A DNA stretch of 56,547 bases from contig NZ_JACSWC010000163.1 of the NCBI RefSeq assembly GCF_016888165.1, positions 1 to 56,547 on the forward strand, written 5' to 3'. The notes under the pieces are model-generated. The model ran no database searches and had not been told where the DNA came from. It saw only the letters and a program-made list of their open reading frames with translations. A program made the translations under genes and the position numbers. This document shows positions 1 to 56,547 of this stretch, piece by piece. The DNA comes from Halomicronema sp. CCY15110 (lineage in GTDB: Bacteria; Cyanobacteriota; Cyanobacteriia; Phormidesmidales; Phormidesmidaceae). How positions within the stretch are numbered: position 1 is the stretch's first letter; each line of letters begins with the position of its first letter.

Positions 1-76
1 GAAGAACCGGATGCGGAAACAGATTCAATCGGGCGAATCGTTTAGACAGGTCGTCGACCATGCCTTCATGGCCTAA
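1..76 (+). pseudogene. IS630-family transposase, 3' end (cut by window edge)
   Basis: The first 76 bases encode the last 24 residues of a transposase (KNRMRKQI...FRQVVDHAFMA, stop TAA at 74-76). The same C-terminus occurs on the minus strand at 8343-8471, where the preceding residues NPIEHQWF show the IS630-type DDE signature. The gene runs off the left edge, so it may be intact outside the window. The shared sequence continues to about position 103, which probably marks the end of the element. Confidence 0.75.
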
Positions 77-103
77 ACGAATCTATCCGCGGATTGCTAG
101 ATA
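1..103. repeat. Left arm of inverted IS630-end repeat
   Basis: This stretch matches the reverse complement of about 8318-8416 with only around five differences that I count by eye. Both copies end in the same CTATCCGCGGATTGCTA sequence, so the boundary of the element is probably near 103 here. The two arms face each other across clpB and the accessory genes. Confidence 0.7.
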
Positions 104-111
104 TCTAAGCA

Positions 112-468
112 TCAGACGAGGCGTCTGCTCGGTGTAGCAAGGTTTCGAGGTTGTGCATGAGGGTGAACATAAATCGTCTGAGCTTGGGCCTGCACAGTAT
201 CGCGAAAATACTGGCTCCGGTCTTGAGGGGTTCTGAGATCGACTGGGCGACCGACTATCTGGGTGAGTCGGTCTTGAATATCAATAAAGGCAAAACCGGG
301 GATGTAACCGGGTTCAAACTCGACTAAGACATCAACATCGCTGTCAGGCCGAAAGTCATCGCGCAGAACAGACCCGAAGAGTGCCAGTTTGCGAATGTGA
401 TACTGCTGGCACAAATCAGCGATCGCCGCTGGAGGAATTGGAATGGGTAGTGTGCTGCGATCTCTCAT
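112..468 (-). CDS. MNT-type nucleotidyltransferase domain protein
   Basis: A 118-residue minimal nucleotidyltransferase. The active-site signature GSVLRDDFRPDSDVDVLVEF is intact, with the two metal-binding aspartates in DVDVLV. Proteins of this kind are usually antitoxins that AMPylate a HEPN partner, or stand-alone MNT proteins. The frame is open back to a GTG at 669, which overlaps the stop of the 666-911 gene in a GTGA junction. The extra N-terminal 60 or so residues resemble no part of the family, so I place the start at ATG 468 (501 is also possible). No HEPN gene is adjacent, which is unusual. It is the last gene of a tight three-gene minus-strand run. Confidence 0.7.
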   Translation of the reverse strand: MRDRSTLPIPIPPAAIADLCQQYHIRKLALFGSVLRDDFRPDSDVDVLVEFEPGYIPGFAFIDIQDRLTQIVGRPVDLRTPQDRSQYFRDTVQAQAQTIYVHPHAQPRNLATPSRRLV

Positions 469-665
469 TTTTCTGACTATATTCTCCAACCGCTCAACCA
501 TTGTGCTGATCTTATCGGAATGGCTAGAGGGCAATCGCTCAAAAGATACCCTAGCCAATGGATACAAGGACTGAGACGGATAGGCGATCGCCCCACTCCA
601 CGAGTCGCTCAACGCTAGCCTCAATTCCAAGCACAGTGATTGGGGGCGATCGCTCTCCACAAAAT

Positions 666-911
666 TCACTCCGGCAGACTATCCAGTTCATCCGAAATCG
701 CTCCCTGCAAATCCTCATCGCAGTGGGTGTGCAGATGAATCACTGACGCCAAAATCTCAGCCAAGATCTCCGCTTTTTGGTCGTCTTGTAGATTTGATAC
801 CTGGAGTTGATGCATTAGCTCCAAAACTCGACTGCACTCATCGCCGAGTTCTTGCATCAGGGTCATTAAAGTGGCGTTGTTGATGGGCAGCGATCGCTCA
901 CGCAGCTGCAT
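666..911 (-). CDS. Small hypothetical protein, middle gene of MNT operon
   Basis: An 81-residue, acidic and largely helical protein with no domain I recognise. Its ATG (911) lies two bases after the stop of the 914-1099 gene, and a GGGAGA ribosome site sits inside the end of that gene. This implies translational coupling. Its stop overlaps the GTG at 669 that opens the nucleotidyltransferase frame. The C-terminus (HTHCDEDLQGAISDELDSLPE) is strongly acidic. Position in the operon suggests a partner of the neighbouring MNT protein, but that is inference only. Confidence 0.6.
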   Translation of the reverse strand: MQLRERSLPINNATLMTLMQELGDECSRVLELMHQLQVSNLQDDQKAEILAEILASVIHLHTHCDEDLQGAISDELDSLPE

Positions 912-913
912 AG

Positions 914-1099
914 TTATCTCCCTAAACGCTTTTGCGCTTGTTGAATTCCTTTTTCAAAGGCAGCTATTTCTTTTTGCCAGTGTTTGATGAGTCCCTGGTC
1001 AGGAATGTCTTTTTCAAGTTCCAGTTGGATTTTGGTTTCATGCTCTCGGATTCTGCCTTGAAGACTATTGATAGCTTTCCGATGATGCCTTTTGCCCAT
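914..1099 (-). CDS. Small basic coiled-coil protein, first gene of MNT operon
   Basis: A 61-residue lysine-, glutamate- and glutamine-rich protein predicted to be almost all helix (SLQGRIREHETKIQLELEKD, then KHWQKEIAAFEKGIQQAQKR). It opens with the basic stretch MGKRHHRK. I do not recognise the family. It is two bases upstream of the 81-residue gene, so the three genes 914-1099, 666-911 and 112-468 look like one transcript. It could be a structural or nucleic-acid-binding partner, but no function is assigned. Confidence 0.55.
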   Translation of the reverse strand: MGKRHHRKAINSLQGRIREHETKIQLELEKDIPDQGLIKHWQKEIAAFEKGIQQAQKRLGR

Positions 1100-1240
1100 G
1101 TCCGTTGGCTAAGCTGCTTCATGTTACTCATATGATGACATTTCCAAAGGGGTAGGGCGATCGCGCCTTTGGGCATACGGCATCACGTACCTGGAAATTT
1201 TCGCGATCCGGCATAGTTGATACAGAGGTGAGAGACCAGA

Positions 1241-1302
1241 ACTCAGAAATGAGCCCATGATTGACCCAGGGCTGACTTCTGATTTCTGAGTGCTGACTTC
1301 TG
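1241..1302. repeat. Inverted and direct repeats upstream of clpB
   Basis: ACTCAGAAAT at 1241-1250 is repeated in inverted form as ATTTCTGAGT at 1282-1291. GCTGACTTCTG occurs twice, at 1271-1281 and 1292-1302. The group ends 27 bases before the clpB start. It is not a CIRCE element, because only one imperfect half-site (GAGTGCTGA, 1288-1296) is present. Confidence 0.45.
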
Positions 1303-1329
1303 TATCGATGTTGCGAGCCGGAGAGATTT

Positions 1330-3948
1330 ATGCAACCCACCAACCCGAATCAATTTACAGAGAAGGCGTGGCAGGCCATTGTCCGCACGCCGGAAATTGC
1401 CAAGGAAGCCAAGCACCAGCAGATTGAGAGCGAGCACCTGATGCGGGCGCTGCTGGAACAGGAAGGACTGGCGATTTCGGTATTTAACAAGGCCGAAGTG
1501 AACGTGCAGAATGTGCGCGATCGCACCACCGACTTCATTAGCAAACAGCCCAAAATCAGCAACTCGGGTGGCTCAGTGTACCTGGGCAACAGCCTGGACA
1601 AGCTGCTCGATCGCGCCGATGGCTATCGCAAAGACTTGGGCGACGAGTACATTTCCATCGAGCACCTGCTGCTGGCCTACGCCAAAGACGATCGCTTTGG
1701 GCAGGCGCTGTTGCGAGAATTTGGCTTAGACGAAACTAAGCTCAGAGGCATTATTAAAGAAGTGCGAGGGAACCAGAAAGTGACTGACCAGAACCCGGAA
1801 GGTAAATACGAAGCGCTGGAAAAATATGGCCGCGACCTGACGGAACTGGCGCGGTTGGGCAAGCTTGACCCGGTGATTGGGCGGGATGATGAGATTCGCC
1901 GCACGATTCAGATTTTGTCGCGGCGGACGAAGAACAACCCGGTGCTGATTGGTGAACCCGGTGTGGGCAAAACCGCGATCGCGGAGGGACTGGCCCAGCG
2001 CATCATCAGTAAGGACGTGCCGGAGTCGTTGCGCGATCGCAAAATCATCGCCCTCGACATGGGTGCCCTGATTGCCGGGGCCAAGTATCGCGGCGAATTT
2101 GAAGAGCGCCTGAAGGCCGTTCTCAAAGAAGTGCAGGATTCGGAAGGGCAGATGGTGCTGTTCATCGACGAGATTCATACTGTGGTTGGGGCGGGGGCGA
2201 CTCAGGGTTCGATGGATGCCGGCAACCTGCTGAAACCCATGCTGGCGCGGGGTGAACTGCGCTGTATTGGGGCGACCACCCTGGACGAGTATCGCAAGTA
2301 CATCGAGAAGGATGCCGCGCTGGAACGCCGCTTCCAGCAGGTCTTTATCGATCAACCCACCATCGAGGACACGATCTCGATTCTGCGAGGTCTGAAGGAG
2401 CGTTACGAAGTGCACCACGGGGTGAAAATTTCCGATAGTGCGCTGGTGGCGGCGGCGGTGCTGTCAACGCGGTACATCAGCGATCGCTTCTTGCCCGACA
2501 AGGCGATCGACCTGGTGGACGAGTCCGCCGCGAAGCTGAAGATGGAAATCACCTCCAAGCCGGAAGAACTGGACGAAGTCGATCGCAAGATCCTCCAGCT
2601 CGAAATGGAGCGCCTGTCCCTCAAAAATGAGACTGACGCCGCTTCGATCGATCGGCTAGAGCGCTTGGAAAAAGAACTCGCGGATCTGAAAGAAACCCAG
2701 TCCGGGCTGACTGCTCAGTGGCAGTCGGAAAAAGACCTGATTGACGGCATTCAATCCCTGCGAGAAGAGTTGGATCAGGTGAATATCGAAGTTCAGCAGG
2801 CGGAGCGCAACTATGACCTAAATCGCGCCGCCGAGTTGAAGTACGGCAAGCTCACTGACCTGCAACGAAAAGTGGAGCAAGCGGAAGAGAAGCTGGAAAA
2901 CGCCCAAACCAGCGGTCAATCGCTGCTGCGGGAAGAGGTGACGGAAGAAGACATCGCCGAAATCATCTCCAAGTGGACGGGTATTCCCGTTAGCAAACTG
3001 GTGGCGTCGGAAATGGAGAAGCTGCTGCTCCTAGAAGACGAACTGCACCAGCGGGTCATTGGTCAGGATGAAGCAGTCACCGCAGTATCCGACTCGATTC
3101 AGCGTAGCCGGGCCGGACTCGCCGACCCGAACCGGCCCATTGCCAGCTTTATTTTTCTCGGCCCCACGGGGGTCGGCAAGACGGAACTGGCGAAGGCACT
3201 GGCTTCCTACATGTTCGACACGGAAGACGCGATCGTGCGGATCGACATGTCGGAATACATGGAAAAGCACGCGGTCGCTCGCCTGATCGGGGCACCGCCG
3301 GGATACGTCGGTTTTGACGAAGGCGGTCAGCTCACCGAAGCGATTCGCCGTCGCCCCTATGCGGTCATCTTGTTCGACGAAATCGAGAAGGCTCACCCTG
3401 ATGTGTTCAACATCATGTTGCAAATTCTGGATGATGGTCGCCTGACCGACTCCCAAGGACGCACGGTAGATTTCCGCAATTCCGTGGTGATTATGACCAG
3501 CAACATCGGTTCCCAGTACATTCTGGATCTGGCGGGGGATGACTCGAAATATGACCTGATGCGCGATCGCGTCATGGAGGCCATGCGGTCTGAGTTCCGC
3601 CCTGAGTTCCTGAACCGGGTCGATGAGCTGATCATCTTCCACAGTTTGAAGCAGGAGCAACTGAAGGAAATCGTCAGGCTGCAAATCCAACGGCTAGAGC
3701 AGCGGCTGGGCGATCGCAAGATGGCCCTCGTGCTCTCGGAAGAGGCGCTGGACTGGGTGGCCCACGTCGGCTACGACCCCGTTTACGGGGCGCGTCCGCT
3801 CAAGCGCGCCATCCAAAAAGAGTTGGAGACGCCTCTGGCGAAGGGTATCCTGCGGGGCGATTTTGTGAACGGCGATCGCATCTACGCCGAGGTGGAAAAC
3901 GAACGCCTCGTCTTCAAACGCCAAGCCCCCGAACTCGCGACAGTGTAG
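1330..3948 (+). CDS. clpB: ATP-dependent disaggregase ClpB
   Basis: An 872-residue, full-length Hsp100 disaggregase that works with DnaK in the cytoplasm to resolve protein aggregates. The order is: Clp N-domain (about 1-145), first AAA+ module with Walker A GEPGVGKT (208-215) and Walker B LFIDEIHT, a coiled-coil M domain (about 405-525), second AAA+ module with Walker A GPTGVGKT (near 611) and [10 protein letters not shown], then the C-terminal domain ending ELATV. The start [17 protein letters not shown] matches cyanobacterial ClpB1-type proteins. A GGAGAG ribosome site precedes the ATG. The gene is intact, although its last 80 or so bases are duplicated downstream at 4730-4814. Confidence 0.97.
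3866..3948 (+). repeat. Direct repeat copy A: clpB 3' end
   Basis: The last 80 or so bases of clpB, repeated in the same orientation at 4730-4814. From 3875 to 3948 the two copies share roughly nine bases in ten. The GCGATCGC octamer at 3872-3879 exists in this copy and is degenerate in the other. The pair encloses the MNT/HEPN module. Confidence 0.8.
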
Positions 3949-3957
3949 CCCCCAAAA

Positions 3958-3988
3958 GACCCCCGACTTTTTGAAAAAGTCGGGGGTC
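3958..3988. terminator. Perfect 15-bp hairpin after clpB
   Basis: GACCCCCGACTTTTT (3958-3972) and its exact reverse complement (3974-3988) are separated by one base. The stem lies nine bases past the clpB stop. It is not followed by a T tract, so it may be a dispersed palindromic element or act as a bidirectional terminator through its own internal T and A runs. It lies inside the segment bounded by the clpB-tail repeats. Confidence 0.6.
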
Positions 3989-4040
3989 TGAGCAACTCCT
4001 AGCTAAATGGCAAAATAGAGAAAATCCTTGCGAGGCCGCT

Positions 4041-4370
4041 ATGGTCGAGATGTCGCAAATCGAAGCTCTAAGTCAGCAAATTGTGGAGCAGTTTCACCCT
4101 GAGCGCATCATCTTGTTTGGTTCCTACGCTTATGGCGAACCGACTCCGGATTCGGATGTCGATTTACTGGTGGTGATGCCGTTTGAGGGCCACTCTCCTC
4201 GCAAAGCGGCTGAAATTCGGTTTCAAATTCGCCCTCAATTTCCTTTAGATTTACTAGTGCGAACCCCTGAGTTGTTGCGCCAGCGACTAGAACTGGGAGA
4301 TTTTTTTATAAAAGAAATCGTTGATGAGGGCAAAGTGCTCTATGAAGCCACTGACCCAAGAATGGATTGA
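4041..4370 (+). CDS. MNT nucleotidyltransferase antitoxin-like protein
   Basis: A 109-residue minimal nucleotidyltransferase with the signature GSYAYGEPTPDSDVDLLVV (residues about 27-45), so the glycine-serine and two-aspartate catalytic features are intact. It overlaps the following HEPN gene by 29 bases. MNT/HEPN pairs of this layout are known toxin-antitoxin modules, in which the MNT protein neutralises the HEPN ribonuclease, in studied cases by AMPylation. The start is ATG 4041, with GAGG just upstream. The gene sits inside the clpB-tail direct repeats and lacks the HIP1 octamers common elsewhere. Confidence 0.85.
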   Translation: MVEMSQIEALSQQIVEQFHPERIILFGSYAYGEPTPDSDVDLLVVMPFEGHSPRKAAEIRFQIRPQFPLDLLVRTPELLRQRLELGDFFIKEIVDEGKVLYEATDPRMD

Positions 4371-4725
4371 GAAAGCGGAGGGCGATTTTAGAACTGCGGG
4401 TCGAGAGCTACGGGCCGAGCCGTTGCCCAACTATGATGCAGTTTGCTTTCATGCTCAGCAGTGCACTGAAAAGTATCTCAAAGCCAGATTGCAAGAAACC
4501 GACATTCCAGTTCCCAAAATCCACGATTTAACGGCACTGTTGGACTTGTTGCGCTCCCACGACCCGGAGTTAGAAACCTTGCGGTTTGCTTTAGGGATGC
4601 TGACAGATTACGCCGTTGCCGTGCGGTATCCAGGGTTCTCAGCGGATCAGGCCGTTGCTGAAGAGGTTTACAGTTTGTGTGAGCAAGTCAGGCAAAGCAT
4701 TCGACAGTGCCTTTCGCTATCTTAG
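4342..4725 (+). CDS. HEPN-domain protein (toxin partner of MNT)
   Basis: A 127-residue HEPN protein. The characteristic helix FHAQQCTEKYLKA (about residues 36-48) and the later TDYAVAVRYPG place it in the broad HEPN family commonly paired with MNT proteins. The frame is open from TTG 4321, but ATG 4342 (MKPLTQEWIEKAEGDF) fits the family start. It overlaps the upstream MNT gene by 29 bases, indicating coupled translation. A clear RX4-6H ribonuclease motif is not obvious, so enzymatic toxicity is not certain. It ends five bases before the duplicated clpB tail. Confidence 0.82.
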   Translation: MKPLTQEWIEKAEGDFRTAGRELRAEPLPNYDAVCFHAQQCTEKYLKARLQETDIPVPKIHDLTALLDLLRSHDPELETLRFALGMLTDYAVAVRYPGFSADQAVAEEVYSLCEQVRQSIRQCLSLS

Positions 4726-4729
4726 TTGC

Positions 4730-4814
4730 ATGAAACGGGGCATCGCATCTACGCCGACGTGGAAAACGAACGCCTTGTCTTCAAACGCCAAGACCCGAAC
4801 TCGCGACGATGTAG
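4730..4814 (+). pseudogene. Duplicated clpB 3' end (direct repeat copy B)
   Basis: This is a remnant of the last 25 or so codons of clpB, in the same orientation as the intact gene. Bases 4742-4814 align with 3875-3948 with one single-base deletion and about six substitutions. The deletion breaks the reading frame, so it is not translated as ClpB. It lies immediately after the HEPN gene and immediately before a good terminator, which may be the original clpB terminator. Confidence 0.8.
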
Positions 4815-4826
4815 TACTAAACAAAG

Positions 4827-4868
4827 CTAAACCCCAGAAATTCTTAATTCCTAGGGTTTAGTCGTTTT
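4827..4868 (+). terminator. Rho-independent terminator after clpB remnant
   Basis: CTAAACCC (4827-4834) pairs with GGGTTTAG (4854-4861). The arms extend inward through AGAAATT/AATTCCT with one mismatch around a three-base loop. The stem is followed by TCGTTTTT. It would end transcription of the MNT/HEPN pair and probably served clpB before the module was inserted. Confidence 0.75.
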
Positions 4869-5012
4869 TGCTATTCTATGACGCAGTGACATCTCGCCTC
4901 GGCGTATGAATCCTGTTCGAGAGGCATGTTACGACTGTAAAGCTTGAAGCCGTTTCAATGAACGCAAGGTTAAGCCATCAATAATTATAATTAGCAGATA
5001 AGGCTTTGGTCA
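4869..5012 (+). promoter_or_regulatory. AT-rich leader of the 5013-6802 cassette
   Basis: This gap ends in a visibly AT-rich stretch with a perfect -10 hexamer TATAAT at 4986-4991, 22 bases before the GTG start at 5013. It lies within the palindrome AATTATAATT. I find no good -35 box at the right spacing, so the promoter call is tentative. Confidence 0.35.
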
Positions 5013-5330
5013 GTGAGCAAGGAGCAAAATAGAGAAGATCAACCTGGGTCAAGCCAAGACTCCACTAGCTTGAAATTCACCGATTATTACTTAAACGAAG
5101 CCAGCAATAAACATCCAGACATTGCTATTGAGTGGATCGAACGAGCGTTTAATAATCCAGTCAAAGAAACTATTCAAGCAGACGGTCGTATTGTTCGCTG
5201 GGGAAATATTCCAGAAAAAAGTGGTAGAGCTTTAAGAATAGTCATCTTGGAAGATAGAGAAACCATCCATAATGCCTTTTTCGACCGAAATTTCTATAAG
5301 CGCCAGCAGAGAGGAAAGGAGCCGACATGA
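5013..5330 (+). CDS. Small toxin-like protein paired with DUF2283
   Basis: A 105-residue protein. The core (about residues 22-92, KFTDYYLNEASNKHPDIAIE then GRALRIVILEDRETIHNAFF) looks like the small alpha-beta proteins that precede DUF2283 genes, with a RelE/BrnT-like or DUF4258-like character. I cannot assign a Pfam family with certainty. The start is GTG 5013. Its stop overlaps the next gene's ATG in an ATGA junction, and AGGAAAGGAG near its 3' end is that gene's ribosome site. The likely role is the toxin half of a two-gene cassette. Base composition is more AT-rich than in the surrounding genes. Confidence 0.65.
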   Translation: MSKEQNREDQPGSSQDSTSLKFTDYYLNEASNKHPDIAIEWIERAFNNPVKETIQADGRIVRWGNIPEKSGRALRIVILEDRETIHNAFFDRNFYKRQQRGKEPT

Positions 5331-6802
5331 AGCAAAAGTATTCTCCTGAGACAGACACGCTTTATATCGAAATTGACGATAGCCCAAGTTTCGAGTCGGA
5401 AGCTATCGACGAGAACCTTATTATTGACTTTGATGAGAACGGAAAAGCTGTAGGTATTACCTTAGAGCACTATAAAAGAAAGCAAAGTATAGATGCTTCT
5501 GAGGCTACTTCCAGTGATATGACGAACGTCCAATTCTCAGGAGAAATCAAGAGAACTAATTCTTCTGAAAGCGATTTCCTTGCGAATTTGACAGGAGAAA
5601 TCGAACTGCATCAAGATGGACGGCTTTTTCTAAGAATATCAAAATCACAAGAAGAGTTATTAAGCGAGAAATTATTCCTAGATTCTGCTCCTATCTATAG
5701 AGGTTCTGATATAGATAGGAGCGATCTTTTGAGTTTTCAGAATGCAGAAAAAATTAGTGAACCCTACAACGGCGAGTATTCCTTAATTGGAGAAGACGCT
5801 TCTGGAAGGAAAATAACAGGTATTCTTAGCGATAAGAACTTTAAAGTTGGCTTCTCTCCCGCCCCTGAAAGTAGTGAACTATCTGACGAAACACAAGTCT
5901 TTCGTTCGTTGAAAGATTTAAGCCTCGGCGATTATAGTACTTCTGAAATTGCAAGAGAAATCAATATTTTTCTGTCAGGAATTGACGTTTTCAGAGACAC
6001 AAGCGTTTTAATAGATGAAGTTGATTTTCAAGTTGACTTTATTAGATCAGGAAATACTCCTAAAAGCATTGGAGGTCAGGTAATTACACAACTCAGGATA
6101 AGAAAAAAAGATTCCTCCCCTATAGCAATAAAAACCTTAGAGAAATATATATCTCGCATTGTGCTAATTCTATCTTTCGCCTCTGGAAAATATATCGAGG
6201 AGATACATAGGCATACTATTTTCGAAAATGGCGATCTGCTTGAGTTCTGGCCGGGAGTAAATCTCCGTAAACTTCGGAGAGGACTTCAAGTAATTCAAAC
6301 TCCACATCTTCCAGGCTTCATTCAACAATCCATCCTCAGGATTAGAGATAGTCTTTTTGATGAGAAAAAGCTTGCACTTGCTCTTTCTTGGTATCTAGAC
6401 TCTTTTAATTCAGCAGCTGTTTCGGTAGAGTTTTTGCTTTTAAGTACAGTATTTGAAACGCTCAGCAAAGCGCATGATCCTGATTTAACCTCGTATAAAG
6501 CAAGAGTCGAATCTTTGCTCGACTCTTATTCGGTAGAATACGATGATTTATTCAGCAGCCTTCGAGAATTCATTTCTGTTAGAAATGATATCGTGCATGA
6601 AGGCTTTGGTGGTGTTGGAGATGATGGAAGCAACATTGCGGATACTCTTCGCAGATTAACAAATTTGCTGGTGAGGACCTTCTTGTCAATGCTCAATTAC
6701 TCTGGTGACTACATGGAGTACATTAGGCATGAAGTTGAAATCGAAGATGGAGTAGAAAGGCATGGTCGTATTTGTCGAACCTGGCCAATCACTTCACAGT
6801 AA
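5327..6802 (+). CDS. DUF2283 domain fused to ApeA-like HEPN protein
   Basis: A 491-residue protein with two parts. Residues 1-50 (KYSPETDTLYIEIDDSP, then DENGKAVGITLEHYKRK) are a DUF2283 domain, normally a stand-alone protein of about 70 residues next to a small toxin. Residues of about 65-490 resemble ApeA-type anti-phage proteins: a beta-rich N-terminal part, then helices with a VEFLLLSTVFETLSKA stretch and the HEPN ribonuclease motif RNDIVH (R419, H424). HEPN enzymes with this RX4H motif cleave RNA. The fusion suggests an RNase regulated by its own antitoxin-like head and by the 5013-5330 product. The gene is AT-rich and lacks HIP1 octamers, so it was probably acquired. Confidence 0.7.
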   Translation: MKQKYSPETDTLYIEIDDSPSFESEAIDENLIIDFDENGKAVGITLEHYKRKQSIDASEATSSDMTNVQFSGEIKRTNSSESDFLANLTGEIELHQDGRLFLRISKSQEELLSEKLFLDSAPIYRGSDIDRSDLLSFQNAEKISEPYNGEYSLIGEDASGRKITGILSDKNFKVGFSPAPESSELSDETQVFRSLKDLSLGDYSTSEIAREINIFLSGIDVFRDTSVLIDEVDFQVDFIRSGNTPKSIGGQVITQLRIRKKDSSPIAIKTLEKYISRIVLILSFASGKYIEEIHRHTIFENGDLLEFWPGVNLRKLRRGLQVIQTPHLPGFIQQSILRIRDSLFDEKKLALALSWYLDSFNSAAVSVEFLLLSTVFETLSKAHDPDLTSYKARVESLLDSYSVEYDDLFSSLREFISVRNDIVHEGFGGVGDDGSNIADTLRRLTNLLVRTFLSMLNYSGDYMEYIRHEVEIEDGVERHGRICRTWPITSQ

Positions 6803-6827
6803 GACTACAAACTCTGAAGCCATTGAA

Positions 6828-6861
6828 GTTGAGTTGCCAATTTCCATGTTGACAACTCAAC
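6828..6861 (+). terminator. Inverted repeat after the HEPN fusion gene
   Basis: GTTGAGTTG (6828-6836) and CAACTCAAC (6853-6861) form a perfect 9-bp stem with a 16-base loop, 26 bases past the stop. No T tract follows, so termination is only probable. Confidence 0.5.
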
Positions 6862-7148
6862 AGACTGCTTAAGGGTTTGGAAGGGCGATCATGGGGAGAG
6901 CGATCGCCTGCTGCATCCCCTACACTTAGAGGCCTCGCGACGATTGTGAACCGCTCAGGAGGCGAGATCGCGATTTAAGGCCGGCTTGCCAGACCCCAAT
7001 ATGCGGCGATATTTGAGTCACCAAATACACCGAATTCTGCGAACCAGGGACTGCACCGATGTGGACACCAGAGCATCCGTGACCAATCAGTAAATCAGCA
7101 CTATCATGGAACCAGCTTGACCAAACCGTTGGGCCAGGAGGGAACCGC
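6862..7148. other. Intergenic stretch, return of HIP1 sites
   Basis: No gene is supported here. A GCGATCGC octamer at about 6900 is the first since 3872, marking return to host-like sequence. The end carries CAGGAGGGAACCGC, a strong ribosome site for the gene at 7149. Confidence 0.5.
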
Positions 7149-7535
7149 ATGAATCGATACGTATTGGCCGCATTGTTAGGGGCGATCGCTTTTTTGACAT
7201 TGTTGGGCATCAGCAATAGCCAAGACATGCTGCGCGGCTCTCGTAACTCACTTTCCGCTACCCCCTCTTCTGCGGCAGAAGGCGACAACCTCTCCGGTAT
7301 AGAAAGCGCAGGGCAAAACGTGCTGCGTCAAACGTCTCCAGAAGCGATCGAGCGGCTGCCCAACCTTGCCGATGGCACGCCTGCCCAACCCGCCCTCAAT
7401 CCGGGGGCGACCGAGCCCACCAGTCCGACTGACCCTAACGCCACCCCGCCGGTGCCGCCGAGTACGACGCCACCTACTCCGGCACCAGAGACGCCACCGC
7501 CCACCGATCAAGAAGCCATTCCGGCTTTGTGGTAG
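7149..7535 (+). CDS. Small exported or anchored proline-rich protein
   Basis: A 128-residue protein of no recognised family. Residues 3-20 (RYVLAALLGAIAFLTLLG) form a hydrophobic N-terminal segment that could be a signal peptide or membrane anchor. Residues of about 75-120 are dominated by proline, threonine and alanine (TPPVPPSTTPPTPAPETPPP), typical of a flexible extracytoplasmic linker. A strong AGGAGG ribosome site precedes the ATG. It converges on the RsbW-like gene. Confidence 0.65.
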   Translation: MNRYVLAALLGAIAFLTLLGISNSQDMLRGSRNSLSATPSSAAEGDNLSGIESAGQNVLRQTSPEAIERLPNLADGTPAQPALNPGATEPTSPTDPNATPPVPPSTTPPTPAPETPPPTDQEAIPALW

Positions 7536-7600
7536 CAACGTTACAGATGAGTGACGAGACTGGAAAGCGACCGGAAAATTTTCTTGGTCTGGGCTGCGAC

Positions 7601-8050
7601 TCAAGCCTTAGGCGTCGCGTATGACTTGCGAATGTGTAGACAGTTCCGTTCATCGGCGGTGCGCTCATAGCGCACAATGTCGGCCACGCGATACATAATG
7701 CGCAGCCCCCGCCCCCCTTCGGAGTCGGCATTGGTGGTTTCGAGCTTATGATCCAGCATGGCTTGGAAGTCGAAACCGGGGCCATGATCCCAGATTTTCA
7801 TATCCAAATATTCGTGGGTGAGGGTGATCGTAATGGCGATGGGGGTAGCTGGCGGCAACCCTTTGTGGGCGTGGCGCACCGCATTGGTGAACCCCTCGAT
7901 CAGCGCGAGCTGGCATTGCAGCCAATCTTCTTGGGGCATCGGCAAAGCATGAAACTCATCGAACCAAGACAACACCCCCGGCAACGCTTGGGGATCGGTC
8001 TCAGTTTCGTAGGTACTCTGCTTAAGAATAGTCAAGGGTGTCAATACCAT
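7601..8050 (-). CDS. RsbW-like anti-sigma serine kinase
   Basis: A 149-residue GHKL ATPase of the RsbW/SpoIIAB type. The N-box EGFTNAVRHAH, the G1 box DHGPGFD and the G2 box GGRGLRIM are all present. Such proteins phosphorylate an STAS antagonist and bind a partner in partner-switching control. No STAS or sigma gene is adjacent. A SpoIIE-type phosphatase that could act in the same kind of pathway lies at 26032-27168, but their connection is unproven. Confidence 0.85.
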   Translation of the reverse strand: MVLTPLTILKQSTYETETDPQALPGVLSWFDEFHALPMPQEDWLQCQLALIEGFTNAVRHAHKGLPPATPIAITITLTHEYLDMKIWDHGPGFDFQAMLDHKLETTNADSEGGRGLRIMYRVADIVRYERTADERNCLHIRKSYATPKA

Positions 8051-8317
8051 TGATCGCGAGAGTCATTCACATGTTATCTAGCTAGCAGAAATAAATATAG
8101 ATGCACAATCGGGATAGTTGCTATTCAAAATATTCCCACATCAACGCATTTCCATTGATTGGGTAACAGAAAGCTGGGAAAAACAGCCATGAGAGGAGAA
8201 CTTGTAACGATTCTACGGAATAGCGCTCGGGCTTGAGGAGTCTCGCCCCTGTCGGCTCCCTAGTCAAAAGAACTCGACACGGATTGGACAGGTAGTCGAG
8301 TTGCGAACAACGGGTGC
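8051..8317. other. Intergenic region before IS630 remnant
   Basis: No gene is supported here. It contains an inverted repeat AACTCGAC (8271-8278) / GTCGAGTT (8295-8302) with a 16-base loop, close to the start of the transposase remnant. Confidence 0.4.
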
Positions 8318-8484
8318 TATAGCAATCCGCGGATAGCTCCGCTTAGGCCATGAAGGCATGGTCGACGACCTGTCTAAACGATTCGCCCGATGGAATCTGT
8401 TTCCGCATCCGGTTCTTCAAACCAAACCACTGATGTTCGATCGGGTTCAAATCCGAGGAGTAAAGCGGCAAATATAGCAATCCG
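8318..8484. mobile_element. IS630 remnant with flanking TATAGCAATCCG repeats
   Basis: This is the full extent of the decayed element. The right arm (8318-8416) is the inverted partner of 1-103. TATAGCAATCCG occurs at both ends in the same orientation, as might result from an internal deletion or from two nested insertions. IS630 elements insert at TA, which fits the TA that begins each copy. Confidence 0.6.
8343..8471 (-). pseudogene. IS630-family transposase, C-terminal remnant
   Basis: Reading the minus strand gives 42 residues, LPLYSSDLNPIEHQWFGLKN followed by RMRKQIPSGESFRQVV and DHAFMA, then a stop. NPIEHQWF contains the last catalytic acidic residue of the IS630 DDE triad. Everything upstream of this is missing, so the gene is dead. 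The nucleotide sequence matches 1-103 in inverted orientation. The remnant is bracketed by TATAGCAATCCG in direct orientation, at about 8318-8329 and 8473-8484. Confidence 0.85.
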
Positions 8485-8579
8485 TACAAAGTATCGATAC
8501 AGCGATCGCCCTCCAATCACTTCACTAGAATTGGAGCAATCGTCAAGGGCATTGGCAGAGTGGAGCGATCGCCTCTACA

Positions 8580-9167
8580 TTATTCCACCCGGGGTGGCGT
8601 CGGTTCCAGTTCAACATCCTCATACAGAGCCGCGATCGCATCGGTAAACCCGAGGCTCTGGAGTTTGAATTGCTCGCTTTCGGCAGTATAAGTCTGCAAT
8701 AGCCAGAGATTGTCAGGGGTGCGGCGAAAGCACTCGACCCGCTGATGTCGGGTATTGATAATCACGTATTCTTCCAGCGTGTCAAGGGATTGGTAGTCGG
8801 TAAACTTATCGCCGCGGTCAAAGGCTTCAGTGGAGTCAGAAAGTACCTCGACGATGAGCTTAGGAAAGCGCTTGAAAGTCGATGTTTCCGTGTCGCGAGC
8901 ATCGCACGTCACCATCACGTCGGGATAGTAGAAGCAATTTCGCGCCTCAATTCGTGCCTTCATGTCGGCAATGTAAACCCGGCAATTCGAACCGCGCACG
9001 TGACTGCGGAGGAGGACTGCGAGATTCCCGGAAACTGTGACATGGGCGTCAGTTGCTCCACCCCTAGCGTACACATCGCCATCAATATACTCATGCTTGA
9101 CCGCGCTCTCGGCTTCGAGCTGCAAATACTCGTCAGGCGTCAGGGGAGTTTGAGATAGCGCAACCAT
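8580..9167 (-). CDS. Uma2-family putative endonuclease (1)
   Basis: A 195-residue DUF820/Uma2 protein, a family with a PD-(D/E)XK nuclease fold that is greatly expanded in cyanobacteria. The visible core is DEYLQLEAESAVKHEYIDGD (about 12-31), then YYPDVMVTCD and KLIVEVLS, which supply the acidic catalytic positions. Its biological role is unknown for the family. It is transcribed divergently from a second Uma2 gene 116 bases away. Confidence 0.88.
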   Translation of the reverse strand: MVALSQTPLTPDEYLQLEAESAVKHEYIDGDVYARGGATDAHVTVSGNLAVLLRSHVRGSNCRVYIADMKARIEARNCFYYPDVMVTCDARDTETSTFKRFPKLIVEVLSDSTEAFDRGDKFTDYQSLDTLEEYVIINTRHQRVECFRRTPDNLWLLQTYTAESEQFKLQSLGFTDAIAALYEDVELEPTPPRVE

Positions 9168-9283
9168 AGAAGAGATCCGAGAACAGATGGTCTCATTGTA
9201 TCGGCGTCACATATGCCGTTTATAAAGGATAGCGCCGCCTCCCACACGCTAAACTTCATTTATCAATATTGATGAGACGGCCT

Positions 9284-9862
9284 ATGGTTTCGACGACAGA
9301 ACCGCAGGTGCATTTGTGGACGCGGGATGAATACTATCGACTGGCAGACCTCAACTTTTTTCAAGGTCGGCGGGTCGAACTCATTGAGGGGCAGGTGATT
9401 GACATGGCTGCGATGAAAAGCCCCCATGCGATCGCTATTGACCTCATCGACGCTGCTCTTAAATCCGTTTTCCGCGAGGGCTACTACATTCGCCAGCAAA
9501 AGCCCTTCGTCATCAGCGATCTCTCTGAACCGGAACCGGATATTGCTGTGGTTCCCGGTTCCATTCGCGACTATGCCGACGCTCATCCTGCTGAGGCAGT
9601 TCTAATCGTCGAAGTCGCCGATACCTCGCTGCGCTACGACCGCAAGGTAAAAGGCAGCCTCTATGCTAAAGCGGGTATTGCCGAATATTGGATTTTGAAT
9701 CTGAATAATCGCCAGCTAGAAGTTTATCTTGACCCCGAAGTTGGTGATGCGGCTGAGTCTGGCTTTAGCTATTCCATAAAACAGGAATACTCGTCTGCGC
9801 AAGTCGTTTCCTCTGTTGCGGGTATGGAGGTTGCGATCGCCGTCGCTGACCTGCTGCCATAA
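9284..9862 (+). CDS. Uma2-family putative endonuclease (2)
   Basis: A 192-residue Uma2 protein. It shows the WTRDEYYRLAD start, RVELIEGQVIDM, PEPDIAVVPG and VLIVEVADTSLRYDRKVK, so the nuclease-fold core and its acidic residues look complete. ATG 9284 (MVSTTEPQVHLWTRDEYY) fits the family start better than TTG 9269 or ATG 9272. It is only distantly similar to the divergent neighbour, so it is not a recent duplicate. Confidence 0.88.
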   Translation: MVSTTEPQVHLWTRDEYYRLADLNFFQGRRVELIEGQVIDMAAMKSPHAIAIDLIDAALKSVFREGYYIRQQKPFVISDLSEPEPDIAVVPGSIRDYADAHPAEAVLIVEVADTSLRYDRKVKGSLYAKAGIAEYWILNLNNRQLEVYLDPEVGDAAESGFSYSIKQEYSSAQVVSSVAGMEVAIAVADLLP

Positions 9863-9890
9863 AGCGACTCGGCCTCCCGTCGAGTTACTA

Positions 9891-10790
9891 TCAATCGCAG
9901 GCTTCGAGTTGAGCCATGGTCAAGACCATATCGTCGATCGCCGCCAGCATCGTCTGGCCTGACTGCCCCGGTTGATTGACCATAATGCTAAAAATGACGG
10001 TGCCGTAGTCGTCGGTTTCTAAATAGCCGGATAACGCCCTAACCCCGTTGAGCGTCCCTGTTTTAGCCCGTACCTTGCCCTGCACTACGGTGCCTTTGAA
10101 GCGATTGCGCAGGGTGCCACTGACGCCGCCGATGGGCAAAGAGTTGTAAAACAGTTCACTTTCGTCAGTCTCATACATGGCTTTGAGCAGCGCCACAAAG
10201 GTGGAAGGCTCGGCTTTGTTACTGCGCGATAGCCCGGAGCCATCGGCCTGCACATAACTGTCAGGATCCACCCCTAACGGCTCTAGCATGGCTTTGACCC
10301 GACTTTGGCCGCCAATATTCCGCAGTAGCTCGTCAGCGCGGCCATTGTGGCTGTCGCGGTTCACCAAATTGAGATCATCTTGAAACGTCCAAAGCCGATC
10401 AGGAGATTGCTCCAGGATGGTATAAATCGCGGCGGCAGTGGTGAGTAACTTAATATTCGACGCAGGAATGAACAGCCGCTGAGAATTGTGCGTATAGAGC
10501 GACTGGCCGTCGGCGAGGGCATACACTTCCACGCCCCAAGCGGCAGTACCAAACTGCGATCGCCCCACAATGGCATCCATCGCGGCGGGCAAATCAGTGG
10601 GACAAAACTGATCGCCCGATTCCCCTTCTATTGGCAGACTTGGGGCTGCTACGGGAGAATCGAGGGAGAAGGGTATGGCCGTTGCGGGGGCGACCAACGG
10701 GCGGACAAAACCACCCGCGAGTAGCGTGACGCCCGTCATCATCACAACTTTGTGCAGACGTGACGAGAGCCATCGGGTCAAAATTGCCAT
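9891..10790 (-). CDS. dacB: Shortened PBP4-type D,D-carboxypeptidase (S13)
   Basis: A 299-residue periplasmic serine peptidase of peptidoglycan. All three penicillin-binding motifs are present: SNIK (S111-K114), SHN (147-149) and KTG (243-245), followed by LNGVRALSGYL. In PBP4 proteins about 240 residues separate the first two motifs; here there are only about 33, so the large inserted domains are absent. A GAGGAAA ribosome site and a signal peptide (WLSSRLHKVVMMTGVTLLAG) support the start at 10790 rather than 10832. It may be a natural minimal form or an internally deleted gene. The reading frame is intact. Confidence 0.85.
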   Translation of the reverse strand: MAILTRWLSSRLHKVVMMTGVTLLAGGFVRPLVAPATAIPFSLDSPVAAPSLPIEGESGDQFCPTDLPAAMDAIVGRSQFGTAAWGVEVYALADGQSLYTHNSQRLFIPASNIKLLTTAAAIYTILEQSPDRLWTFQDDLNLVNRDSHNGRADELLRNIGGQSRVKAMLEPLGVDPDSYVQADGSGLSRSNKAEPSTFVALLKAMYETDESELFYNSLPIGGVSGTLRNRFKGTVVQGKVRAKTGTLNGVRALSGYLETDDYGTVIFSIMVNQPGQSGQTMLAAIDDMVLTMAQLEACD

Positions 10791-10988
10791 GCCGGTTTCC
10801 TCGGGTGTGAGTTGAGAGCGCGTGATCCCCAATCATCATCAAAGGTCACTGCTCACTAAGCAACCGTATTCCCGGCCACATTTCGCCCGAGTCGGCTAGG
10901 CGCGTCCGCTACGTCATCGAGACGTGGCAGCAGGGTAATTGGTTCGCGCCGTTGGGTCATTGCGCCGCAATCTACGGATGGCCTAGCG

Positions 10989-11687
10989 CTAAGTCAAAAG
11001 GCCAAAGTAGATAGTCAACGGTAGTAAGACGAAGCCCGTAGCGATCGCGATCGCGCCGCCCAAACTCATGCCATAAACAGTGAAGCGAATGGCCTTGGAC
11101 TGAAGACCCAGCGACTGCAACGCGCTCCAAATGCCGTGGCGCAGGTGAAAGCCCAGTAGTAACATGACGCCGCTGTAACCAAAGGCATAGAGGGGATGCT
11201 GAAATTTTTCCACGACGAGACGGGCCAAATCGCGGACTTTATCATCATTCAGTTGGGTCGCGTAATAGGTGCCAAACTTGAAACTCCACAGGTGCAGCAC
11301 CAAAAATACGGCTAACACCAGCCCCGTGATAATCATGGTGCGCGAGCTGAGGGATTGCAGACTCGGCGTTCCTCGGCTGGCGTAGGTCGCGTAGTTATCG
11401 GGACGGGCGGTTAACTTACCCACAAAAATGTGAATGCCCGCGATCGCATGGAGGGCAAACACTACCACCAAGATGGACTCCACCAGCCACAGCAGCGGTC
11501 CCCAACTTTCGAGGTGATGGGCGTAGGCATTGTAGGCATCGTGGCCCGCAAACAACAGCAGATTGCCCACCATATGCACCAACACAAAAGTCACAAGGCC
11601 CAAGCCGGTGACGCCCGTGATCAGTTTTTTGCCAATGGGGGAGGTGTAGAACTGGAGGAGGACGGGTGGACGGGCAGTATTTTCCAT
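10989..11687 (-). CDS. sdhC: Succinate dehydrogenase cytochrome b558-type subunit
   Basis: A 232-residue membrane protein of the single-subunit, five-helix b558 family (as in Bacillus and Bacteroides) that anchors succinate dehydrogenase and carries haem. It opens SPIGKKLITGVTGLGLVTFV, followed by HMVGNLLLFAG, ALHAIAGIHIF, VLHLWSFKFGTYY and FHLRHGIWSALQSLG. The histidines within the helices are haem-ligand candidates. No sdhA or sdhB lies nearby, which is common in cyanobacteria, where the genes are scattered. Confidence 0.92.
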   Translation of the reverse strand: MENTARPPVLLQFYTSPIGKKLITGVTGLGLVTFVLVHMVGNLLLFAGHDAYNAYAHHLESWGPLLWLVESILVVVFALHAIAGIHIFVGKLTARPDNYATYASRGTPSLQSLSSRTMIITGLVLAVFLVLHLWSFKFGTYYATQLNDDKVRDLARLVVEKFQHPLYAFGYSGVMLLLGFHLRHGIWSALQSLGLQSKAIRFTVYGMSLGGAIAIATGFVLLPLTIYFGLLT

Positions 11688-11729
11688 AGGGGCGATCGCT
11701 GAAGTGGCGGTGGTGGACTTTTCTCTATG

Positions 11730-14700
11730 CTATTGCGGTGGGGCGGCGGGTGGCGGCGGCTGGCAAGACTTGTTGATGAAAGCCGGGGTTTTGAAGGTGG
11801 CGATTTCCCACGGGTGGAGTTGCGTGGGCGACTCGACCGCGATCGCCGCCTCCAGCAAATTCGTCCGCTGGGCTAAATATCTGTCAACAAATAAGTTGAC
11901 ATCCAACTGAGTGGCCTGTCCATACAGATCGCAAACACGCAGAATATACTGCTCCGGGTCATCTTCCGACGGCTTGAGGGCCGCGAGGTGGGTCGTGGCT
12001 GACGACCAATCAACCAGACTACCCTGGTGCTCCGCTGTTTCCACATGTAGTGGTGAAGTAGAATTCACAGGCTGACTGACCACCATTTGTAGGGGGGTAT
12101 TGAAAGCGATCGCGTGCTGGGGAGTGTGGCCCGTGCGCCAGTCGCCCTCGTGGGGATACAGACCATAGGTGAATTGGTGTCGCCCGCGATCGGCCTGGGG
12201 GTTCGGCCACAGGGGCGCTTTGAGCAGGGTCAGCCGGAGCTGGTCGGGCTGGGCATCGAAGCCGTGTTTATAGTCGGTTAAAACGCTGAGTCCCCGGTCG
12301 CCATTGCTCAAGTCCGCCCAGCGATAGCCCGGTACCTCCCACTTGGCCTGCTCATGGGGATCGGTGGGATCGGTGGGACGGGCGATCGCGCCAAACGGAA
12401 TCTCGTAGGTGGCCGCTGCCGCCTCAAAAGTGACTGGGAATGCCGCTTTGAGGACGACTTGGCAGGCTTGCCAGTCGGCAGTTGTGACGACTTTCAAATA
12501 GGGCTGCGATCGCTCCAGCACATAATCTTGCTGAATCCGGGAGTCGGCCAGGTGACGCACCACGCGCAGCCGCTGCCGTAGCGGGCCATGTTCCAGCCAG
12601 GTGATCGATTCCACCGTGGCGGCGGGTAGCGGATGATCTTGATAATCTGGCGCAATATCCCACGCATCCCAATACTGTCCCGCATCGCGAAAGGCTTGCA
12701 GTTGGTTGGCGGGCGATCGCAGCACGGATCGCTGGGTCGATGTTGCCATCAGCGATCGCAGCTCTCCGCTCACAGGATCGACCTCAGCGCTAATCAACTC
12801 ATTTTGCAATTCAAAAGTCGTGGGCTCCGACCGTTGAACGCCAACAGCCTCGGCGGCGGCAGACTCAGGCACCAACCAATAGCGCCGGTATCCCACCGGG
12901 GGCACAGTCGCCTCAAACAGTAGGTAGTCACCGCCTTCAATCGGCGGCGAGGCTTGACAGGGCGGCGTGTCGGCGCGATCGCTATAGACACTTTGTTGGC
13001 TGACGACGGTTGCCCCCGTTGCGGGATCAACGACTCGCCATCCTAAGCCCGGATGCTTGGGTAAGTCGGCCAACGGCACTTCCACCAGAGCCGTGTGTTC
13101 CCAACTGAGGGAGTTAAAAAGGCTGACCGCGATCGCGTCAGGGTGAGGCGATGGACTCGGGGACAGTTGCGCCGCGATCGCCGCCAGAGACTCCCGGCGG
13201 ACTGACCGCGCGGCATCATACGCTGCTTGCCAATCGGGATTGGTGGTCGCGAAGACTTCGGGAATGGCGGTGCCGGGCAAAATATCGTGGAATTGGTTGA
13301 ATAGCACCTGCTTCCAGGCGGTTTCCAAAGCAGCGTGGGGATAGGCGAAGTGGCCCATCATGTGAGCGATCGCGCCATACAGTTCCGCTTCTCGTAGGGC
13401 GTCTTCGCAGCGGCGGTTATACCACTTCTGATCCGCATGGACGGTGTAGCAGCCCCGATGCAGTTCTAGATACAGTTCATCATCCCAGATCGGGAGGGAT
13501 GATCCCGGCTGGGAATGATCCGCTGTTGGCGCGGCAGACGGAGCCGGTCGGGATGACGCACGGGTGGTCGTGGGGTGCTCGGCGGCTGGGGGAGCGATCG
13601 CCTCCGCCCCTGCCGTCACTCGCTGAAGGTGATTGAGGGGCGTATCAAAGCGCAAGTCGGGAAAGAAAGGGGAATCGGCCCAGCGCCGCGCCCGTTCTAG
13701 CATGTCGCGGGTGGGGCCACCGCCATGATCCCCCATGCCGGGGAGCCACAACATTTCCGTCAGGCCCGTTTTCGCTTCCCAGTCGGCTGCGTGACTCGCC
13801 ATTTGCGGAGCGTCGATGTCGCTGCCAATGGGGGGCAACGTCAAACTCGTGATGAGCGTACCGTCTAACCCCTGCCAGGCAAAGAGACTGTGAGGAAAGG
13901 GGGTGGCTTCGTTCCAGCGAAGCTTTTGCGTGGCGAAATAGTCCACCCCGCCCAGCTTTAGCAACTGCGGCAACTGCCAGGAAAAGCCAAAACTGTCGGG
14001 GAGCCAGGCGATCGCGCTCAATTGTCCAAACCGCGATTGGGTGTAGCGCTGCCCATACAAAATTTGCCGCGCTAATGATTCGCCCCCGAGGGTGTTGAGC
14101 TCCGGTTCCACCCACAGCCCCGCATCAATTGACCAATGGCCTGCTTTGACGGCAGTTAACACCGTCTGAAACAAGTCCGGCTGATGGGTTTCCAACCAGT
14201 CGAACAGGGCCGGACTGGAATGGGTATAGGTCATTTCTGGAAAGTCCTGCTGCAAGGTCAGCACCGAGCGAAAAGTCCGCTCAGCCGCCCGCCAGGTATC
14301 TTCCACCGGCCACAGCCAAGCCAGGTCGAGATGGGCATGGCCCACGCAGGTGATTTGTCGCTGTTTGATCCACGGGCTGAGGGGGTGCAGGCGATCGCGC
14401 AGGGCCGCTAATTCCTGCAAAAAAGCGGTTTGCTGAGTGACGGTGGCCCAGTCAATGGCCGCGATCGCGGCGGCCATCGTCGGCAACTTCTCCGGCGCAA
14501 GTTTATCGGCATAGGTTTGCAGCACGGTGAGTTCATCCGCCACAAATCCCGGCTCTGGCAAGGCTGGATCAGCCGACTCGTACATTACAGCGGAGCGGAC
14601 TAAAGCCCCGTCATCATGCCCCGGACTCACGAGGTAAATCGCGACGTGAAAGGTGTCGCCGGGAGTGACGCGATCGCTCAGTTTGATGCGCCCAAAATAA

Positions 14701-15080
14701 TCAAACAGGTCGCCTTCTTGCCGGAGTTCGCCGTCGATATAAATCGCGACGACCTCGGCCCACCAAGTTAGGCTCAACTGCAAGGTCAACCCCGCCAGCG
14801 GCAACCCATTCAAGGTTTCTGGTACCACAATTTGCTGACATAGCCACAGCGGTTTTTGGCCTCGCGCCCAGGCGATGTGATCCCTCGCATTGGTCGGGGC
14901 GATCGGCCAGCTGCGCCAATCATCTGATGCCAGGACGGCGGCTGTAGGCAAATTCTCAGGAGTCAGGTGCCAGGTCGCTTGTAGCGATCGCTGGGTCAAA
15001 TCTTGGAGCCGCTGCACGGCTATTTGTATGGTGTCCCTATCAGATGTATTCTCCCGCGTGGACCCATGATTCATTGCCAT
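11730..15080 (-). CDS. GH38 alpha-mannosidase
   Basis: A large alpha-mannosidase of about 1116 residues. Counted from the upstream in-frame ATG (15140), the metal-binding HAHLDLAW is at 268-275 and the nucleophile region LPDSFGF has its aspartate at 382. Further GH38 landmarks are GLWVEPELNTLGGESLARQI and LFNQFHDILPGTAIPEV. The C-terminal half is beta-rich. An Ala-Pro-Thr-Ser-rich insert (about 13500-13610) interrupts the region before ELYLELHRGCYTVHA and may be a surface loop. ATG 15080 is chosen over 15140 because of a nearby GAGA and the lack of any ribosome site at 15140. No signal peptide is seen, so it is probably cytoplasmic, acting in glycan turnover. Confidence 0.92.
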   Translation of the reverse strand: MAMNHGSTRENTSDRDTIQIAVQRLQDLTQRSLQATWHLTPENLPTAAVLASDDWRSWPIAPTNARDHIAWARGQKPLWLCQQIVVPETLNGLPLAGLTLQLSLTWWAEVVAIYIDGELRQEGDLFDYFGRIKLSDRVTPGDTFHVAIYLVSPGHDDGALVRSAVMYESADPALPEPGFVADELTVLQTYADKLAPEKLPTMAAAIAAIDWATVTQQTAFLQELAALRDRLHPLSPWIKQRQITCVGHAHLDLAWLWPVEDTWRAAERTFRSVLTLQQDFPEMTYTHSSPALFDWLETHQPDLFQTVLTAVKAGHWSIDAGLWVEPELNTLGGESLARQILYGQRYTQSRFGQLSAIAWLPDSFGFSWQLPQLLKLGGVDYFATQKLRWNEATPFPHSLFAWQGLDGTLITSLTLPPIGSDIDAPQMASHAADWEAKTGLTEMLWLPGMGDHGGGPTRDMLERARRWADSPFFPDLRFDTPLNHLQRVTAGAEAIAPPAAEHPTTTRASSRPAPSAAPTADHSQPGSSLPIWDDELYLELHRGCYTVHADQKWYNRRCEDALREAELYGAIAHMMGHFAYPHAALETAWKQVLFNQFHDILPGTAIPEVFATTNPDWQAAYDAARSVRRESLAAIAAQLSPSPSPHPDAIAVSLFNSLSWEHTALVEVPLADLPKHPGLGWRVVDPATGATVVSQQSVYSDRADTPPCQASPPIEGGDYLLFEATVPPVGYRRYWLVPESAAAEAVGVQRSEPTTFELQNELISAEVDPVSGELRSLMATSTQRSVLRSPANQLQAFRDAGQYWDAWDIAPDYQDHPLPAATVESITWLEHGPLRQRLRVVRHLADSRIQQDYVLERSQPYLKVVTTADWQACQVVLKAAFPVTFEAAAATYEIPFGAIARPTDPTDPHEQAKWEVPGYRWADLSNGDRGLSVLTDYKHGFDAQPDQLRLTLLKAPLWPNPQADRGRHQFTYGLYPHEGDWRTGHTPQHAIAFNTPLQMVVSQPVNSTSPLHVETAEHQGSLVDWSSATTHLAALKPSEDDPEQYILRVCDLYGQATQLDVNLFVDRYLAQRTNLLEAAIAVESPTQLHPWEIATFKTPAFINKSCQPPPPAAPPQ

Positions 15081-15230
15081 TTCTCTAGCCAGTGCCTTGC
15101 TTGATCTTGAGGGGAACTTGCCGAGCGCTCCACCCGTCATAGCGACTATGACAGGCTAGGGCGAGAGCATGTCCCGTTTGGCGATATGATAGACCTTACC
15201 GATTGCTGTCTATAAGATGGGAAGTCTGCA

Positions 15231-15347
15231 ATGCTGACCCTTAAGATTGTTGTTTATCTCGTCGTTGCCTTCTTTGTGGGCCTATTTATTTTCGGTTTCC
15301 TCAGCGGAGATCCTTCCCGTAACCCCGGTCGTTCCGACATGGAATAA
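15231..15347 (+). CDS. psbI: Photosystem II reaction centre protein I
   Basis: A 38-residue protein beginning [20 protein letters not shown] and ending in the conserved hydrophilic tail [12 protein letters not shown]. It has one transmembrane helix, the correct family length and the diagnostic NPGR tail. PsbI is a low-molecular-weight subunit next to D1 in photosystem II, involved in assembly. GGGAAG at about 15219 serves as the ribosome site. It is transcribed divergently from the mannosidase gene. Confidence 0.97.
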
Positions 15348-15462
15348 TCAGGCATTTACGCGGTGATGCCGACAAGGCTGAACTAGCCATGCGGCTGTAC
15401 CGTAATCTCAATACCTGGCTGACAAAAGATTGCCCTCAGGTTTCTGCTGATATCTGAATCTC

Positions 15463-15489
15463 AAAGCCCGCTTGCCGGGCTTTTGTTTT
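15463..15489 (+). terminator. Rho-independent terminator after psbI
   Basis: AAAGCCCG (15463-15470) pairs with CGGGCTTT (15476-15483) around a five-base loop, followed by a T-rich run TTTTGTTTTG. It ends psbI transcription about 115 bases past the stop, just before the LptD-like gene, so that gene needs its own promoter or read-through. Confidence 0.88.
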
Positions 15490-15505
15490 GATTGGCTGGC
15501 CGCCT

Positions 15506-17959
15506 ATGCCTTTTCTTCCCCCTGCTGATCTGCCTCCCCCTGCCATCGTTCAGACAGTGCAAACGGCGTCGGCCACCCCGGACGGAGTGGCATCTTCGCC
15601 TGAGCATGGCGATCGCGCGACAACTCCTCCCTCCGATGAGGGGCAGCCATATCGGGCGACGCCTCCTGAGCCTGAGTCGTTGACTCGTCGGGCTCAGTTC
15701 GTGGATACCTCCCCCGTGATCAGGGTGGCGGATGTGCCCCCTCCCACATTTTCAGCCACCCAAGCCGCATTGCTCCAGGCGATCCCCGGGGCGGCGCAAC
15801 CGCGATCAGGGTGGGCCACGGGCACGGCGGCTCAGCCGCTCCCTGCTGGAGTACGAATCCCCTGGGTAGCGCAATCCAGCGATCGCGATGACGAGGCCGC
15901 CCCGAATGACGCGAACGAATCCGACCAAACGGTGCTCGAACGAGAGGCTGGCGACGAGGATACGGCGACAGTGGAGGGGGATGACGCTGAGACTCCAGTA
16001 ACGCCAGATGAAGCCGCCCCGGTTTATCCCAGGGCGGCGACGCCAGAGCGAGACTGGTCCAATGGGGCCGTGGTAGACGGCACGTTGCTCACCCCGACTC
16101 AACCCACCAATCGCCCCCCGGCACCGTTGAATTTGACGGCTGACTATCAAGAGTTTGAACCCCAAACTCAGATCTTGACGGCGCAAGGGGATGTGGTGCT
16201 ACGGCTGGGCAACGGTGTCTTGAGAGCGGAGCGATTATGGGCCAACTTAGCCAATCGATTTGTCGTCGTTGATGGCGATGTCCTCTTTACCCGAGGCGAG
16301 CAAGTCATTGAGGCCGATCGCGGGGAATACAACTTAATTCAAGGTGCCGGCACGTTATTTGATGCCCGAGGGACGTTATTCATCCCCAGTGCCGGCACTG
16401 ATTTAGCCGGAGACCCCACGACCGGCACCGCTGATCCCGATATTCTCGCGGCTGACCCGATCACCAACGTTGAGGGCACCGGCAATCTTACCTTCGGCAC
16501 CGGACTGACCATTCCTTCCAGCGCTTCAGGACTGCCGCAGCCGACTGCCGGGGGGGCCGTGCGGCGGTTTCGGTTCGAAGCGACTCAGCTCGACTTTGAT
16601 GCAGAAGGGTGGTACGCCCAAGAAATCAGCCTGACCAACGATCCATTTTCGCCGCCGGAGTTAGAATTTCGCGGCAACTCGGCCACGCTGACTCGGTTGA
16701 CCGATCTGCAAGACGAGCTCTACATCGAAAATGCGCGGCTGGTCTTTGACCAAAGCTTTACGGTGCCTTTGTTGCGCGATCGCATTTTGCTGACCCGAGG
16801 CGAACAAAGCGCTAATCCCTTGTTTGTGACTTTCGGTTACGATGGCACCGATCGCGATGGCTTGTTTGTTGAACGCCCTTTTGAGGTCTATCGAGCAGGC
16901 TCTTGGCGCGCCTTTATAACGCCCCAAGTCTTGGTGCAGCGTTTGTTGAATGGCGAAGACACGCCCCCAGAAGACGAGTCATTTTTGAGCAACTTGGGCC
17001 TCGAAGCCGATGTGGTGGGGTTACTGGGACCACGCACCGGTGTCCGGTTTAACGCCAGCTTTTCAGGACTCGACCTGCAAAACCTGGAAGATCGCCTACG
17101 CTCCAGCGTCCGAGTCCGTCAGTTGATTGGGACGCACGTTTTAAATTTGGAGTACAGCTACCGCGATCGCCTCTTCAACGGTTCCTTAGGCTTTCAGGAT
17201 GTCCAGAGCAATCTTGGGGCGGTGCTGGTGTCCCCTAGCATTCCGATCGGCGATACTGGCATTGCGATCAATTATCAGGTAGCCGCCCAATACATTACTG
17301 CCGACACTGACCGACTCGATCTGGCTAACAGTACAACGCCACCGTTTCGGGCCAGCTTAGGGCGATTTCAAGGGAGCGTCGCCATTGGTCGTAGCTTTTT
17401 CCTGTGGCGTGGCGAAACTTTACCCGCCACGCCAGAAGAAGGCCTCCGGTTTACTGCGACTCCTCGACTACCCAATGTGCAATTGGCGTTGTTTGGTCGG
17501 GGCACCTACACCTATTACACCAGCGATGATACCCAAGACGATTTATCGGCGAGCGTACGCCTGACGGGCGAGTTTGGTCACTTTTCGCGCGACTTTTTCG
17601 ACTCCACCGTGTTCAACGTCACCTACACCCGGTCATTTGTGAGTGATGCCGCGACGTCACCATTTTTCTTCGATCGCAATGTGGATAACAATCGGCTCAG
17701 CGGCGGCATCATTCAGCAGCTGTACGGGCCATTTCGTCTAGGATTCCAGGCTTCGGTCAACTTAGACACGGGTGAAATTATCAATACGGACTACCTCCTG
17801 GAATATAATCGCCGGACTTACGGCGTCTTTCTCCGCTATAGTCCCACTCAGTCTGCAGGGTTCTTCGGCTTCCGCATCAACGAGTTTGACTGGGCCGGAC
17901 GGGCCCCTCGATTTGGGGGAGCCGATATCGGCGAAGTGGAAGGTGGCGTTGTGCGTTAA
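15506..17959 (+). CDS. LptD-like outer-membrane protein (DUF3769)
   Basis: An 817-residue cyanobacterial DUF3769 protein, considered the counterpart of the LPS transport porin LptD. The first 200 or so residues are low-complexity and proline/acid-rich. A LptA/OstA-like repeat region follows (TADYQEFEPQTQILTAQGDV, then VLRAERLWANLANRFVVVDG). The C-terminal half is a run of amphipathic beta strands (YSYRDRLFNGSLGFQ; RGTYTYYTSDDT; FRLGFQASVNLD) consistent with a barrel. The frame is open from TTG 15488, but that codon overlaps the psbI terminator, so ATG 15506 is preferred. A conventional signal peptide is not evident at either start. Confidence 0.82.
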   Translation: MPFLPPADLPPPAIVQTVQTASATPDGVASSPEHGDRATTPPSDEGQPYRATPPEPESLTRRAQFVDTSPVIRVADVPPPTFSATQAALLQAIPGAAQPRSGWATGTAAQPLPAGVRIPWVAQSSDRDDEAAPNDANESDQTVLEREAGDEDTATVEGDDAETPVTPDEAAPVYPRAATPERDWSNGAVVDGTLLTPTQPTNRPPAPLNLTADYQEFEPQTQILTAQGDVVLRLGNGVLRAERLWANLANRFVVVDGDVLFTRGEQVIEADRGEYNLIQGAGTLFDARGTLFIPSAGTDLAGDPTTGTADPDILAADPITNVEGTGNLTFGTGLTIPSSASGLPQPTAGGAVRRFRFEATQLDFDAEGWYAQEISLTNDPFSPPELEFRGNSATLTRLTDLQDELYIENARLVFDQSFTVPLLRDRILLTRGEQSANPLFVTFGYDGTDRDGLFVERPFEVYRAGSWRAFITPQVLVQRLLNGEDTPPEDESFLSNLGLEADVVGLLGPRTGVRFNASFSGLDLQNLEDRLRSSVRVRQLIGTHVLNLEYSYRDRLFNGSLGFQDVQSNLGAVLVSPSIPIGDTGIAINYQVAAQYITADTDRLDLANSTTPPFRASLGRFQGSVAIGRSFFLWRGETLPATPEEGLRFTATPRLPNVQLALFGRGTYTYYTSDDTQDDLSASVRLTGEFGHFSRDFFDSTVFNVTYTRSFVSDAATSPFFFDRNVDNNRLSGGIIQQLYGPFRLGFQASVNLDTGEIINTDYLLEYNRRTYGVFLRYSPTQSAGFFGFRINEFDWAGRAPRFGGADIGEVEGGVVR

Positions 17960-18179
17960 GTTTCACCACTTCAGTCGGTAGAACTGGCCAAACCACACGA
18001 GAGCCCCGGTTCGGATCACTGCTAACGTCTTGTGCCACTTTCCTGAAACCCTGACGCATCGATTCCTCGGCCTAGCCCGCTCCCGAGAGGAAGGAACCCA
18101 AACCGCTGACGGCCCTTATCCCCAGGGAGAAGGGTTGGAATGAAGTGAAGTTAATTGCACATCGCGTTACTAACGGTTT
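17960..18179. other. Intergenic region, convergent genes
   Basis: A gap of 220 bases between the convergent LptD-like and ftsW genes. I see only a weak CCCTT...AAGGG inverted repeat at about 18113-18136, and no coding signal. Confidence 0.4.
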
Positions 18180-19379
18180 TTAGGACTGGGATCGGCTCAG
18201 GGATTGTCCCAGCGGCAGGGAAACTACATTGTCGGTATTGACTTCACGCGCCACCCGCGTCAGCAAAGCCGCGATCGCTAAACTAGCAATCATCGAGCTG
18301 CCACCATAGCTAAACAACGGCAAGGGTAAGCCAGTAGTAGGTAAAGCGCCGACCGCCACCCCAATATTCAATAACGACTGCCCCACCAGAAACACCATGG
18401 CCCCAATCGCAATGAGACGTTGAATCGGATGCTGAATCCGCATCGCCACTAAGGTCGCCAAGGTGGCATAAGACAGCAGCAACACCAGGAAAAAAATGCC
18501 GCCAATGAAGCCAAACTCTTCGGCGTAGACCGAAAAAATGAAATCGGTGTACTGAATCGGCAAAAAGTCTAGTTTTTGTTCGGATAGGCCCAGCCCACTG
18601 CCCAGCCAGCCGCCGGAGCCGATGGCGAGCAAACTCTGGATGAGTTGATACCCATTGCCCGTCGGGTCAGCCCAGGGATTCAGAAAAGCGGTGATCCGCT
18701 CGCGCTGATAAGCATTCGCACTCAAGCTCACCAAGGCCGCCGTTAAACCCGTGATCGCTGTGCCCATCAGCAAGCGATAGGGCAAGCCCGCCGCCAAGGC
18801 CACCAACCACAGCGATAAGCCACAAATGGCGGCGGTGCTTAAGTTTGGCTGCAACAAGATGGCCGCGATCGCGATCGCAAACAGCCCAATCCATAAGCCC
18901 CGGGTTGACCATGCCAATTGCGGCCAGCGACCAAACAGCCGGGCCGCCTGCAACACCAGCAGCGGTTTCAGCAGTTCTGAGGGTTGCACCAAGAATGGCC
19001 CCAGGGCCAGCCACCGAGTTGCCCCATTAATCGTGACGCCCAAAGCCGGGATCAGCGTCAGGAATAGCAGCCCTATCAACACAAAAAAAGCCACGCCTGA
19101 CAGCCGGATCAGGCTAGTAATGGGCTGCCGCACAATCCAATTAAACAGATTGAGCCCTAAAAAGACCCACACCAGCTGAATGGCCAAAAACCGCCACCCG
19201 ATCCCAGTCTCGGCTAAGGCCACCGGATAGGAGGCAGAGAACAGCGTGATCAAGCCCACGGACAACCACACCAGCGTCAACCAGCGAATTAAGCGCGACT
19301 CCCTTGACCAGTGCTGAGTAGCTGGGTCAATCACTGGCAGCAGATACCGGATAAATTTCACACGCGCATTAGGAGCCAT
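18180..19379 (-). CDS. ftsW: Cell-division SEDS protein FtsW
   Basis: A 399-residue polytopic membrane protein of the SEDS family, the peptidoglycan glycosyltransferase of the divisome. Landmarks are LITLFSASYPVA, the GATRWLALGPFLVQPSELLK motif, FLNPWADPTGNGYQLIQSLLAIGSGG, DFIFSVYAEEFGFIGG and TTGLPLPLFSYGGSSMIASL. The last of these favours FtsW over RodA. The frame is open to 19493, but ATG 19379 (MAPNARVKFIRYLLPVIDP) matches the family start. Confidence 0.93.
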   Translation of the reverse strand: MAPNARVKFIRYLLPVIDPATQHWSRESRLIRWLTLVWLSVGLITLFSASYPVALAETGIGWRFLAIQLVWVFLGLNLFNWIVRQPITSLIRLSGVAFFVLIGLLFLTLIPALGVTINGATRWLALGPFLVQPSELLKPLLVLQAARLFGRWPQLAWSTRGLWIGLFAIAIAAILLQPNLSTAAICGLSLWLVALAAGLPYRLLMGTAITGLTAALVSLSANAYQRERITAFLNPWADPTGNGYQLIQSLLAIGSGGWLGSGLGLSEQKLDFLPIQYTDFIFSVYAEEFGFIGGIFFLVLLLSYATLATLVAMRIQHPIQRLIAIGAMVFLVGQSLLNIGVAVGALPTTGLPLPLFSYGGSSMIASLAIAALLTRVAREVNTDNVVSLPLGQSLSRSQS

Positions 19380-19755
19380 GGGTTCAGGAGCTTCCCTTCT
19401 AGAAATTGCCACGGCTAGCCAGACCAGGGCATCGTACAGAGCGATCGCTAGACTAAGGCGACTAACACTATCGGTGGGCTGAACACCCTTCACTTGTTCG
19501 AGATTGCGCCAAGGGTAGTGTCGTTAGCTAGTCACATTGCCCGCAGTCTGCGGCAAGTATACCAATCCTCACAAAACCTGTGACATCTAATCTCTACCGC
19601 TAGTCAGCGATCGCTCCGTATCTCCCGTGCTGATATAGATAGAAGAAACGAAAGCCACTTGTCCATCAGCCCTGGACTGCGATCTACTGCCGATGATGGC
19701 GATGTCGCTGCCCCCGACCCATCCCTTTAGCAACCGCGGGCGGCTTGAGCAAACA

Positions 19756-20391
19756 TCAGGGTGAGGGCTTAGAAGCGGTGGGATCAGCACATTGGAACAT
19801 CGACGACGGCGTCTGCGGCAGCGATACGGCCTTTCTCAGCAGTAAGCGTGAAGGCTGAAAGTTCAAGAGAGAAAAGAGCGTCGGTTCGACCCGATGCAGC
19901 TGGTACCCCATCCCTTGATAAAGCTGTCGCGCTTGGTTGTTATCCGCCATCACATGCAGAGACAAATCACCAAAGCCCCAATCGAGGGTGAGCTGCTCAG
20001 CCGCTTGTAAGAGGCGACGGGCCACCCCTTGACGACGGTATCCTGGGCATACAGCAAGGTTAGAGATATAGACCCAAGGCAGACGGTTAAAGGTCAATAG
20101 ATGAGGTTGACGATAAGCGACTTCGACGGTGCCAATAACAGTCGGTTGGCGGGTAACGCGGTCAGGGGCGATCGCCGTTAAACACCGATAGTGGGGATGG
20201 CCCCCCTGTAACCGTTGCTTAAGATCTTCATGAATGCTAAAGCGAAACAGGGGATACAACCACCGCTGCCACCCCAAAGGCGGATAAAAGCTGCTGGCTA
20301 AAACCGTGGCCACGTCCGGTAAATCAGTCAGCACCGCAGGCCGGATATAGAAGGAGACCGATTCAAATTCTGCAGATCGAGACACTGGCAT
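19756..20391 (-). CDS. GNAT-family N-acetyltransferase
   Basis: A 211-residue GNAT enzyme. The acetyl-CoA site is visible as ISNLAVCPGYRRQGVARRLL (about residues 100-119), and the C-terminal GNAT strand as NNQARQLYQGMGYQLH. The N-terminal FYIRPAVLTDLPDVATVLASSF is typical. The substrate is unknown; homologues near ftsW-type genes are common in cyanobacteria but their target is undefined. The last 25 or so residues are a Ser/Pro-rich tail outside the fold. Confidence 0.88.
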   Translation of the reverse strand: MPVSRSAEFESVSFYIRPAVLTDLPDVATVLASSFYPPLGWQRWLYPLFRFSIHEDLKQRLQGGHPHYRCLTAIAPDRVTRQPTVIGTVEVAYRQPHLLTFNRLPWVYISNLAVCPGYRRQGVARRLLQAAEQLTLDWGFGDLSLHVMADNNQARQLYQGMGYQLHRVEPTLFSLLNFQPSRLLLRKAVSLPQTPSSMFQCADPTASKPSP

Positions 20392-21015
20392 GGGGAACGA
20401 AGTGGCAGAAGCGTTGTGTTGGTAACACCAGGATTGGGCATTCTCTTAGAGGTGTGCCAAGCCGGTATATCGAACTATTCGTCAGTTTACCCTGCTTAAT
20501 CTCAATGTTTTATCGATGAATGCTGCCGATGCCTAAATTCTGTAATGATGTCGGGTGATCTGGCCAGGGGCCATGGGGCAGTGGGGCGATCGCCAACCGC
20601 GAAAAGAAAGCGTCTGTGCCAACCCAGGGTCGGGGCAAAGGGGCAGCGACTATCCTGACTATTCCCCACGGGTAAAGTAAGACTGTCTAGGGTTAGCTCT
20701 GGGCCAACGACCACAGCCAAAGTCTGCTCACATATCGCTCCAGCCTTGCCTATGCTGGCGTTGATGGCATCTAAACCCCGCGAGTCAGTTACGCGAGTCA
20801 GGGCTCTGGTGGGAGCACCTAGCCGCAGCGATCAGTCGTCCCTGGTCGGCTCTAGACAAATTACTCAGGCTGGCTTGGCCATTTCTCCGGGGGTTCTGGG
20901 GCAAACTATGAAGTGTCTGCCCGGTCATGAGGTTGAGACCGCATGATTAAGTCTGATCTACAGCATCAGGGATGATGAGCCAACTTTTAGGACGTCACGT
21001 ATCAGGTATCGAGGG
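20392..21015. other. Long intergenic region, no gene seen
   Basis: This gap of 624 bases lies between divergently oriented genes. Two short open frames are present (20502-20720 minus, 20746-20946 plus), but neither has a family resemblance, a ribosome site or a plausible composition. One HIP1 octamer occurs at about 20586. It probably holds the promoters of the flanking genes. Confidence 0.45.
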
Positions 21016-24000
21016 TTGTCTATTAAGCCGCGCCGAGAACTCACCACTAAACCCAAGTTGCTGGTCGTTGATGATGAACCAGACAATCTTGATTTGCTGT
21101 ACCGCACGTTTTATCGAAAGTTCACAGTGCTGCGGGCAGAAAGTGGACATGCAGCATTAGCAACCTTAGTTGAGCACCCAGACGTCGCCGTCATCATTTC
21201 CGACCAGCGGATGCCGGGCATGAGCGGCACCGAATTTTTGCGCCAGACAGCGGTGCAGTATCCCAACATCATGCGGATTATTTTGACGGGATATACGGAT
21301 GTCGAAGATCTGGTCGGGGCGATTAACCAGGGCAAAGTCTTCAAATATGTGACCAAACCTTGGGAAGCGCATGACCTCAAGCTGGTGGTCACCCAGGCGC
21401 TGGATGCCCATCAGCTCTTGCGATCGCGCACCGAAGAATTAGAGCGCGTCTTGCAGCAAGAAACGTTGCTGAACGCGATGACCAACACCATTCGTAGTGC
21501 CGACACGGCACAAGCGATGATGCAGACCGTGGTCGAAACCGTCGGTCAACATATGGGGGCCGATATTTGCGTTTTACAGCCGCTGGGGGAAGCGGCCACT
21601 ACGGTCACCGCCACGATTTACACGGCGGCGGCGCTGACCGACCGTGAGACCACGCTGTTGCCGTCAGACTTGGCCTGGGCCGTGACCGAAATGACCGCGC
21701 TCAACGCTGGATCCATCTCCACTAACGAGGATCATCCAGCCGGGGCAGCCTGCGCTGACTTAGATGTGCAGGCCAGTCTATTAGTGCCGCTGATCAGCAA
21801 ACAGCAACCGCTGGCGGTGCTGGCGCTGCATCGCTGTGGCGCTACCGATACCTGGGGTGAGAGCGATCGCCAACTGCTGGCCAACGTCGCGACCCAAACG
21901 GCTCTGGCGCTATCGCAGGCGCTGACCTACGAGCAGGTGCAAGCCCTGGCGCGGCGCGAACAACTCCTCAATGCGGTAACCCAAGCCATTCGCTCGAGTT
22001 TGGAGCCCCAGGCCATTTTTGCGGCCATCACGCAGGAACTGGGGCAGGTGTTATCGGTCGATAGCTGTGTGCTGTCGCTGTGGACGGCAGCGGACGATTA
22101 TATGCAGTGTGTGGGCCTGTACGAAGCGCATCCCGACGGCAGTCCGGTGCCGCACACCTCAGAGGCTGATCCGGTGTTGCCGCGATCGCAAACCCCCATT
22201 CGTCACAACCCGGTTTTGCAAGAGCTGTTAATCACCCAGCAGCCCATCCAGATTGATGATCTGAGTCAGCATCCGGAAATGAGGATGCAAGATCAACCTC
22301 GGCGGTCAGGCGGAGCGCGATCGCTGCTGGTGGTGCCGTTGATGACCGAAAGCCAAATCATTGGCAGCATTTCCCTACGCCACATTCATCGCCCCCACCC
22401 TTGGCAACCTGGAGAAGTTGAATTGGCGCAGTCGGTTGCCAGCCAAGCAGCGATCGCGGTGCAGCAGTCTCGCTTATACCAAAAAACCCGCGAGCAAACT
22501 GAACAACTGATGGCGCTTGATCGCCAAAAAACCGAATTCTTCCAAAATATCTCCCACGAGTTTCGCACCCCCCTGACGCTGACCTTAGGCCCCTTAGAAA
22601 CCGCCGTCAGCCATGGCCGGGGATTAACTTTAGAAGAGTCCACCGTTGCCCTGCGCAATGCTCGGCGCTTACTGCGATTAGTGAATCAACTACTCGATTT
22701 ACAGCGGCTCGATGCCGGACGCATGCAGCCGACCTTTCGTCCCGTAAATGTTGCAGCCTTCATCGAAGACGTGGTGACGGCTTTTCAGCCTTACTGCGAG
22801 CGGCAGGGTTTGCAGTTACAGACCCACCTCACCGGCGATTCCATAGTCTTTCTCGATCTCGAAAAGTTTGACAAGGTGCTCTATAACCTCTTGTCTAACG
22901 CGGTGAAATTCACCCCCACAGGCGGCACCATAAGCGTCGTTTTAGAAGCTACTGATAGTCACTGCACGGTCAAGGTCAGCGATACCGGCATCGGTATCCA
23001 CGCCGATCAATTACCGCATTTGTTTGACCGATTCCGACAGGCCGATGGCTCCACTAATCGGCGCTATGAAGGGACGGGACTTGGCCTCGCCCTGGTCAAA
23101 GAACTGGTGTCCTTGCATCACGGCAGCATTGACGTGGCCTCGACCTATGGCCAGGGCACCACCTTTGCGATTACGCTACCGACGGGTCATCACCATTTGC
23201 CCGCTGAGCAAATCGTCACGCAGGCCGCCACCATTGAGATCAGCCGTGCCGAAGTGGAACTGGCCGATATCTCGATGATGGCAGAGGACGAGGCCGCGGC
23301 TGCGATGACCCACACCTCACCGAATGGACTGACCGGCATGCCGCGCATCCTAGTCGTGGATGATAACTCCGACTTGCGATCGTATATCTCGAATGTCTTG
23401 CAGCGCCAAGGCTATCAGGTGCGCACGGCCCAGGATGGTGTGGCGGCCCTGGCCATGCTCGAAACGTTTACACCCAACTTGATTCTGACCGATTTAATGA
23501 TGCCCGGCATTTCCGGCTTAGAACTGTTACGGCAGATTCGGCAAACTGAATCTTTGCGGAGTATTCCTATCGTGTTACTAACGGCTAAGGTGGATGACGA
23601 AACCCGCATCGAAGGGGTGGAACAGGGCGCAGATGCCTATTTGGGTAAGCCATTCAACGATCGCGAACTGCTCGCCGAAGTGCGCAATTTATTAGCGCTC
23701 AAGGCAAATGAGCAAAAGGTGCGAGAGCTCAATCAATACTTGACTGAGTCGGTGTTGCGGCGGTTTTTGCCAGAGACACTGGTCAACAAAGCCGCAGCCG
23801 GTGATTTGCAACTGGTCTTGCAGCCCGAGCCCCGCCAGATTGCCGTACTGTTTAGCGATATTGTCAGCTTTACCCCGTTGTCCGATCGCTTGGGGCCACG
23901 GCGCTTGGCCCAGGTCTTGAATGAATATCTCAATGCCATGACGGAAGCCATTTTCGCGAGCGGTGGCACGGTCGATAAATTCATGGGAGATGGTGTCTTA

Positions 24001-24384
24001 GCCTTGTTTGGGGCTCCCGAAGAGCTGCCGCCTGACGAACAGGCGCGGCGGGCGATCGCGGCGGTTCATTGCATGCACGACACCCTGGATCAATTGAATC
24101 AGCAATGGCAAACCCAGGATATTCCTGAAATCCGAGTGCGCTATGGCATTCATCAGGGCGATGCTGTCGTCGGCATGTTTGGGGGAGCCGCGCGGGCGGA
24201 CTACACGGCGATCGGCCCCTGCGTCAACATTGCCTCGCGCCTACAAGAAGTCGCCGAGCCCAATGGCGTTTTGGTCTCGGCGACTCTGGCCCAGCACTTG
24301 CCCAAAGAGACGATAGTCTCCTGCTATACGGCGCAGCTACGCGGCCTCCAAGTCCCGCTGCAGGTCTGCAGCATTCAGCTATGA
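21016..24384 (+). CDS. Hybrid kinase-adenylate cyclase (REC-GAF-GAF-HK-REC-CHD)
   Basis: A 1122-residue cytoplasmic signalling protein. In order: receiver 1 (D63, K114, SDQRMPGMSG type), GAF 1 (about 160-305), GAF 2 (about 315-485), HisKA with NISHEFRTPL (H514), HATPase (NLLSNAVKFTPTGG; DTGIG; GTGLGLAL), receiver 2 (D826, K878) and a class III cyclase (about 935-1090). The cyclase keeps both metal aspartates (D948, D992), the adenine-selecting K988 and D1062, and the catalytic N1071 and R1075, so active cAMP synthesis is predicted. The start is TTG 21016; no ATG is available in frame, and a GAGG sits very close. Neither GAF has a bilin cysteine. Confidence 0.93.
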   Translation: MSIKPRRELTTKPKLLVVDDEPDNLDLLYRTFYRKFTVLRAESGHAALATLVEHPDVAVIISDQRMPGMSGTEFLRQTAVQYPNIMRIILTGYTDVEDLVGAINQGKVFKYVTKPWEAHDLKLVVTQALDAHQLLRSRTEELERVLQQETLLNAMTNTIRSADTAQAMMQTVVETVGQHMGADICVLQPLGEAATTVTATIYTAAALTDRETTLLPSDLAWAVTEMTALNAGSISTNEDHPAGAACADLDVQASLLVPLISKQQPLAVLALHRCGATDTWGESDRQLLANVATQTALALSQALTYEQVQALARREQLLNAVTQAIRSSLEPQAIFAAITQELGQVLSVDSCVLSLWTAADDYMQCVGLYEAHPDGSPVPHTSEADPVLPRSQTPIRHNPVLQELLITQQPIQIDDLSQHPEMRMQDQPRRSGGARSLLVVPLMTESQIIGSISLRHIHRPHPWQPGEVELAQSVASQAAIAVQQSRLYQKTREQTEQLMALDRQKTEFFQNISHEFRTPLTLTLGPLETAVSHGRGLTLEESTVALRNARRLLRLVNQLLDLQRLDAGRMQPTFRPVNVAAFIEDVVTAFQPYCERQGLQLQTHLTGDSIVFLDLEKFDKVLYNLLSNAVKFTPTGGTISVVLEATDSHCTVKVSDTGIGIHADQLPHLFDRFRQADGSTNRRYEGTGLGLALVKELVSLHHGSIDVASTYGQGTTFAITLPTGHHHLPAEQIVTQAATIEISRAEVELADISMMAEDEAAAAMTHTSPNGLTGMPRILVVDDNSDLRSYISNVLQRQGYQVRTAQDGVAALAMLETFTPNLILTDLMMPGISGLELLRQIRQTESLRSIPIVLLTAKVDDETRIEGVEQGADAYLGKPFNDRELLAEVRNLLALKANEQKVRELNQYLTESVLRRFLPETLVNKAAAGDLQLVLQPEPRQIAVLFSDIVSFTPLSDRLGPRRLAQVLNEYLNAMTEAIFASGGTVDKFMGDGVLALFGAPEELPPDEQARRAIAAVHCMHDTLDQLNQQWQTQDIPEIRVRYGIHQGDAVVGMFGGAARADYTAIGPCVNIASRLQEVAEPNGVLVSATLAQHLPKETIVSCYTAQLRGLQVPLQVCSIQL

Positions 24385-24539
24385 CCCATCTAGCTAGTCG
24401 TCGGGGCTAGTGAATAGAGCTTGGACTGCAGGCATCGCCCAGGTTGCCAGCGGCAGCAGGAAGGCGTTGTGGCATCTCGCCAACTGGTTGATCATAGGCC
24501 GTGCCCATTGCTTGAAAAGCTAAGCTAAGTCATGTGTCG

Positions 24540-25589
24540 ATGAACTATCAGAGTGCTGCTAGAGCCGTGTTGAGTCGAGATAAATTTCAGACCCCGCGCT
24601 GGGTCTGGGTGAATAGCGCGATCGCCGCCGCTCTCCTCCATTCCCTGGTGGCCTGGTGGGGCCTGGTGGCCTGGCAACAACGCCGTGTCGCGGTGCCCAG
24701 TCCGGCCCCCATCAAACTCGTGACGTTATCCCCCACCCCGACGGCACCAGCCCTAGCGACAACCACAGCCATAGATGAGCCGACCACCAATCAGTCTGTC
24801 AATGACGCCGCTAGCAACGCGGCCCGCCAATCCGCAAACCCGGCACCCACTCCAGCGACGACGACACCTGTGGCCACGAACTCAGCCACCGTCACGGGCG
24901 ATCGCGCCCCAGTCCACCCCCAGTCCACCCCCACCACGCCACCATCCTCCTCATCAGTGACGCCCACAGCGCCTGTCACACCACCAGCAGTACCGACAGT
25001 TCCATCCCCGCCGCCAGCCGTCACGCCACCGCCATCGTCATCCGTATCACCGCCCTCAGCAGCGCCTACCCCCATCCCTGTCAACCCAACGCCCCCCAGT
25101 GGTGCAACGCCAAACCCCGTCATCCCGCCCACTCGTCCACCCAGCGACGCTGGTAGTGAGAATGGCGAGAATGGTGATGCCCCACCCGCGCTTGAGGCAC
25201 CGACCGATGCCTCTGCATCAGGCCTCCAGTCTTGGTGGTCTTTGCAGCCAGTGCCGGGGGGCGGCTCCGATATTCACGATGAGCCACCGCAGCTGCCTCC
25301 CGGCTGGCAAGCTGAAGCCGCCGCCATCTTTCAAGGTGCCGGTTGCGCCGCCGGTCTGATTCCAGCCGGTGCAGCCGTTCGGGTAACGGTTCGACCCACG
25401 ATTGACGCCCAAGGTCAGATCATGCAGTTGTTACCTTGGGAGGGTAATGCCAACGTTCCCGCTGCCGTCTTGCAATGTGTGGAAACGTTGGCACCACGAC
25501 TACCATCCTTCATTCCGGCGCGGGATGGGGGTGTCGCCATTGCTTCAGACGCGGTGGTGTTAGTTATTGAACTGCGCGGTGCCCCGTAA
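24540..25589 (+). CDS. TonB-like proline-rich membrane-anchored protein
   Basis: A 349-residue protein with TonB-like architecture. A basic N-terminus is followed by one transmembrane helix (WVNSAIAAALLHSLVAWWGL), about 170 residues of Pro/Thr/Ser-rich spacer (long enough to cross the periplasm), and a C-terminal domain of about 95 residues with VRVTVRPTIDAQGQI and AAVLQCVETLAPRLPSFIPA. The C-terminus resembles TonB-C-like domains, but I see no neighbouring exbB, exbD or receptor gene. The start is ATG 24540; a GTG at 24534 is also in frame. Confidence 0.65.
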   Translation: MNYQSAARAVLSRDKFQTPRWVWVNSAIAAALLHSLVAWWGLVAWQQRRVAVPSPAPIKLVTLSPTPTAPALATTTAIDEPTTNQSVNDAASNAARQSANPAPTPATTTPVATNSATVTGDRAPVHPQSTPTTPPSSSSVTPTAPVTPPAVPTVPSPPPAVTPPPSSSVSPPSAAPTPIPVNPTPPSGATPNPVIPPTRPPSDAGSENGENGDAPPALEAPTDASASGLQSWWSLQPVPGGGSDIHDEPPQLPPGWQAEAAAIFQGAGCAAGLIPAGAAVRVTVRPTIDAQGQIMQLLPWEGNANVPAAVLQCVETLAPRLPSFIPARDGGVAIASDAVVLVIELRGAP

Positions 25590-25630
25590 CCATTAACTGT
25601 CTGTGCGATCGGTTGGGCCAGCGCCACAAA

Positions 25631-25652
25631 GACATTTTGTCGACATTTTGTC
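25631..25652. repeat. Tandem 11-bp repeat, each unit dyad-symmetric
   Basis: GACATTTTGTC occurs twice without a gap. Each unit reads GACA-TTT-TGTC, a dyad with a three-base centre, which is a shape often seen in protein-binding operators. No regulator can be named. Confidence 0.55.
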
Positions 25653-25700
25653 TGCTAGGGGTGGATGATACACGTGCCCAGCGATCGCCCCTACGTGATC

Positions 25701-25714
25701 GTCGTCATGACGAC
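25701..25714. promoter_or_regulatory. Perfect 14-bp palindrome GTCGTCATGACGAC
   Basis: A perfect 14-base palindrome, flanked on each side by GATC-containing sequence. It lies about 50 bases from the GACATTTTGTC pair. It might be an operator or a small hairpin. Confidence 0.45.
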
Positions 25715-26031
25715 TGATCGCAATTGACAACATCACGGGGTACTAACACTGATGATTTTCAGAATTTGAAATTGTTTGATAGAAGCGCTCCGGGCTCCAT
25801 GCCACTGGCTCCCAGTCAACCGCGCTTCGGGATGGATTGTTTCGGCAAAATCGGATTAATCTGTGAGCATCGTCAGGCGTGAACGGCATATTCAGATGTG
25901 GGCCAACTAGGGGCACATTACAGATGGTAGCGAGTCATCCTGGTTAAGCAGAGGGGTGACTAGTCCCAGCGAGCAGCCATCGCCTTGACTGTGGCAGTTC
26001 AGCAATATCGATTTGGATAGGATTTCTCTGG

Positions 26032-27168
26032 ATGATGCATATTCTGGTGGTCAACTCAGATGCGGCCGTTCGCGATCGCCTTTATCAGTGGCTCGACGCC
26101 GCCGAGTATGACCTCACCCTTTGGGGCGAAGACCCGCAGGCGCTCGATCTCAAGCAATTTAGTGAACCGCTGTTGATCATTGGCGACTGGCAACAAGCCA
26201 CAGCGAGCGATTGTTTATCGACCTGGCAGGGCTGGAAGGCGCATCCTGATACCCCCCCGATTTTTTGCCTGATGCTGATTGCGACCGATCACCTAGATAA
26301 CTTAGTGCCAGCGCTAGCAGCGGGGGCTGATGATTGGCTCACCTACCCGCTGGATGAGATGACCTTGCGGGCTCGCCTCTTGGCCTGCCAGCAAGTGTTG
26401 CAGCTACGTCAAGATTTGCAAGCCCAAAAAGCCCAACTCCAGACTGAGCTAGCGGAAGCGGAAGCCTATGTGCGATCGCTGCTGCCTAAAGACCTCACCC
26501 AAAAGGTGCCGATCAATGCCCGCTTCATTCCGTCGAGTTCGTTGGGGGGCGACTGCTACGACTTTTACTGGCTCGACCCCGATTATCTCGTGATTTACTT
26601 GTTGGATGTTTCGGGGCACGGTCTGGGCTCGGCGCTGTTGTCAACATCGGTGCTGAATATGTTGCGATCGCAAGCGCTACCCGATGTGAACTTTTATCGC
26701 CCCGAAAAAGTGCTCCAGGCGCTAAATGACACGTTTCAGATGAACGACCAGAACGAAAAGTATTTCACCATGTGGTACGGCGTCTACAACCGCGCCAATC
26801 GCCAACTGATGTATGCGAGTGCGGGGCACCCACCGGCAGTGTTGATTTCCCCGCAACTGGGCCAGCAGCACCTGGTGGAAGCGTTGAAGACGCCAGGCCT
26901 GCCAATCGGGATGCTGCCCGACGTTCAATACAGTTGGAACCGCTGCGAGATTCCCCCCGGCAGCCGCTTGTACTTATTCAGCGACGGCGTTTACGAAATC
27001 AAGCAGTGGGACAACACCATCATGGGGCTAGAAGATTTTATCGAGATTTTATCGACCCATAACCTGAATCAGCCGATCGACGAGATTTTGACTCAGGTGA
27101 ATAGCCGCACCCAAGACCGCAGCGCCTTCTCCGACGACCTCTCGCTCCTAGAAGTTTGCCTAGACTGA
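26032..27168 (+). CDS. REC-domain SpoIIE/PP2C-type phosphatase
   Basis: A 378-residue serine/threonine phosphatase of the RsbU/SpoIIE type with an N-terminal receiver (about 1-120), a coiled linker (about 122-155) and the PP2C core (about 165-378). The phosphatase metal aspartates are present (GGDCYDFYWLD, LDVSGHGLGS, FSDGVYE, SDDLSLLE). The receiver keeps the likely phosphoacceptor D52, but the conserved lysine is replaced by tyrosine (Y105 in WLTYPLDEM), so ordinary phospho-signalling may be altered. Such enzymes dephosphorylate STAS antagonists in partner switching; no STAS gene is adjacent. Confidence 0.9.
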   Translation: MMHILVVNSDAAVRDRLYQWLDAAEYDLTLWGEDPQALDLKQFSEPLLIIGDWQQATASDCLSTWQGWKAHPDTPPIFCLMLIATDHLDNLVPALAAGADDWLTYPLDEMTLRARLLACQQVLQLRQDLQAQKAQLQTELAEAEAYVRSLLPKDLTQKVPINARFIPSSSLGGDCYDFYWLDPDYLVIYLLDVSGHGLGSALLSTSVLNMLRSQALPDVNFYRPEKVLQALNDTFQMNDQNEKYFTMWYGVYNRANRQLMYASAGHPPAVLISPQLGQQHLVEALKTPGLPIGMLPDVQYSWNRCEIPPGSRLYLFSDGVYEIKQWDNTIMGLEDFIEILSTHNLNQPIDEILTQVNSRTQDRSAFSDDLSLLEVCLD

Positions 27169-27282
27169 GCCGAGGATGTGACAACAAGGATTGCCAAAAT
27201 TGGCCATAGGTAGCTGAGGAGCCAGGGTTATCGCCAATGCTGTGAGCACGCCGGTAGCCCAGGACGCACCACCACATCAACG

Positions 27283-27324
27283 GCTGTAGAACAACCTACA
27301 TAAGCTGTAGAACAACTTACATAA
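27283..27324. repeat. Tandem 21-bp repeat
   Basis: Two adjacent copies of GCTGTAGAACAACCTACATAA (27283-27303 and 27304-27324) differ by one base. Each contains the dyad TGTAG-N6-CTACA (one mismatch in the second copy). The second copy overlaps the stop codon of the 55-residue minus-strand gene. Confidence 0.65.
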
Positions 27325-27484
27325 AGTGATCAATCACGACCGCCAACGCCGCGGCAAAGCCAGTAATCCCCATCGCTAGCCAGGGGCTTTGTCCTTGGGC
27401 AACCGCTAGTGACGTAATAATGCCAGCGCCGAGGGCGGCGATCACAAAGGAACCGAGCCAGTCTTTTTCTCGCTTTTGATACAT
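27317..27484 (-). CDS. Small two-helix membrane protein, hypothetical
   Basis: A 55-residue open frame starting MYQKREKDWLGSFVIAALGA, with two hydrophobic segments (about 11-29 and 35-52) separated by QGQSPW. The charged N-terminus followed by two helices, with the short turn, looks like a genuine small membrane protein. No clear ribosome site precedes the ATG, and I do not know the family. Its 3' end overlaps the tandem 21-bp repeat. Confidence 0.5.
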   Translation of the reverse strand: MYQKREKDWLGSFVIAALGAGIITSLAVAQGQSPWLAMGITGFAAALAVVIDHFM

Positions 27485-27936
27485 GAAATTTAAGCTTGGT
27501 AGGAAGGAAATTCTGTAGCAGCCCTCACGCTATCACCTCGTTGCGAGGGATTTACGGGTCGGGCTGGTAGCTGCAACCAAGGTTAAATTTGAGAGACATT
27601 TCTTAATGAGTGATCGACTCCGAGATGATGGGCGATCGCTTTCCTGAGGTAGTCACGTCGCCGCTCTGACTCCGTGAATCTCAGCCATGGCACTCCCCCA
27701 CCCACCGACGTCGTCGAGGAGTTCACACTCCGCCAACATGAACTTTGATGAAGTTTAAAGAGATATTGCGATGCCTGAAATCTGTAAAGGGCAGACTGTC
27801 GGCAAGTCGTTGCGACAATTGAAAAAATGGCCTGGTCATTGCCGGCATGGGCAACTGTGCAGAGGGTAACCAGCCGTTGAGCCAAAGCCGCGATCGCACC
27901 CACGCAACACACCAATTTTGGAGGAAATCGTTACCC
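27485..27936. other. Intergenic region before phycobiliprotein-like gene
   Basis: No gene is supported here; open frames are out of keeping with the flanking start at 27937. A GAGGAAA ribosome site at 27921-27927 belongs to the next gene. No convincing promoter boxes were found. Confidence 0.4.
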
Positions 27937-28395
27937 ATGTTAGCCACCTTGCATAACGCGACAGTCCAGGCTGATGGTCGCTTTCTGAATGATGAAGAAC
28001 TCCGAGGTTTACAGACGTATGTGCAGTCTTATAGAACTCGCTTAGCCACTTATCAGCTTTTGAGCCAACGAGGTGAGGCACTGGTGATGGCAGCGCTGCG
28101 ACAGTTAGCCCTGACCCATCGTCAAGAAGTGCAAACCCACAGTGGTAAATGCAAGCGCGATATGAATTACGCCCTGCAAGAAATCGCCAAGGCCGTGTTG
28201 ACGGGTGATCCGGAAGTTTTTCGCCAGGGCTTTTCACTGTGGATGGAAAACATTACCCGGGCAGTCCACAAGGGCAATTCAGCCGCTCGCGCTTACACCT
28301 GTCTGAAAGCAGAAATGCAAAAAGAGCTCCCCGCCGAGTGTGCCGCGCTGGTCGTCCCTTTCATCGATGATTTGATTACTTCATTTTCGGGATAG
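27937..28395 (+). CDS. Orphan phycobiliprotein-like bilin globin
   Basis: A 152-residue member of the phycobilisome globin-like family. ADGRFLNDEELRGLQTY (12-28) matches the family start, and GKCKRDMNYALQEI (70-84) carries the cysteine (C72) and the R-D pair of the chromophore-binding CxRD motif, so bilin attachment is plausible. It is too divergent to be a normal allophycocyanin or phycocyanin subunit and stands alone without apc or cpc genes. GAGGAAA before ATG 27937 fixes the start, although the frame is open from 27847. The next gene downstream encodes a bilin-type photoreceptor kinase. Confidence 0.82.
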   Translation: MLATLHNATVQADGRFLNDEELRGLQTYVQSYRTRLATYQLLSQRGEALVMAALRQLALTHRQEVQTHSGKCKRDMNYALQEIAKAVLTGDPEVFRQGFSLWMENITRAVHKGNSAARAYTCLKAEMQKELPAECAALVVPFIDDLITSFSG

Positions 28396-28902
28396 GAAGC
28401 TGAGCAGTTACACGCTTGTGGGGCACAAGCTACCCCCAACGACTGGGAACTGAATTTTTAGCCACCCGCCGCTGCCGCAAAGATTGCTAACGCGATCGCA
28501 GCTTTTGGGAAAAATCTGGGGATATTAAGCAGAACCCGATCGACTTAGTAATCAGACGTGCTTGCTGCCTAGATAGACAATCTGAATCCGGGATGACGAT
28601 GCAGAGGCGCTTTCAGCGTCATCCGCAGCCTAAATCCCCCCAAATGGACAGGTGTTTGCCCTCCTGGGAGGGGAGCAAAATCGGTTTTGGCTTCACCCGA
28701 ACTGACGTTAGAGCGGGCTGGGAGGCACCAGTAGATCGGGCTGGGAGGCACCAGTTCACACGAAACGAAGGGCGGCGTCTGCAACGCCTCAGCCTGAGTA
28801 ACCGGGCGAATGTCCTAGGGCAAAGGCCACTCGACCTGGGAGCCGGTGGCCGACAGGGCAGCTGGTTGGGAGCATCAATCCGGTCGATAGAGGAACCTCC
28901 GG
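28396..28902. other. Intergenic region with 19-bp repeat
   Basis: This 507-base gap has no supported gene. CGGGCTGGGAGGCACCAGT is present at 28714-28732 and again at 28737-28755, so a 23-base unit has been duplicated in tandem. It presumably contains the promoter for the kinase gene. Confidence 0.5.
28714..28755. repeat. Tandem duplication of a 23-base unit
   Basis: The 19-base core CGGGCTGGGAGGCACCAGT is exactly repeated with a four-base linker. It is 150-190 bases upstream of the photoreceptor kinase start. Confidence 0.55.
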
Positions 28903-31900
28903 GTGACAGAAACTGACATCACACTGGCTATGGTCAATCACCATTCCAAATCAAGGTCCGATGCGGCTCCGGCCATCAGCATCACTCCAGATTTGCTGCA
29001 TCAGGCCCTGGATGAAGTCTCCACGGCAATCTACATTAAAGATCGTGAACAACGATTGCAGTTTGTCAATCAGGCTTGTTGTCAACTCGTAGGGCAGCCC
29101 CGGCAGGCTTTGCTAGCAGCGACCGAAGCAGACTTGTTATCTCCAGCGATCGCCCAACGTCTGGCAGCATTAGACAGCGCTACTTGGCACGGACGCGGCA
29201 GCTCCGATCCGGTCACAGTCGTGGTGACACCAACAGATCAGTCGCCCTACACCGCCACCCGGCGCACTCAGTTAGCCACCGATGGGCAGTCACTGATTTG
29301 TTATTTAGAGGCCGTAACGGCGAGTGCCGCCGTCTCCCCTGGCGGATTGCCCACGACCTGGCCAAATACTCAGTTAGAAGCTCTGTTGGCCAATGTGCCA
29401 GCGGTCATTTATCAACTCCAGCGTTCTGCCCAAGGGGACTTGCAGTTTGGATTTATCAGTCCGGGGGCGTATGAGGTATTTGGGTTGGGCTCTGACCTGA
29501 TCTTGGCTAATGCCGCTCAAGTGTTAGACCACATTCATCGCCTCGATCGCCCTCGGTTTCAGGAAACGTTGTTGGAGTCGGCCGCCACCCTAGTCGCGTG
29601 GCGGTGGGAAGGGCGCTATTACAAACCCAACGGTCAGGTCGGCTGGCTACAAACCGTGGGCCGCCCCCAAGTAGGCTCCACGGGAGCGGTGGTGTGGGAT
29701 GGCCTGATGATGGATGTGACTAGCCGCAAGCAAGTCGAGGCGGCCACCATTGAACAAGCGGTGATGGAGCAAGCGATCGCGGATAACGAAACCCGCTTTC
29801 GCACCATTACAGAAACCATTCCTGGGGCGCTGCTGCAACTGCGGGTGCTGGCTGACGGCTATGCCATCGATTTTGTCAGCGATCGCATTCAAGCCCTCAC
29901 GGGATTGGCCCCAGTCGATTTAATGGCCGACGCTCAGACTTTTTTAGATCGGCTCCATCCGCGTGATAGCCAACGCTTTCAAGCCACCATTAACGAAGCG
30001 GCTCAGAGCCTGAGTCCCTGGAAGTTTGAGGGGCGCATTGTGGCGCTGAATGGCGACACCCGCTGGTGGCGATTGGATGCGATGCCCGTACCGCAAGAAC
30101 TGGGCGAAGTTGTCTTTTGTGGGGTGCTGCTCGATATCACCGAGCGCAAAACCATCGAAGAGGCCTATCGCGAAAACGCACATCAGCTCCGCATGGCGCT
30201 CAAGGTGTCGGCCATGGGGGTGTGGACCTGGGACATGGCGACGGATCAGATGGCCTGGACGACGGAACCCGGCACTTTGTTTGAAGCGTCGGCGGTCAGT
30301 TTTTGCGATACGTTCAATATGTATTTGCAGAATGTGCATCCCAGCGATCGCGAGCGGCTGCAACAAGCGGTCAGCCAAGCGGTCAGCACCGGCCAAGAGT
30401 ATCAAATCCAATATCGGCTCTTGCTCGGCGACGACACCAGCCGCTGGGTCGAAGAACGCGGCGGCCTGTGGCGCGACCCCGATGAATCGGTGCTCGGGCT
30501 CATGGGCACCGTCATCGACATCACCGATCGCCGCTTAGCCGAGGCCGCCCTGCAAGAGAGTGAAGAACGCAACCGCACGTTGATTAACAACATTCCGGGA
30601 GCGGTGTACCGTTGCAAAGCCGACAACAACTGGACGCTGCTGTTTCAAAGTGACGCGATCGCTGAAATCACTGGCTATCCCGTGGATCACCCCATCCATC
30701 AAGAAGAGTGGCGACTCATTCAGGGGGGCGATCGTGCGCGCGTTAACCAGGAAATCACCGCCGCGATCGCCCGCCGCCAACCCTTCGAAGTGGAATATCG
30801 CATCGGCCATGCCGATGGCAGCACCCGCTGGATCTTAGAGACCGGACAACCCATTCCCGATAGCACCGGCACCGTGCAATTAATTGACGGCGTCTTGACC
30901 GACATCACCCGCCGCAAAGAATCGGAAACCCAACTGCAAGACCTTGCCCGCCGCCAGGGACTGATCAATCGCATCTCCACTCAAATTCGCGACTCTTTGG
31001 AGCTGATGCCGCTCCTGCAAACCACGGTGGAAGCAGTGCGTAGCCAACTGGTGACCGATCGCGTCGTCGTCTATCGATTTGACACCGACTGGCAAGGCGA
31101 AGTCATTGTCGAAGATTGCGCCCCCACCTGGCCCTCTACCCTGGGAGCCATGGGGACGGACAACTGTTTTCCCACGGGGCTAGCCAATGATTACATGCAG
31201 GGCCGCGTACGCAGCATTGCCGACATTTATCAGGCCGGTTTGGAAGCCTGCCATGTGCAATACCTCGAAAACTTGCAAGTGCGGGCCAATCTCATCGTGC
31301 CGATTTTGCTCAAGCAACAGCTGTGGGGATTGCTGATTGCCCATGAATGTCGGCAACCGCGCCAGTGGACGACGGGCGAAGGCGAACTACTGAAAGCCTT
31401 GGCCGATCAGGTGGGACTAGCGATTGGTCAAGCCGATCTGTATGAGCAAGCCACCAGAAATGCGATACGAGCCCGGCAGCAAGCCGCCGATCTCAAGGCG
31501 ACCCTGGCCGAGTTGCAGCGCACCCAATCACAACTCGTCCAGACGGAAAAGATGTCGAGCTTGGGACAACTCGTGGCGGGCGTGGCCCATGAAATCAACA
31601 ACCCCGTGAGTTTTATCGATGGCAACGTAGTGCATGCAGCGGAATATACCGCAGACTTGCTCGCCTTGATTGCTCACTATCGGCAAACCTATCCTGACCC
31701 GCCGCCCGCCTTGCAACAAGCCATGGACGCCGTGGATTTAGATTTTTTGGCAGAAGATTTTCCAAAACTGCTGGAATCGATGCGAATTGGGGCGGAGCGC
31801 ATCAAAAGTATTGTGGCGTCACTGCGCACGTTTTCGCGCATGGATGAAGCCGAAATTAAAGCGGTAAACCTGCATGACGGGCTCGACAGCACCATCATGA

Positions 31901-32355
31901 TTTTGCAGCATCGCCTCAAGGCCCACGGCGATCGCCCCCAAATTTTGCTAGCGCGTCACTACGGCGAACTGCCCCTGGTGGAATGCTACGCGGGCAAGCT
32001 CAACCAGGTATTTATGAATTTGCTGAGTAACGCGATCGATGCGCTGGACGAGCAACTGGCAGCGGGTGAACAACTCGCGCCCCCGCAATTGGCGATCGCC
32101 ACCACGCAATTAACTCCCGATCAAGTCCGCATCAGCATTACTGACAATGGGGCAGGCATTCCCGCCGAGCAGCAGCGACGCATTTTTGAACCGTTTTACA
32201 CCACCAAGCCCATTGGTAAAGGCACCGGCATCGGCCTCTCCATCAGCTATCAAATCGTGACCGAACAGCATCGCGGCACCTTGACCTGTGAATCCCAACT
32301 TAGTCAAGGCACCACATTCCACGTCACGATTCCAATTCAGCAGGGTACCACTTAG
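28903..32355 (+). CDS. Five-PAS cyanobacteriochrome histidine kinase
   Basis: An 1150-residue sensor kinase with no membrane segment visible. Five PAS domains (about 28-140, 157-275, 297-415, 422-550, 555-680) precede a bilin-binding GAF domain (about 700-860). That GAF shows the DXCF motif DNCF (C755) and the canonical chromophore cysteine in ACH (C783), 28 residues apart, plus DYMQGRVRSIADIYQAGL and QVRANLIVPIL. This is the pattern of DXCF cyanobacteriochromes, which usually sense violet/blue versus green or yellow light. HisKA with AGVAHEINNP (H896) and HATPase (NLLSNAIDALDE; DNGAGIP; KGTGIGLSIS) follow. GTG 28903 is the likely start. No response regulator is adjacent. Confidence 0.9.
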   Translation: MTETDITLAMVNHHSKSRSDAAPAISITPDLLHQALDEVSTAIYIKDREQRLQFVNQACCQLVGQPRQALLAATEADLLSPAIAQRLAALDSATWHGRGSSDPVTVVVTPTDQSPYTATRRTQLATDGQSLICYLEAVTASAAVSPGGLPTTWPNTQLEALLANVPAVIYQLQRSAQGDLQFGFISPGAYEVFGLGSDLILANAAQVLDHIHRLDRPRFQETLLESAATLVAWRWEGRYYKPNGQVGWLQTVGRPQVGSTGAVVWDGLMMDVTSRKQVEAATIEQAVMEQAIADNETRFRTITETIPGALLQLRVLADGYAIDFVSDRIQALTGLAPVDLMADAQTFLDRLHPRDSQRFQATINEAAQSLSPWKFEGRIVALNGDTRWWRLDAMPVPQELGEVVFCGVLLDITERKTIEEAYRENAHQLRMALKVSAMGVWTWDMATDQMAWTTEPGTLFEASAVSFCDTFNMYLQNVHPSDRERLQQAVSQAVSTGQEYQIQYRLLLGDDTSRWVEERGGLWRDPDESVLGLMGTVIDITDRRLAEAALQESEERNRTLINNIPGAVYRCKADNNWTLLFQSDAIAEITGYPVDHPIHQEEWRLIQGGDRARVNQEITAAIARRQPFEVEYRIGHADGSTRWILETGQPIPDSTGTVQLIDGVLTDITRRKESETQLQDLARRQGLINRISTQIRDSLELMPLLQTTVEAVRSQLVTDRVVVYRFDTDWQGEVIVEDCAPTWPSTLGAMGTDNCFPTGLANDYMQGRVRSIADIYQAGLEACHVQYLENLQVRANLIVPILLKQQLWGLLIAHECRQPRQWTTGEGELLKALADQVGLAIGQADLYEQATRNAIRARQQAADLKATLAELQRTQSQLVQTEKMSSLGQLVAGVAHEINNPVSFIDGNVVHAAEYTADLLALIAHYRQTYPDPPPALQQAMDAVDLDFLAEDFPKLLESMRIGAERIKSIVASLRTFSRMDEAEIKAVNLHDGLDSTIMILQHRLKAHGDRPQILLARHYGELPLVECYAGKLNQVFMNLLSNAIDALDEQLAAGEQLAPPQLAIATTQLTPDQVRISITDNGAGIPAEQQRRIFEPFYTTKPIGKGTGIGLSISYQIVTEQHRGTLTCESQLSQGTTFHVTIPIQQGTT

Positions 32356-32373
32356 GCGTTCCGCAGTCGGCCT

Positions 32374-33012
32374 CTATTCGTTTCGTAGACTGAGTGGATC
32401 GCGGCCCGGCAACCGTTCCATCACGTCTAAGACGGCTTGCTGCGCGGCCAAAATATCCCGCTCTTCGCCCCCCAGATACAGCCGGCCAAAACTGCCCACC
32501 GAGGTGATTTGCAGAATATTGATCAACGCCGCTTTTTCCGCCTCATTAGCCGCCAGCGAGGCGTAGGCCGCAGGCTCTACCTCAAACACATAGAGCGTCT
32601 GCCCCGCCACGATCATGTTGCCACGACGGGTGCGATTAATCAGCTGCACATGATGCGAATCCAGATTGCGAATGACTTGACTCGATTTAATCTGCGGGCG
32701 TAGGCAATCGCGACGATCGACCCCCAAAACATCGAGCATCGCCTGACTAGCCGCGTGGATTTCGGCCTGACTGCTGGAGTGAATTTCTAACGTGCCGTAC
32801 AGGCGCTCAACCATGAGCACCGCTGGTCGCACCACCGCCGACTTGAGGGCAATGTCCATCAGGCGGTGCACTTCAATACCCGGCGCAATTTCGAGCCACA
32901 GGGAGGAATCGCCCGGCAAGGGCAAGAAACCAACTGACACCGTTCCCATAAAAGCGGCGTGTTGCGGTTGCAGATTGTCGATATATACGTAGCTGCGCAG
33001 ATCAACGCCCAA
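32374..33012 (-). CDS. ccmP: Carboxysome shell protein CcmP (BMC-T)
   Basis: A tandem-BMC shell protein whose first domain contains [20 protein letters not shown] and whose second contains [24 protein letters not shown] trimers of this type form a double layer with a gated pore in the carboxysome shell. The open frame extends to 33078, but starting at TTG 33012 ([10 protein letters not shown]) gives 212 residues and matches the known CcmP length and N-terminus; AGGAG and GAAGG lie upstream. It is unlinked to the main ccm cluster, as in other cyanobacteria, and converges on the kinase gene. Confidence 0.93.
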
Positions 33013-33243
33013 AGCCTTCGGTGCTCCTGTGTCTCCCCCGTCAGTATACCGGGCTAAGGCGACACCCATGAGGCACAAGCCGGGAAGGGATGAACAGCGG
33101 GCATCTAGACTCAGGCATGGCGGCGATCGCCAGCGCTAAGGGATCGGCGGGAAAATAACATCCCGGTAACGGCAGTGCTTGGGTGGCTGGGTGGCTGGGT
33201 CAGGTGCGGGTCTGGAGTCGGTACTTTAATTGCCCGCGCATCC

Positions 33244-34272
33244 CTAACCACGGGATGATGAGCGCTGCAACCGAATCCAGGGATCATCAACGATCGCGAT
33301 CGCCCCCCCCGGAAAAGGATCGGTTTGACTGCGATTGGGGGCCGTGAGCAACGCCATCACTTTTTCCACATGGGCGAATTGGGGCGAAATCGCGAACCGG
33401 TCACTGAGCCATTGGCGAATGACGCGGCGTTGCAAGGCCAGGGGCTCAGTACGCAGCGATCGCCGTTGCACCTGCTCACCCACCACACATTGCGCATAAA
33501 CCCGGCTGGCTGCCGCCTGCAGGTAGGCCACCTCCGCCGCCAAGATTTCGGCAGTCTGGGCCAGCGTGGCGTCTACCTGGGGATTGAAATGCGTGCGTAA
33601 AGTTGGCAAAACATCGAGGCGGAGGCGATTGCGGCGGAAGGTGCGATCGCGATTCGTCTCATCTTCCCAAATGGGTAGGTGGAAGTCCTGGCAAAATTTG
33701 CCGGTTTGCTCGCGAGTGATCTCCAGCAAGGGACGCACCAGGGCAATGTGAGGCGTCTCAGGCGTGAGCGATCGCCACCAGGTCAGCGCTTGCAAGCCAT
33801 CCAAACCACTGCCGCGCAGCAGGTTGAACAGTAGAGTTTCAGCGCGATCGCTGGCGGTGTGTCCCGTCACCACATGGGTACAGCCCAACGCGATCGCCGT
33901 CTCCGCCAACATTTGATATCGCCACGTCCGCGCCGCCGCCTCACTTGCCAAAGGCTGGGTCGCAACCTTCTCCGTGTGGGGCAAGCCCAACTCCGCCGCC
34001 CACTGTGCCACAAAGTGGGCATTGGCATCGGCATCCTCACGCCAGCGGTGATTGCCGTGAATCGTATGCAGTTGCCACTGCCATTGGGTCTGCAAATCGA
34101 CCAGTAACCGTAACAAGCACTGCGAATCTTGTCCCCCGGAAACCGCCACTAATAGCCGTGCCTGCTGCGGCAACAGACCCGTAGGCATGGGATGCAGACT
34201 CGACTCACGCGGGACCCGGTGCGATCGCAAGGTCTGGTGCAACTGCGCATGTAAAGGACTCCAGGGCGTCAT
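33244..34272 (-). CDS. tilS: tRNA(Ile)-lysidine synthase
   Basis: A 342-residue PP-loop ATPase that adds lysine to the CAU anticodon of tRNA-Ile so that it reads AUA. The P-loop SGGQDSQCLL is at about residues 46-55, followed by HGNHRWREDADANAHFVAQW, HTASDRAETLLFNLLRGSGL, and RPLLEITREQTGKFCQDFHL. ATG 34272 is chosen over 34299 because the longer start adds only non-conserved residues. It is divergent from minC. Confidence 0.95.
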   Translation of the reverse strand: MTPWSPLHAQLHQTLRSHRVPRESSLHPMPTGLLPQQARLLVAVSGGQDSQCLLRLLVDLQTQWQWQLHTIHGNHRWREDADANAHFVAQWAAELGLPHTEKVATQPLASEAAARTWRYQMLAETAIALGCTHVVTGHTASDRAETLLFNLLRGSGLDGLQALTWWRSLTPETPHIALVRPLLEITREQTGKFCQDFHLPIWEDETNRDRTFRRNRLRLDVLPTLRTHFNPQVDATLAQTAEILAAEVAYLQAAASRVYAQCVVGEQVQRRSLRTEPLALQRRVIRQWLSDRFAISPQFAHVEKVMALLTAPNRSQTDPFPGGAIAIVDDPWIRLQRSSSRG

Positions 34273-34395
34273 AGCAGTGGACTCCCACCCCCCTCTCAAC
34301 TGCCGTCAATAACTTTGCGATCGGGCAACACAGTACAGACATCCTGCTCTAAGATGGCATGACGAGACTGCCCTATCGTGACGCTGTCGCCAACT

Positions 34396-35202
34396 ATGAG
34401 TTTGGATTCTACCCCAGAGACTGTGGATCTTGAGTCTACCGAGACCACTCCAGAGCCCGCCAAAGTTGAGGTTGACCCCGCGCTCCAGGTGCGGTTCAAA
34501 ACTCAAAATGGCAAAACTTTGCTCCTGCTCCCCCCCGAACCGACAGAGAGTACCGTTTCCCCCTGGGAAGAAATGTGGGAACAGCTCAAACATCGGTTGG
34601 CGGCGGGTGAGCGATTTTGGCAACCGCAAACCGCCATACATCTCATGGCTCGCGATCGCCTGCTCGATGCCCGTCAGCTCCAGATCATTGCCGACGCCCT
34701 CACCGAGGCCAACCTGACGCTTAAGCGGATCTACACCAGCCGTCGCCAAACGGCAGTCGCCGCCGTCACGTTGGGCTACTCTGTTGAACAACAAAATTCC
34801 CTGAGCCATCTCACCCAAGCCGCCCCCCAACCCGGCACGACCCTCGACGATCCGCTCTATCTGCAAAGCACCATTCGCTCCGGCATGGAAATTCGCCATG
34901 CGGGCACTGTGATCATCTTGGGGGATGTGAATCCTGGCGGCAGCCTCATCGCTGAAGGGGATATTGTCGTGTGGGGTCGCCTCAAAGGCTTGGCCCACGC
35001 GGGTGCCAAAGGCAATCGCCAATGTCGCATCATGACCCTGCATATGGAGCCGACTCAGCTCCGCATTGCCGACAAGGTCGCCCGTCCGCCCGAACATCCG
35101 CCTGCTGAATATTTGCCCGAAGTCGCTTACATCGGTGAGGGGGGAATTCGCATTGCCCCGGCGCAGGAGTTCGCCCGCTGGCTGACCGAGCATCAGGCAT
35201 AG
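34396..35202 (+). CDS. minC: Septum-site determining protein MinC
   Basis: A 268-residue FtsZ inhibitor of the Min system. The N-terminal FtsZ-binding part contains SPWEEMWEQLKHRLAAGERF and the C-terminal beta-helix shows GMEIRHAGTVIILGDVNPGG, GSLIAEGDIVVWGRLKGLAHAG and CRIMTLHMEPTQLRIAD. A GTG at 34378 is also in frame; ATG 34396 is preferred. minD and minE, which often follow it in cyanobacteria, are not next to it here. Confidence 0.94.
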   Translation: MSLDSTPETVDLESTETTPEPAKVEVDPALQVRFKTQNGKTLLLLPPEPTESTVSPWEEMWEQLKHRLAAGERFWQPQTAIHLMARDRLLDARQLQIIADALTEANLTLKRIYTSRRQTAVAAVTLGYSVEQQNSLSHLTQAAPQPGTTLDDPLYLQSTIRSGMEIRHAGTVIILGDVNPGGSLIAEGDIVVWGRLKGLAHAGAKGNRQCRIMTLHMEPTQLRIADKVARPPEHPPAEYLPEVAYIGEGGIRIAPAQEFARWLTEHQA

Positions 35203-35283
35203 GTTGGCAGTCTCTAAAATAGGCGCGATCGCCCCTGGTGCCCGCTGATGACTTGCCCCACATCAGGCACAACAGCCATTAAG

Positions 35284-35362
35284 GTGTGTATTTTTGCACA
35301 CAACTTACGGGGAGCCCTCGCCTAGAATAGAGCCATAGAGAACTCAGATTTAATGAGAACTC
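35284..35362. promoter_or_regulatory. Leader with repeats upstream of small Cys protein
   Basis: GTGTG (35284-35288) and CACAC (35297-35301) form a short stem. GAGAACTC occurs twice (35338-35345 and 35355-35362), 17 bases apart. GGGAGGC before ATG 35390 is a good ribosome site. No regulator can be assigned. Confidence 0.35.
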
Positions 35363-35389
35363 GTTAAAGCATTCTGGGAGGCAAATCTA

Positions 35390-35587
35390 ATGTTGGTTGT
35401 CATGATGAAGGATCAACTCCTTGCCCCCAACGCTGTGTGCCAAACCTGCCTCATGGCCGACCAAGGGGGGCAACCCCGGTTTCATCACGGTCGCCTAACC
35501 TGTGGGCGTTCCCTGACAAATCTGCAAGCAGGACAGCCGCCCCAGTATGAATGTCAAATGGGCTTCAAAATTGCGGATATCAGCTAA
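35390..35587 (+). CDS. Small conserved cysteine-containing protein
   Basis: A 65-residue protein with four cysteines (CQTCL near residue 17, LTCG near 36, YECQMGF near 55), which may bind a metal or form disulfides. It opens MLVVMMKDQLLAPNAVCQTC, and a good GGGAGG ribosome site is present. I recognise it only as a cyanobacterial small conserved protein of unknown function. It sits between minC and the Tic20 gene. Confidence 0.65.
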   Translation: MLVVMMKDQLLAPNAVCQTCLMADQGGQPRFHHGRLTCGRSLTNLQAGQPPQYECQMGFKIADIS

Positions 35588-35702
35588 CTGAGCCACTTTG
35601 AGGCATTAGAGTTCAGCAAAAGTCAGCCGTTGCCTCTGCTCGCGCACGATTTGTCGGCTAGCATATGTAATGTTATCTGTTCGCGGAGGCTGAGCGCTTT
35701 CT

Positions 35703-36206
35703 ATGACTTGGCGTGGCACTATCACAGCACAAGATCGCTTTTTTGCTTGCTTGCCCTATTTACTGCCCCTCATCGAAGTTTCTTTGCTGGGGATGTCGTT
35801 TGCCGTCAGATCCGGGATCGGACTCTTTTCTCAGTTTCCGGCTTTAGGCCTGATTTTGGTGCCCCTCAGTCCTCTGATTCGCATTTACACTGGCTTCCCA
35901 TTTGCCGGGCTGATCGTGTTTATTCTGCTGTTGACGCTAGTCGTGCGGAATACCAACATCAGCCACTTCATTCGCTTCAATACGATGCAGGCCATCCTGC
36001 TCGATATTCTGTTGATTCTGGGGCAGATCATTCTGGATTTAGTGCTGGTACCGACCCTGGGAACCGGACTCTTTGTGGACACTATTCTGAATGTGGTGCT
36101 GCTGGGTATCCTCGGGGCGATCGCCTTCTCGGTCGTGCAGTCCATTCGGGGTGAATATCCCGAAATCCCGACCCTGTCTGAAGCTGTCCACATGCAAGTG
36201 CGTTAA
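35703..36206 (+). CDS. Tic20 family protein
   Basis: A 167-residue membrane protein homologous to Tic20, the chloroplast inner-envelope translocon component. The signature RFFACLPYLLPLIEVSLLG (about 13-31) is followed by three more hydrophobic segments and NTNISHFIRFNTMQAILLDI. The function in cyanobacteria is not settled. A strong terminator follows the stop. Confidence 0.9.
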   Translation: MTWRGTITAQDRFFACLPYLLPLIEVSLLGMSFAVRSGIGLFSQFPALGLILVPLSPLIRIYTGFPFAGLIVFILLLTLVVRNTNISHFIRFNTMQAILLDILLILGQIILDLVLVPTLGTGLFVDTILNVVLLGILGAIAFSVVQSIRGEYPEIPTLSEAVHMQVR

Positions 36207-36249
36207 GTCTCAGCAGCAGCGCCGCCCTTCGCTATTAAAACTAAGTTAG

Positions 36250-36285
36250 AAATGGTTCCTCCACAGCGGGGGAACCATTTTTTTT
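36250..36285 (+). terminator. Rho-independent terminator after Tic20 gene
   Basis: AAATGGTTCC (36250-36259) pairs with GGAACCATTT (36271-36280) and is followed by an unbroken T run. It lies 44 bases after the Tic20 stop and before the convergent FAH-family gene. Confidence 0.9.
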
Positions 36286-36334
36286 GGTCCTGTAAAATCT
36301 TCCTGTGTCGGCTTCTTGGCCGCGCCCGCGAGAA

Positions 36335-37186
36335 TTACCAACTCTGCGATTCCATCGAGTCCATCGCCTCGCCCGAATCGAGTGAATCCATGGGGAACAG
36401 TTGGGCGGGCACAGGACGGGCCTGAACGGCATTTTCCAGGGAACCGATGCCTTCAATTTCGACCCGCACGCGATCGCCGATCGCCAAGGGGCCAATGCCC
36501 GCCGGAGTCCCCGTCAGCACCACATCCCCTGGCAATAAAGTCATGATTTGGCTGATGTAGGCCACCAACGCCTCCGGCGAAAAAATCATGTCACTGATTT
36601 CACCACTTTGCACCGGCTCCGGATTTTCATTCAAAAAGGTTTGCAATTTGGCCTCAGGGTTGAGTTCGCGCACAATCCACGGGCCGAGGGGACAAAACGT
36701 GTCGAACCCCTTGGCGCGAATCCATTGATGATCGCGGGCTTGCAAATCGCGAGCGGTGACATCGTTGGCAATGGTGTAGCCCCAAATCTTGTCTCGGGCC
36801 ATGTCTTCGTTGCAGTCAATGCAGCGATCGCCAATCACCAGCGCCAGTTCCCCCTCGTAATCTACCCGCTGCGACTGGGGCGGATACAGAATAGTCGTAT
36901 TTGTGGCAATGACGGCGGTGGACGGCTTCATAAATAGCAGCGGCTCCTCCGGCAAATCGCCCCCCATTTCGGCAGCATGTTTGGCGTAGTTTTTGCCGAC
37001 CGCAATGATTTTTGAGGGCGCACAGGGAGCCAAGAGCTGGTAATTATCCGCCTCTAACACCGTGTCGGTGACTTCCCCCTGTAGCCACGGTGGCGCATCC
37101 AGCACCCGCACAGTGCGGTCAGATTGCAGCAAACCATAGTGGAGTGGCCCCGCCTGCGATTGAACTCGAACGTACCGTTGCGCCAT
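36335..37186 (-). CDS. Fumarylacetoacetate hydrolase family protein
   Basis: A 283-residue FAH-fold enzyme. Metal-binding and core motifs are visible: AVGKNYAKHAAEMG, VDYEGELALVIGDRC (two glutamates), GYTIANDVTARDLQ and the PGDVVLTGTPAGIG loop. Family members hydrolyse or decarboxylate acylpyruvate-type compounds such as oxaloacetate; the substrate here is not certain. ATG 37186 (MAQRYVRVQSQAG) is preferred over 37198. The last 18 residues are an acidic Met/Asp/Ser tail outside the fold. Confidence 0.9.
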   Translation of the reverse strand: MAQRYVRVQSQAGPLHYGLLQSDRTVRVLDAPPWLQGEVTDTVLEADNYQLLAPCAPSKIIAVGKNYAKHAAEMGGDLPEEPLLFMKPSTAVIATNTTILYPPQSQRVDYEGELALVIGDRCIDCNEDMARDKIWGYTIANDVTARDLQARDHQWIRAKGFDTFCPLGPWIVRELNPEAKLQTFLNENPEPVQSGEISDMIFSPEALVAYISQIMTLLPGDVVLTGTPAGIGPLAIGDRVRVEIEGIGSLENAVQARPVPAQLFPMDSLDSGEAMDSMESQSW

Positions 37187-37319
37187 GGATTCCTTCAACT
37201 ACTGGTGGTATGATTGTAAATCCTTGCCTTTCGGCCCATAGCCCAGCGCTCTATCGACAAGCGCATTGCTTGAGGCCATTTATACCGGGAAAGGCCATTT
37301 GTCCACAAGGAGCATAATT

Positions 37320-37697
37320 ATGAAAAGCATGATGTACGAGACGATGTACATTCTGCGGCCCGATATTCAAGAAGAGGTCGTAGATGGTGAGATTGCTCGT
37401 TATCAAGAAATCTTGCAAGAGAACGGCGCGACGATTTTGGAAACCCAGCATCGCGGTAAGCGTCGTCTGGCCTACGAAATTCAAAACCACCGTGAAGGCA
37501 TTTACATCCAGATGAACTATCAGGGCCCCGGCGGCGTGGTTGCGCCGATGGAGCGGGCCATGCGTCTGAGTGAAAATGTCATTCGCTATCTAACGCTGAA
37601 CGTGCCTCTGACCGAAGACTTTTCGGACGCTGATAGCCTGCCGACGGCTGATGCTGTTGGGGCCTCTCCTTCGGCTCCGCCGCCTGGTGCAGCTTAA
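37320..37697 (+). CDS. rpsF: 30S ribosomal protein S6
   Basis: A 125-residue S6 protein of the small ribosomal subunit. [20 protein letters not shown] and [20 protein letters not shown] are typical. It carries an Ala/Pro/Ser-rich C-terminal extension (from about residue 104), which is common in cyanobacteria. An AAGGAG ribosome site precedes ATG 37320. It is alone here, unlike the rpsF-ssb-rpsR cluster of many bacteria. Confidence 0.96.
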
Positions 37698-37730
37698 GCG
37701 ATCGCTCAAGCGTCAACCCACATAGTTTGA

Positions 37731-37775
37731 TCAAACCGCCGCTGTTGATTTGTCTGATTAGCAGCGGCGGTTTGA
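37731..37775 (+). terminator. Strong hairpin after rpsF
   Basis: TCAAACCGCCGCTG (37731-37744) and its perfect reverse complement (37762-37775) form a 14-bp stem with a 17-base loop, 34 bases after the rpsF stop. The T tract is weak (TTGTGTC), so termination efficiency is uncertain. Confidence 0.75.
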
Positions 37776-37992
37776 TTGTGTCAATGGGCGCGGTGCCCAG
37801 GGCAAGATGGGAATCTTTCGTCTCGTCAACAGCTGCCATCGGCCTGAAAGCAAGGCCAGCAGACTGATACTGGCGATGGGATCGGCGGGCAAACATAAAC
37901 AATTTGCCACAAAGGGAAATTCTGACCGAAATCCCGGTTAAAAAAAGAGAGTGGCAATCGCTGCCGACTACTACAGAATCAGAGGGCGCACC

Positions 37993-38607
37993 ATGGCCAG
38001 AAAAGATCCCTATGTCGAGTTTCTGAAAGAAGATTTCAATGATCTATTTGGTCAGATGGAATTAACCCCGATTCAGCGGAAATTTTTGACCTCCCGCTGG
38101 TTGGATCAAGTGCTGTGGATGGAAAAGAAGGCCAATCAGTGTCGCGATCGCCACTATCGACTACGATTATCAGCCATTATTCTCGGTGTTCTAGTGCCCA
38201 TCTTGATTGGCATCAATCCGCCCAACCCCAAAGTTGATAAGGCCCTGCAATATGCCACGATTGGTCTGAGCGCGATCGTCGCAGTGAGTGCTGCGGTGGA
38301 GGAGTTCTTTCACTATGGCGAGCGCTGGTATCACTATCGCCGCACGGTAGAATCGCTCAAAACCTATGGTTGGCAGTTCTCGCAGTTGAGTGGCCGCTAC
38401 GCCAAATACCCCACCCATACGATAGCGTTTCAAGACTTTGCGAATCAGGTAGAAGAGGTCATTCAACGGGATGTTGAGATCTATGTCACTCAAGTTGCAA
38501 AGAACGACGAAGAGAGCAGTCAGCCATCGGCATTAGTCACGGGTGCCCTCACGGATATCGACGATTTGCCCGACTCCACTGGGGATGATCATCCCACGCT
38601 ACCGTAA
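37993..38607 (+). CDS. DUF4231 two-helix membrane protein
   Basis: A 204-residue protein of the DUF4231 type. The N-terminal half is amphipathic and acidic (YVEFLKEDFNDLFGQMELTP), followed by two transmembrane helices (about 66-80 and 92-110) separated by INPPNPKVDKALQ, and then a helical basic part with HYRRTVESLKTYGWQFSQLS. DUF4231 is related to the SLATT fold seen in membrane effectors linked to nucleotide-signalling immunity, although solitary members are common. ATG 37993 is chosen over 37951 because the family start is MARKDPYVEF. It lies alone after rpsF. Confidence 0.75.
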   Translation: MARKDPYVEFLKEDFNDLFGQMELTPIQRKFLTSRWLDQVLWMEKKANQCRDRHYRLRLSAIILGVLVPILIGINPPNPKVDKALQYATIGLSAIVAVSAAVEEFFHYGERWYHYRRTVESLKTYGWQFSQLSGRYAKYPTHTIAFQDFANQVEEVIQRDVEIYVTQVAKNDEESSQPSALVTGALTDIDDLPDSTGDDHPTLP

Positions 38608-38842
38608 TGGGTTCGCGCCTGCTCCAGCGACAGCCATGCAGGGTTGACGCATCATCCCACCGCCATGGATGGTGGGCGGAGCGATCACCCGATGCCACCG
38701 ATCTCCGCTTCATCTGAGCGCTTCGTCAGCCGATGCCTCTTGGTTCAACGGAAACTGCAGAAACAGGATTGAATGTTGGCTCCAGATCGGGATGTATCTT
38801 GGCGCGATCGCCGACGTTGGTTGGGGCCATTCCCCCGCTTCA
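38608..38842. other. Intergenic region between convergent genes
   Basis: A gap of 235 bases with one HIP1 octamer and no clear hairpin or gene. An open plus-strand frame through it is a shadow of the K+ channel gene. Confidence 0.35.
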
Positions 38843-39898
38843 TCACCGCCGCAACCGCGCTCCCCGATAGCGCATTTCACGTCTCATCGCCGCTTGTTGG
38901 CCAAAGTTGGGCATGTCGCCTTGATGCCCCATCAACATCAGCGTGTCACCTTTGGCGAGATAGAGACTCCGCGCCGGATGCACAACCACTTCGCCTTCAG
39001 CTCGGCGCAGCGCCACAATGATGAACGTCCCTTTGCCCCGCACTTCCACATCGCCAACGGTGCCGCCCACCAGCGATTCCTCAATGATGAGCTCTTGAAT
39101 TTGGATGTCTAGCTCTGCCAAGAGTTCGTTGAGGCCCGCTTGGCCATCGGGTTGAGCTAGAAAATCCACCGCTGCGGGATTGGTGATTAAGTGAGCCATG
39201 CGAGCCGCACTGATGGTGGCGGGCAGCACAACGTGATTGGCTCCCGCCAGACGCAACTTCTTCTCCGTGGAGGGGATTTCGCCCCGCGCCAGGATAATCA
39301 AATCTGAGTTCATTTCCCGCGCCGTGAGGGTAATGAAGACATTCGCGGCATCGTTGGGCAGTACGGTCGCCAAGACCTTCGCCTTGTGAATTTGCACCGC
39401 TTCTAGATTCATTTCATCGGTGGCGTTGCCCAGATACATGAGATAGCCCTGTTCGCGAGCTAGTTCAATGCGATCGGCGTCGTTATCCACCACTATGAAA
39501 GGCTGATGCGCGACTTTGAGCTGCCGCGCGACCATCTGACCAATACGCCCAAAGCCACAAATGATAACGTGTTCATCGAGGAGCTCAATATCTTTGTTCA
39601 TACGTTTGACGTTGAGGAGCTTGCGAATTTCGCCTTCGGTGATGAGTTGCACAAAGCCTGACACGGTGTAGGCCACGGACAAGACACCCGCAATAATGAC
39701 GAGAATGGTAAAAACTTTAAGCGTGGTTGAGGTGAGCGGTTGCACCTCGCCATAGCCCACGCCAAAAATCGTGATTACTACCATGTAAATGGCATCTAGC
39801 AGCGTCCACCCAGCGCTGACGTAGCCGGTAACGGCAATAATGACCGTCACCAAGAAGGTGGCAATGCCGGTAACAATGCGCTGAAAGGAGGTTTGCAT
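38843..39898 (-). CDS. Potassium channel with TrkA/RCK domains
   Basis: A 351-residue protein: two transmembrane helices with the pore loop TIFGVGYGEVQPLT (the filter reads GVGYG), an RCK/TrkA-N domain with Rossmann motif VIICGFGRIGQMVARQL (about 108-124), and a TrkA-C domain (about 255-330). It is a Kch-type, ligand-gated K+ channel. The open frame extends to 40039, but ATG 39898 (MQTSFQRIVTG) is just before the first helix and matches the family; the GGAGG before it is a good ribosome site. Confidence 0.9.
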   Translation of the reverse strand: MQTSFQRIVTGIATFLVTVIIAVTGYVSAGWTLLDAIYMVVITIFGVGYGEVQPLTSTTLKVFTILVIIAGVLSVAYTVSGFVQLITEGEIRKLLNVKRMNKDIELLDEHVIICGFGRIGQMVARQLKVAHQPFIVVDNDADRIELAREQGYLMYLGNATDEMNLEAVQIHKAKVLATVLPNDAANVFITLTAREMNSDLIILARGEIPSTEKKLRLAGANHVVLPATISAARMAHLITNPAAVDFLAQPDGQAGLNELLAELDIQIQELIIEESLVGGTVGDVEVRGKGTFIIVALRRAEGEVVVHPARSLYLAKGDTLMLMGHQGDMPNFGQQAAMRREMRYRGARLRR

Positions 39899-40142
39899 GG
39901 CAGTGACCGAAACTGCCTGTATCGTAGGCGAGTTTGCCGCCCGAAAAAGGCAGCCCAGGCTACGATCGCGGAATCTCTCCGCGACCGATTGATGGCAGCG
40001 CGATCGCCCCCAACCGCCCTTGAGTGCAGAAATTGCCAAGTTTCACAGAGTTATCACACCGCTGCAACAGGACTGTCACACCGACTGTCTACTCTAAGGG
40101 TGTTAGACAGCAAACGTCCCTATACAGAACGGGAAGACACCC

Positions 40143-41372
40143 ATGAGAGACCACGTGAAATCGACAGCTTCCTCACACCACCCAGCTCGGTGGGTTTCGC
40201 GTACCGGGCAATCTTTATTGTTAATGCTGGCGGGTGCAGGACTAGCCACCGCAGGCACGGGCGCCCTGCAAGCGATGCAGCCCAGCTTTTTAGAAGAACC
40301 CCAGGTTCAGAGCCAACCCGAAGAAGCGGCGGACCCCCTCGCGATCGCCCCTCGTGTTAACGCTCCCAGCACCTCCAGTTTCGTTGCCGACATTGTAAAA
40401 GACGCGGGACAAGCCGTTGTGCGCATTGATGCGTCGCGCACGGTCACCAGCCGCGCACCAGCAGCGTTTCAAAATCCCTTCTTTCAGGAATTCTTTGGCG
40501 ACCTACCCGAAAGTCAAGAGCGCGTGGAGCAGGGCATCGGCTCTGGCTTCATCGTCTCGGCGGACGGCACCATCTTTACCAATGCCCATGTGGTGGATGG
40601 CGCTGATACCGTGCAAGTGACCCTCAAAGATGGTCGCGTGGTGGATGGCACCGTCGTCGGCACCGACCCGCTGACCGATGTCGCAGTCATTGATATTGAT
40701 GCGGATAATTTGCCCACCGTCCCCCTCAGTGACTCCAACCAGTTGCAGCCGGGAGAATGGGCGATCGCGATCGGCAATCCCCTGGGTCTCGACAATACCG
40801 TCACCGTCGGCATCGTCAGCGCCACTGGCCGCACCAGTGGACAAATCGGCGTTGCGGACAAGCGGGTTGACTTCATCCAGACCGACGCCGCGATTAACCC
40901 CGGTAACTCCGGCGGTCCCTTGCTCAATGAGCGGGGCGAAGTCATCGGCATGAATACCGCCATCATCCAAAACGCTCAGGGCATCGGCTTTGCCATCCCC
41001 ATCAATGATGTGGGACGCATTGCCCAACAGCTTGTGACTAACGGTGAAGTCGCACACCCTTATGTCGGTATCCGCATGGTGGCCCTGACCGAGCAGAATA
41101 AAGAGGCGATCGCGGATCAAACGGGCCTAGACGTAGCGGACGAAGAGGGCATTTTGGTTGCTGATGTCGTCAGCAACTCCCCCGCTGCCCGCGCCGGCCT
41201 CAAGGCTGGCGATATTCTCGTCTCGATCGGGGGCCAGCCCGTAACCGAAGCCGCCGAAGTGCAAAACTTGGTCGAAGCCGCCGGGGTGGGCCAAGACCTG
41301 AGCCTACAGGTGCGCCGCAACGGTCGCGTCGAAACCCTCACCGTGCAGCCAGAAGCCCTGCCCAACGGCTAA
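40143..41372 (+). CDS. HtrA/Deg-family serine protease with PDZ
   Basis: A 409-residue protease of the HtrA/HhoA/HhoB type. The catalytic triad is visible as H in TNAHVVDG, D in [10 protein letters not shown] and S in [11 protein letters not shown] single PDZ domain follows (about 300-395, [20 protein letters not shown]). The N-terminus has a hydrophobic segment ([19 protein letters not shown]) consistent with export or anchoring, and these proteases act in the periplasm or thylakoid lumen. I do not assign which of the three paralogues it is. A strong terminator follows the gene. Confidence 0.94.
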
Positions 41373-41410
41373 CCCCTGGGCTCCGAATTTCAGTGTTACT
41401 CACACCACCG

Positions 41411-41443
41411 TGGGAGTGTCAGCAGCGACACTCCCATTTTTTT
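41411..41443 (+). terminator. Rho-independent terminator after HtrA gene
   Basis: TGGGAGTGTC (41411-41420) pairs perfectly with GACACTCCCA (41427-41436), with a six-base loop and a seven-T tract. It ends the protease transcript 38 bases after its stop. Confidence 0.93.
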
Positions 41444-41626
41444 ATGGGGCGAACCTGACCGCCTGCCCTTAGGGAAACGCTTCACGCACCGCAGCAAACG
41501 ATGTCGAATCGCTCTTAGTTCAGGCATACTGTTTAAAGTGGACTGTGATTATTCGTTCGCGATTTCCTCCAATCGCCCCATCTACCCCCCCAAAACTCCC
41601 ATCCTGTTTGGGAATAAAACATCACC

Positions 41627-42820
41627 ATGTTGGATTTAATGAAGCTGGCCCAACAAATGCAGGGCATTAGTCAGCATCTCAAAGCCGAAGCGGAAGCCGC
41701 TGGCCGGCGCGTCACGATCGCCAGCAAACTCATGGCCCAAGCCCAAACCCATCAAGACGAACTGGTGGCATTGTGGGAAACCTGGCGAGATCGCATTCCC
41801 TTTGCCATGGCCTGTCCCGTGGAACCGTTGGCGACGTGTCTCCCCATCCAAGCGGCCCCAGACGCCCACACCGTGCTCGCCACCGACGGCTCCCAAATTT
41901 CCCCCAGCCACCACGAAATTGCTTACTGCTACCTGCTCAACGTGGGGCGCATTATTTTGCACTACGGGCAAAGCCGCTTTCCCCTGCTGGATAGTTTGCC
42001 CGAAGTGATCTATCGGCCCGAAGATCTCTACATTTCGCGCCAGTGGGGCATCAGCACCGAAGAGTGGATGGGCCACCGCCGGACTGTGGCAGAGGCCGAG
42101 ACCCTGGCCGACTTAGCCGCAGGCTTACCCGTTGACCCAGCTGAAGCCGACCAGCCACCGACGCTGGCTCTGACGGATGGCTCCCTGATCTACTGGTTTT
42201 TAGAAGAGTTGCCCCGTGAGGCCCGCGATCGCATCCTGCCCCCCATCCTCGCCGCATGGGATCGATTACAGGGTCAGCGCATTCCCCTGGTTGGGTATGT
42301 CAGTGCCTCCCGCAGTGGCGAGGCACTGAACTTTTTGCGGTTGCAGAGTTGTCCCTTTGAGGTGCCCGACTGCCAGACCCACTGTGCCGAAGACCGCGAT
42401 CGCGCCCCCTGCCAGGTATTTTCTCCTTTGCGAGATGTCGCCTTGGGGGCCACCCAGCTAGAGCCCGGCCAGCGCGGGCCACTCTGGCGCAGTTCCGTCG
42501 GTATCTTGGATGACTATGGGCCTCACCATATTTACTTTTGCTATGTACATGTGGGGGCGGAGGTGGCGCGGATCGAAATGCCGGAGTGGGTGGCGTTGAG
42601 TGCGCCCCTCCGCGACAGTGCGCTAGAGATGGTGATTACGCAGGTGCAAAAGGGCTACGGTTACCCGATCGCGCTGGCCGAAGCCCACAACCAAGCCGTG
42701 GTCAGAGGGGGCGATCGCACTCGCTTTTTCGCCCTGCTGGAGCGGGAAATGATTCGCGCGGGCCTGCAAAACGTCACGACCTCTTTCAAAGAAGCGCGCA
42801 AACGCGGCAGCATTGCCTAG
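41627..42820 (+). CDS. nurA: NurA-domain nuclease
   Basis: A 397-residue NurA-family nuclease, related to the archaeal 5'-3' nuclease that works with HerA in DNA end resection. The acidic active-site motifs are visible: LATDGSQISPSHHE (about 83-96) and LALTDGSLIYWFLEE (about 180-194), plus the late AEAHNQAVVRGGDR. In cyanobacteria NurA is usually encoded away from HerA, and no herA gene lies here. An overlapping shadow frame is ignored. Confidence 0.9.
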   Translation: MLDLMKLAQQMQGISQHLKAEAEAAGRRVTIASKLMAQAQTHQDELVALWETWRDRIPFAMACPVEPLATCLPIQAAPDAHTVLATDGSQISPSHHEIAYCYLLNVGRIILHYGQSRFPLLDSLPEVIYRPEDLYISRQWGISTEEWMGHRRTVAEAETLADLAAGLPVDPAEADQPPTLALTDGSLIYWFLEELPREARDRILPPILAAWDRLQGQRIPLVGYVSASRSGEALNFLRLQSCPFEVPDCQTHCAEDRDRAPCQVFSPLRDVALGATQLEPGQRGPLWRSSVGILDDYGPHHIYFCYVHVGAEVARIEMPEWVALSAPLRDSALEMVITQVQKGYGYPIALAEAHNQAVVRGGDRTRFFALLEREMIRAGLQNVTTSFKEARKRGSIA

Positions 42821-42897
42821 TCGTGCCAAGTTCAGCCGATCAGCAATGAGGGTAGCTGAACCATTCTGGCGAGACGGACGCCAGTCTGACGCCAGAC

Positions 42898-43635
42898 TTA
42901 GGAAACCGTGGCGCGGCGACGGCCCTGGGTAAAGGGGCTGCAAGCCTCTTCCAGCGATCGCGTGCGGTATACCGACTCAAACACGTTGAACTGATGCACA
43001 ATTTCATGATCAATATCAAGAGCAGTCAGCCAGCCACTCCGTGGATGATATGCGCCCGTGTCGATATCTAGCCAGCCTGGCCCTTCGACAATCTGGCCCG
43101 GCTCAATGTCGGGAAACGTAAAGGTGATGGTGTGCCCCGTGATGATCAGCTTGTTTTGAAAATAGGGCGTTGGGGCGCTGTGAAAGGCATCGCGAATCCA
43201 ACAAAACTCGTTGGCCGTTTGCTCGTCAATCGCCAAGGTGGGCTCTAAGCCCGCATGAACCAGCCAAATATCGCCTAAATCAAGGTGCAGCGGCAGGGTC
43301 CGGAACCATTCCATATGCTCCGACAACAGCTCCACATCGTGATCGTAGCTCGCCAGAGTTGATTGCCCACCGCTGTAGAGCCACGCCTGGAGAATATGAG
43401 CAGCGTTCTGCGTTTTAGCAAACGCATCCAGCAGTAACTGCTCATGATTACCCAAGACGCAGGTAAATTCGTGCTCGCGAATGTAACTGACGACTTTGGC
43501 ACTTTGAGGTCCCCGATCGATCAGGTCACCCACGCAATAAACCTGATCGGTGGCCGTGGGGGCAACCTTGTCGAGCAAATGTCTCAGGCCCACGTAATGG
43601 CCATGAATATCGCCGATAAAAATACGTCGAGACAT
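42898..43635 (-). CDS. PPP-family metallophosphatase
   Basis: A 245-residue calcineurin-like phosphatase. The metal-binding motifs are complete: FIGDIHGH (residues 6-13), VGDLIDRGPQ (about 35-44) and LGNHEQ. The later GHTITF and DTGAYH also fit bacterial PPP phosphatases. It may dephosphorylate Ser/Thr proteins or small substrates such as ApppA; the substrate is not decided by sequence. Confidence 0.93.
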   Translation of the reverse strand: MSRRIFIGDIHGHYVGLRHLLDKVAPTATDQVYCVGDLIDRGPQSAKVVSYIREHEFTCVLGNHEQLLLDAFAKTQNAAHILQAWLYSGGQSTLASYDHDVELLSEHMEWFRTLPLHLDLGDIWLVHAGLEPTLAIDEQTANEFCWIRDAFHSAPTPYFQNKLIITGHTITFTFPDIEPGQIVEGPGWLDIDTGAYHPRSGWLTALDIDHEIVHQFNVFESVYRTRSLEEACSPFTQGRRRATVS

Positions 43636-43814
43636 AGGTAAAAGGGAAGCAACAGACGATTAACAGAGCGAGGGGCGGCGCGACGCGAACACATGACTCA
43701 AAGTGATCAGGCTTCATTAAAGCTAACAGACTTAGCGCGTCAGGATCCGTAAATCTTCTTAGAAGCAGGGGCAATGAACGGTGTGCAAAAATCGGCTAGC
43801 GTCAGGATTTTCAA

Positions 43815-44099
43815 CTAGCTGCGGCGATCGCGCTGGATATCGTAAATCGCCTTCTCGACACACCAACGTTTAGAACGATCAGGGTGATTAAAGGCGTTCC
43901 GTTCAATTAAACGTTCCGAAACCCGTCGATCCTTGGTCAAGCGATCAAGCCGCCGCATGAGTTTGTCCGGCACGGCCGCATGCCGGGAACGCATCCTCCC
44001 GCTACGGGACGGCACCAACCGACGACCAGCGGTTTTCCGCCGGTTTAACCACCAGATTGCCGCGCCCAAGATCGCGATCGCTAATAGAACTTCAACCAT
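43815..44099 (-). CDS. Small membrane-anchored basic protein
   Basis: A 94-residue protein starting with one transmembrane helix (VEVLLAIAILGAAIWWL, residues 2-18), then a very basic cytoplasmic part (RRKTAGRRLVPSRSGRMRSR) and a tail with RSKRWCVEKAIYDIQRDRRS. It is a recognisable conserved hypothetical in cyanobacteria, but I do not know its function. It lies just downstream of yidD on the same strand. Confidence 0.7.
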   Translation of the reverse strand: MVEVLLAIAILGAAIWWLNRRKTAGRRLVPSRSGRMRSRHAAVPDKLMRRLDRLTKDRRVSERLIERNAFNHPDRSKRWCVEKAIYDIQRDRRS

Positions 44100-44165
44100 C
44101 GAGATTGTTCAGAGATGAAAAGCACCCAGCCGCACCCTCCGTTTTCTTGAGGCCAGCGTCATAGC

Positions 44166-44498
44166 CTATTGTTCCCGCTGGGAGGCCGAGGATGACGTTC
44201 TCCCCTCTACCGTGGTGGAGGGTGTGGAATCAACCGATTGCTGCTGCATTGCCTCTGCCAGCGATGTCTCCCCCACTTGCCACAGCCCTTGGGGCACGGG
44301 GTCGTAGCCCCCGGCGTGAAAAGGATGACATCGTAAAATGCGGCGGCCCGCTAGCCAAGATCCGCGTCCGGCTCCGTATTGCTGTATCGCCGCTAGCGCA
44401 TATTGCGAACATGAGGGCGTATACCGACAGGTGGGTGGAAACAGCGGCGAGACAAAGCGCCGATAGCCTTGAATGCACCACAGCAGACACGTTTTCAT
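44166..44498 (-). CDS. yidD: Membrane protein insertion efficiency factor YidD
   Basis: A 110-residue YidD protein, an amphipathic helper of YidC-mediated membrane insertion. [31 protein letters not shown] and [18 protein letters not shown] contain the conserved cysteines and the CHP-GGxDPVP signature. The last 30 or so residues (from about 80) are Ser/Thr-rich and variable. Start at ATG 44498. Confidence 0.95.
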
Positions 44499-44706
44499 AG
44501 CAGAGCGAATGACGGGTATAGCTGATCCTAGCTTGTGACTACAGCACTGGGGATACCCACGTGGAGTGCAATCCGCCCTTAAGAAATGTTAAGGTGCTGG
44601 CAGTAGATTTCAGCTTTCACAACTCGCTGGATCAGCGGCGGCTGCGCTTGATGGACATCCTGACGCTGCTAATGGCCACCTTATTTGCCGAATCGGACTC
44701 TTCACT

Positions 44707-46434
44707 ATGTTGCGCCTGGAAAATATTTCGAAAATTTACCCGACGGGCGAGGTGCTCAAAGATGTGAACTGGGAAGTCAAACCGGGCGATCGCATTGGTT
44801 TGGTGGGGGTAAACGGCGCTGGCAAATCAACGCAGTTGAAGATTATTCGCGGCGATGTTGAACCCACGACGGGCAATATCATCCGGCCCGCCAGCTTAAA
44901 GATTGGCTACCTGAACCAAGAGTTTGAAGTGGAGGAAGGGCGCACCGTTCGCGACGAATTTTGGACGGTGTTTCACGAAGCCAACACCCTCCACCGACAG
45001 TTGATGGAGATTCCCCATCACATGGAAGCCGCCGACCCCGATACCTTAGAAAAGCTGATCCATGAACTCGATCGCCAGCAGCGCAAGTTTGAAGCGTTAG
45101 ACGGCTATGGCCTCGACGCCCGCATCGAGAAAATTTTGCCTGAAATGGGCTTTAACCCCGAAGATGGCGATCGCTTTGTTAGTGAATTTAGCGGTGGCTG
45201 GAAAATGCGCATGGGACTGGGCAAGGTGCTGCTGCAGGATCCCGATGTTCTACTGCTGGATGAGCCCACCAACCATCTGGATCTAGAAACCATTGAATGG
45301 CTGGAAAATTACCTCAAAGGCGTAAAAACGCCGATGGTCATTGTCTCCCACGATCGCGAGTTCATTGATCGCCTCTGCACGCAGATTGTGGAAACCGAAC
45401 GCGGAGTTTCCACCACGTATCTTGGCAATTACACCAGGTATTTGGAACAAAAAGCCGAGAATCGCCTAGCGCAACAAAGTACTTACGAGCGGCAGCAAAA
45501 AGAGATTGCGCAACAGCAAGCTTACATTGACCGCTTTCGCGCCAGTGCCACCCGCAGCACCCAGGCCAAGAGCCGCGAAAAACAGCTGAGTAAAGTGGCA
45601 CTCATTGAAGCCCCCGACTCGGATGTGCGGACCCTGAAGTTTCAGTTTCCCCCAGCCATTCGCAGTGGTGAAGAGGTGGTACGCATCACCGATTTGACCC
45701 ACTGTTACGACGAAAAAATCCTATTTTTAGGGGCAAATTTAGAGATCCAGCGGGGCGATCGCATCGCCTTTCTCGGCCCCAATGGTGCGGGCAAGTCAAC
45801 GCTGTTGCGGCTGATTCTCGGTCGCGAAGCCCCGACCGAAGGAACAGTCAGCCTGGGACGACACAACGTGATTCCCAAATACTTTGAGCAAAATCAAGCC
45901 GAAGCGCTCGACCTCGATAAAACCGTTTTTGACACCGTGCAAGACATTGTGCCCGACTGGAAAATGGAGCAGGTCAGAACCTTGCTCGGCCAGTTTCTCT
46001 TCAGTGGCGACATGGTGTTCAAACAGGTCGGAGCCCTCAGCGGGGGCGAAAAAGCGCGGTTAGCGATGGCGGCCATGCTGGTACAACCCGCCAATTTGTT
46101 GATTCTGGACGAGCCGACGAATCACCTCGATATTCCCGCCAAGGAAACGCTAGAAGCCGCGCTCAAACAGTATGAGGGGACTGTCCTCATCGTCTCCCAC
46201 GATCGCTACTTCATCTCGCAAGTGGCGAACAAAATTGTGGAAATTCGGGATGGCGAACTGCGGCTCTATCGCGGCGACTACCACTACTATTTGGACAAGA
46301 TTGCGGCGGAAAAAGAAGAAGCCCGTCGCCAAGTCGCCGAAGCCGAACGGGCGGCCAAACAGTCCGACAAACGCCGTCGGCAAAAAGAAAAGCAACAGGA
46401 AAAAGCCGCCGGTCGCAAAGCCGCCAAGGCTTAA
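44707..46434 (+). CDS. ABC-F family ATPase
   Basis: A 575-residue tandem-ABC protein without membrane segments. Both modules have full motifs: Walker A GVNGAGKST and GPNGAGKST, signature SGG (FSGGWKMRM and LSGGEKARL), and Walker B LLLDEPTNHLDLETIEW and LILDEPTNHLDIPAKET. The linker between them (about 225-310) is helical and basic. ABC-F proteins act on ribosomes during translation or antibiotic protection; this Uup/EttA-like form is not assignable more closely. The C-terminus is a Lys/Arg/Glu-rich coiled tail. Confidence 0.94.
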   Translation: MLRLENISKIYPTGEVLKDVNWEVKPGDRIGLVGVNGAGKSTQLKIIRGDVEPTTGNIIRPASLKIGYLNQEFEVEEGRTVRDEFWTVFHEANTLHRQLMEIPHHMEAADPDTLEKLIHELDRQQRKFEALDGYGLDARIEKILPEMGFNPEDGDRFVSEFSGGWKMRMGLGKVLLQDPDVLLLDEPTNHLDLETIEWLENYLKGVKTPMVIVSHDREFIDRLCTQIVETERGVSTTYLGNYTRYLEQKAENRLAQQSTYERQQKEIAQQQAYIDRFRASATRSTQAKSREKQLSKVALIEAPDSDVRTLKFQFPPAIRSGEEVVRITDLTHCYDEKILFLGANLEIQRGDRIAFLGPNGAGKSTLLRLILGREAPTEGTVSLGRHNVIPKYFEQNQAEALDLDKTVFDTVQDIVPDWKMEQVRTLLGQFLFSGDMVFKQVGALSGGEKARLAMAAMLVQPANLLILDEPTNHLDIPAKETLEAALKQYEGTVLIVSHDRYFISQVANKIVEIRDGELRLYRGDYHYYLDKIAAEKEEARRQVAEAERAAKQSDKRRRQKEKQQEKAAGRKAAKA

Positions 46435-46445
46435 AACCTGATCCA

Positions 46446-47054
46446 CTATCTGGCTGGGCTCTCTTGCAGCTGATAGTAGGTGAAGGTGACATCCGAAATG
46501 GCTTGCGTGACGCGGGTAAATTGCCTCTGGTCAGTCGATAACGCTCGATAGGCTGATTCTGTCAGCAAAATTGCGTTGTCTTTAGCCAGATCTTCGCCCA
46601 GTTTCGAGGCCAAATTCATCTCATGACCATAGAGGTTGCGATCGCCCACCCGCAAGACCTCGCCATAGCCAATACCGACGCTGATGTCAATGTCGGCCAC
46701 CTGAAGATGAGCCCTCAATTCTTGCATTGCCCGCAGCGCCGCTTCAGCATGATCAAAACTGATATACAGATTATCCGCCTCAACCTTCAGCATTCGACCA
46801 CCCCGATTTTGAATCAGCGGCACTGACAGATCGCGCATCGCTTGAATCTGCTGCAAGGTCGCGATGATGCCCTCGGCGTGGGTCAGGCGCGAAAAGTCGG
46901 CCATATCCACCACCACAATGGCGCAGGTCGTCAAAAAGCGATCGCGAATCTCCGCATCGACCGCCGCTTGCCGGGCTGGCTGCGATCGGCGTTGACGCAA
47001 TAATTGGGTGAGCGCGTCCGCTTCAGGATGGCCCGTGGCAACAAAATTTCCCAT
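46446..47054 (-). CDS. Class III adenylate/guanylate cyclase-like protein
   Basis: A 202-residue protein whose main part is a single class III cyclase domain. The first metal aspartate (VVDMADFSRLT), the lysine and second aspartate in MLKVEADNLYISF, and the nucleotide-binding D and N in GDRNLYGHEMNLASKL are present. The usual catalytic arginine is replaced by lysine (NLASKL), and the GD of the second metal site reads AD. It may be a weak or specialised cyclase. GGAG seven bases upstream supports ATG 47054 over 47081. It converges on the ABC-F gene. Confidence 0.8.
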   Translation of the reverse strand: MGNFVATGHPEADALTQLLRQRRSQPARQAAVDAEIRDRFLTTCAIVVVDMADFSRLTHAEGIIATLQQIQAMRDLSVPLIQNRGGRMLKVEADNLYISFDHAEAALRAMQELRAHLQVADIDISVGIGYGEVLRVGDRNLYGHEMNLASKLGEDLAKDNAILLTESAYRALSTDQRQFTRVTQAISDVTFTYYQLQESPAR

Positions 47055-47467
47055 CGGTGTACTCCGGCATTGATCAATCACAACTTTGCTTAACTCATTC
47101 AGCCAGTGGCGACAGAGTTACAGATCTGCCAAGCTCAAATCTGGTGGTAGTAGACAAAGTTGTTCTTTAGCATCGGTCGCACCCTAACGAGCTTTAGCTT
47201 GCCCAAATAGGCAAGGGAATACCAGTTTTTGGGATGGTGACAATCCCTTGAGCGGATGCCGATCCTCGTCGCCCGGGCACCCACCCCGGTCAAAGCAGGA
47301 GAAGTGGAGCGGAGCTTCCATAGCTTTGGAACCTTTCGGTTGCTAGCCCGGTCACACACCCCAGGCACTCAAGGACACGTCAGAGCAACATCTAGAATCG
47401 CGGATAGTTCAGGTGTGCTATATAATCTTGAGGCCTGCATCCCGTTGATTAAGACTTCTTGGCAGTT
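47055..47467. other. Intergenic region between cyclase and SGNH gene
   Basis: A gap of 413 bases between divergent genes. TATAAT at 47421-47426 is a good -10 for the plus-strand SGNH gene (start 47468), but I see no -35 at standard spacing. No RNA gene recognised. Confidence 0.35.
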
Positions 47468-48277
47468 GTGAATACTTACCTGACCAAACTCCTCTTCACG
47501 CTTCTAGGGCTCACCTGTTTTGCCAAAGCAGCGGTGCCCGTGGCGGGATGGGCCTTGAGCACCTCACCCCAGATTTTTCAGCTCAGCCGCCTGCAACAGG
47601 AATCGGTCTGTGAAGCGACGACGTTACGCATCATGCCGTTAGGCGACTCGATTACCCATGGCGCGACGGTACCGGGAGGCTATCGCATTCGCCTGTGGGA
47701 TCGCCTGCTCACCGATCGCCCCAACATTGACTTAGTGGGCTCCGAGGTGAACGGCCCCGTGACCATTGATGGCAATCATGAGGGGCATCCCGGCAAAGCG
47801 ATTCAGTTCATTCGCGAGGGGGTACGGGGCTGGCTCTATGCCAATCGTCCCCACATCGTTTTGTTGATGGTCGGCACCAACGACGTGCTGTATCCCGAGG
47901 CTCACAATTTTGCGGGAGCAACCGCTCGGCTCAATGCTCTCGTCGGGCAAATCACCGCGATCGCCCCCAATGCCGAACTGATTGTGGCGTCTGTGCCCAC
48001 CTTGCAGGATCCCATCGCCGACGACCGCGCGCGCTTTTTTAACCAAGAGGTGGCGGCGATCGTCAATCAGCGGGCGGACCAAGGTCGCCCAGTCACCTAC
48101 GTAGACATGTACAGCGTGTTGAACGTAGAAGACTTAGCGGATGGGGTGCATCCCAACGCGGGCGGCTACGACAAGCTGGCTGATGCCTGGTACGCCGCCA
48201 TTACCACACTACTCGCGGAACGCTGCAACCCTGATGGCGAGGCAATGCCGCCGGCCAATGGCGACGTCCTGAATTAG
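47468..48277 (+). CDS. Secreted SGNH/GDSL hydrolase
   Basis: A 269-residue lipase/esterase-type hydrolase with the SGNH blocks visible: LGDSITHGA (catalytic serine), VGTNDV and DGVHPN (aspartate-histidine). The start GTG 47468 is followed by a signal-like segment (YLTKLLFTLLGLTCFAKAAV). The frame is open to TTG 47459. The substrate is unknown; such proteins often remove acyl groups from glycans. Confidence 0.88.
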   Translation: MNTYLTKLLFTLLGLTCFAKAAVPVAGWALSTSPQIFQLSRLQQESVCEATTLRIMPLGDSITHGATVPGGYRIRLWDRLLTDRPNIDLVGSEVNGPVTIDGNHEGHPGKAIQFIREGVRGWLYANRPHIVLLMVGTNDVLYPEAHNFAGATARLNALVGQITAIAPNAELIVASVPTLQDPIADDRARFFNQEVAAIVNQRADQGRPVTYVDMYSVLNVEDLADGVHPNAGGYDKLADAWYAAITTLLAERCNPDGEAMPPANGDVLN

Positions 48278-48303
48278 CGTTCCAGGGTCATAGTGCTCTG
48301 GCA

Positions 48304-48807
48304 TCAATCCGGCGATCGCCGACTCAAGGCCACCAGCACTGCACTAATCGCTAACAACGGCAAAGCCAGCCAAATAATCAGATCCCACTGCTGACTCCAG
48401 CGTTGAGCATTCGTCGGGGCCATGGGCTGAGTTTCTTCGACCACTTGGGTAGCCGTCACTGCCGCTTGAAACTTCGTAAAGACCTCATCAGTCGGCACAA
48501 TCGGAATTTTGCGGATGTTGCTACCGATGAGACACACGCCCGAAGCGGCCAACTCCGTCAAGACATCTTCCGTTGCCAGCGAAGAGCCCGGCGTGCGGTA
48601 CAGAATCTCATCTTCCCAAACCCAAGCCGTTTGGGTGGGTTCCCAGACGGGCTCAAGTTGGTAACAGCTGGGGCGAAAGGCAATGTCGGGCCGCGAGGCG
48701 ACGGGAAAAGCCTGCCGAGGCGGCACCGAGTAATCGCTTTGGGCAATGGCTTGATAAATCTGTAGCTGGTCGCGAATCTGAGCAATTCGGGGATTATCCG
48801 CTGTCAT
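48304..48807 (-). CDS. Hypothetical protein with C-terminal membrane helix
   Basis: A 167-residue protein of no recognised family. The main part is soluble (YQAIAQSDYSVPPRQAFPVA, then ELAASGVCLIGSNIRKIPIV). It ends in a single hydrophobic segment (DLIIWLALPLLAISAVLVAL) close to the C-terminus, so it is likely to be tail-anchored. It converges on the SGNH gene with a 26-base gap. Confidence 0.65.
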   Translation of the reverse strand: MTADNPRIAQIRDQLQIYQAIAQSDYSVPPRQAFPVASRPDIAFRPSCYQLEPVWEPTQTAWVWEDEILYRTPGSSLATEDVLTELAASGVCLIGSNIRKIPIVPTDEVFTKFQAAVTATQVVEETQPMAPTNAQRWSQQWDLIIWLALPLLAISAVLVALSRRSPD

Positions 48808-49082
48808 TAGCAGTCAACGGCAAAACAACGTTCTTTATACACTGGTTCGGCAATTTGGCGAACTGTTTCTAGGATACAGGGCTCACCAATGCCACTGGGT
48901 CGGGGGCAGTTACTGCCCTCCCCAAGTCGCCCACTCAGCCCGAATTCTTCACCAGCCAAAATCGTTGCACTCGCCTGATCTGCTTATATGATGGGCAGAT
49001 AAACTTGGGCGACCTTGGCCTGGGTCATCGCTGGCTCTGGCCCAGATTCAGGTCATATTTCAGGACTTAACGACGCACTAGA

Positions 49083-51170
49083 ATGCAGTATCGGGCAGAA
49101 ATTGATGGGCTGAGGGCGATCGCTGTCGTTGCTGTCATTCTCTTTCACGCTGGAGTCAAATCCTTTCAGGGCGGCTTTGTGGGCGTGGATATCTTCTTCG
49201 TCATTAGCGGTTATCTGATTGCGCTCACCATCTTGACTGATTTGCAGCGCCAGCGATTTTCCCTGCTGGGGTTTTATGAACGCCGCGCCCGCCGGATCTT
49301 GCCCGCGTTATTTCTCGTGATGCTGGTTTGTGTGAGCCTCGCCTGGTTTTGGCTCCAACCCGCCGACATGCAAAGCTTTGCCCACAGCCTCATCGCCACC
49401 CCCTACTTTGTTTCCAATATTTTGTATTGGTCAGAAGCCGGATATTGGGACACCGCCAGCGAACTCAAACCGTTACTCCATACCTGGACGCTCGCGATCG
49501 AGGCCCAGTTTTATCTGACCTTCCCCCTCCTGCTGATCCTCATGTGGCGCTGGTGTCGGCGTTGGTTGCTACCCCTCACCATCCTGTTAGGGATTCTGAG
49601 CTTTGTGATTGCCCAGTGGGGAGCTTACACTTTCCCCACTGCAAATTTTTATCTCTTACCCTCCAGACTTTGGGAATTAGCCCTGGGAGCCTCGATTGGC
49701 ATCGCCTTGCTGAATCACAAGTCGTCATCTTATCCGCTATTTTCCTATCAAAATACCAATGCCGTCCTGATGAGAGAACTGTCGGGAATGTTGGGTCTGA
49801 TTTTGATTGTTGTCAGTCTGCTCACGCTGCATGGAAACATTCCTTTTCCTAGTGCTTTCGCCTTATTTCCCACGGTGGGAACGGGCCTCATTTTGGCCTT
49901 TGCCTCCACTCAAACCATCACAGGACGCTTATTAAGTAATCAGGTCTTCGTCAACCTTGGTTTGTTGAGTTACGGCGCGTATCTCTGGCATCATCCCCTC
50001 TTTGTCTTTGCCCGACATCGCAGTCTCACTCAGCCAGCACCGTCAATTATTGGGATTTTAGCGATCGCCTCCTTTGGCTTCGCATATCTGACGTGGCGAT
50101 ATGTCGAAAAACCATTTCGCAATCATCGCGAAGTCAATCGCAAAACCTTTTTTATCTTTTGGCTGGTCGGTTCTCTGGTCTTTGTAGAAATTGGCATTTT
50201 GGGACATTTGACTGCCGGTTTTAGCGATCGCGTCGCTGCCCGCACTTTTCATCCAGACACCATCACTCCCATCATCTCGGTACCAATTACCAGAGAACTT
50301 CGTCAAAATTCTGTCGAGCGCCTACTGCACGAAAATGCGATTTTACAAATCCCGCTAGCCTCAGCCGATTCAGAATTTCAGGCACAGCAAGCAAATGCCC
50401 AGGTCTTTGGCTTAGACTCAGTCTGTGATGGCGCTCCCATTGCGGCACCCGAATGTCGCACCGATGACAACCCAGAAATTTTGCTGTGGGGCGACTCGTT
50501 TGCGATGCAACTCGCTCCGGGCATCCTAGCCTCTAATCCTGAGGTCAAGCTGATTCAAATGACCAAAAGCGTGTGCGGCCCATTTTTTGATGTGGCCCCG
50601 ATTGCGGAACCTAATTATCCAAAACGCTGGGCGGAGGACTGTTTAGCCTTTAACCAGCAGGTAAGGGATTGGCTACAGCAAAATTCAGTGAAATATGCGG
50701 TTTTATCCTCACCCTTTAGTCAATACTTGCTCAGTGAAAATAAAGTGTTGCTGCGCAATGGTGACGTCACGCTTGCCAGTCCAGAATTAGCCTTACAGCA
50801 GTTTCAAACCACTCTACAGGAACTGCAACGGCTGGGGATTAATCCGATCGTGGTATCGCCACCACCGACCAACGATTTGGATTTAGGGCGCTGTATTACT
50901 CGCGCTGAGTGGCTCGGACTTTCACAGCAAAACTGTAACTTTTTGGCAGCGGAGATGTCTGATAAGCGGGTCAAAGCCTACCAATTTCTCGATGCGTTAC
51001 CAGCGCAATTTCGAGTACTGCGATTAGAAACCTTACTTTGCCAAGAGGGCATTTGTCAGGCCTATGATGGGAACGTGCCCTTATATCGCGACGCTCAACA
51101 TTTATCAGCAGCAGGAGCGGCTTTACTTGGTCGAGAACATGATTTTTACCAGACCATTCTCAGTCCATAG
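49083..51170 (+). CDS. Acyltransferase-3/SGNH O-acetyltransferase
   Basis: A 695-residue OafA-like protein: an N-terminal acyltransferase-3 domain (about 1-370, ten or so helices) opening EIDGLRAIAVVAVILFHAGV, then a C-terminal SGNH domain with LLWGDSFAMQL and the late YRDAQHLSAAG (D-x-x-H). Such proteins O-acetylate cell-surface polysaccharides. The conserved WSLxxEEQFY box reads WTLAIEAQFYL, with the second glutamate replaced by alanine. Start at ATG 49083. It is not in an obvious polysaccharide cluster. Confidence 0.92.
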   Translation: MQYRAEIDGLRAIAVVAVILFHAGVKSFQGGFVGVDIFFVISGYLIALTILTDLQRQRFSLLGFYERRARRILPALFLVMLVCVSLAWFWLQPADMQSFAHSLIATPYFVSNILYWSEAGYWDTASELKPLLHTWTLAIEAQFYLTFPLLLILMWRWCRRWLLPLTILLGILSFVIAQWGAYTFPTANFYLLPSRLWELALGASIGIALLNHKSSSYPLFSYQNTNAVLMRELSGMLGLILIVVSLLTLHGNIPFPSAFALFPTVGTGLILAFASTQTITGRLLSNQVFVNLGLLSYGAYLWHHPLFVFARHRSLTQPAPSIIGILAIASFGFAYLTWRYVEKPFRNHREVNRKTFFIFWLVGSLVFVEIGILGHLTAGFSDRVAARTFHPDTITPIISVPITRELRQNSVERLLHENAILQIPLASADSEFQAQQANAQVFGLDSVCDGAPIAAPECRTDDNPEILLWGDSFAMQLAPGILASNPEVKLIQMTKSVCGPFFDVAPIAEPNYPKRWAEDCLAFNQQVRDWLQQNSVKYAVLSSPFSQYLLSENKVLLRNGDVTLASPELALQQFQTTLQELQRLGINPIVVSPPPTNDLDLGRCITRAEWLGLSQQNCNFLAAEMSDKRVKAYQFLDALPAQFRVLRLETLLCQEGICQAYDGNVPLYRDAQHLSAAGAALLGREHDFYQTILSP

Positions 51171-51418
51171 ATCTGTCTGCAAGTGCGCCACGGATAGCCG
51201 CAACGGACGAACAGTTCACCTGCCATCTTGGCTCCCTTGGTCAATCTAGCAGTGACGTCCCAATCTGGGAGGGAGATGCTTCTTTCAGGCCGACTCCGTG
51301 CCTACGTGGCCCGCCAGTCGCCCGACGATCGCTAATTAGCGTACAGTCTTGGGAGAATCAGTCGGCTAGCTTAGCTGTAGGCACTGGCTGCTGCCGATCT
51401 CTTGTTCCTGAGCCCACG

Positions 51419-52135
51419 ATGAGCCAAGACGCCCTGCCGATTTATCAGCAGATTGCTGATAAGTTGCGCCAAAATATCCAAGATGCCGTGTTTCAGGTGG
51501 GCGATCGCCTGCCGACAGAAACCGAGTTAAGCAAGCAGTTTGGGGTCAATCGCCATACCCTGCGACGAGCGATTGAATTGTTGCGACATGAAGGCACGGT
51601 CAGGGTTGAGCAAGGCAGAGGTACTTTTGTCATGGCCGCGCCGATTACGGTGGCCATCGGTAAGCGCGTCCGATTTAATGAATCGCTGAAGGCGCAGTCG
51701 GTCGAACCGCAGTGGCAAATCTTACGGGTAACCCAGATTTCCGCTGATACGCGCATTGCCCAAAGTTTAGAAATCGCGAGTGCTGCCACCGTTGTCCTGT
51801 ATGAGCGGGTGAGTCTAGCCGACCAAGCCCCATTGAGCCTCGCGAGGAGCTACTTTCCAGAGGCGCTTTTTCCTGATTTGCCCGCGCATTGCCAGGCTTA
51901 CCATTCAGTTTCAGCCCTATTTCAGACGGAATATGACTGCGATCACATTCGTCGTTCGACCCGGTTATCGGCTCGTTTACCCAGTACCCAGGATGCCCGC
52001 ATTTTGAGGATGCCTGCGACCAAGCCCGTCTTGCTATCCGAATCCATCAATGTGGATCAACGCGGCCGGGTAATTGAGTACGGCGTGACCCAGTTTCGCG
52101 GCGATCGCATGGAACTCTTCATCAAAAATGATTAA
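51419..52135 (+). CDS. GntR-family regulator, PhnF-like (UTRA)
   Basis: A 238-residue HutC/GntR regulator. The N-terminal winged helix has LPTETELSKQFGVNRHTLRRAIELL (about 30-54) followed by GRGTFVM, and the C-terminal UTRA ligand domain begins near residue 75. It is closest by eye to PhnF, which represses phosphonate genes, but no phn gene lies nearby in the window, so the target is unknown. Start at ATG 51419. Confidence 0.9.
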   Translation: MSQDALPIYQQIADKLRQNIQDAVFQVGDRLPTETELSKQFGVNRHTLRRAIELLRHEGTVRVEQGRGTFVMAAPITVAIGKRVRFNESLKAQSVEPQWQILRVTQISADTRIAQSLEIASAATVVLYERVSLADQAPLSLARSYFPEALFPDLPAHCQAYHSVSALFQTEYDCDHIRRSTRLSARLPSTQDARILRMPATKPVLLSESINVDQRGRVIEYGVTQFRGDRMELFIKND

Positions 52136-52406
52136 GGATCTGCGGATTGCTCAGGTTCCAGAGCAAATCGGTTGCGGGTTTGCTCCCCTGGCCAGCGTCA
52201 AGAGTTGAACGGAGGCGAAACTCAATTTGCCGGTACTTTACTTTCAAGCCAGCACCCCGGAGAGGGGCTTGCCGCAGCTTTTGCGCCAAGCATCTGCCGA
52301 GAATACAGCCATTAGCCTCCCCCGGCAGTCTCGTATCCGGTTTCAAGACTGGTAACGCAACCGCGACATCTCCAGTTAATCTGTACCGTAGAGTTGGCGA
52401 GTCATT
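52136..52406. other. Intergenic region before DUF3038 gene
   Basis: A gap of 271 bases between co-directed genes. No hairpin with a T tract and no gene is supported. An open frame across it is a shadow of DUF3038. Confidence 0.35.
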
Positions 52407-52973
52407 GTGGAGTCTTCATCGTCGGCAAATCCAGCTACTCCCTTGGGGCCAACCCCCGCACCCGAACAGTTGGAGAGTATTAAAGCCCAACTCGATCTGG
52501 TGCTGTTGGCCCTGGAATCTCTCGTGGGTTTGGGCTCAGAAGCCATGTTGGAAGCCGCTGCCCACCTGGGTTTACAAACCTGGATGGGCGATCGCGTCAC
52601 CCTGTGGCGCTTGCGACAGGCCAGCCCCCTCCGCAAAGGCCAGGGTCGCAAAAAGCTGGATGTGGATGAAGCGCGGGGTTTGGTTTTGGTCAGTGTGCAT
52701 TTAGCGCAGCAGCACCAAGGCAAAATTCGCGCCGCCGTCACTAAGCTGGAAACCACCACCGCCAAACAACAGCCCCCCCATCGAGTGGCCCTGCTGGGTG
52801 ATTATCTGGATGCTTTCAACAACTTTTATGAGGAGCGCATGACCCCCGATGACTTACCCTCCCCCGATATCCTTCGAGATTTAGCCCTCAAACTCCTAGT
52901 CGATTTACTGTTTTACAGTCAAGCGGGGGGCACCCGTAAACTCTGGCTGGCCCTGCTGGAGCGATCGCGCTAA
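52407..52973 (+). CDS. DUF3038 cyanobacterial protein
   Basis: A 188-residue protein of DUF3038, a family found in cyanobacteria. The body has LDLVLLALESLVGLGSEAML (about 29-48) and LGLQTWMGDRVTLWRLRQ, then LLGDYLDAFNNFYEER. The start is GTG 52407. It lies 65 bases upstream of a DUF4335 gene, an arrangement I know from other cyanobacteria; the function of the pair is unknown. Confidence 0.82.
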   Translation: MESSSSANPATPLGPTPAPEQLESIKAQLDLVLLALESLVGLGSEAMLEAAAHLGLQTWMGDRVTLWRLRQASPLRKGQGRKKLDVDEARGLVLVSVHLAQQHQGKIRAAVTKLETTTAKQQPPHRVALLGDYLDAFNNFYEERMTPDDLPSPDILRDLALKLLVDLLFYSQAGGTRKLWLALLERSR

Positions 52974-53038
52974 TGCCCACCCCAGAGTTTTGCCGAAATC
53001 TGTGACCCGCCTTTGCCGCATCAGTATCACATTGTCTG

Positions 53039-54364
53039 ATGACCTCAACTACCCAGCTCACACCCTTGCGCTACGACGCGCCTACGGTCACGCTTGAAGT
53101 GATGACCCGAGCAGCTGCCGTGTCGCAATGGTCAGATAAACCAGTGGTGCAGGTGCTGCGTTACCAACTGCAGATTCGTGATCTGAGCGGCGAGCTGACA
53201 CCGATTGAAATTCGGGGCGATCGCGCGTCTTTTCTCCCTTTTATGCAGGCGATCGAAGCCTATGTGCAAGCGCAGCTCGGAGGCGATCGCGATCGCCCAG
53301 CCCCGAGCCCAGCCCCATATCTCGAAGCCCAAGGACTCACACAACACACCCTTCACTTAGGTCGCGATCGAACGACAGCTGGACAATCCCAAGTCACCCT
53401 GGGGGCCATCCAACTAGCCGATCTAGAACAAGTCTTTGATGATCTGAACCAGGCTGTGCGACCGCTGCCCATTAGCTTAGTTGCCGCACGTCAACGGCTT
53501 CCTTGGCAGCAATGGGGAGCCGCAGCGGCAGGTCTCGTTGCCGCCGTTGGCGTCACCACTGTGCTGTGGCCCAGCTACCAGTCGCAGCAAGGGATGGAAA
53601 CGGCTCAGCCCGTGCCGAGTGCTGACCAAGAGACGGCATTATCCCCCGATTTATCCCCCAAAGACCGCACCTCACCCAAGGACGACCCCACTGACGCGCC
53701 AGCATCGGACAGTGCTGACGGGACGGATGAATCGCCAGCGGCGGCTGAATCGGCGGCGATCGCTCCCGTCAATCCCCGTATCGAGCCTGAAACCAACGAT
53801 AATTCCGCCGCCTCAGCCCCGGCCACCGATCCCCCCCCGCGCCCCTCTGCACCGACTCCTGGGCCGACTCCTCCAGCCGAGGAAGGAGCTGCACCCCTCT
53901 CAGAGAATGCACCTCCCAAACGGGCCACAGAGTCACAGCCACCAACGGCCACCGCCCCACCCGCCCCGGCTACCGCCGACGCCATGCCGGCCCAGCCACC
54001 AGCCAACTCTGAAGCGGCGGGAAATTTAACGGAGGAGACGGCTGAGCCCTTTAGCCACGCTGCGCCGCAAAGGGCTGCAAACACTTCGGCACCAGGGTCA
54101 TTAGCAGCCCTCGTACAGCAGATTCGCGATCGCTGGAATCCCCCCTCCGACCTGACCCAAACGTTGACGTATACGCTGGTCTTTGCCGCTGACGGCACCC
54201 TAGTCGAGGTCATCCCCAACGACGCTGTAGCGGCGGAGTATCGCGATCGCACCGGCATCCCCCCCGTTGGCACGGTTGGGCTCCCGTCTGGGGATCCCCA
54301 GCGGGTGCGGTTGCTGCTCCAACCCAACGGTGAGGTGGAATTTCAATCGGCCAACTTCAACTAG
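53039..54364 (+). CDS. DUF4335 protein with TonB-like proline-rich region
   Basis: A 441-residue protein. Residues 1-150 are a DUF4335 domain (LRYDAPTVTLEVMTRAAAVS, then HTLHLGRDRTTAGQSQVTLG). One transmembrane helix follows (WGAAAAGLVAAVGVTTVLW, about 160-178), then a long Pro/Ala/Thr/Ser spacer to about 350, and a C-terminal domain of about 80 residues (RDRWNPPSDLTQTLTYTLVF) rather like TonB-C. It may therefore link an internal and an extracytoplasmic part. It is coupled by position with the DUF3038 gene. Confidence 0.8.
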   Translation: MTSTTQLTPLRYDAPTVTLEVMTRAAAVSQWSDKPVVQVLRYQLQIRDLSGELTPIEIRGDRASFLPFMQAIEAYVQAQLGGDRDRPAPSPAPYLEAQGLTQHTLHLGRDRTTAGQSQVTLGAIQLADLEQVFDDLNQAVRPLPISLVAARQRLPWQQWGAAAAGLVAAVGVTTVLWPSYQSQQGMETAQPVPSADQETALSPDLSPKDRTSPKDDPTDAPASDSADGTDESPAAAESAAIAPVNPRIEPETNDNSAASAPATDPPPRPSAPTPGPTPPAEEGAAPLSENAPPKRATESQPPTATAPPAPATADAMPAQPPANSEAAGNLTEETAEPFSHAAPQRAANTSAPGSLAALVQQIRDRWNPPSDLTQTLTYTLVFAADGTLVEVIPNDAVAAEYRDRTGIPPVGTVGLPSGDPQRVRLLLQPNGEVEFQSANFN

Positions 54365-54372
54365 AGAGGGGT

Positions 54373-55023
54373 TTAGTACGTCTCTAAGGCGGCGTTATTG
54401 AGTCGTCGAGGTGTCTGGGCGATCGCATACGCTCCATGCTCGGCATATAACCAGCGATGCACCGCTGCCAAGTTTGAGAAACGCAGTTTGAGAGGCTGAA
54501 ATGCTGCCAAACTAGCGTGCTCGCGATCACAGCGGGCCTGCCACGCAGCATCAGCCATGCCCACGTCGGGCACCGCCTCAAAGGTCAGTTGCCAGGGCTC
54601 CGTGAACGGCGGTAGCGAAAAAATCCAGGTGAAAATCGCTTGCGTTCTCGGCAGATGAAACGCCGAGGTGATGACGTGCAGGCGTTTGAGTTGAAGCGGC
54701 TCCACATGCTGCACCCGTGCAAAATAAGCGTTGCCAATTGTGTCAAGCGACACCGTCTCCGGCAGAATGTGATCGCCCTCAATGCCCCGCTGTTGCAAAT
54801 AATGGGCAGCCGCCACCGATTCCAAAATCGGAAAACCTTCAACATTCAGCGGCGGCGGCTTATGGGTGGTGCCAGCACTTAGCGGAATAAAGAACTGGGG
54901 CTGAGGCGTCAACGCGATCGCCCGCTCCAAGCGCGCTTGCACCCAAGGTGTGACCTCACCGGACGCCGACAGGCCGCCCCCCGGTATCAAGACGGCATCA
55001 ACCGCATTAATAGTTATGGTCAC
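54373..55023 (-). CDS. YdcF/DUF218-family protein
   Basis: A 216-residue DUF218 protein. AVLIPGGGLSASGEVTPWV, ETVSLDTIGNAYFARVQHVE and LHVITSAFHLPRTQAIF are typical, with the conserved Asn-Thr region and the SAFHLPR motif. The family has a Rossmann-like fold and binds nucleotides such as S-adenosylmethionine in E. coli YdcF; the activity here is not established. It lies 8 bases from the convergent DUF4335 gene. Confidence 0.85.
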   Translation of the reverse strand: MTITINAVDAVLIPGGGLSASGEVTPWVQARLERAIALTPQPQFFIPLSAGTTHKPPPLNVEGFPILESVAAAHYLQQRGIEGDHILPETVSLDTIGNAYFARVQHVEPLQLKRLHVITSAFHLPRTQAIFTWIFSLPPFTEPWQLTFEAVPDVGMADAAWQARCDREHASLAAFQPLKLRFSNLAAVHRWLYAEHGAYAIAQTPRRLNNAALETY

Positions 55024-55094
55024 AGCGGCTCACTCCAGAACATTGGCACCCAACCGAGCAGCAGGCAATGTCGCAGTTTCATTAACATCACCGC

Positions 55095-56099
55095 TTAACA
55101 GCCCTTTTGCCCCAACCGCTCCCTGGGCCGGTCAGCAACCAACCGCCTGCGCCAAGCCTGAACCGTCTGTCGTAGCTGAGGTGAGAGCCAGTTATCATAC
55201 TGCGGATAAATCGGCAGACGCGGGCGTAACTGCCACCCAGCCTCCAACAAAATAGGCCGTAAGTTCTCCGGAGTGGGATGGAGATAGTCAGGATTGACCT
55301 CATCTTTAGGCCCTAAACCGCCGAGGTCACGCGCTCCATTCGCGATCGCCGTCAATAGATATTGATGATCGGCCATCAGATTCGGGGGAATTTGCACTGT
55401 AATCTCAGCGGGCAAATGTTGCTTGGCCGTTTTCACAAAATCGGCTAAGGCCTCAGCACTAAAGCCCGCTCGGGCTTGCTGCTGGCGACTACCAGGTTGG
55501 TGAGGTTGCAAAATCACTTCCTGAATGTGTCCCCAGTGATCATGGCTTCGAGCGATCGCCTGGAGCGTCTCAATCCGGTCGTTTGCCGATTCCCCGATCC
55601 CCAACAGCAACCCCGTCGTGAACGGAATCCGTAGCCGCCCTGCCTGGTTGAGCTGTGCTAGACGCCGTTCCGGCACTTTACTCGGGGCGTGTCGATGCAC
55701 TGTCTGCAACAGACTGGGGGTCATTTGCTCCAGCATCAACCCCATCGAAACGTTCACGGTTTGGAGTTGAGCCATTTCCGCTTCACTCAAAGGCCCCACG
55801 TTGGTATGCGGCAACAATCCCTGCTGCAAGGCAAGGTTGCAAATCTCTGCAATATGGCGCAACCAAGCCGCTCGGCGGGGGCTATTGGGGTGCACCTCAC
55901 CGCTGAGCACGAGAATTTCCACCAAGCCTTGCGACTTTGCCTTAGCGAGCTGCTGCGCTAACTGCGATCGCGACAGCCAAGTATCCTGCCCCGGATCGAC
56001 CCGAAAGTTGCAGTATGTGCAGCGGTTAAAGCACTCATAGGTGGGCACCACCGTCAGCGCCGGACTGTAAGTGATGACGTGGTCAGGAACGATAGACAT
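55095..56099 (-). CDS. cofG: FO synthase subunit CofG (radical SAM)
   Basis: A 334-residue radical SAM enzyme that, with CofH, makes 7,8-didemethyl-8-hydroxy-5-deazariboflavin, the F420 and photolyase cofactor. The cluster motif CFNRCTYCNF (CxxxCxxC) is intact near residues 22-31, followed by EILVLSGEVHPNSPRR and FTTGLLLGIGESANDR. ATG 56099 is preferred because it lies just before the conserved ITYSPALTVVPTYECFNRC; 56144 is also open. No cofH lies nearby, which is frequent in cyanobacteria. Confidence 0.93.
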   Translation of the reverse strand: MSIVPDHVITYSPALTVVPTYECFNRCTYCNFRVDPGQDTWLSRSQLAQQLAKAKSQGLVEILVLSGEVHPNSPRRAAWLRHIAEICNLALQQGLLPHTNVGPLSEAEMAQLQTVNVSMGLMLEQMTPSLLQTVHRHAPSKVPERRLAQLNQAGRLRIPFTTGLLLGIGESANDRIETLQAIARSHDHWGHIQEVILQPHQPGSRQQQARAGFSAEALADFVKTAKQHLPAEITVQIPPNLMADHQYLLTAIANGARDLGGLGPKDEVNPDYLHPTPENLRPILLEAGWQLRPRLPIYPQYDNWLSPQLRQTVQAWRRRLVADRPRERLGQKGC

Positions 56100-56144
56100 A
56101 GAGGTCGCAACTTCGAGATCAGAGGTGGAGCGATCGCTCACCAT

Positions 56145-56332
56145 CCTCTAAGGAACGTAACAAACCGCCGATAGTTTATTAAGTAACCAGTCGCTTTCGG
56201 TCATCAGAGAATTAACCGACTCGCGGCACACTAAAGACAAACCACTCCCATCGACCCTCAATCCCTTTCCAGAGAAAGTCTCAGAGAGTTCACCGACCGA
56301 ACCTTTTTAAGGAGAACTTTATATGAGTCAGC
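56145..56332. other. Intergenic region upstream of psbA promoter
   Basis: The divergent space between cofG and psbA. An 11-codon frame at 56323-56358 (MSQLYKTQQFR) has a good AAGGAG but overlaps the psbA promoter. Confidence 0.4.
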
Positions 56333-56361
56333 TTTACAAAACTCAGCAATTCCGTTAATAT
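56333..56361 (+). promoter_or_regulatory. psbA promoter (-35 and -10)
   Basis: TTTACA at 56333-56338 and TAATAT at 56356-56361 are separated by exactly 17 bases, a near-consensus sigma-70 promoter 70 bases upstream of the psbA ATG. Transcription should start near 56368. The leader then has a 9-bp direct repeat GTTCATATT (56375-56383 and 56398-56406), a small GTTCA/TGAAC dyad, and AAGGA ten bases before the ATG. Confidence 0.85.
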
Positions 56362-56431
56362 ATGTACAACAGACGTTCATATTTCTTGAACTTCTGGGTT
56401 CATATTGACCTTGGAAAAGGAATTATTCATC

Positions 56432-56547
56432 ATGACAACTACCTTACAGCAGCGCCAAAGCGCCAGCTTGTGGGAACAGTTCTGTCAGTGGGTGACCAGC
56501 ACCGAAAACCGCCTCTATGTGGGTTGGTTCGGCGTGTTGATGATCCC
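56432..56547 (+). CDS. psbA: Photosystem II protein D1 (partial)
   Basis: The first 38 codons of the D1 reaction-centre protein, cut by the window edge: [20 protein letters not shown] then [20 protein letters not shown]1 binds the special-pair chlorophylls, the manganese cluster and the secondary quinone in photosystem II. Whether this is a standard, high-light or far-red copy cannot be told from the N-terminus. AAGGA at 56417-56421 is its ribosome site. Confidence 0.97.

What the first reader, a model, noticed from the sequence alone, without database searches (positions are those of the whole stretch)
28903..32355. DXCF-type cyanobacteriochrome in a five-PAS kinase
The GAF domain has both cysteines of DXCF photoreceptors (DNCF C755 and ACH C783) at exactly 28 residues' spacing, as I recall for the TePixJ GAF domain. 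Five PAS domains precede it. A violet/blue to green/yellow photocycle is predicted, feeding a kinase with no adjacent response regulator.
Basis: partly seen in the sequence, partly recalled or inferred. Interest (0 to 1): 0.6.

Follow-up and report, generated by a model that had tools for sequence, protein, structure and literature searches.

The report
Blue-light sensor kinase, known type
This cyanobacterial gene encodes a sensor kinase whose light-sensing domain carries both cysteines of a well-known blue/green photoreceptor family; it looks like an ordinary, probably working, member, although some close relatives have lost key parts of the light sensor.

Summary
ORF 28903-32355 (+, 1150 aa) has five PAS domains, one GAF domain and a histidine kinase. 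C755 lies in D753-N-C-F and C783 precedes H784, 28 residues apart. Both align without a gap with the two bilin-binding cysteines of TePixJ, and an AlphaFold model has the cyanobacteriochrome GAF fold. The genome has one bilin reductase match, so phycocyanobilin is probably made. I file it as a DXCF cyanobacteriochrome histidine kinase: a new member of a known kind. Blue/green is the usual photocycle but cannot be proved from sequence.

Two corrections. 'No adjacent response regulator' holds only for the immediate neighbours: second upstream is a receiver-PP2C gene, and between them an orphan phycobiliprotein homologue. That order is kept in G001, G003 and G005, and in part in G002. But 9 of 19 other gene pairs scored are also kept in G003, so this is weak evidence. 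Second, the sensor is not uniformly kept: the 87.6%-identical G001 orthologue has Asp for the canonical Cys, G004 has DICC and CY, and the G002 copy has three stops.

The parts
28903..32355 (+). Five-PAS / GAF / histidine kinase gene (1150 aa, GTG start)
28993..29319 (+). PAS1 (residues 31-139); the least conserved domain in the full-length orthologues compared
   Evidence: PAS_8 31-70 and PAS_4 36-139; identities
29452..29694 (+). PAS2 (PAS_3 match, residues 184-264)
29794..30138 (+). PAS3 (residues 298-412)
   Evidence: Pfam PAS
30217..30522 (+). PAS4 (residues 439-540)
   Evidence: Pfam PAS and PAS_3
30553..30936 (+). PAS5 (residues 551-678)
   Evidence: Pfam PAS_3; TIGR00229 551-678
31012..31425 (+). 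Cyanobacteriochrome GAF domain (residues 704-841)
   Evidence: Pfam GAF; PDB sequence hits; AlphaFold model, mean pLDDT 86.3; Foldseek matches
31159..31170 (+). DXCF motif D753-N754-C755-F756 (second Cys)
   Evidence: aligned with DPCF of TePixJ
31249..31254 (+). Canonical bilin-binding Cys783 and His784
   Evidence: aligned with ECH of TePixJ
31561..31626 (+). HisKA core with H896 (AHEINNP)
   Evidence: Pfam HisKA 887-908; motif position
31996..32340 (+). HATPase_c domain with N, G1, F and G2 boxes (box names recalled)
   Evidence: Pfam; motif positions
27937..28395 (+). Neighbour: orphan phycobiliprotein homologue (152 aa, CKRD motif); start placed at 27937 by comparison with relatives
   Evidence: PF00502 60 bits, cut-off 22.2; alignments; fold; tree
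26032..27168 (+). Neighbour: degenerate receiver plus SpoIIE/PP2C phosphatase
   Evidence: Pfam; alignment A1
32374..33078 (-). Downstream neighbour on the other strand: CcmP, a beta-carboxysome protein
   Evidence: NCBIfam NF053796, 375 bits, cut-off 340

Best explanation
A light-responsive histidine kinase of the DXCF cyanobacteriochrome kind. Its single GAF domain binds phycocyanobilin (PCB) covalently through Cys783 and, as is typical of this family, probably isomerises much of it to phycoviolobilin (PVB). In the dark, Cys755 is joined to C10 of the bilin and the protein absorbs violet-blue light. Light turns the C15=C16 bond, the Cys755 bond breaks, and a longer-wave, most likely green-absorbing, state forms and can be driven back. 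The change passes into the kinase (H896) and alters phosphotransfer to a response regulator that the gene neighbourhood does not identify. The five PAS domains probably add dimer contacts or further inputs. Shown: gene, domains, both cysteines and their alignment, GAF fold. Inferred: bilin binding, colours, direction of kinase control, partner, role of the PAS domains.
For: Both cysteines align without a gap with those of TePixJ. TePixJ pocket residues D492, C494, C522, H523 and N535 (passages of PMC6955287) correspond by counting to D753, C755, C783, H784 and N796; Q526 corresponds to Tyr787. The best solved-structure matches include cyanobacteriochromes (6oap 6.9e-43, TePixJ entries 1e-32 to 1e-31; TM-score by query 0.83 to 3w2z, 0.75 to TePixJ 4fof). 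Pfam reported no PHY domain at E 0.01. The genome has one ferredoxin-dependent bilin reductase match, 274 bits, cut-off 31, and 12 phycobilisome-family matches, six of them above 160 bits. The Trp that hinders PVB formation in red/green relatives is Gly751 here, and the position 61 residues after it, Ile in PVB-forming MCC3606390g2, is Ile812 here (positions from passages of PMC11284453; mapped by counting from the shared Asp, assuming no gap; residues). H896 and the ATP-binding motifs are present.
Against: No spectrum exists. The sensor is altered or the gene broken in three of the five other congeneric genomes: G001 Cys783 to Asp with Y724C, W730G, Y764N and G767N; G004 DICC and CY; G002 three in-frame stops. 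Light sensing by this kinase is therefore probably not essential in the genus. Photoproduct colour varies within the family. Pocket residue Q526 of TePixJ is not kept (Tyr787); it is Gln in only 1 of 29 rows.
Confidence: 0.75

Rival explanations
1. The GAF domain is a two-cysteine photosensor but keeps PCB (or a mixture) or tunes its photoproduct otherwise, so that the cycle is blue/orange or blue/teal and not blue/green.
For: Published DXCF members have teal, green or orange photoproducts (PMC5578081 passages). One pocket residue differs from TePixJ: Tyr787 for Q526. The residue after the DXCF Asp is Asn754, neither Val (as in PVB-forming MCC3606390g2) nor the Pro of TePixJ.
Against: Typical DXCF domains form PVB and are blue/green (PMC11284453, part 1 of 6 of the text). 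The beta2 residue, placed by the 12-residue spacing that follows from residue numbers in PMC5240096 (passages), seems to be Val734 and not the Phe linked with teal; this placing is inferred and not checked against a red/green sequence.
Confidence: 0.2
2. The GAF domain no longer senses light in this organism and serves as a structural or ligand-binding link, as seems likely for the close relative G001.
For: G001 (87.6% identical over the kinase) has lost the canonical Cys and four residues kept in 25 to 27 of 29 rows. Pairwise dN/dS of the GAF between G000 and G001 is 0.142 against 0.039-0.086 in PAS2-PAS5 and the kinase.
Against: The window copy keeps both cysteines and Tyr724, Trp730, Tyr764, Gly767 and His784. 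PAS1 has a similar dN/dS (0.134), so the rise is not special to the GAF, and G001-only against G000-only changes (GAF 13:6, kinase 12:7, PAS5 3:6) do not clearly single out the GAF.
Confidence: 0.06
3. Kinase, orphan phycobiliprotein and receiver-PP2C protein work as one light-signalling unit.
For: Same order and strand in G000, G001, G003 and G005, and in G002 as far as its contig reaches. In the 19 kb fetched around the three genes in G003 none of five further window genes was found (E 1e-8; matches of the hybrid kinase under 38% identity were not printed).
Against: Of 21 gene pairs scored in window 11730-52135, 11 are kept in G003; without the two pairs of this block, 9 of 19, so two kept pairs are not surprising. 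Gaps of about 0.5 to 1.2 kb separate the three genes. G004, G011 and G012 have the kinase without the other two in the 19 kb fetched, and the receiver-PP2C gene is widespread (52 of 59 genomes at E 1e-40). The receiver is degenerate in this genus.
Confidence: 0.08

Closest known systems
TePixJ GAF (DXCF cyanobacteriochrome; PDB 4fof, 4glq, 3vv4)
   Same: GAF fold; second Cys in DXCF and canonical Cys-His 28 residues apart, ungapped alignment.
   Different: TePixJ is a methyl-accepting chemotaxis protein by its PDB name; here five PAS domains and a histidine kinase. Pocket residue Q526 is Tyr787 here. Photocycle not measured here.
Dual-sensor histidine kinase, PDB 6oap
   Same: Best sequence and structure match (6.9e-43; 45% identity in the Foldseek alignment); a bilin-type GAF in a histidine kinase by its name.
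   Different: Has Tyr where Cys755 lies (DQYF), so it is not of the two-cysteine DXCF kind.
UirS (DXCF cyanobacteriochrome with a cognate regulator UirR)
   Same: DXCF cyanobacteriochrome (PMC5578081 passage); that it is a histidine kinase is recalled.
   Different: UirS has a named cognate regulator; none is evident here. Not compared by sequence.
Cyanobacterial BBAG (slr0149 type, bilin-binding globin), for the neighbour 27937-28395
   Same: Phycobiliprotein fold; the CXRD motif named in PMC10151467 (passages) is present as CKRD.
   Different: This genome's V4R-flanked homologue, which fits the described BBAG cluster, is another gene (C225). The window gene groups with orphan homologues outside the six light-harvesting sequences.

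Membership tests
DXCF cyanobacteriochrome | GAF domain of the cyanobacteriochrome type | tested here: met
DXCF cyanobacteriochrome | Second Cys in a DXCF motif | tested here: met
   D753-N-C755-F756, aligned with DPCF of TePixJ
DXCF cyanobacteriochrome | Canonical Cys in the bilin-attachment position | tested here: met
   C783 (followed by H784), aligned with ECH of TePixJ
DXCF cyanobacteriochrome | GAF without a PHY domain | tested here: met
   no PHY match in Pfam at E 0.01
DXCF cyanobacteriochrome | Covalent binding of PCB and, typically, conversion to PVB | not testable with these tools
   needs expression with PCB; one bilin reductase match in the genome; heme oxygenase not searched
DXCF cyanobacteriochrome | Reversible C10 thioether and blue-absorbing dark state | not testable with these tools
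   needs spectra of wild type and a Cys755 variant
Histidine kinase | HisKA with phospho-accepting His and HATPase_c | tested here: met
   both above Pfam cut-offs; H896 and ATP-binding motifs located; activity not tested
Two-component pair with neighbouring regulator | Cognate response regulator gene next to the kinase | tested here: not met
   immediate neighbours are a phycobiliprotein homologue and CcmP; the receiver-PP2C gene is second upstream and its receiver degenerate
Light-harvesting phycobiliprotein (neighbour 27937-28395) | Belongs to the light-harvesting clade | tested here: not met
   the six own sequences form one side of a branch (100/96) without it; the program warned of long branches
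Cyanobacterial BBAG (neighbour 27937-28395) | Lies in a cluster with V4R proteins | tested here: not met
   the genes on either side are receiver-PP2C and the kinase; two V4R genes lie beside another homologue on C225

The most novel reading that the evidence does not exclude
In this genus the kinase is becoming light-blind step by step: the same multi-PAS kinase exists with an intact two-cysteine sensor (window genome, G003, G005), with only the DXCF Cys left (G001), with an altered motif (G004) and as an apparently broken gene (G002). The kinase may keep a second job through its PAS domains, and the orphan phycobiliprotein beside it may be a bilin-binding partner and not an antenna protein.
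Probability: 0.12. Interest if true: 0.5.

Novelty: new member of a known kind. Interest (0 to 1): 0.25.

Why it matters
As a single protein it adds one more candidate to a well-studied family: 58 of 59 genomes searched (the own one included) have a GAF match at E 1e-30 or better. Its modest value is comparative. Closely related kinases with an intact sensor (window genome, G005) and with a sensor lacking the canonical Cys (G001) would allow a direct test of what the photosensor contributes to a multi-PAS kinase.

Tried and rejected
I first thought, from memory, that His784 after the canonical Cys argued against PVB formation. The alignment shows that TePixJ itself has Cys-His, so I dropped this. 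I considered the receiver-PP2C protein as the cognate regulator: its receiver scores below the Pfam cut-off (22.5 against 30.2 bits); the Lys before the conserved Pro is replaced in 4 of 4 congeneric rows aligned and kept in 3 of 3 rows outside the genus; the likely phospho-acceptor column is Glu in G003 (meaning of these columns recalled). I considered the neighbouring phycobiliprotein as a BBAG; the V4R-flanked copy is another gene. I thought the kept gene order would show a functional unit; the control weakened this: 11 of 21 pairs kept, 9 of 19 without the block itself. That control has limits: positions were entered by hand, two pairs with an unfound gene count as not kept, one match spans two genes, and the last pair skips genes without a match. 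Synonymous distances are large (dS 0.5-1.1 between G000 and G001), so the dN/dS values are rough. Rfam gave no match in the window at gathering scores. No held paper has all four terms cyanobacteriochrome, Leptolyngbya, histidine kinase, blue-absorbing. The papers on DXCF lineages with predictable photocycles (10.1039/c4pp00486h) and on Acaryochloris DXCF proteins (PMC5798301) are not held, so colour prediction rests on passages of other papers.

Full report
Observation. The window holds an ORF at 28903-32355 (+) of 1150 codons. Pfam gives PAS families over the N-terminal part, GAF at 704-841, HisKA and HATPase_c, each above its cut-off. Cut into five pieces, residues 1-685 give a PAS family above its cut-off in each of the five. 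Cysteines 755 and 783 are 28 apart.

Is it the right place? In the phmmer alignment to TePixJ (3vv4) the window sequence and TePixJ run without a gap from DNCF/DPCF to ACH/ECH. TePixJ C494 is the cysteine joined to C10; D492, C522, H523, Q526 and N535 are described around the bilin (passages of PMC6955287). By counting in the alignment they map to D753, C755, C783, H784, Tyr787 and N796 here. The AlphaFold model made from 29 aligned GAF rows has mean pLDDT 86.3 and pTM 0.82. The best Foldseek matches are cyanobacteriochromes and related bilin GAF domains. Side chains in the model were not inspected.

Comparison set. A search of 59 genomes (own included) with the GAF domain found a match at E 1e-30 or better in 58. 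It returned 30 loci of many more matches; I aligned 29 and left out L013 (G002) because of a stop. DXCF is present in 27 of 29, the canonical Cys in 26 of 29, both in 24 of 29. So the motif pair is ordinary in this group.

Chromophore and colour. The own genome has a single bilin reductase match, 274 bits over a cut-off of 31, and 12 phycobilisome-family matches, so PCB is very probably available. Heme oxygenase was not searched. Typical DXCF domains bind PVB and switch between blue and green (PMC11284453, part 1 of 6 of the text), but teal and orange photoproducts are known (PMC5578081 passages). Three positions matter for PVB formation in red/green relatives (passages of PMC11284453). Here there is no Trp at 751 and Ile at 812, which fit PVB formation; the third, Asn754, says nothing clear. 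I take blue/green as most likely and do not regard it as shown.

Kinase and output. H896 and the ATP-binding motifs are in place. Immediate neighbours are a phycobiliprotein homologue upstream (same strand) and CcmP downstream (other strand). The next gene upstream, 26032-27168, is a receiver joined to a SpoIIE/PP2C phosphatase. Its receiver scores 22.5 bits, under the cut-off of 30.2. In the alignment of seven sequences the Lys before the conserved Pro is Tyr or His in all four congeners and Lys in the three others, and the likely phospho-acceptor column is Glu in G003. It is thus a poor candidate for phosphotransfer. A hybrid kinase with two receivers lies further upstream at 21016-24384.

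Neighbourhood control. The order receiver-PP2C, phycobiliprotein homologue, kinase is kept in G001, G003 and G005; in G002 the contig begins inside the first gene. G004, G011 and G012 have the kinase without the other two in the 19 kb fetched. DNA searches of G003 with window 12400-52200 let me score 21 gene pairs by hand-entered positions: 11 are kept, or 9 of 19 without the two pairs of this block. Two kept pairs are thus near expectation. I do not claim a functional unit.

The phycobiliprotein homologue. The likely start is 27937, where related sequences start. It has the CXRD motif as CKRD and lacks the loop that reads PGGN in five of this genome's six light-harvesting sequences. The model (mean pLDDT 84.4) matches allophycocyanin and the bilin-binding domain of ApcE. 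In a 33-row tree it groups with orphan homologues outside the light-harvesting clade; the program warned of long branches. BBAGs are described as bilin-binding phycobiliprotein paralogues of unknown function (passages of PMC10151467). The copy beside two V4R genes in this genome is on C225, so the window gene is a further paralogue.

Sensor change in relatives. The G001 orthologue is 87.6% identical but has Asp for Cys783, and Y724C, W730G, Y764N and G767N, at positions kept in 25 to 27 of 29 rows. G004 reads DICC and CY. The G002 copy has three in-frame stops; its genome is in about 1050 contigs, so assembly error is possible. G005 matches in two frames in both the kinase and the receiver-PP2C gene, which I take as sequencing error. 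G000-G001 dN/dS is 0.142 in the GAF and 0.134 in PAS1, 0.039-0.086 elsewhere; synonymous distances are large, so this is only a hint. G001-only against G000-only changes are 13:6 in the GAF, 12:7 in the kinase and 3:6 in PAS5. Cyanobacteriochromes that lack the canonical Cys and attach through the second Cys are known as the DXCIP group (PMC5578081 passage), but G001 keeps DNCF.

Verdict. A real, probably working DXCF cyanobacteriochrome histidine kinase; a new member of a known kind. The most interesting part is comparative: loss or change of the light sensor among close relatives.

Noticed in passing
27937-28395 (+): Orphan phycobiliprotein homologue with a CKRD motif, outside the light-harvesting clade and distinct from the V4R-associated copy of this genome.
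   Followed up: partly
L011 (G001 C8), GAF match 1501-2061 minus strand: Close orthologue keeps DNCF but has Asp at the canonical Cys and four other changes at mostly conserved positions: probable loss or change of bilin binding.
   Followed up: partly
L026 and L028 (G027 C46, G043 C12): Two GAF domains from different families keep DXCF but have Ala or Glu at the canonical Cys.
   Followed up: no
L072:2704-6099 (G002): The kinase orthologue has three in-frame stops while the phycobiliprotein homologue beside it is open.
   Followed up: partly
26032-27168 (+): Receiver-PP2C gene with a match in 52 of 59 genomes at E 1e-40; in the four congeneric copies aligned the receiver has lost the conserved Lys.
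   Followed up: partly
21016-24384 (+): Receiver-GAF-GAF-kinase-receiver-cyclase hybrid protein, 1122 aa.
   Followed up: no
28709-28755: Two copies of a 23-base tandem repeat in the gap upstream of the kinase.
   Followed up: no
L111 (own genome C277), 802-2076: A second orphan phycobiliprotein homologue lies beside a phycobilisome linker protein.
   Followed up: partly
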